Assembly: GCF_047663525.1 (NCBI RefSeq)
Contig: NC_092601.1
Location: forward strand, 19,380,001-19,444,000
From: Anas platyrhynchos
Taxonomy: Eukaryota > Chordata > Aves > Anseriformes > Anatidae
Direction: 5' to 3'
Length of the DNA: 64,000 nucleotides
Shown here: piece after piece, positions 1-64,000 of the stretch
Position numbering within the stretch: position 1 is the stretch's first letter
Layout: each line of letters opens with the position of its first letter
Position numbers and translations under genes: made by a program
Notes under the pieces: model-generated
The model's database searches: none
What the model saw: the letters and a program-made list of their open reading frames with translations, nothing else
What the model was told of the DNA's origin: nothing

Positions 1-375
1 CGAGGCCGGGCGGTTACGGCAGCACCAGGCCCCACGGTGCCCCCGCAGCTCCACGCTGACCCCACAGCCAGCACAGAACGCGTCCCCACCCAAATTGTGT
101 GAGCAGCCGGCAGGGCAGCTCCCCAGGCCCCAGCCCTGCTCCCTCCCACCAAACACCCTCTGGCCACGGTCCCGAGGCCCCTTCCACAGGGCCAAGCCCC
201 ACAGTGGGACCACACACCCACGGGAGGGGCAGCAGGGCCAGCACAGGCACCACCCTACCACAGTGCTCCCAAACAAGCTGCTCTGGCAATGCTGGGGGCA
301 GGCACACTGCAGGCACACAGCCCCCACCACCACTCAGCCCCCCCCATCCCCACCCCGTCCCCACACGGCCCCCAC
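1..375. other. Unresolved 3' part of the mucin-like gene
   Basis: The penultimate exon ends at 376 in phase 2, so the cytoplasmic tail must continue on the minus strand here or beyond the window edge. Several AG acceptors exist, for example after 258-262 and near 52, but none gives a tail I recognise as IMPG or mucin. No other gene is visible. Confidence 0.4.
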
Positions 376-3300
376 CTGCTCCGGGTCTGGTCGGCCCTGG
401 CCTCCAGCAGCAGCGCCTTGAAGCGGCGGATGACGAGCCCGGCGACGACAGCGCCCAGCAGGACGATGCTGAACAGGACCCCGAGGGCCATGCCCAGCAG
501 GCTCTGCTGTGTCACCCGGTAGTCGCAGCGCAGCCCCATGAACCAGAAATCGCTGCCAACGGGACACCTGCAGCAAGGGGGGGGCATCAGCCACAGGCAC
601 CCCCAGCCCGGGGGTGGGTGCACGGCCCGGTCCCTTCCACCCCCAGCACTCACTGGCAGAGCGGCCCCCGGTCCCGGGGGTGTGTGCAGATGCCGTGGTT
701 CTTGCAGTAGTCGCGGTGGCAGAGGGACGTGCAGGTGGCGTTCCCGTCTGCCCCAGCCACGCAGGCGAAGCCGGCCCGGCAGGCGAAGAGCTCAGCACAG
801 GGGTCCAGCGGCCGCTCTGCGGAGAGACAACAGCTCGGCTGTGCCCCCTCCACCCCAGAGAACCGAGGGCTGGGGCCAAGCCAGCCCTGAGCCCAGAGGG
901 ACGCGCAAGGGCTCAGAGCAGCACCCGCACCCTCCCTGCACTCACCCAGGGCCACGTTGCGCAGGACGGGGGCAGCGCCCACCGCCAGCCCCGGCCGGGT
1001 GCCACCAGGGCCCAGCGCAGACTCGAGGAGCGCTCCCAGCCCCGGCGCCCGCACCCGCTCTGCTGCAAACAGCGCATCGTACTCCAGCACCACGCTGCCC
1101 TCCCTGCGGGGACACACAGCGCATCTGGGGGGGGCCCGGACACCCCCCCAGGGCTGCGGGTCCTGGTCCGGAGCTGCAGCCCAGCAGCACCGGGTGCCAC
1201 AGGGCCCCGCGAGCCCCTACCTGATCCCCGTCACCTCCAGCCGCAGGAAGCCGGGCACCGACATGAACAGGGGCGCGACCTGTGCGGGGAGGAAGCTGGG
1301 TGGGATGCAGCCCGTTGTCCCCCCCACCACAGCCCCCCCAAAAGCCCCAGCCCCAGGCTCACCGTTCTGTTGAAGCTGTGCAGCAGACCACGGCGCTCGC
1401 GGGATGCGGGGTCCTGCAGGGCAGGGACAAACCCCATGTCCAGCACCAGCTCGCAGGGCACGCGCAGGAGGGATGCTGTGGGAGGCAAGAGGGGGCTCGG
1501 CACATGAGGAACCCTCACTGCCATCACTGCCTGCCCTGGGGGCCACCACCACCCCCACGCAGATGGCTCCGTGGGGCTCTCCTCCTCCTGCTGTGCCCAG
1601 GACAGGTACCAGAGCCCCACGTGCCCCGGACCCACCTCGCAGGAGGGGCGGCTGATCCTCCACGATGAACACCCGGGGGGCCCTCCCTGCCGGGGCCGGC
1701 TCTGCTGTCGGTCCGGGGGCTTCAGCATCCGGCCGCTCTCCGGGGCTGCTCGGTGCCTGGCCCAGGTCTGTGCCCCCAGGAGATGGAGGGGACGCGGAGC
1801 CCCCATGGTGGCCCAGGGTCCCGGAGGAATCTGTGGGCTGCTGGGGGGGCCCTGGTACCACGCTGGGCCCCCACGTCAGCCCCTCCGCGTCCCCCTGCCA
1901 CACACCAGCACTGGGCTCTGGTGTGACTGTCCCCAGGTCCCCAGGCAGTGCTGGGCTGGGGGTGGCAGCGGCACTGGCAGTGGTGGCTGCCCCCAGGGAA
2001 GAGGCAGGCTGGGATGGAGCTGGCTGCGGGTGTGGGGCAGGGGCCGTGGGGGGGGCCAGGCTGCCCGGCTGCCAGCTGGGCTGGGCAGTGGCTGCCCAGA
2101 GCTCCCCATCAACCACCCCCTCTGGGGTCACCCCCAGAAGCAGGGGACTCTCAGCACGGTGCCCCCCAGAGCCAGTGTGGGGCAGTCCAGGCCCTGGGGA
2201 CCCTGCTGGGGGGGTTCCTGCGGTGGGGCCGAGCCCTGGGGATGGCTGCAGGGTGGGCGAGGGGGCTGCTGCTGAGCTGGTGGCTGGGGTGGGCTGTGGG
2301 GATGTGGGGCTGCCTCGGGGCACCCCGCTGGGAACCACCGTGGAGCTGCCAGGGGCCACTGAGGGCCACGTCTGGTGCAGGGGGATGCGGCGGGGCTCAG
2401 GGGGACCCTCCGTGTTGGGTGGCCCCAACACCCCCGCGGTCAGGGCCAGGGCTCCCTCCTGGCTGGGGGACGGCACCCCTGGGGTGCTGGCCGTGGCGGT
2501 GGGGACAGGCAAACCTGGCCCCGTCCCCGCAGCCGGCTGGGCTGTGCTGGCCATGGGGTCCCCAGGCTGCCACATCGGCCCCCCGTGGCCACCAGCCCCC
2601 AGGGACGGTGGAGAGGGGCGAGAGGCAGCGCGGGGACCCTGCCAGGCAGCATCTGTCCCGTGCCATGGGTGGGACTCAGAGCCCCGGCCTCCTGCTGCCT
2701 CCCGCAGTGTCCCCAGGGAGCTCAGTAACCTCTGTACCCCCCCCCCAGAGGGCGATGTCCCCGTTGTCCCTGGCCCAGGGCTGCCCGTGGCCGCTGCGCT
2801 GCTCTGGTGCGTCCCTGGGCTGCTGTCACCCAGCGGGGCGGTGGCACCCAGGCCCCCCCTGGCCCCCGGCTCTGGGTGCAAGGAGCTGTGTGAGCCCCCC
2901 TGGCTCTGTGTGGGGCTCTGTCCTGGCAGGGCACTGGGGGTCTCCCAGTGCTCCCCAGCGGGGCTGGGCACCGTCACAGAGGATGGTGAATGCAGGAGGG
3001 TCCCCAGCGGGGCTGTGGCACCTTCCACCATCTCATCTCCTACAGGCTCAGTCCGGAGGGAAGGGCTGGTGGTTGGAGCTGTGTCCAGTTCCATGGGGGC
3101 TGCGGAGGGGCCCCCACCAAGGCCCCTCCCCAGGCTGGCAGGAGACGGCCCCTGGCTGCCTGCAGCTGCCTTGGCAGCACCGGTGGCCAGAGGGGGCCCT
3201 GCCCCAGTGCCTGCTCCGTGCCCCCCTGTGGGCCCTGTCCCCTCGCTGCTGGTCCAGCCCCCTCGCTCCGTGCTGGGGGGCTCAGCAGTCCCGGGGGGGG

Positions 3301-5158
3301 TACCAGGGAAGGGGAGCAGCTCAGCCTCCGTCTGCAGCCACGTCGTGGCTTTCGGTGTCGGCAACTGCCCCACGCCAGCTCCTTGCTGCGGATCTGTGGG
3401 AGAGGCAGGGGTGGGGGGATGCTGAGCGGGGCTGACCCGCGGGCAAGCACCCCGAGCTCCTGGCATGGCACCAGCACACGGAGCCACCCCACAGACAAGG
3501 GGCTGGGAGCAGGACGGTCCCGCTCCAAGCCCTGACACGGCCGTGGCGGTACCTGTCCGGCAGCACTCGCCTGTCCCATTCCCTCGGTGGGCACAGGGGG
3601 TGGCAGTGCCCAGCGTGGAGCCGGTCCCGCTGCCGAGAGCGGGGCAGAGCCGCACACAGCACTCCATGAGCACTGCGGACAGGGGAGAGGAGGGAGAGGA
3701 GGGAGAGAGGGGAGAGAGCACCCGCATCAGGCACCGGCACGGGGCACCATGCGCTGCACGCCCCACTCCTCTCAGCCACGGGACACAGCAGTGACCCCGC
3801 AGGGCAGGGACAGGGGATTCACAGCCCCACCAGCCCTGAGCTCTCCAGCACGGAGCCACGACGGGTGCCACAAGCACAGCACTGGGTCCAGCCAGGGGAG
3901 CGTGAGCCACGGCACCACGTGGAGCATGGCACGGCCACCCCCGGCCTCACACCTCCGAAGGCACCACCAGCACCAGGCTGAGCCCTCCCAGCACTCCCAG
4001 TCCTCCCAGCACTCCCTCCACACACCAGCCCTGAGCCGGGCACTGGGCACCAGGCACAGCCCCGCTCTGCCGGGCTCCCCCTGCAAACCCCAGCGGGGTC
4101 AGCCTCTGGCTGCTGCCTGCCCCCACGGGAGCCACCAGCCCAGGCAGGACCCGCTGCCAGAAAACATCCCCACACCCACACCGTGCCCAGCGGGACCAGC
4201 ACCAGGCCCTGGTGGGGCCGAGCCCTCCCCGGGCAGGGCAGGGGCAGGGGCAGGGGCAGGGGCAGGGCCGCAGCCCAGCACCGCCAGCACCCTGCGAGCC
4301 GCTGGGTTGGGTTCGCACAAAGCTCCTGGGGGGCAGCCACGGGCGGGTGACCCCCTGCGGCACGGGAGCCATTTCCTGCGAAAGGAAAAGCTGCGGAATT
4401 ATTGAAAACCCAGCTGGGAGCCACCTGCCTTTGTCTCGGGGAACGCTCCGCAAATCCTGCCCCGAGCTGCCGCATTGCTGCCCGCCCGCTGCCCGCCCCG
4501 GCACCGCCACCGCTGCGCCCCGCAGCCCCCGGCCGCCCCCGCAGCCCCCGGGCCCCGCAGCCGAGGGGCAGGAGGGGGGGGCGGAATCACCCGGGGCGGG
4601 GGGCAGCGGGTAACGGGATGCTCCGGAGCCCCCCCCGCATCCCTCGGGGAGGAACGGCCGCGAGGGGCAGCGGCACCGCCACGGGGACCCGGGACGAGGT
4701 CGCTGTCCCGGTGGGGGGGGGGCACCGAGCATCCCGAGGGGAAACGGGGGCCGAGGGCAGGACCCCGGGCTGCCTCCCCAGCGGGCCGTGGGCTGCCCCC
4801 CGCCCAGGCGGGGCCGGGGCCGCCCGGAGCCCCCCGGGCACAGCCGACGGCGCCGCCGCCCCCGCCCCGTGCCCCCGCCCCGTGCCCCTGCACGTGGCCC
4901 GGGGCTGCCGCCGGGCTCCGGCCCCGCTCCGAGCCCTCCCCGGCCGCAGCCCCGCGCGGTGCCGCAGCCGCCCCCGCCCCGAGCCCGGGCCGCGCATCCC
5001 CGGGGCCCGGGGGCGGCGGCGCCGGCCCGGGGTTCACCTCCCCGGGCTCCGTCCCCGGGCTCTCCGCCGCCCCCCGGCCCCGGGCTCGTTCGTCCCGCCC
5101 CGCCCCTGCCCTCCCGGTGCTCACCTGCGGCCGCCAGGAGCGGCGGCAGCCTCCGCAT
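376..5158 (-). CDS. IMPG2-like / transmembrane mucin-like protein (SEA-EGF-EGF-TM), 3' end unresolved
   Basis: Eight coding exons join in one frame: 5158-5125, 3672-3553, 3393-1636, 1475-1363, 1279-1221, 1103-946, 816-654, 567-376, each with GT-AG borders. They give about 865 residues before the last exon, which I cannot place. The start ATG at 5158 opens a hydrophobic leader (MRRLPPLLAAA, spliced to VLMECCV). Residues ~52-637, from one 1.76-kb exon, are a Pro/Ser/Thr/Gly-rich mucin-like stalk. A SEA domain follows (~640-750; VPGFLRLEVTGIREGSVVL), then two EGF-like Cys modules (DPCAELFAC...; CHRDYCKNHGIC), then CPVGSDFWFMGLRCDY and a membrane helix at ~822-846 with a basic stop (RRFK). The SEA-EGF-EGF-TM order and the WxxGxxC segment before the helix resemble the IMPG2 C-terminus as I remember it; MUC3/17-type mucins are the alternative. 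Role inferred: cell-surface glycoprotein. The family is fairly sure; orthology is open. Confidence 0.72.
3676..3720. repeat. Purine-rich GGAGA tract
   Basis: Imperfect repeats of gagagg/gagggaga lie immediately upstream (on the minus strand) of exon 2 of the mucin-like gene. Read on the transcribed strand this is the long pyrimidine tract before the 3' splice site at 3672/3673. Confidence 0.7.
4228..4266. repeat. (GGGGCA)n short tandem repeat
   Basis: A hexamer of the type GGGGCA is repeated about six times in intron 1 of the mucin-like gene. It is low-complexity DNA with no coding role. Confidence 0.85.
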
Positions 5159-5990
5159 GGTGCCCGCGGTGCCGGCGGCGCGGGCGGCTCTGGGCCAGGC
5201 GGCGGCAGGAAGCCCCCCCCGCTGCGGCGGGGCGGAGGCGCCGGGGAGCCGCAGCCCCCGGCCCGGCCCGGCCGGTCCCGCCCGCCCCCGGGGGCCGCTG
5301 CCCGGCCCCGGCCCCGGCCCGGCCCCGGGAGCGGCGGGGCTGGGCGAGGTCCCTCCGGTGGAGGCGGAATTCAGCCCGGGGGGGGCGTCGAGGCGCGCCC
5401 CGGTGGCCGAAGCGGGCGGGCTCCCCCCGGCTGGGTCGTTCGGGAGCGCGCTGAGGGGCGGCAGCGACCCAGGGGGTCTGACAGCAGCGGCCCCCACGCC
5501 ACGAGAGCAAAGCTCGGGCCCTGCAGGGCTGCGGGCAGGGCTCGCCCGGGCGCCCCGGGGCCGTTTTGGAAGCCAAACGCTGCTCGGGGGGGCTCTGAGC
5601 ACACCAACCGCACCGCGGCACCAACAGACCCGGGCTTATTTTCCACCATCCCCTCACCCTGATTGCCAGCAGAGGATATGTTATCTACTGACACTTTCTT
5701 GGCTCGCAGCCTAGCAGTGCCGCTTTGACATATGAAAGTGTTTCTTGGCTCAAAGGAAAAACTGTGTAGTGTCCAGAAATAACTTTTGTTTCTGTCTCAG
5801 GAGAGACTTAAAGCAAGCCTCTCATGCTGAGATGAGCTGGGCTTACAGAAACACCGATGTGATTGTGATTTTGCTTTGCAGCAGCAACGAAGTCATTCCC
5901 CCCTTTACTTTCCATGAAGAAAGCTGAAACATTTCACACAGAACTGGCTTGTTTTTACCAGCAGTTACAAAATAAATAGTAAAGGTAGAA
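5159..5990. promoter_or_regulatory. CpG-rich promoter region of the mucin-like gene and intergenic spacer
   Basis: From 5159 to about 5560 the DNA is very GC- and CpG-rich and lies directly upstream of the minus-strand ATG at 5158, so it is the likely promoter. From about 5630 composition drops to ordinary AT content, running up to the NDUFAB1 3' end. No gene is seen here; the short ORF at 5745-5927 has no recognisable features. Confidence 0.5.
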
Positions 5991-6359
5991 AGAGGGCAGT
6001 TTATTGGAAAGAGCAGACTCCACTAGCACCAAGATCACAGGGAAGGTGACCACCTCAGCAGCAGAGGGTACAGAGCCCTGGTGCCGGCAGCATGGGCTGT
6101 GCAGGGGATGCTGGAGCTTCACACACAGATGAATGGCAAAACGCCCCTTTGGTCTGCCAGCCTCAGAGCCCAACAGACCCACCCAACGCCCAGCGTGCTG
6201 GGCAGGCAGCGCTTCCACCTCGCAGGGCAACAAGCCCTGGCTGAGCAAAGGCCACAGTGCTGGCAAAAGCCTGGCTTACAGAAATGTCTCACAGCGAGAC
6301 TAAGCACAGTGAGCCAGCACCTGCGAAACAGAAAAGCCATCAACACAACAGTGGTCTTA

Positions 6360-7371
6360 TATATTTATTCCTTCTTGGTTTTAAAGGACAATATATTCAG
6401 ACAGCTTTAAATACAACGTCCAACAACTCTCTGATGAAAGCAGCAACAGTACAGCATGTGCGCTTATGTTCATGTCCACTGACATCAGCCCCGTCCTAGT
6501 GGTAGACATCTCCTGTTAAAAAATAAAATCAGACATTTAATGTTTCATCAAGTGAGAAGTGCTGTCTTAGGCACAAAATAAGCTGGTCAGGCAGAGACAA
6601 GACAAGCCCTGGAGAATACCAGAGGAAGCGACATAATGAAATGTGGGCAGGAGAATCCCAGGGTTCTCACCTTTATCCCACCCGTTCTTGGCTCAGGGAA
6701 CGCAGCAAACGGGCGCAGCTCCCTCCCTGACCCTTCACACCTCAGTCCCATGGAAGAGCGTGGGGGGAGGTGAGAAGCGCAGAGAAGAGGAACAAACAGG
6801 AACGTGGCCCCTGCTACTGCTGCAGCTGGCCTGAGGCCAGCAGCTCATTTCCCCTGCAGCCCCCAAGCGCCTCGCAGGCGGTCGCTGAACGACCCCTTCC
6901 TGCCCCTTCCTGCCCGTTTCCTTTCCTGCCGCAGCCCCAGGCTGGGCGGGTGAGGAAGAAGCAGCTGCTACCAGCAGCTCGGAGCTGTGCTGGCAGACAC
7001 AGCGCAGCCCAGCACACCCTGTGAGTGGCTGAGGAGCAGCAGAAAGATGGAGCTCCGTGACCACCGCGTCAATTCACTGCTGAATGAAAGACCGGTGGAT
7101 AACTGCGGTGCTTGGAGTGCCAACGGGGCGAGATCAAAGGTCGCTGAGCCTCACGCCCTCTCTTTTGGGAGCAGGAGATGCTTCCAAAGCCACGCACAGC
7201 TCATCCTCCCAGCTCAGCAGGCAGCTGCTGGCCTCCCCCTGCCATCCAGTGTTGGTTGCCTCGCACCACGCTCCCCTTTGCAGGCATCACACGGGGACCC
7301 TGCGCGTGCAGCCACCACCCCACACAGCCGCAGAGACACACTTGTACTTACTCTGCTTTGAAGAATGGCTC
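6360..7371 (-). other. NDUFAB1: NDUFAB1 3' untranslated region with an intron
   Basis: After the stop codon at 7374-7372 the exon continues 20 nt to a strong donor (GTAAGTA, exon end 7352). A matching acceptor (TTTTTTAACAG) opens a 3' UTR exon at 6512. The likely polyadenylation signal is AATAAA at 6369-6364. A second AATAAA on the same strand at 6005-6000 could give a longer form. Confidence 0.6.
6364..6369 (-). terminator. Poly(A) signal AATAAA, NDUFAB1
   Basis: A canonical hexamer on the minus strand (TTTATT on plus) lies about 145 nt into the inferred 3' UTR exon. An alternative copy lies at 6000-6005. Confidence 0.55.
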
Positions 7372-9600
<2,229 letters not shown>

Positions 9601-9607
9601 ACAGCCC

Positions 9608-9613
9608 TTTAAT
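9608..9613 (-). terminator. Poly(A) signal ATTAAA, PALB2
   Basis: ATTAAA on the minus strand lies only about 24 nt beyond the PALB2 stop codon (9639-9637). If used, the 3' UTR is about 45-50 nt. Confidence 0.6.
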
Positions 9614-9636
9614 GTCTGGGTGCCCCCCCCGGGCGC

Positions 9637-21965
<12,329 letters not shown>

Positions 21966-23940
21966 TAGCCCATTTACCGCGTTGCACAGCAGTAACGGCG
22001 CGTAGGAGTGTTTGGGGGCAGGGAGAGGAATTTGTTCTGGGAGTCCAGGGCATGGCCCTCTGCTGTTCCCGACCCCTCCTGTGAGTGTTCCTCACCACTA
22101 AAGGTCTGGCCAAGCGGTGCCCTGGGGAGCTGCTGTGTCCTGTTGTGTAACCTCTGTACGCTCATTTGAATGTAATTCATTCCGTGTTGTCTGAATTGTG
22201 TCATTAAATGTTCTGGGCTTAGGAAAGCTGCTTCTGTGCCCTTCAGGGCAGCATCTCCACGTTTCAGCTGCAGAACAAGGCAGAGTTGACAGAACATACT
22301 CTGCAGCCAAAGCCCCTCTTTCATGTCTGTTCTGTTCCTGACCCAGAGCCGAGTGGGTTTGCCTTTGCTAGAAGCAGCCTCCGTCCTAGAGCAGCAGTGC
22401 TGTGTGGCTGATGGACTTGTAGGCATTTATTTCCCACGGTTCATCAGAGGCAATGCTTTCCTTCTCAAAAACATTTGCTGATGTACAGGCCTGTGTTTTG
22501 AGGTGGATCGTGTCTTCCTTTTCTCCCTGTGGACTGAGATTCTCTCCTGTGGGGCGCACAATATCTTTCACCATCCTGTGATTAGCTTTAGAACTTCGGG
22601 CTGACATTGAAACTATCTCTGTACGCCTTGCCTGTGGCCTGGTATTGGCTGTGACAGAGCTAACTTTGTCCATAGTAGTTCGTTTGGTGCCGTGTTTTGT
22701 GTTTGTGATAACAAACAGTGTTGATAACACGCTGGTGCTCTAGCTGTTGCTGAGCAGTGCTTGTGCTCATTCAAGGCCTTCTCTTTCCCATGCCGCGCTG
22801 CCATCGAGTAGGCTGGGAGGGGACACAGCCAGGACAGCTGACCCAGCCTGGCCAAAGGGATGCCCCATACCATGACAGCAGGCCCAGCAATAAAAGCTGG
22901 GGGCAAGAAAGAGGGTGAGGGGGACATTTGGAGTTATGGCATCTGTCTTCCCAGGTCACTGCTAGACGTTCCTTTCTTTGAAGCAGCTCAATACCTGCCT
23001 GTCGATGGCAGGGGTGAATGAATTCCTTATCTTGCTTTGCTTGTGTGTGCAGCTCCTGTTTTATCTCAAGCGCTGAGTTTTCTCACTTGTCCCTTTCTGA
23101 TTCTCCCTCGTCCCACTGAGGGGGAGTGAGGGAGCTGCTGTGTGGTGCTTGGCTGCCTGCTGGGGTTAAACCACAACAGCCTGACAGGACGCTTCGTAGC
23201 TCTTAAAGCAGACACGGGTGCAGTGCTCTTGCCCATCGTGCAGGGTTAGGATTCTCTTTGCTGATGCACGTTCTTTCTCCTGAACATTGCAGACCTTAGA
23301 GAGTCAAAAGGCTTTGGAAAGAGAAGTACCGTGCCACTCTCAGAACTCAGTGCAGCAGAAAGTGGGGAGTTAAAAGCAGACACTGGAGGTGGGTGAGAGA
23401 ATGCTGCAGTTGTCCCCACTTGTTATCCAGTGTATGCATTTGCAGAAAGCTCTTTGGTGCTTCTCTGCATTATAAAACTGAAGATAGAAATTCAGACATC
23501 TTGGAAAGAGTGAACATTTCATTTTGGACAAGCGATACAGCAGGATTAGTTCTTCCTGGGAACGGCTGTATGCACGTTGGAGACAGCTGACGCTTGTGGG
23601 TACCTGCCTCAGTACCAGACAACTGGCCAAAAGTGAATTTGCCCGCTCTGTCCGTGTTAAATCTTAACATCAGCCCTCTGTAACTTCTAAAACTGGGTCT
23701 CCTGCATGTTGTAGCATAGCAGCAGGAGGCCAGAATGCATTTTGATTACGTAGTCAGCATACAGCAGCCCTGGAGCCTTCAGCTGCTGTATATAGTGCAA
23801 AGTACTGATAGACCTTAAATAGAAACAGCTGTACAAGTACTAAAGTGTGTAGTAACTGCTGTTAATCTAATGTAAAACTACTGTCTGCTTTGTTTGTATT
23901 TTTACTGTACATAAATTAAAGCCTCTTAAGTTGTTCAAGT
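21966..23940 (+). other. DCTN5: DCTN5 3' untranslated region (extent uncertain)
   Basis: Downstream of the stop there are ATTAAA signals at 22203-22208 and 23915-23920, and AATAAA at 22889-22894. Short and long 3' ends are therefore possible. No open frame here resembles a known protein. Confidence 0.45.
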
Positions 23941-26730
23941 AACTCAAGGTTGTGACTTTTCAAACCAAACTTGAGACCAGTGAGGCTCCTGTTGTGCCCG
24001 TGCACATGAGCCAGTCTCTTGGCCTGACTCCGACAGGCAGTGTCAGTGCATTGAAGAAGTGAAGCGCGGCGTGAAACAGCTTCTGCTGCTGTGTCTGAGC
24101 TGATGACTTTCACCAGCAAATCATTCCAGCATTGCTGGTTCATAATGCCCCTGCTACAGAATGACTTTGCTTCATGTCTTGATGCTGAAGTGAGAGTGCC
24201 AAAGCCACCACAGTGCCTGTACGATTCTCTCTCCAGCACTGGAACTTCAGACACACATACTGGGACAGCGGCAGCTCCAGTGGTGTTGCTTCAGGCTTTG
24301 GAAATGGCCTCTTTGAATCTGGCTGTTCCAGAAGGTGTGACCCCTGCAAGAAAAGCAGGAGCTGGAGCTAGCTTGTGGCAGGAGGCACAGCTGGGACAGG
24401 AAGACAAAGTTTTGTTTGTTTTTTTTTGTTGTTGTTGAAGCTGCAAGAACTGGGCTGAAATATCAATGCAATAGATCAGTTAGGTCATCTGCCTGGTTTC
24501 AAGAGAGGTAAAATGTTTGCTGGAAGCCCAGCTCCAGCAGGACAGTTGTATCACCTAGTCCCATCCTGGCTAGAACCACCTGTTCCAGGAGAGCTGTGCT
24601 CCTCGAGCCTCCCCTGGAGCGGGAGTGCAGACAAGTGCAGGAGGCAGCTGTGCTCTTCCTCTGATCTTCTAGGCCGGGGTTATGTCCATGTGAAAGGCCC
24701 AGGCTTGCCACTTTTTCTGGGTAGAAAAAACATCAAGTTGCAATTGTTCTTGTACTACGTTTGTGCTATAGGCAGCTTTCTCATTGACTTCAACTTCAAC
24801 AAATATTCAGTTCCTCCTGTCCAGAATCTTACTGGCCCTTGCAAAAGCCCTGTGCTGTGAGGGGCTATAGGAGGCCCGCTCGGTCACAAGACCTGACAGG
24901 TTTTGGCAGTCCCACAAGATTTCCTGCAGGCCGGACATGTAGGTGTTTGTGCTGCCACTTGTCAGTACTCCTTTGCCCCATTAGGTTGCCATCAGCTGTC
25001 CCTTGAAGCGTGGGACGCGGCCGTGGAGCTGATTAGGGAGGGCCTGTGTGTGTGCTGTGTTCCCATGTGTCGCTGCGGGGTTCCAACACCACGGCCCTCT
25101 TCACCGGGACTGCTGGATTAAAGACCACGAGGGGCGGTGCGAAGCTGGGCTGCTGGGCTGGGAGGGGGCAGGAGGAGGTGGCTGCCGAGTTAAGGGGTGT
25201 GAGTCTGAGTGGAGTTGGGATTGCTGGTGGAAGTCCCAGGATGATGCATTTCCACTCGAGCAGCACGGCTGCAGGGCACCGAGGGGCACGTAAGTACACG
25301 GTGCACTACGCATTTCTCAGCCTCCGCTGCCACCCAGCAGGCTGAGCAGCCCTCCTGCCTTAATTAAAACCTGTTTTGTTGTCTCTGTCAAGGTGGCCTC
25401 TGCCAGGGTATAACATGTCGCCACTGAAGACCCCAAATGCTCAGCGTTAACATTCCTTACATTTGGCTACTTTTTCCTGTCCTCTGAAGCGTCACCGACC
25501 TGGGCTCACCTCTGTGCAAAGATGGAGTGCGAGGAGGCGGCCCCCGGCAAATTGCTGCCTGATGTCAATGTGCAGTGCAATAAAGATGACTTCTCACAGC
25601 GGGCTGTGCTGCGTAGCTGTAGGTGGGGGGGAAGCACACTTGGGGAGGGAAATTCCTCCTTTCAGGAATCTTTGAGAAGTGGTCACCTCAAACACTATGT
25701 CCCTTGCTTCCCTGACCCATATGCTTTATTCCAGTGTGCTCTGACCAAGGCTGATGGGCCGTGCTGGTCACTCACGCAGGGCATTTAGAGTCTCAGGAGC
25801 GTACAGCTGGGGCTTCACAGTGCTCCTCTCTGCCACTTGGTGCCCACTGCCAGCTGCTGGAGGTTGTAGGGTAGATGCTAAGCACACGGAGTGGTGGGGA
25901 GCTGCTGACCGGAGGGCTCTGTGGGAAGGCAGTGACGGTAACAAACTGGCTCAGTGGGGGCTATGCTGTGCATGGAGCAGAACTTCTTGAGGTGGTCTGA
26001 TGCCATCAGAGAAATAACAGCTTGCTGCCTGCCCTAATGATCACCTGGCTCCTTGTTTGGTCTCTAGGACACATCTTGGGCACTGGACTCTCAGGCAAGG
26101 GCCAGACTCTGAGCTACCCCGGGAGATCACTGGCTGGAGCACCCGGCTAGCCGTTAGCTGACATCTGCAGCCCCCAAGGTCCGAGCAAACTGCAGGAGCA
26201 CAGAACGTGCTGGCCAGGTGTCTGTTTCCTGGGGTAAAACAAACAGATTTCATGGGTGGGAAAGGGACGCCAGGAGAGAGAACTGCCCTCACTCCAGCTG
26301 CAGCAGGGTGGGAGCGTGCAGGCCTGGAGGGAGAATGTGAGCTTAAGTCTCCTTAACAAATGACACGAGGAGGCAGGAAGGGGCTGTGCAGGCCCCTGGG
26401 TGTGACCCCCCGGGTGTGACCCCCCCCGGCTGTGATCCCTCGTGGCCGCTCTCCTCAGGTAGCGCTCGGCCTGGGGGTGGCAGGAGGGCAGCGCAGAGCC
26501 CTGGGTGAGGCCCCACGCGGCTGCACTCAACTGGCAGAACGCCGACCCAGGCAGCAGGAGGGGGAGGCAGAAGATAACGCCAGGAACGGGGGGGGGGGGG
26601 TCCTACGGAATAAGAATTGTCAAAACTGTCAAAATTTGCCCCAAATTGCTGAGATTTGGGGGTGAACGCGGAGATGTGCTCCGTAAGCCAGCCAGGTCCC
26701 TGCTGGGGAGCGCTGCCGGAGGCGCTGGGC
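23941..26730. other. Gap between DCTN5 and PLK1 without a recognised gene
   Basis: I see no conserved exon on either strand. There is an AATAAA at 25579-25584 on plus. The open frames are short and lack recognisable domains. A 12-G run lies near 26588-26600. Confidence 0.5.
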
Positions 26731-26740
26731 TGGGGCCGCC

Positions 26741-26844
26741 CGGCTGGGGGGGGGCTGCGGGGCTCGGCCCTGCGGGGAGCTCCCGGCTGGGGGGGGGCTG
26801 CGGGGCTCGGCCCTGCGGGGAGCTCCCGGCTGGGAGGGGGCTGC
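26741..26844. repeat. 43-bp tandem repeat, about 2.4 copies
   Basis: Units start at 26741, 26784 and 26827 with the motif CGGCTGGGGG, then CTGCGGGGCTCGGCCCTGCG and GGAGCTCC. The first two copies look identical and the third is partial and slightly diverged. It lies about 480 bp upstream of the PLK1 start. Confidence 0.88.
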
Positions 26845-27059
26845 CCGGGGGGATTCTGTGCCCTGGGGAGTTTTATTTCCCTTTTGCGTGCTCGGACTGA
26901 ATGTACCGGGGCAACGCGGCCAGGAGCTGCGCACAAACCCGGGGACAGCGGCAGGAGCCCCCCTCATCAACCCCCTCCCCCCCCATGGCCGCTGCTGGGC
27001 CCTTGTGGGGTCTCCCCATGGGGTGTGGGGGGGGGGGGCGCTGTGGGCCCCCCCCGGCC

Positions 27060-27311
27060 GTGCCCCCTTTAAGGCGGGCGGGGCGCTCCCATGGTGCCCC
27101 GCGGCGGCGGCGTGGATTTTAAATCCTCGCGGCCAATGGGCAGCGCCCGCGGCCCGTAACGGCCGGGTTTGAATCCGCCGCGCGCCGCCCCCGGCAGCAC
27201 CGGCACCGCTCCCACAGCGCCCGGGCCCCGGCAGCACCGGCACCGGCAGCGCCGCTCCCCCCGGTCCCGCTCCGATCGGCCCCGCTCCTCCCGTCCCGTC
27301 CCGGTCCCGCC
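27060..27311 (+). promoter_or_regulatory. PLK1 promoter with CCAAT box and CHR-like elements
   Basis: A CCAAT box lies at 27133-27137, with a TTTAAA at 27118-27123 and a TTTGAA at 27168-27173. TTTGAA and TTTAAA fit the CHR element that MuvB/DREAM complexes read in G2/M genes, commonly next to NF-Y-bound CCAAT boxes. The region is CpG-rich without a classical TATA box. The functional assignment is inferred from family knowledge. Confidence 0.6.
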
Positions 27312-32086
<4,775 letters not shown>

Positions 32087-32632
32087 GTCTTGGTCTTGAT
32101 GGAATCAACATCAGTGCCAAACTGGCCTGGCTGTGGACAGGGAAGTCTGTTAGCATCCCTCCTTGTACTGTAAGCTGCCATCACCTGGCTGGGCTTCTGC
32201 TCCTGGGGATGGCCTAGCTGCCCTCAGGGGAGCCCCGATGCTGTGAGGAATGGTCCTGTGTTCACTGTGAGCGGTGCACAGAGGGGCTTCTTGCTCCTCC
32301 CTCCCCATACAAAGTCTATTTTTTTTAATTGCATATATAGTCTTTTTTCATAATTTCCAAAAGCTTGACTCAGAACAACCCTCTTGTTGGAGGTTCTTGG
32401 GCCTTCTGATGAGACAAAGTGTGGGGTTCTCCCCAGAACTATCATGTAAGTTTATGTGTACATGTCTGCCTGATGCTCCAGGCTCGTTCCATTTTGTAGC
32501 AGCGTAACTAAGATATTTAACATGCCCCAGTTGGGACTGAGCAGTCAGCCTTTTAATACTGAACTTGGTCTACATGAAAACTAAACTTTTGTATATTGCA
32601 TAACTTGATTAAAGATTGTTTGCTGTAGTGTC
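32087..32632 (+). other. PLK1: PLK1 3' untranslated region
   Basis: Runs from the stop to an ATTAAA signal at 32608-32613, with cleavage expected near 32630. Downstream sequence becomes GT/T-rich (gtctggctcgtcttg), as expected for a downstream element. Confidence 0.7.
32608..32613 (+). terminator. Poly(A) signal ATTAAA, PLK1
   Basis: This hexamer lies about 520 nt after the PLK1 stop and is followed by TTGTTTGCTGTAGTG, a U/GU-rich stretch. Confidence 0.7.
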
Positions 32633-32967
32633 TGGCTCGTCTTGACTCCCTTTAGCTCCTTGTAAGAGAAGTAGCAGCATGCTACTTCCAGCTTTCCCCC
32701 CTGCATCCCCTGACCAAGACCGGTCACCTTCAGGAGTTTGTCCTGTGTGCTTCCAAACAGCCTCAGCCTGGGCTGAGCCCTGGGCTTTCCCTTTGGCTAC
32801 ACCAAAATAAACAAGGAACCTGTAGGCCAGCAGTTAGAAAAGGTTTTCCCCACCTTCCCCTTTTCTATTTGATCAGCTCTATTTACAACGTGAAATAGAG
32901 CCACAAGTGTGGCTGCACAGTTAACAAAATCAAAATGTACCAGCTTGTTTCTAAGCAGAAAAAGCTT

Positions 32968-32973
32968 TTTATT
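32968..32973 (-). terminator. Poly(A) signal AATAAA, candidate for ERN2
   Basis: AATAAA on the minus strand, the first good signal downstream of the ERN2 stop (34668-34666) that I see. If used, the ERN2 3' UTR is about 1.7 kb and ends roughly 300 bp from the PLK1 3' end. Confidence 0.45.
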
Positions 32974-34665
32974 TTTTATAACACTTTATACAAAATGTTC
33001 TATGCTGTACACTGTTCTGAAAATAATAGATCTGTGGATCATCCCCCAGGTAACCAACACCCACACCCCAGCAGAGAGGAATTTAGGCTGTATCACAAAG
33101 GTCGTGCTGTCCAGAGAGGACGGCCTGGCCAGGGGCTCCTGGGCTGGGTTCCCCTTGGCACTGTCAGCTTAGGGCAGCTCTGGGGAGCTCCAGGCAGTGA
33201 AGTCTGCAGCTGCCGTGTGTGCGAGGAGGCAGAGCTGCGGCCACATCAGCTTCCAGGCTGCTTGCAGGCCCTACGGGTGCTTCACCCTTGGCAAGGCTTG
33301 CAAGAGACAGGGGCTTGACCTCAGCCCCAGGAGGTGCCATGAACCAGAACGTCCTTGGGGAACGCACCCTGGGCAGCACGTGGCTGTGAGCCTGTGCTGC
33401 TGCCATCACTCCAGGCCTGGAGAAGCCGGGGGGCTGCAGGCACCGGACTGAGTTCAGAGGGCAAGGATCAGCAGGGGAGGTTTCCCTCTTGCTTGCCTTC
33501 CTTTATGTCCTGAGCAAACTGCCTGCAAACAGCAGCATGGCACTTCTGCAGTACAAACAGCTCCTGCTCTGAGTACTAACGGGTATCTGGCCTAAAAACA
33601 GGCTACTGCTCACCAGGAGGGAGAAAAACCTTTTCCTCAGCCAAGCTGAGATAAAAACACTTCATTATCAGGATTGTGCTGGAGGCCCCAAGCCTCCCCC
33701 CAGGGCTGGCCGTGCTGTGTCCTCTGCAGGCCCGATGCAAAGAGCATGGCCAGAGCCCTGGGAGCGATGCTAGATGCTGATCTGCTCGCCCTCAGCTGGG
33801 ACGAAGGCCCTCATCCAGCATCAGGACTGCTGTGTCGGTCCTCCCGGTCAGCCCTGTGCGTTAACGGGCTCAGACTGCTCCCCCACAGGCACTCAGCCCG
33901 GGAGGGACCACGGGAAGGACGCATGCTGAGCCTCTGAGGAGCTGGCTGCGGGCCCACACAGCAGTCAGGCTGTCAAGGTTCCTTGGGCTACTCCCAAGAA
34001 AATTCTTTCAACGTCTTTTTTTTTTTTTTCCTGACTTCTCAAAGTACTGCCTTTGCAGTAGAGCTACTCTGTTCTCTGACAGCAGGGTCTTCAGGCTCCT
34101 GAGCCTGACCACGGCCCTTGGGGCTCAGCAGACCAAGGAGAGCCAGCCCCAGGCCAGCCCCCGCTGCCCGCACCCCTGGGGGTGCCGGGTCCCCAGTCCC
34201 AGACCCAGTCCCAGACCCTCCCTCCCCAGCCGGGGCAGCTGTGCACAGGGCAGACGGGTGCCAGGGAGCCCATGGCCGGTGGCTGGGCTGCTGGATGAGG
34301 GGCACAAGGCAGTGTGCCTGGTGCTCAGCACACGGTGCCTCCGGCCTTCTCAGAGAGATGGCCCCCAGAGTCCCTGTGCCCAGCAGCAGCCGAGCTCCCC
34401 GACAGCCAAGGGCCATGCAGGGACCCCAGCAGGGACTCCCCGCAGGAGCCCCCTTCCCCCTGAGCCAGGGCAGGACAGGGCACGGGGGCTGCAGCACAGC
34501 CGCTGCAGCAAAATCCCATCAAAGTCACCCCAAAAGGGGCAGTGCCCCAACAAGCGCTGCTTCAGCTGCAGAGATGGGAGACGGGCGCTGGCGCCCCACC
34601 TGCCGGGAGCCCGGCACCCCGAGGAGCCGCAGCCCCCCGCTGCCGAGCCCCGGCACGGAGCCCCC
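32974..34665 (-). other. ERN2: Presumed ERN2 3' untranslated region
   Basis: No coding features are recognised. It contains a run of 12 T at about 34018-34030 (plus). Open frames in the GC-rich part near 34100-34600 are uncoded shadows. Assignment rests on the downstream poly(A) signal at 32968-32973. Confidence 0.4.
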
Positions 34666-45654
<10,989 letters not shown>

Positions 45655-46395
45655 GGCCGGGGCACGGCGGAGGCGCGGGGCCGGCCCCAGCTCAGCGCCG
45701 CGCCCCGGAGCCAGCGCGGCCGGGCGGGACCAGGATGCGGCTTCCTCCCCGCCGCCCCCCCGGCACGGCCCGGCCCGGCACGGGGAAGCCCGGCCCCGGC
45801 GCTCCTTAAGGGGCTCGGACGCAGGGCAGGAGGGAGGCGCTGCCCCGGCCCCCCCCGAGCCAGGAGCCGCCCGTGCTGCCAGCCGGGGGGGGCATCGCCT
45901 CCCGGGGGCTTTGTTGCGGCAAGAGCAGCACTGAACGGGGGCGTCCCCTTATCGGGATTAACGGGGGGGAGGTTAAAAGCGTTAAAAAAAGGGAGGTTAA
46001 GCGTTAAAAAGTGGAGTCTGGTGGAAGCCCTGTAATAGGCCAAGCTCCTGAGCAGCCGTGCTCGGTGGGCTGGCTGTGTGCGAACACGGAGCTGAGCCTG
46101 CCCCGCGGGGTGCGACATCAAACAGGAGTGAGCCCCGTTTGCAAACAGGGACCAGCACAGCGCTGTCCTGTAACTCAGCCTCTTGGTGTGAGGTGCTGGA
46201 GGGCAGCAGCAAACGCAAATCTCCATCCCAGGAGAGGCACCAGAAACAGCACTAACAACGAGCCCTGATTGCTGCGGGTTTCTGTGAACGTCTTTCTATC
46301 CAGAAACAAAGTGCGAACTCACTCGGGGTTGTTCACACTGTGAGAAGTAGGTTAGCACGTACAGAACACTGAAACACTCAAACACAGAAAGAATT
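45655..46395. promoter_or_regulatory. ERN2 upstream region and ERN2-UBFD1 spacer
   Basis: The first 250 bp upstream of the ERN2 ATG are GC-rich and probably promoter. There are short repeats of GGTTAAAAGCGTTAAAAAAA type at 45971-46010. No gene is seen. By comparison with the human order, this spacer or its flanks hold the rearrangement junction. Confidence 0.45.
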
Positions 46396-49300
46396 AATTA
46401 TCAAACTTTAATTCATAAGACTAATATTACAGAATAAAACAAATAGGATAACCAGTCAAGGTTACACTTAAAAAATCCAGCAGTGCAAATCTAAGACTAA
46501 ATAGTTGTCATCTCCCCCTCCCCAGAAATAGGCAATAGATTATTTAAAAATACCATAAAACATGGCACTTACATATTTCATTTAAAATAAATCTGCAGTG
46601 GACAAAAACATCTAAGACCTTCTTTCTTTGAAAACAAACAGACAAAAAGAAATGAATTGCTCAGAACATGGATAAGACATAGTGAACTTCCATGAGCCAC
46701 AGAAAGCAAATCCTTGGCTAGAAGGTAAAACGGCCACATGGTTCATACAACACTTGCCACAGCTCTCCTGGTCCCTTTCTTCCTTCTCCCCAGCGACTAG
46801 GACGTTAACTGGCAAAGCAAGATGCTGACAACCTAATTCTAACAGGTGGCAAAAGGCCAGAGTACAAAACTTAAAATGAAAACAGTTCCATTGGAAAATA
46901 AAGTTACAAAGGAAAAAAGAGTAAACAGAAGAAGGAAAATGTTGAGAACAAACCTTGCTCCACTGAGTTGGCACAGCAAGCGACCAGAGCCCGGGCTCTG
47001 CTGAGAGCGCGCCTGTGCCCCACCAGCACCCGAAGGGGGCACAGAACAGAGCACTGCCAACACACGGCACCCGCACGGCGTCACTGCAAGTGGACTGCTG
47101 TTCTTTGGACCTTAAAGTACGAAGCGATGGGTACAAACAGCGCCAAGTACGACATTTAACAGGCTGTGTGCGTGTTGCCAGCTACAATGTATTGCACGCT
47201 ACCAGTTCCTCTAGCTCTTTTAATTCGGATCACCTCTTCTTTTTCATGATTATCCTTACTTTAGTTACACATTTCTCACCAAACCGTGTCACTGATGGAC
47301 ATTAACGATTTAATCTTAAGCTTGATATGAAAAACCCGCAAGTAATACAAGATTTCCACGCATGATGCAGTCTACGTTCAAACCCACCCAAGCTTTATTG
47401 ATGCCCTTTTGTAGTCCTAACCGAATACTGACGCAGGAGCCGCTCACGCAGAGCACAGCAGCAGAAGGAACACCAAACCCTCAACCAGGACAGGAACAGG
47501 AACCCCGCAGCAGGGCGCACGGAGAGGTGAACGAATCGCAGGAGGTGCAGCGTTTCAGCTCGCCGTGGGCAAAGGGCTCCGAGCAGCTCTGTAACTGGTT
47601 CCTTAAAACCGGTGTCCTGGCGGGCAGGTTCTGCTCCTGCACGCTGCTGGCGAGGGCAGTGAGGACAGACCTCCGGGCACCGGCTGCCACCTCGGTGTGG
47701 GGACACCGCCTGCGCGCTGCTGGAACCCGCGCCTGCACGCCGGGTGCTCTGATCAAACACCGGGCGTGATGCTGGAAGGAACAGTACCCAGAAACGGTGC
47801 TCACGGGGAGTTACATCTGTATCCAGCAGGGACCTGATCTCCGCAGAAAGGCATTACATCGTTATTTAAGAGAAATAATCAAACTTTTGCATAGGAATCA
47901 CCACAGATATTACCATAGACTTCCTATGGAAGAGTACACGTTGGCTCTCAAAACAATCTTCATCAGCCAACTTAAAATTCTGACTGCATTTGCACTTTAC
48001 TCATAATATTTGTCTTACCAAGGGCTAACCACCGCATCCTTCCACAGAACCATTTCTCATGGCAAATCTGCTCTGGAGAGCATCACAGTCATCAGAGAGT
48101 AAAATCCAAAACCAAGACAGAGGCTAGGGAACGGCTCCCTAGTTAGACAAGCTGTGACACAGTGCAACTAAAGATACTGAATGTTTTCTTAGATGTTAAT
48201 GATCACTAACACCAAGAATCACCTTGGAAAAATGGGTATATACCAGAAGATATAAAGTTCCATGATTCCAAAAGAGAAAGGATTTTAAAAGCGATGCTAA
48301 GTTCAACAGGAAAATTCATGTCAAAGAACTCCCAAGAATCCTACTCAATTAAGCCAACAAACACCAGTTAAAGCGTTTCAGATGAGCAACACCTTCCCGT
48401 GTTTTAATTCAAACTTTGCACATAGAACAAAAAAAGAAAAAAAGAAGAAAATTCCATTTTTCAAATCAAATTCAACTAGAAATTGAAGTACCTAAACAAC
48501 CATCTTAGTTTATAATGTTCTTTTTTTCACATTTAAAGCTGCTTTGTAACCACCACCTTTTATATTCTGTTTCTTTAGAGATGATTTATTGTACCTGGCA
48601 CAGGACGCAGAGCACTCGGGAGGGAATGCGAAATGCTAACTCCTGCAGTGCTCTGCCTGCCCAGGTGCCCTTCTCGCTTCGACAGCGCTCCGGTCGGGTG
48701 CGTGCCCTCCCGCAGCAGCAGCACTGCACTCACCCGAGTTATTGCATCGAACGTGGAAGCCACGGCAACTCTGGGGAAGAGTTGGAACTAAGGTACACGT
48801 CCTCTCAGGGAGCAAGCCAGCGAAAGAACAGGAAAGGAAAATGGAGTATGAGTGATGTACAGACAGGGCCGAGCAGGTCAAGTAGCAAGTGGAAGCTGAT
48901 AACCACAGAACCAACAACACTGGCAAGTGCAAAGGTGAAGCCAAGTGACAGAAAGAAACAGTGTCACTAATTATCCTAATATACCATATACATACAATAG
49001 ATGATGCAGTACTGGAGTGCACACACTTCCCACCGGGTACTGAAATGGAAATTTAAGCCTTAACACCAGGATTGGCAATTAGAAAACAATAGGAGTGACA
49101 ATAGGAGTGTCAGCTGCATTTAAGTTGTAGTTACACCTCCAATTAATGGGTCCCAGCCCCTCTGCCTGCATTCACTCACCCCGAGCGCTTGGAAGGGGTC
49201 GTTCTGGGGAGCTGGCAGCACTCCTGCAGGGATCACGCCCGTCTCCGCGCACTCACGGCAAGACACACTGCTGCTGGCTTGTATACAGGAAGGAAATACC

Positions 49301-51073
49301 TCAAGCTACAAGAGTAACGAGCACACCACTAGTTTATATGTTGGATATGAAACACCTTAAAGTCGTATTGCATGGATGTTCTAACTGAAAATACAAAACA
49401 AAAGCTGCTGATGTTGCCATCAAGAGTCTACAGGTAAACACGCAACCGTAACACACCATAAAATGAACGCTTTTCTGAGTCTCTCAAATAAAAAAAAATA
49501 CTCGTTTGGGAATTTGCACCTGCTGAGTTTCAACTGGGCTACTTCAAGGAAAGGGAAAAAAGGACGTGGGATATATTCAGCTCAACTATTCAAAAAGGAT
49601 ATTTCTAAGTGAGCTTCACAAAATGTTGAGCTATTTGTATGAATTAATATCAAACCCACAGTGTTACAAAAAAAAAGTGATCTGTTAGATGCAGGTTTAA
49701 CACACAGCAAGACTGATTCAGTCTGACTGCACGATACAATCTGTTACGGTTGTGCACCTTTTCAGGACTGAAAGGTCCGTTCAGAAAACCTGAGATAAAT
49801 GGCACGTTCATTGCTGAGATGACACAGAATATCACAAACCAAAGGCAAGGAGCAGTATTTCAGACAGACCTAGATGCAAGAACTTATTGTAAACTTGAGC
49901 AAAAGAAAAGCTGAAAGGTAATTTAAATTTCAAAAGTTAGTTGCTAGATAGACATCCCTCATTTGGTAAGATTCACTGAACGTGATACTTTTAAACTGTC
50001 AAATCCAGGTCACAAAAGACTACTGCAGTTATTCCGAATGGGAAATGGCATCGGAGCTTCTCTCTCCCACCTCTGCCCTCCTCCCAACAAAAAACAAGAC
50101 AGGAAGGTCTCTTTGGTTCGCTTCCTTTGCGAGATTTGTGTTTCTCCTTCAGTGCACTCCCACCAGGCAGCGTTAGGCAGCGCACCCCGGAGTTTTTTGT
50201 TTGTTTTTTCCAGTGGGACAGGTGAGTGTCACACCAACGGCTGCAAAACGGCTCCGGACTGCAACACGCACAATCAAGAGAATGCTCCTAAAATGTAGCA
50301 CCCCAGGCAGGAGGTAAAAGAGGAGCAGGGAGGTATGCACACGAGAGGAAAACAACTAAAGTGGCATGGAATGGGCCAGTAAGCAGCACTGGGGCACGGT
50401 GATAACAACACATCCACAGTGGTATTCACCTGCTCCAAACATGCCACCCAGAGTACCAACCCAGAGCTGAGAGAGGGGGAGAGAGAGCACACGGCATCTT
50501 TGGGTTTAAGGAAACAAAATCAGAGGTTTTCTACCAAAGATTCAAACCTGAAATAAAAGGGCCAGCAGAATATGGCTTACTAAACATCAATTTTGCATAC
50601 TGTTTAAAGTTTATTATTTAAAAACTGTTTCTGAAGTTCTCAGTCACAACCAAGTAACTAAATTAAGTTTAATGCTTGTAACTGAAAGATTATGAAAATA
50701 TCTGTTTTTGTTCAAACCATGTAAAAAATCCTCGATAATACATTGTAATATTTACTTTTTAAAACTAAATTGGAAGATCAACTCTCAGCAGATTTAAGTG
50801 TATTACACACGGTATTTTGTGAATTAAGATTTATTGATTTCCACTGTATTTGCTTTAAATATGGTTGAAGCTGACTGCAGAAAAGGGATGGTGAAATTTA
50901 AGTTAAAAGTAAACTAATGGTGAAAGAACATCACCTCTGGCTTCCATCAATGCCTCGTTTATCATATTTTATTAATAAAGTTCCAGGACTATCACATCCA
51001 GGGATGTTGGAGGCCTCTCCCAGCAGTGTCCTTAGCTTTGTGTCATTTTCCTGTGCCAGAGGTGAGCGTGCTT
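46396..51073 (-). other. UBFD1: AT-rich region downstream of UBFD1, probably long 3' UTR and spacer
   Basis: A 4.7-kb stretch with no recognised coding sequence. Minus-strand AATAAA signals lie at 50615-50610 and 47399-47394, and ATTAAA at 46412-46407, so alternative UBFD1 3' ends up to several kb long are possible. Many T/A runs occur. Open frames such as 46612-47136 minus are unsupported. Confidence 0.4.
47394..47399 (-). terminator. Candidate distal poly(A) signal AATAAA, UBFD1
   Basis: Minus-strand AATAAA in the context CATCAATAAAGCTTG. A proximal AATAAA lies at 50615-50610. Which is used cannot be told from sequence. Confidence 0.4.
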
Positions 51074-54000
51074 TCAAAAATACTGCCACTTTCCCAGCAC
51101 CGTGTCTTTGATTGCATCAACATATTGAGTTGGTACCCAATAGACCCAGTAGTAAGATGCTTCTGTTGGGCCCAGCTGAAATGCCTGCAAAGTTAAAAAT
51201 GACAACATTTACATGTGGAAAACAGAACAGCTTACACCAGACAGCATGGACATACGTCTTACCCACGGCAGAAAGCAAACAAGTCTGCTATACCCACGGC
51301 CTCTTTCAAGGATGTTGTATGCACCACACATTTGGTGTGCAATTAAAGGAAACGTTCCTCTGAGAAACAACTGCAAAGAACCAATTAAGTGATGAGCTCT
51401 TCCCTTTATCACAGCTGCAACAAACTCTCTTGGCCAGTTTCAAAAACACGAGGAACTTAAGGAAGACAGAATCTAATGCACCCCCAAAGGTAAGTCTCTA
51501 AAGGAATTATGCACAGAGTTATGAAGACAAGTAGGAACTAAGACAACAAACGTGTTTTCATAAATGAAATCTCAGAATTTTAATTTGTCTATCTAAATAG
51601 ACAGAATGTCCTATTCTCTTATTTATGTAAGCAGAAATCGGAGAGGAGCATTATGGCATGCCAATAACCTCTACCCTTGTTTTAGGATGATTATTGTATC
51701 ATTTCTGGAAGAGGTTTTCTTATATCGGTGATCAAAAACCAAATATTTGCAAAAAGACTAGATCAGCTCCCTCCTGCAGACAATGATTCTAAGGTACAGC
51801 ATTTTCCCTTTCTTCCCCTAAAGAAAGGGAGCAGACTTATATAAGGAAATTACTTCAACTTCAGAAGTTGAATTCAGAAGAATTACTGCAATTCCTGTAG
51901 AGTACATAAAGCAAAACCTCAAAAGAAACAGCCAGTAGAATTAGCACTGCTCTCCTTAAATGTGTTACTTTTCTATAACCAATACCAGTTTTTCAGAAAA
52001 TTAAGTGTGAAAAAAAATCATTACCGAATCAAATCACTTTCCTTTTAAAACCAGCAGCAAGACCTGTTATTTACATAAATAGAACAGAAACCAGAAATTC
52101 AACTAGATATAGGAAAATATCACTAACATTAAGAAATCATGAGTATTTTTAAGAAAGCATGGGTATTTTTACACTGCTGTAACAGTCACGAGATGGAGGA
52201 TGTTAAATGGCACTACCACTCGTGTGAGACCAGCCCAGAGTTCCACGGAGTAGCAGATATCCCATACGCCACCCAAAATATTTACATTATGACCACAGAC
52301 AATGTTGACATTCCACAACACGAGGCTGGTATTGCTATCAGTCCCAGACTTGCTCTATTTTGAGAGCCTTCCTCCTGCATATTTGCATGAAGTAACTGGA
52401 ATGATATTATTAATTAAAGTAGAGACATTACTTACCATCATGTGATAATCTTCGTGTCCTTCAATAGGTTCACTCACCACATTTTTAATGGACCCCATGG
52501 GTAACTTTTCTGTTCTCTCTACATCAAAATTGATCAAAGTATTATTTCTGAGACACGAGGAAGATGTATGTTATGCTAATGTCAAACACCACCTCCGTCA
52601 TTTCCAAAAGCTCCTCGGGTGTCAGGCTTTCCCACTAGGGTGAACTTTGGGTATCTGCTGCTGAGAGGAACATCTTCCACGTCACCATACAGCCCCCAGC
52701 TGGAGCTCTAGGAACATAAAGGAATCCCAAACTGGACCGCACAGATCCCCACCTTTTGATGTCTCTGCAGCACACGAAGTACTTCAGGGTACCTGATGTG
52801 GGCCTTAAATTCAGCGAGGGGAAATTTCATGTTTCTCCCTAAGGAACTCCACTTGTAGCAGCAGGATTGCTCCCATAGTGAAAACTCGTCCAGGTGTAAG
52901 AATATTCAGGACTATCAAGGATTACACTACGCTCTGCAGAAATGACAAGGCTGAAGGAAGCTGAGGGGAGAGGCTAGCTAACCCTTTGAGGTCTAGTTCT
53001 GGTTTTAACCCGAGGCAGTGCTCAGCTGTCACTATAAGAGCACAGGCAAGGAAACATTCATGTCTAAGTAGGGAAAGAAAAAGAAAAAAAAAAAGGGAAA
53101 CTGAAAGAAAAAAAGATGACTACAATTAGGTGATAGACTAAGGTCAGCCAGCCAGAAGCAACCAGCAAGAACGACACGGTGTAGTGTCCAGAGATTTTCT
53201 GTCTCAGTTATGTCCCTGCTTCTTTCTGAAGACCTAACTCCAAGAAGCTTCCTTTCAGTTCCAGCTTTCAGTGTCAGCCTAAAATTACTTTCTTGCACAT
53301 AAGACAGAAAAAAACGTAAACTGAACAAAGAATTCCTTAGCTCTACATAATTGATTCTTGTGAACCAGAAAAAAATCCACCTCCTTAAGAAGGTGAACAG
53401 GGAGATAAACATATTCAGTCTGGGCTGTAAAGACAAATATTCTTTATCTCAGTGCTGTAACTAAGCTGACTCTAAACTGTCCCTGTGAGACTTGCAACTC
53501 CTTCACGGAGTGAAATCCTGCTTTGCACTCATTTATCACCCCACAATTGAATTACTTCTCGCAACATCTCAGCAACAGGCAAATCCATGCTACCGATGAC
53601 TATATGAAATGTACACAGAGCAGCTGAGAAGCACGTACCCTCATCAGCCCTTAGGCTACAAAAACGTACAGTGTGATGTGGGAAGCAAAGGGAGGCTGTG
53701 TATGGGATAAATCAGTTGCAGTTTTCCAAGACTGCCAAGTTAAAAAGAAAAAAAAGAGCCACAACAACAAAAACTACGTTAACAGCTACTTGTGTTTATT
53801 CTGGCCCTTATGCGCTGGCGTCTACCAGGAGTTTCTCAGAGCAGGAAGTTTTCCTCTCACCAGCAGCCAGCAATTATAAGCAGTCCCTGAAGGAAGCAAG
53901 CTGCTGCTAATTTGGGGAAGTAGGGAAACAGGTTATATTAAAGACAGAGGACTATTAAGAAGAATCAAATTTCAAAGCTTAAGAAGCACTGATCTAGAGC

Positions 54001-57000
54001 ACTTCAGAAATACTGAACTTGAAACCGGTCTAGAATGTGAGGGAAAAGGATTAATTACCTCAATACTACTCACGTATTTACAACACTTTATCAGTAAGAA
54101 AAAACCAACATGTGCCCAAGTTATAGAGGAAAAAACGCAGCGTCCCTGTCGCTTAGCCTAAGAGATCTCACTGCGATTTATACCAGTGGAGATTTTAAAG
54201 ACAGAAAACCCTCGAGTTCACAATCAAGTCTGTCCTACATAGGAAAGGTCAAAAACTTTTGAGATTTCTGCTTACTTTGGAAATAACGTAGCAGCTGGAG
54301 GTGCCATCCAAAGCTAACATTACCATCCAATTAGGTTATTTTACTGGGACAGCGAGCAAGCACTTCTATTCTTCTTGCTCATCAATATAACACTGCCCCA
54401 TCCTGGTCAAACTAAAGGCTTCCTTTGGAGGCAGGGGGATTATCTGAGACGTCCTCAGCAATGCACGTTATCACCACAGCACTGTCAGCTCCTCCTGGCA
54501 CCGCTCAAGACGGTAAACTGATTCCTCTGCACAGCAACACATGCCATAGTTTCTGCAGTTGTACATCACTGAAACAAGACACCCAACTGATTTTGGTTGG
54601 AAGGACAAATAACGACAGAGATGCCAGCACTCCTACTCTTATTCCCAGCTCTACGATTCTCTTTTGAGTCGCAGCCAAGTCATTGAGCCGCTATGTGATG
54701 CTGGCATCAAACCAATGTTTATGAAGTACTTTCGAGATACGTTAGAAATGCCAAATATTGTAATTTATATTTGGACCTATGAATAGCAGATTGGAACGTC
54801 AGTCTACTGGCACAACTGAACTCATGTTTTCCAAGAACAGAAATAAAATATCAACCAATAGTCGATAATACGAGAGAACAGCATTTGAGAACCAGCAGCA
54901 AAACTTAATTCTGAGGTAATAAAATAACAATATTATTCCCCGAACACAATTTAATCACATCAGAAACTTTCTAGCTCACACAGTTCACTTATACCCCAAA
55001 CATTAATTATTCATCTCAGAATTTGAGTCGCTCACCTTTTGTACCAATCCATAGCTGGTCTTGCTCAAGTTTGAAGGTCAATCTTACTTTCCCCCCTGAT
55101 TTGTTGTACATGCCAGATAATGGCACCGTTGGCAGGCGCTCCTACAAAAAAAGCAACACAGTAAGGTGCGGTGAAACACTAACAGGAGAAGGCTTGTCCT
55201 TTTGGATTTTTAACCATACAGATGATCTGATTTCCCAGTTTTCAGAAGAAAGAAGAAGAAGGAGAGGTAAAGCCATCAAAGAAAGGTCTCAGGCCATAGA
55301 AAAAGCCCTCTCTTTTCTAATTGCAACAACGTCTCAAGTACTCATTTACTGACCTGAACGCCTTTAACAGAAGGCATCACATCATCGGGTTTTCCTTTAT
55401 CCAATACTTTTCTGTGTTGCTACAAGGTAAAAGCAGAAGTTAGAATTTACAGAAACACCAGAGAATTGTTCACGTTACTTCTAACGCGCCCTGAGCTGAC
55501 CATCACCCAACAGCGCCAGTTAAAAACTATTCAGTCACTTATCACACGGGAACTGTTAATTTTCAAAGTTAACGAGCACTTCCTAGGAGAGTCTAAACAA
55601 ATTATATAGATGAATAAAATCCCAATACAATGCAAAGGGTAACATCCCTCGTAGAATTCACGTCTACACTGTATGTATACAAAGCCCACGCCTCACAATA
55701 GCGTCGTACATGCTGAATCACATTGGTGGCATTTGGCAAGACAGTTTGAACAGTCCAGTGTTACACTCAGTGAATGGCAGAAAACCCTCCACATCTGACA
55801 GCGCAGCATAGCGCAACACAGCAGCAAACCAGGCCAGATTAGAGCAGTAGTAACTAAGAAAAACATGCTCACAGCTCGTAAGTTGCTGAGTACCTTTAAA
55901 CAATGATGGAACTTACAGTGAACGTGAACTATGATAAATTACAGAGAAACAAAAGCACGTCTCATAAAGGTTGTAGATCAATGGTGCACGTTTTAATTTT
56001 TATTTAAATTTATTCTGAGAGGGGCTGGTGATACCTTGAGCTAAAAATCCTTTATCAGCCCACCGTGCTGCAGCACAGCCACCAAAACACGCCTGGCTGC
56101 ATCGTGCTTCGCTTGCTACTAGGAGGCAACGCTTTGACGCAAGAGGAGCATTCACAGCAACCACGCTCCCTGCAGCGCTTGGGAAGCTGAGAGAATTGCT
56201 CTCTTGGTGTCCATTTAGAGGCAGTTTTTGGAAACCAAGTTCTTCTGTGTCTACCAAAATTAGTCAGGTTTTGGATATAATTAATCTTGGCTGCGTTTGA
56301 GCTAACAACCATGAAACATTTCCTTTATTTAACGTTTCTGCCTGAAGTGCCTGGCAGCAGCACAGGAGGTGTCCTGAGCACCAGGCTCCGCTGGGCCGGG
56401 TGTTTCTGTGCTGTGAGACCCTCTCCACACTCGGCTGTCCCAACCAAAGCCCCTGCCCTGCTCCGAGGGCCCCACGGCGGCTGCAGAGCCCCACAGGAGA
56501 ACCGCCCAAGCCCCGCAGCGCTGCCCCCCGGGCTCGCGGAGCCGCCCACAACCTTCTGCCTGCAGAGCGGCTCCTTCTTGTTCTCCTCGGCCTTGACCTC
56601 CTGCTGGGCGGCCTCCTTGGGCGTGTTGACCGCCAGCACGTCGTTGATGGTGGAGCCCACCACCATGATCTTGGCTCCGTTCGTCACCTTGATCTCCCGC
56701 AGCGTCTTCTCCTCGGGCAGCAGCCCCTTGAACATCACCTTCTGCATGGCGGGCGGGAGGCCTGCGGGCGATGGGGGGGGGTTACCGGGGGCCCGGCCGC
56801 CCCGAGGGGCTCGGGGCCGCCCCCACCGACCTGTGAGCGAGTGGATCTCCTGCTTCAGGTCGGCGCCGGTGCCGTCCAGCCGGACCTTGACGTCGTACTT
56901 GTTCTTGTTCCAGATCACCTTCAGCTCCACCAGCTCCTCGCCGCCCTCGGCCGCGCCGCCGTTGCTGACGGAGGCCGGGGGGAGCCGGCGCCCCTCGCCC

Positions 57001-57284
57001 TGCGGGGAGCCGCCCTCCCCCCCGCAGCCTCCGGCCTCCGCCTCCATGGCCGGGCCCTCGGCACCTGCGGGAGCGCACGGGAAGGGACGGGACGGGAAGG
57101 GACCGGCAACCGGGTGCGGCACCGGGCGCGACGGCGACACCGACACCAGCCCCAGCCCCAGCCCCAGCCCAGGCCCCCGGCCCAGGCCCCCGGCCCCGCC
57201 CCGTGCGGCCCAGCCGCCCCCGGCCGCCCCCCGGCGCCCCCCGCCCCGGTGCCGCCCGCTCGTACCTGGCGCGGCGGCGGCCAT
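51074..57284 (-). CDS. UBFD1: Ubiquitin family domain-containing protein 1
   Basis: Seven coding exons, 57284-57266, 57064-56831, 56761-56553, 55419-55354, 55141-55036, 52518-52436 and 51184-51074, give 828 nt, 275 residues (human 309). The first coding exon is only 19 nt (MAAAAP plus one base). A short acidic, Gly-rich N-terminus precedes the ubiquitin-like domain (ELVELKVIWNKNKYDVKVRL to IMVVGSTINDVLAV). Next come QHRKVLDKGKPDDVMPSVKG, ERTEKLPMGSIKNVVSEPI, and a highly conserved C-terminal domain ending DTVLGKWQYF. The molecular role is poorly known; the family name comes from the ubiquitin fold. It is shorter than human mainly at the N-terminus. Exon 3 ends at a weak donor (GTTGTG), accepted because both flanking sequences match the family in frame. 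Divergent from EARS2. Confidence 0.95.
57115..57195. repeat. CAGCCC/CAGGCCCCCGGCC short repeat in UBFD1 intron 1
   Basis: CAGCCC-type hexamers, followed by two copies of CAGGCCCCCGGCC-like sequence, lie between coding exons 1 and 2 of UBFD1. It is low-complexity GC-rich DNA. Confidence 0.75.
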
Positions 57285-57906
57285 GATGATTGTGTACAAT
57301 CTGCCGCGGGGCACGCCGGGAAGCGCCCGCCGCGGGGAGCGCTGGGGGCTGGGCCGCGCCGGCACCCGTAGCCCCGCCCCCCCCGGCCCGGCCCCGAGCC
57401 CCGCGCGGCGAGAAGGGGGCAGCGGGGCCTTTACGGGGAGCCCCGCCCCTGCAGGCTGCGGGCGCGCTGATTGGCTGAGCGCTGAGGGCGGAAGGGGCGC
57501 GGCGGGACGGAGCCGGCACCCAGGGCGGAAGTGGCGCCGTGATTGGTTGGACGCTGAGGGCGGAAGTGCCCTGAAAGGTGGTGCCGGCACTGAGGGCGGA
57601 AGAGGCGCTGTGATTGGCTGGACAGTGAGGGCGGAAGCGGCGTGCAGTGCGAGCCGGCACTGAGGGCGGAAGCACTCCGTGATTGGCTGGGAACCGAGGG
57701 CGGAAGTGGTGTGTGGGGCGTGCCAGCACTGAGGGCGGAAACAGTCTGTGATTGGCTGGCTCTTGAGGGCGGAAGCGGTATCAGGGCGTGCCGGCAGTGA
57801 GGGCGGAAGCATTCTGTGATTGGCTGGGAACTGAGGGCGGAAGCGGCGTGCAGCGCGTGCCGTAGCTGAGGGCGGAAGCGGCGCGGTGCCGGCCGGGCGC
57901 TGCGGG
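57285..57906. promoter_or_regulatory. Divergent UBFD1/EARS2 promoter
   Basis: 622 bp between the two start codons. The UBFD1-proximal third is CpG-rich. The EARS2-proximal two thirds are a tandem array of CCAAT and GGGCGGAA sites (57465-57880). There is no TATA box. The last GGGCGGAA (57869) lies 38 bp from the EARS2 ATG, so part of the array is probably in the 5' UTR or at the start site. Confidence 0.75.
57465..57880. repeat. Tandem array of CCAAT and GC-box/ETS motifs (35/70-bp periods)
   Basis: GGGCGGAA starts at 57485, 57522, 57557, 57593, 57628, 57663, 57697, 57732, 57766, 57800, 57833 and 57869, i.e. every 33-37 bp. ATTGG (inverted CCAAT) starts at 57470, 57541, 57612, 57681, 57750 and 57818, i.e. 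every 68-71 bp, and each is 15-16 bp before every second GGGCGGAA. So two diverged ~35-bp half-units alternate in a ~70-bp higher-order unit, six copies. GGGCGG is a Sp-factor core and GCGGAAG an ETS core; GATTGGCTGG is an NF-Y core. Spacer sequence between sites is less conserved. Confidence 0.93.
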
Positions 57907-60900
57907 ATGGCGCGGGCCGTGCGGGCGCTGAGCGGCGGCGGCGCGGCCGGGCCGGGGCCGGGGCCGGGGCCGGGGCCGCGGGTGCGCTTCGGGCCCAGCC
58001 CCACAGGTACCGGGCGGGGGCGGGCGGGGGGCGGGGGGCGCGTTCGGGGCCGCCCCGAGGCTCCCCCCGGCCGTGACCGCCCCGCGCCGTCCCCGCCGCA
58101 GGTCGGCTGCACCTGGGGGGGCTCCGCACCGCGCTCTGCAACTTCCTGTTCGCCCGGCAGCGCCGCGGGGCCTTCGTGCTGCGCATCGAGGACACCGACC
58201 GGCTGCGGGCACTGCAGGGCGCCGCTGACGGCATCGAGGACATGCTGCAGTGGGCAGGTAGCGGGGGGGGCACGGCACGGGGCAGGGCACGGGGCAGGGC
58301 ACAGCACGGGGCTCAGCACCCCGCGGGGCCGGGCCGTGCACCGGACGCCTCGTGCCGGGAGCAGCACACAGCTGCTCACAGCCCCCCCTGACAAATTATA
58401 CAATAAATGAAAGGATGAACTGCACGTGCGGTGTTCACCAAAAGGCGTCTGAAGGTGTCGCTTTGTGCTCTGAGTCCTCTGCTGTTTGCTTGACCCTAAG
58501 AGTGAGGGGAACTTCAGAGCAAGCAACTGCAATGAACTTAGAGCCAGATCCCGCCAGTGTCCCCACAAACAGATAAATTTTGGAGATCCGTGCCATTGAA
58601 TACTAATTCTGGAGCAGGTGAAACAATTGGCCACGATCCCGGCTGTATTTCTGAAGCACCCTTTGTACACCTACCCCTGACTGATCCTTGCTGCAGGTCA
58701 CCCATCAGAGCTGCCTGACCATTCACTGGCTTTAGCTGTTTTTCCTGCTGTGGGCTCCCCACACAACGCTCCATGCCCTGATGTCTCTGCCTTTCCATGT
58801 TCCAGGCATTGCCCCTGACGAAAGCCCTCGCCGTGGCGGTGCGTTCGGGCCCTACCGGCAGTCGCAGAGACTCGACCTGTACAGGCAGGCCTGCGACGTG
58901 CTCCTGGACCGCGGCGCGGCGTACCGCTGCTTCTGCACCCCGCAGCGCCTGCAGCTGCTGAAGAAGGAGGCGCTGCGGAACCAGCAGACCCCGCGGTAGG
59001 CAGTCCTCCTCCCCGGCCATTGCTTCTGTGCTGCGCACTCCCAGCCCCTTGGGACAAGGTGTGTGTGCTGGGAGTGTTGTCTCTGCGCCCTCAGAAGCTG
59101 AGGGGGGTGATGTCCAGAGATGAGAAGCTGACTGGAGTGTAATGGGCAGACCACAGCTGAAATTCAGGAATTTGTTTAGATTTGATCCCATGTAAGCGTG
59201 GTGGGGGTTGGTGTGTGTTAACCTGAGACCCCCGCTCTCCTTTCTCGAAGGTACGACAACCGCTGCCGGCACCTGACGCCCAAAGAGGTGGCTGAGAAGC
59301 TGTCGCAGGGCCTCGACTGGGTGGTGCGCTTCCGGCTGGAGAGGGGCGTGGAGCCCTTCCAGGACCTGGTCTATGGCTGGAACAAGCACGAAGTGGCAGA
59401 GGTGGAAGGTGACCCGGTGATTCTTAAGGGGGACGGCTTCCCCACCTACCACCTGGCAAACGTGGTGGATGACCACTACATGGCCATCAGCCACGTTCTG
59501 CGAGGAACTGAGTGGCTTACCTCAACGTCCAAGCACCTCCTGCTCTACAAAGCCTTTGGCTGGGATCCCCCTCAGTTTGGCCACCTCCCGCTGCTCCTGA
59601 ACAAGGACGGTGCTAAGCTGTCGAAAAGGCAGGGGGACGTCTTCCTGGAGCGCTTTGCTCAGGATGGCTACTTGCCAGAGGCCCTGCTGGACATTATCAC
59701 CAATTGTGGCTCTGGATTTGCAGGTAAGGGGAACGGGCTTGGCACTTGCTCGGACACTCCATGATGCCGACTTTTGGGCAAATTGGTTCCCAGTTTATTC
59801 TTGTATTCAAGAACTTTGACAGTGTTCAAAAGGATCAGGAAATAGTAGTCAAGCAACCAGTCTGAAGGGGCTTCTGTCACCAAAATGCTGCCAGGGCTTC
59901 TGCAGAGCTCCTGGGAAGGCCTCGGTGGTGGCCTGGGATGGTGGCAATGTTTCTGTCCACGTAAGTGGAGTCTAAAGTTTAAAGACTTCCTACTGGACAA
60001 CGTCCTTCTCAAGGTGAAGAAGCCTTCTGCAAGCTCTTGGGAAAACTTGTATTCTGTAGTTAATGATTGCAGCCAAGTAACACATCTTTCACACTTGTTT
60101 AACCTGAAAGACCGTGAGAGGTTGACTCAGTTACTCCTTTTGCTCTCGCTGTGTGACTATTGCATGAGCTTATGTCTCAGGAACTTGGCTTGGGAATGAA
60201 ACCTTTACTGGACAGCAGAGCCTCCTGGCCAGGTGTTATTTCTGCTGGGCCGAATGATGCAAGGGGTGTTTCACTGAAGGGTGTAACAGAGCCAGGCAGA
60301 ATGTCCCAGTTCCTAGTTCCTTCACGGAGTCTGCTCGTCCAAAGAGGGCAACTTCCAGTGCGTGCCTGCCAGAAGTTCCCTCCTCGTATGTTGCTGCTTC
60401 CTATCAGCGCCGTGGAAGGCAGCCCTCCTCCTCCTCTCTCACCTCTTGGCCGTGCTGCTGCACCAGCGCTGAGCCTGGGGTTTGCAAGGAAAAGCAGTGA
60501 CTTCAGTTCTCTGCTGGAGAGCGAATGCAAATCATAACCTCCTTGGGTTACGTTGCAGAGAAGCAGATGGGGAGGACTCTGGAGGAGCTGATCTCGCAGT
60601 TTGAAATTGGCAGGATCACGACCCATTCCGCCTTACTGGATCTTGAGATGCTCCCGGAATTCAACAGGTACAAACACCGGTGGTAACGTTAAATCTGAGT
60701 GGTCTGCTGCAGGATGTCTGCTTGGGGGTTTGATGTTGCTTTTCTAGCAGGTCTAAAGATCCAGCTGGTAAGTGTTGGGAGACTGAGATCATTAACGTTG
60801 GACTAACCCAAAGCAGTCTAAAAGCAGTTCTTTCCCTTGTCACAGGGTGCACCTCGCTCGCCACATTGAGAATGAAGAGCTTCGGCAGAAGCTAATTCGG

Positions 60901-63004
60901 GAGCTGCAGTCGCTGGTGGAGCGTGTCTATGGGGATCAACAAATGGATAAAGAGGTTCTAGAAAAGGAGTACGTGGAGCAAGTCCTTCTGATGAGAAAAG
61001 TATGAAAAGTGGTAGGGTTATGTTACTGCTTCGGGTAGTCCTGGAGCGTGGGACGCCGTGGGTTTGTGGGATCCTGCGTGGAGACTCAGCCGAGTTCTGG
61101 GCATTGCTTTGACCTGAGCTCTGCAGCCTGCAAACAGCAGGTGGCTGCCACTGCCAGTTCAAGGGAAAAACTGCCTAAACACGGTGGTGTAGTTAGCTGA
61201 CCTGAAGGACTGGGTGGCATAGGCTGTGGACAGGATGGAAGATACCGTGGCTCTTCACAGTGTCAGGAAAGAGATGAAGCCAGCAGGTTCCCAGTCTGCC
61301 CCTGGGATGCTGCTGTAGCATCTGGTGAATTCCTTGCAGACCATGAAGTGTTCTTAAAAGGGCGAGCAAAGTCCCTGTCTGCAAGCACGAGGGTGGTGGT
61401 GGCAGCAGGGACTGGGCCAGCCATGTGACTTGCTACGTGTCTCATGAGAGGCAGCTCTGAGTGTGGCAAGCCACTTCCCAGGCTGAACTGTGAGTCAGCT
61501 GCGTGTGGCTGAGCAGGATGCATAGAGCAGCCCCGCAGGCTGCTTTCGTGTCGTGTTCACACCAGCTGGTTACGGCTGCGGAAGAACGAAGCAGCCGGAA
61601 CGTCAGCGCTTCACGTTTCTTTCGAGAGGTACAAAGCGCAAGGCAGCGGCGTGTTTGGACCCTCTTCAATTGTTTGTGAAGTCCAGAGAGCAGCAGCTAC
61701 CTCCCTCCTCGCCCCCTCACCTTGGCCCTCAGCCGTGACAGCTTTGCTTTCTTCCTCCAGGGTCACATAAGCCTCCTGAAGGACCTGGTGTCGTGTGACT
61801 ATGCTTACTTGTGGGTCAGGCCCTCAGTGTCCCAAGAGCAGCTCCAAACTATTTCTGCAGAAGCAGATGACATAGGAAAACTAGTCATAGGGTAAGTGTC
61901 TCTTTCCAGCTCTGTACGCACCACCTGTCCGCCCCAGAGCATCGCTCTGGGCTGCTGTGCTCCTGTTGGACACGCTCATGGTTTTCATTTGTTTTGGTTT
62001 ACTTCAGAATGTGCTGCTAATGACTGGTTCTGAGTGTCTTTAACTGAAAGGCTGCTTACCAGCAGGAATGCTTACATTAAAGCTCTTGGGATTGAGCATT
62101 AATCCTAACGCTTAGGGCAGGAGAGAAAACCCTGAACTGCTAGAATTGTGAGAAGATTTTGCAAAACCAGTCTGAGGCAGCTGGCAGTTCTCTAAGTCAC
62201 TAGATGCTTCTGGGTAGGAGTCCTGTGTGCTGTACGTCCCCAGACTGTAAGGGCATCTCCTTTCCTAAAGGCTTATGGAGAGACAAACAGCTGTTTTGAC
62301 CATGGAGGAGTTGAACAAAGACCTCAGAAACCTTCAGAAGCAAACCAGAGAGACTAAGTACAGCAGCATGATGAAGCTCCTTCGCCTGGCTCTCAGTGGG
62401 CAACAGGTAAAAAAAAAAAAAAAAAAAAAAAAAAGTTCTGAGACTGGGACCTTCTCTTTTCCTGGCTGTGGTTTATTTTTTTCAAACAGCTACCTTCTCT
62501 CTGATACCAAGATACTGGTATTTTGGTGGCACATCCTGCAAGAATTCACATCAGTTGCTGTTACGAGTGAAAGTACTGATGTGCAGTTCTGGAGGAAAGG
62601 CTGCTCTGAAAGTTTCAGGAAGGCAGAAATTGTTAAGGCATGAATGTGCTGGTCACAAATGTGGGGTTAGGAAAAACTTCTGGACCAGCTGTCTTTCTGG
62701 TTCAGTTTGATCATTCTTAGTATTTTGGCACTCAGTATTTTAGTACTTTGGGAGGGGAAAAAAAAATAAATCTTGCTTTGAGATTGCTGTTAGACTGAGG
62801 GCAGGGGTTTTCTGAGCAATCTGATAGCTAATCACGCTGTCGCTTCCTGCCTGGTGGTGCAGACATTTGGACTGAGAAGTGCAGGTTTCCGTTCCTACAA
62901 TGACTTCTCGTGTGTTTCAGCACGGACCCAGCGTGGCGGAGATGATGGTGACTCTGGGGCCCAGAGAAGTGTGTGGAAGGCTACACAAAGCACTCTCCAG
63001 CTGA
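57907..63004 (+). CDS. EARS2: Mitochondrial glutamyl-tRNA synthetase
   Basis: Nine exons, 57907-58006, 58102-58257, 58806-58995, 59251-59723, 60559-60667, 60846-60999, 61761-61891, 62271-62406 and 62921-63004, sum to 1533 nt, 510 residues (human 523). Class I synthetase motifs are present: [20 protein letters not shown] (HIGH-type HLGG near 37) and [10 protein letters not shown] (KMSKS-type, near 270). [22 protein letters not shown] and [10 protein letters not shown] are also typical. The C-terminal anticodon-binding part ends in [15 protein letters not shown]. Known role: charges mitochondrial tRNA-Glu, and in some lineages tRNA-Gln, with glutamate. The leader (~25 residues) contains a Gly-Pro repeat from a GGGGCC repeat, is low in basic residues beyond MARAVRAL, and differs from human. 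The start is the only ATG in frame close to the promoter array. Confidence 0.97.
57949..57979. repeat. GGGGCC hexanucleotide repeat in EARS2 exon 1
   Basis: About five tandem GGGGCC units, in frame and coding alternating Gly-Pro in the EARS2 leader. Confidence 0.88.
58258..58320. repeat. GGCACGGGGCA short repeat
   Basis: Three to four imperfect GGGCACGGGGCA-type units directly after the donor of EARS2 intron 2. Confidence 0.75.
62409..62433. repeat. Poly(A) run at the EARS2 intron 8 donor
   Basis: About 25 A start two bases after the exon 8 boundary (CAG at 62404-62406, GT at 62407-62408). Confidence 0.9.
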
Positions 63005-63437
63005 CACCAGACCAGTGACTGCGGGGGTCAGCCCTGGCACAGCACCGTGTCCCCGAGCCCTGTGCCTCCAGGGGACAGCGCGATCAGCGGGGGTCGCACG
63101 AGGGGGGCTCTGGGCGGTGTTTGCGGTCTGTACGGCTGTGGAAGCCGAGTGAAAGCCAGCCCGCCTGGGAGCTGGCAGCAGGAGTGGCTCTGTCCTTGTG
63201 CGTTCCTCGTGGGCACGGCCGGGTGGGCAGGCTGGGAGGGAGCGGGGTCCCCAGCGCCCACCGGCACCGCGCCCGGTGCCAGCACGGAGTGCCCCGAGCA
63301 CCCCCGGCCCTGGGGAGCCCGGCACCGGGGGGGGGAGCACGAGGAGCGGGCGGGGCCGTGCCGGGCGTTGTGCCGGGCTCCCCCCCGGGGCCGCGCCGCT
63401 TCCTGCCCGCCCTGCGGCGGGGCGGGGCGCTGCGCCC
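63005..63437. promoter_or_regulatory. EARS2-GGA2 spacer and GGA2 promoter
   Basis: 433 bp between the EARS2 stop and the GGA2 start on the same strand. It is GC-rich with CpGs towards GGA2. I find no AATAAA or ATTAAA on the plus strand here, so the EARS2 3' end must use a variant signal or lie further on. Confidence 0.5.
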
Positions 63438-63794
63438 ATGGACGGCACCGGGCAGCTGCAGCGCTGGCTCAGTGAGAGCGGCACCGGGACGGGACCGGGC
63501 GGGGGGACGGGAATGGGGGCACGGGGGAGGTGGGGAGGTGGGGAGGGGGCGGGGGGGACGGGGCGGGACGGGAGGTGGGGGGGGGAGACGGGGCCGGAGC
63601 CGGGTGCCGGGGGCTGAGCGCGGTCCCCGTGCGCCGCTCGCTGCCCCCCGCCCGTCGGTCCCCATCCTCGGTCCCCATCCTCGGTCCCTCTCCTCTCCCC
63701 CCGCTCAAGATGAAGCCACCGACCCGAGCGTCCCCGGGGAGAAGTGGGAGTGCATCCAGCGCTTCTGCGAGCAGCTGAAGGCGGACACGGCCGG
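63438..63794 (+). CDS. GGA2: Golgi-associated, gamma-adaptin ear containing, ARF-binding protein (first two exons)
   Basis: Exon 1 (63438-63471, MDGTGQLQRWLS/N) joins exon 2 (63710-63794, NEATDPSVPGEKWECIQRFCEQLKADTAG) in frame with GT-AG borders; the rest lies beyond the window. The sequence matches the start of the GGA VHS domain (human pattern LNKATDPS...W..I..FCEQ...D..G), the domain that binds acidic-dileucine sorting signals on mannose-6-phosphate receptors. The symbol GGA2 over GGA1/GGA3 rests on the position next to EARS2. The N-terminus is shorter than in human GGA2 as I recall it. Confidence 0.85.
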
Positions 63795-64000
63795 GTAAGG
63801 CGGCACGGCCCCGGCCACAGCCACAGCTCCCCTCGGGGCCGGCAGCTGCAGCCAGGAGCTGCCCGGAGGTCCCCGTGCTCCTGCAGGCACAGCTCCTGCT
63901 TCCCGAGCCCGATGCCAGCAGCAGGGCTGTCCCCGCTGCCCCCCGCCCCGGCTTCCTCCCGCAGCCGGCGGCTGTCCCGTGGCTCCCCGCCCTCCCGCAG
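63795..64000. other. Start of GGA2 intron 2
   Basis: GC-rich sequence after the donor at 63795. The last bases (CCCTCCCGCAG at 63990-64000) look like a 3' splice site exactly at the window edge, so the next GGA2 exon may begin at once. Confidence 0.5.

Follow-up and report, generated by a model that had tools for sequence, protein, structure and literature searches.

The NF-Y (CBF) minisatellite upstream of ABO has an allele-specific number of repeats, and four repeats are linked to higher reporter activity in the available text of the report (PMC2988417). In human TERRA promoters, which are composed of 61-29-37 repeats, each 29-bp repeat contains two putative NRF1 sites and CTCF sites lie ∼300 bp downstream, according to the accessible part of that account (PMC6600276). 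The PO41 repeat of chicken and quail is presented, in the portion of its description at hand, as a tandem repeat of subtelomeres that is transcribed, in association with RNA polymerase II (PMC4301066). Tandem NF-Y repeats are also a feature of the U3 region of LTR12/ERV9, in which they form related subtypes, occur genome-wide and function as promoters or enhancers, as far as the excerpted text states (PMC11853044).

Here, we describe an array of CCAAT boxes and GC-rich motifs between UBFD1 and EARS2 in a 64,000-nucleotide stretch of duck DNA (the window), together with related sequences elsewhere in the same 1.26-Gb genome; the contig of the window is labeled C15, and the other contigs are labeled likewise. 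By analogy, the array may work like the ABO minisatellite, and it resembles the LTR12 and human TERRA-promoter repeats. It shares with the ABO minisatellite the tandem CCAAT-factor motif repeats near a gene, but, whereas the consulted part of the ABO report describes a single locus ∼4 kb upstream, the window array abuts a gene start, pairs each CCAAT with a GGGCGGAA at a fixed spacing, and has relatives dispersed over other subtelomeres. Human TERRA promoters, as partially described in the source cited above, are subtelomeric CpG islands with tandem factor sites, and the duck islands, which are uneven in CpG content and have putative factor sites, also face the chromosome end; the repeat and its motifs differ, however, and the window copy would serve two paired genes. 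The LTR12/ERV9 unit differs, in the text seen, in its 41-nt length, its GATA/MZF1 sites and its position in a retroviral LTR. The PO41 unit is 41 bp and its promoter is only presumed in the accessible text, and we set it apart by this description rather than by sequence. Neither the array nor the family was found in the literature searched, as judged from titles and the beginnings of abstracts. What is surprising at this locus is the kinship of a real, constrained, promoter-like array with telomere-facing copies on other chromosomes.

The repeat array at the UBFD1/EARS2 locus

A CpG island (57000–58100; GC 0.79, CpG observed/expected 0.89, and 0.98 in the array) covers the starts of both genes. 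On the forward strand, the first coding exon of EARS2 (57907–58006) begins with MARAV, its end being set by eye at ACAG/GTACCG; exons 1 and 2, joined by hand, match tRNA-synt_1c, a class I Glu/Gln tRNA synthetase domain (E = 1.4e-21), and we take this synthetase to be the mitochondrial EARS2, based on its pairing with UBFD1. On the reverse strand, the 5′ part of UBFD1 (57047–57284) has candidate starts at 57284 (MAAAAPG, followed by a donor-like site) and at 57047 (MEAEAGG...); UBFD1 has a ubiquitin domain and matches PDB 1v86 (E = 3.7e-38), presumably mouse Ubfd1. The head-to-head start codons are less than ∼1 kb apart in DNA with an unmethylated-type CpG content, as is characteristic of bidirectional CpG-island promoters, this distance being one between start codons and not transcript starts. 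The promoter location of a tandem array built on CCAAT and GGGCGG-type motifs, as put forward in the preliminary description, is upheld.

The array itself (57468–57880, forward strand) is comprised of six dimers of ∼69 bp; a dimer contains a single ATTGG, which reads CCAAT on the reverse strand, and two GGGCGGAA. The array reproduces the earlier counts and places of twelve GGGCGGAA and six ATTGG. Across the whole window GGGCGGAA occurs 15 times, including the twelve in the array (57486 to 57870), in comparison with 2.8 expected from shuffles, the largest of which held 7. TRF reports a period of 69 bp and 5.9 copies (57468–57879). Two types of unit can be distinguished by the five bases before CCAAT: GGCGC (type I) and CACTC-like (type II). 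Type I includes unit 1 (57468–57539, ATTGG at 57470), whose assignment at the GC-rich array edge may be due to chance, unit 2 (57540–57610, ATTGG at 57542) and unit 3 (57611–57679, ATTGG at 57613). Type II includes unit 4 (57680–57748, ATTGG at 57682, CACTC), unit 5 (57749–57816, ATTGG at 57751, CAGTC) and unit 6 (57817–57885, ATTGG at 57819, CATTC).

The regular spacing reported earlier holds, with corrected ranges: successive ATTGG are 72, 71, 69, 69, and 68 bp apart (68–72 rather than 68–71 bp), and successive GGGCGGAA are 34–37 rather than 33–37 bp apart. Every second GGGCGGAA is preceded by an ATTGG, as had been noticed, at a start-to-start distance of exactly 16 bp in all six cases instead of 15–16 bp, and in five cases the next ATTGG follows a GGGCGGAA at 18–19 bp. 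To call the array phased is doubtful, because 68–72 bp does not correspond to a whole number of helical turns; the 16-bp spacing alone is rigid at the window locus, and it becomes 17 or 19 bp in some relatives (three of ten pairs at 16 and seven at 17 bp on C35, 16 and 19 bp on C4, and one of 19 bp on C12). The final GGGCGGAA ends at 57877, and 29 bases separate it from the EARS2 start codon at 57907; the 38 bp given previously fits the start of this last motif.

We assign the putative binding sites in the array by their fit to consensus sequences. All six CCAAT boxes, on the reverse strand, match the extended NF-Y consensus RRCCAATSR, and tandem units that each carry such an extended-consensus box (6/6) are the ABO-type arrangement. 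The previously proposed combination of NF-Y with GC-box/ETS sites is retained for the CCAAT and GC-type motifs, and its ETS component is weak at this locus: GGAAGT is present in 3 of the 12 window motifs, the 5′ flank is GGGC and not ACC, and a CCGGAAGT-type core, which we take to mark a high-affinity ETS site, does not occur in the window motifs.

A family of related arrays on other contigs

The ∼68-bp dimer, whole or in part, is present on eight other contigs, and on seven of these it lies within 505 kb of a contig end. A genome search with the 69-bp consensus gave the best matches on C4 (E = 1.7e-13), C35 (3.7e-12), C12 (3.0e-10), and C13 (8.1e-8); further searches added C14, C8, and C11, and C5 and C9 were located via their flank. 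Family counts are lower bounds, since the search scores only the best candidates. At C9, the flank was found with no array in the 401 bases read. Copy number spans one half-pair on C14, which has one GGGCGGAA pair without CCAAT, to about 11 dimers on C35, and on C11 (3432050–3432450), at a distance of 3.4 Mb from the contig end, about two dimers survive in decayed form in DNA that is not part of an island. The pair ATTGGCTG-N5-9-AGGGCGGAAG occurs 14 times in the 1.26-Gb genome, in each instance within the family (C15, five; C35, seven; C4 and C8, one each), and the reversed control occurs nowhere in the same genome; the arrangement is therefore a sequence lineage, and housekeeping promoters of this genome do not commonly have it. 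On C8, C12, and C13, some relatives read GAAGTGACGTCA, which we regard as a combined ETS/CRE-like site.

Outside this genome, the viral contigs searched yielded no matches, and a single match in a proteobacterial MAG contig, from the genome contig search, was taken as chance. Two GAGGGCGGAAG lie 30 bp apart on C2 (158531479–158531519), upstream of an ORF that starts, by eye, with MLEAAEAELDAEDLVHFSVGD; this pair has no ATTGG nearby, shows no similarity to the other loci among the matches listed, and is apparently unrelated.

Eight of the ten places, counting flank or array, are less than 1 Mb from a contig end, a zone that makes up at most 6.7% of the genome (binomial p = 1.5e-8), and all ten read toward the nearest end (binomial p = 0.002); without the window, these values are 1.8e-7 and 0.004, and both tests ignore the non-independence of duplicated ends and a possible preference of gene-dense DNA for ends. 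By array alone, eight of nine read toward the nearest end, the array on C13 being inverted inside end-facing flanks. The distance to the contig end is 38 to 505 kb for the arrayed islands, 3.1 Mb for the array-less C9, and 850 kb for the window copy. TTAGGG arrays form five of the six contig ends sampled, a sample that leaves out C5, C8, C9, and C11, and the end of C35 is N. On C14 the telomeric repeats stop between 6.3 and 10 kb and the island is at 38.5 kb, i.e., ∼28–32 kb away; on C13 they stop between 5.3 and 15 kb and the array is at 171.7 kb. Adjacency to the TTAGGG tract, which would mark a TERRA promoter, is thus absent from the sampled stretches of C14 and C13, and we do not file the family under TERRA promoters because of this distance on C14 and because the window copy would serve genes.

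Long CpG-rich flanks are common to C12, C13, C14, and C35, and are partly present at C4, C8, C5, and C9. The islands at C12 and C14 have a CpG observed/expected ratio of ∼0.9–1.1, and the arrays at C8, C13, and C35 have a lower one. Within the flanks, ATGGCGGC is intact at C5, C9, C12, and C14, GCGCATGCGC is present at C14 and has closely similar forms at C12 and C35, and another site recurs at C12, C13, and C14; we take these to be YY1-like, NRF1-like, and ZNF143-like, respectively. Downstream segments conserved among C4, C8, C12, C13, and C35 contain an acceptor-like TTTGTCACAG, which suggests that these parts of the islands may give rise to spliced RNAs.

Similarity between the window array and its relatives extends to the spacers and to unit order. 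The order is I I I II II II on C15, I II on C4 and C12, and I II II on C5; the typing leaves out a C5 match that lies outside the array and the first C11 match, which is ambiguous. A clear type I unit was not seen on C8, C13, or C35. Over 155 consecutive bases, the C12 block can be aligned with a stretch of C15 at 75%. In a tree of 32 rows, with C8_4 left out, in which the bootstrap had not settled and 21 of 28 inner branches are open, C15 units 1 and 2 group with C4 unit 1 (support 82/84), units of C8 and C13 share another kind (98/97), and 9 of the 11 C35 units cluster together. The alignment for profile R1 holds 24 of 30 units, without five C35 units and the broken C8_4. From unit order and grouping, therefore, the arrays seem to have moved between chromosomes as blocks, and then to have grown or shrunk locally. 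The simple local tandem amplification envisaged in the preliminary description gives way to a dispersed, mainly subtelomeric family with a unit order shared across chromosomes.

Function and origin of the array

We consider it fairly probable that the array is a homotypic NF-Y and GC-box/weak-ETS promoter array for EARS2 and/or UBFD1, and a member of the mostly subtelomeric ∼68-bp dimer family, shaped by block exchange and local expansion. It would form the core of the CpG-island promoter that UBFD1 and EARS2 share, acting as a homotypic cluster of six NF-Y sites, each at the fixed 16-bp offset from a GGGCGGAA (a GC-box and at best a weak ETS site), with six further GGGCGGAA. NF-Y at the repeated CCAAT boxes would hold the DNA nucleosome-free, a role that is stated in the available portion of PMC11853044, and GC-box/ETS factors alongside would help to initiate transcription of one or both genes. 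The last CCAAT, 88 bp before the EARS2 ATG, would suit transcription that begins a short way 5′ of this codon, and the plus strand has no ATG from 57465 to the start codon. The family lives mostly near chromosome ends, often in end-facing CpG-rich islands, and a block would have been exchanged between chromosomes, possibly through ectopic recombination or conversion, before its local expansion. If so, minisatellites with a regulatory role can pass from one chromosome end to another and be built into the promoters of housekeeping genes that are unrelated, the islands are named places in which to seek promoters of bird subtelomeric RNAs, and the range in copy number provides a natural dose series for the NF-Y/GC pairs usable by a promoter.

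Alternatively, the EARS2/UBFD1 promoter was itself the source: one NF-Y/GC pair was duplicated locally, and copies were later captured by chromosome ends. This history, which we hold possible though doubtful, overlaps with the favored reading because the latter specifies no direction of transfer between subtelomere and EARS2. It agrees with the presence of a real gene pair and of intact motifs in every unit at this locus. The subtelomeric blocks, however, sit between long shared flanks that are absent at C15, where the alignment with C35 covers 57467–57880 and that with C14 (104 bp, 77%) reaches 57922 at most, and they carry TGACGTCA (C8, C12, and C13) and TTGCATCA (C8 and C13), both absent from C15; neither difference fixes the direction. 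As the homology at C15 gives out at the array edge or shortly beyond it (57880 to 57922 at most), the donor locus is not directly shown.

The array could also be neutral, GC-rich tandem DNA spread by unequal exchange near chromosome ends, which landed in or grew from a promoter with its motifs as passengers. The concentration near contig ends and the wide range in copy number fit such a minisatellite. In addition, the dimer is able to spread or linger without being useful, since copies with imperfect motifs persist (53 exact motifs in the 75 places of 25 units outside the window) and the C11 copy has decayed. Against passenger status, the motifs are better conserved than the spacers, as previously claimed: with the six window units aligned, 0 of 21 motif columns vary vs. 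36 of 51 other columns (Fisher p = 1.4e-8; 1 of 71 circular mask shifts equals this contrast), and conservation stretches over TGATTGGYTG and, in most units, GAGGGCGGAAG. CpGs are retained at 12/12 positions in motifs and at 19/36 consensus positions in spacers (Fisher p = 0.004, or 0.009 after dropping one column of doubtful polarity), and 11 of the 17 lost spacer CpGs are now TG or CA. The 16-bp spacing, which is kept in 6/6 units at the window locus, also counts against neutrality.

Because the window motifs were picked by eye after the sequence had been seen, the same motifs in the other arrays provide the fairer test. Mean diversity is 0.035 in motifs vs. 0.192 in spacers on C35 (0 of 68 shifts as good), 0.073 vs. 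0.251 on C13 (3 of 67), and 0.102 vs. 0.33 in the 25 non-window units pooled (1 of 72); on C8 the contrast is weak (0.154 vs. 0.37 in three units, 5 of 67 shifts as good), unit C8_4 being left out and the mask also missing one motif there. Gene conversion inside an array could keep parts alike without selection. In the window, the motifs are exact at all 15 places of the five units counted, more than in the 25 other units, as expected if constraint were tighter at a gene promoter, and some of this excess is ascertainment. We consider the neutral explanation unlikely, and purifying selection would account for the motif constraint.

Another proposal places the array downstream of the EARS2 start site, where it would act within the leader RNA, or as a skewed tract prone to R-loops, and not through binding sites. 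GC skew does become positive across the array (0.34 at 57500–57999), but positive skew is expected because the G-rich motifs all face one way, the G-quadruplex pattern is absent on both strands, and a leader RNA leaves the conserved CCAAT boxes unexplained; we regard this role as improbable. Least probable of all is an identity of the dimers as enhancer repeats in the U3 of an avian LTR element, for which the human LTR12 U3, with 5–17 tandem ∼41-nt repeats containing NF-Y sites in the accessible text of PMC11853044, offers a model and a gag-like ORF near the C13 array (resembling an endogenous retroviral gag by eye; stretch L029, reverse-strand coordinates 7203–8813) a hint, since the shared flanks instead resemble a CpG-island promoter (at C14, GCGCATGCGC, ATGGCGGC, and the ZNF143-like site) followed by the acceptor-like segments.

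Neighbouring subtelomeric repeats

A 62-bp tandem unit at C35:175091–175368 carries motifs that we take to be ZNF143-, ETS-, and YY1-like (268 matches; the 40 best of 456 candidates scored). Among the matches listed, all are near contig ends (C1, C2, C4, C5, C8, C11, C12, C13, and C35), on the plus strand at left ends and the minus strand at right ends, and on C13 they recur about every 15 kb from 57 to 165 kb. On C13, C12, C4, C8, and C35, the NF-Y array lies closer to the centromere than the nearest listed 62-bp array, by 4–19 kb, and so gives the impression of marking where a subtelomeric macrosatellite has its inner border. Against such a border, the listed 62-bp arrays on C5 are ∼350 kb off, though a diverged 62-bp-like stretch directly follows the NF-Y array there, and no NF-Y array was found to accompany the 62-bp arrays of C1, C2, and the right end of C11. 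Degenerate telomere-like CTAACC repeats (C35:175026–175083) lie beside the 62-bp array, ∼4 kb from the NF-Y array.

An 81-bp tandem repeat of 10.9 copies occurs on C35 (stretch L027, 1381–2258), ∼2 kb further out than the island, and also at C12:60001–60300; its core, CCAGCAGGTGGCGG, fits the CTCF consensus, a point of likeness to the human TERRA promoters with their downstream CTCF sites. The zero matches from a genome search with the 81-bp unit are uninformative, as the search skips very common words and the unit does form at least one array. In the 64-kb window, which contains a CCCGGT-type repeat tract of ∼500 bp at 19040–19546, neither the CTCF-like nor the ZNF143-like repeat core had any match.

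Taken more broadly, birds may own a subtelomeric promoter family, in which telomere-facing CpG islands with amplified NF-Y/GC-ETS/CRE-like dimers, at the inner border of macrosatellites carrying promoter-like (ZNF143/ETS/YY1-like) and CTCF-like minisatellites, would drive chromosome-end RNAs, and from which the array would have been handed to EARS2/UBFD1, with selection keeping every motif; we offer this as a tentative scheme that is rather less than probable.

Beside the C12 island, a 415-aa ORF (stretch L028, reverse strand, 1324–2568) resembles, by eye, a carbohydrate sulfotransferase (CHST5/6-like), and a GC-rich tandem repeat with GGGCGGCGCCGCGCTTAAATGTGCCC is present at C14:18001–18300.
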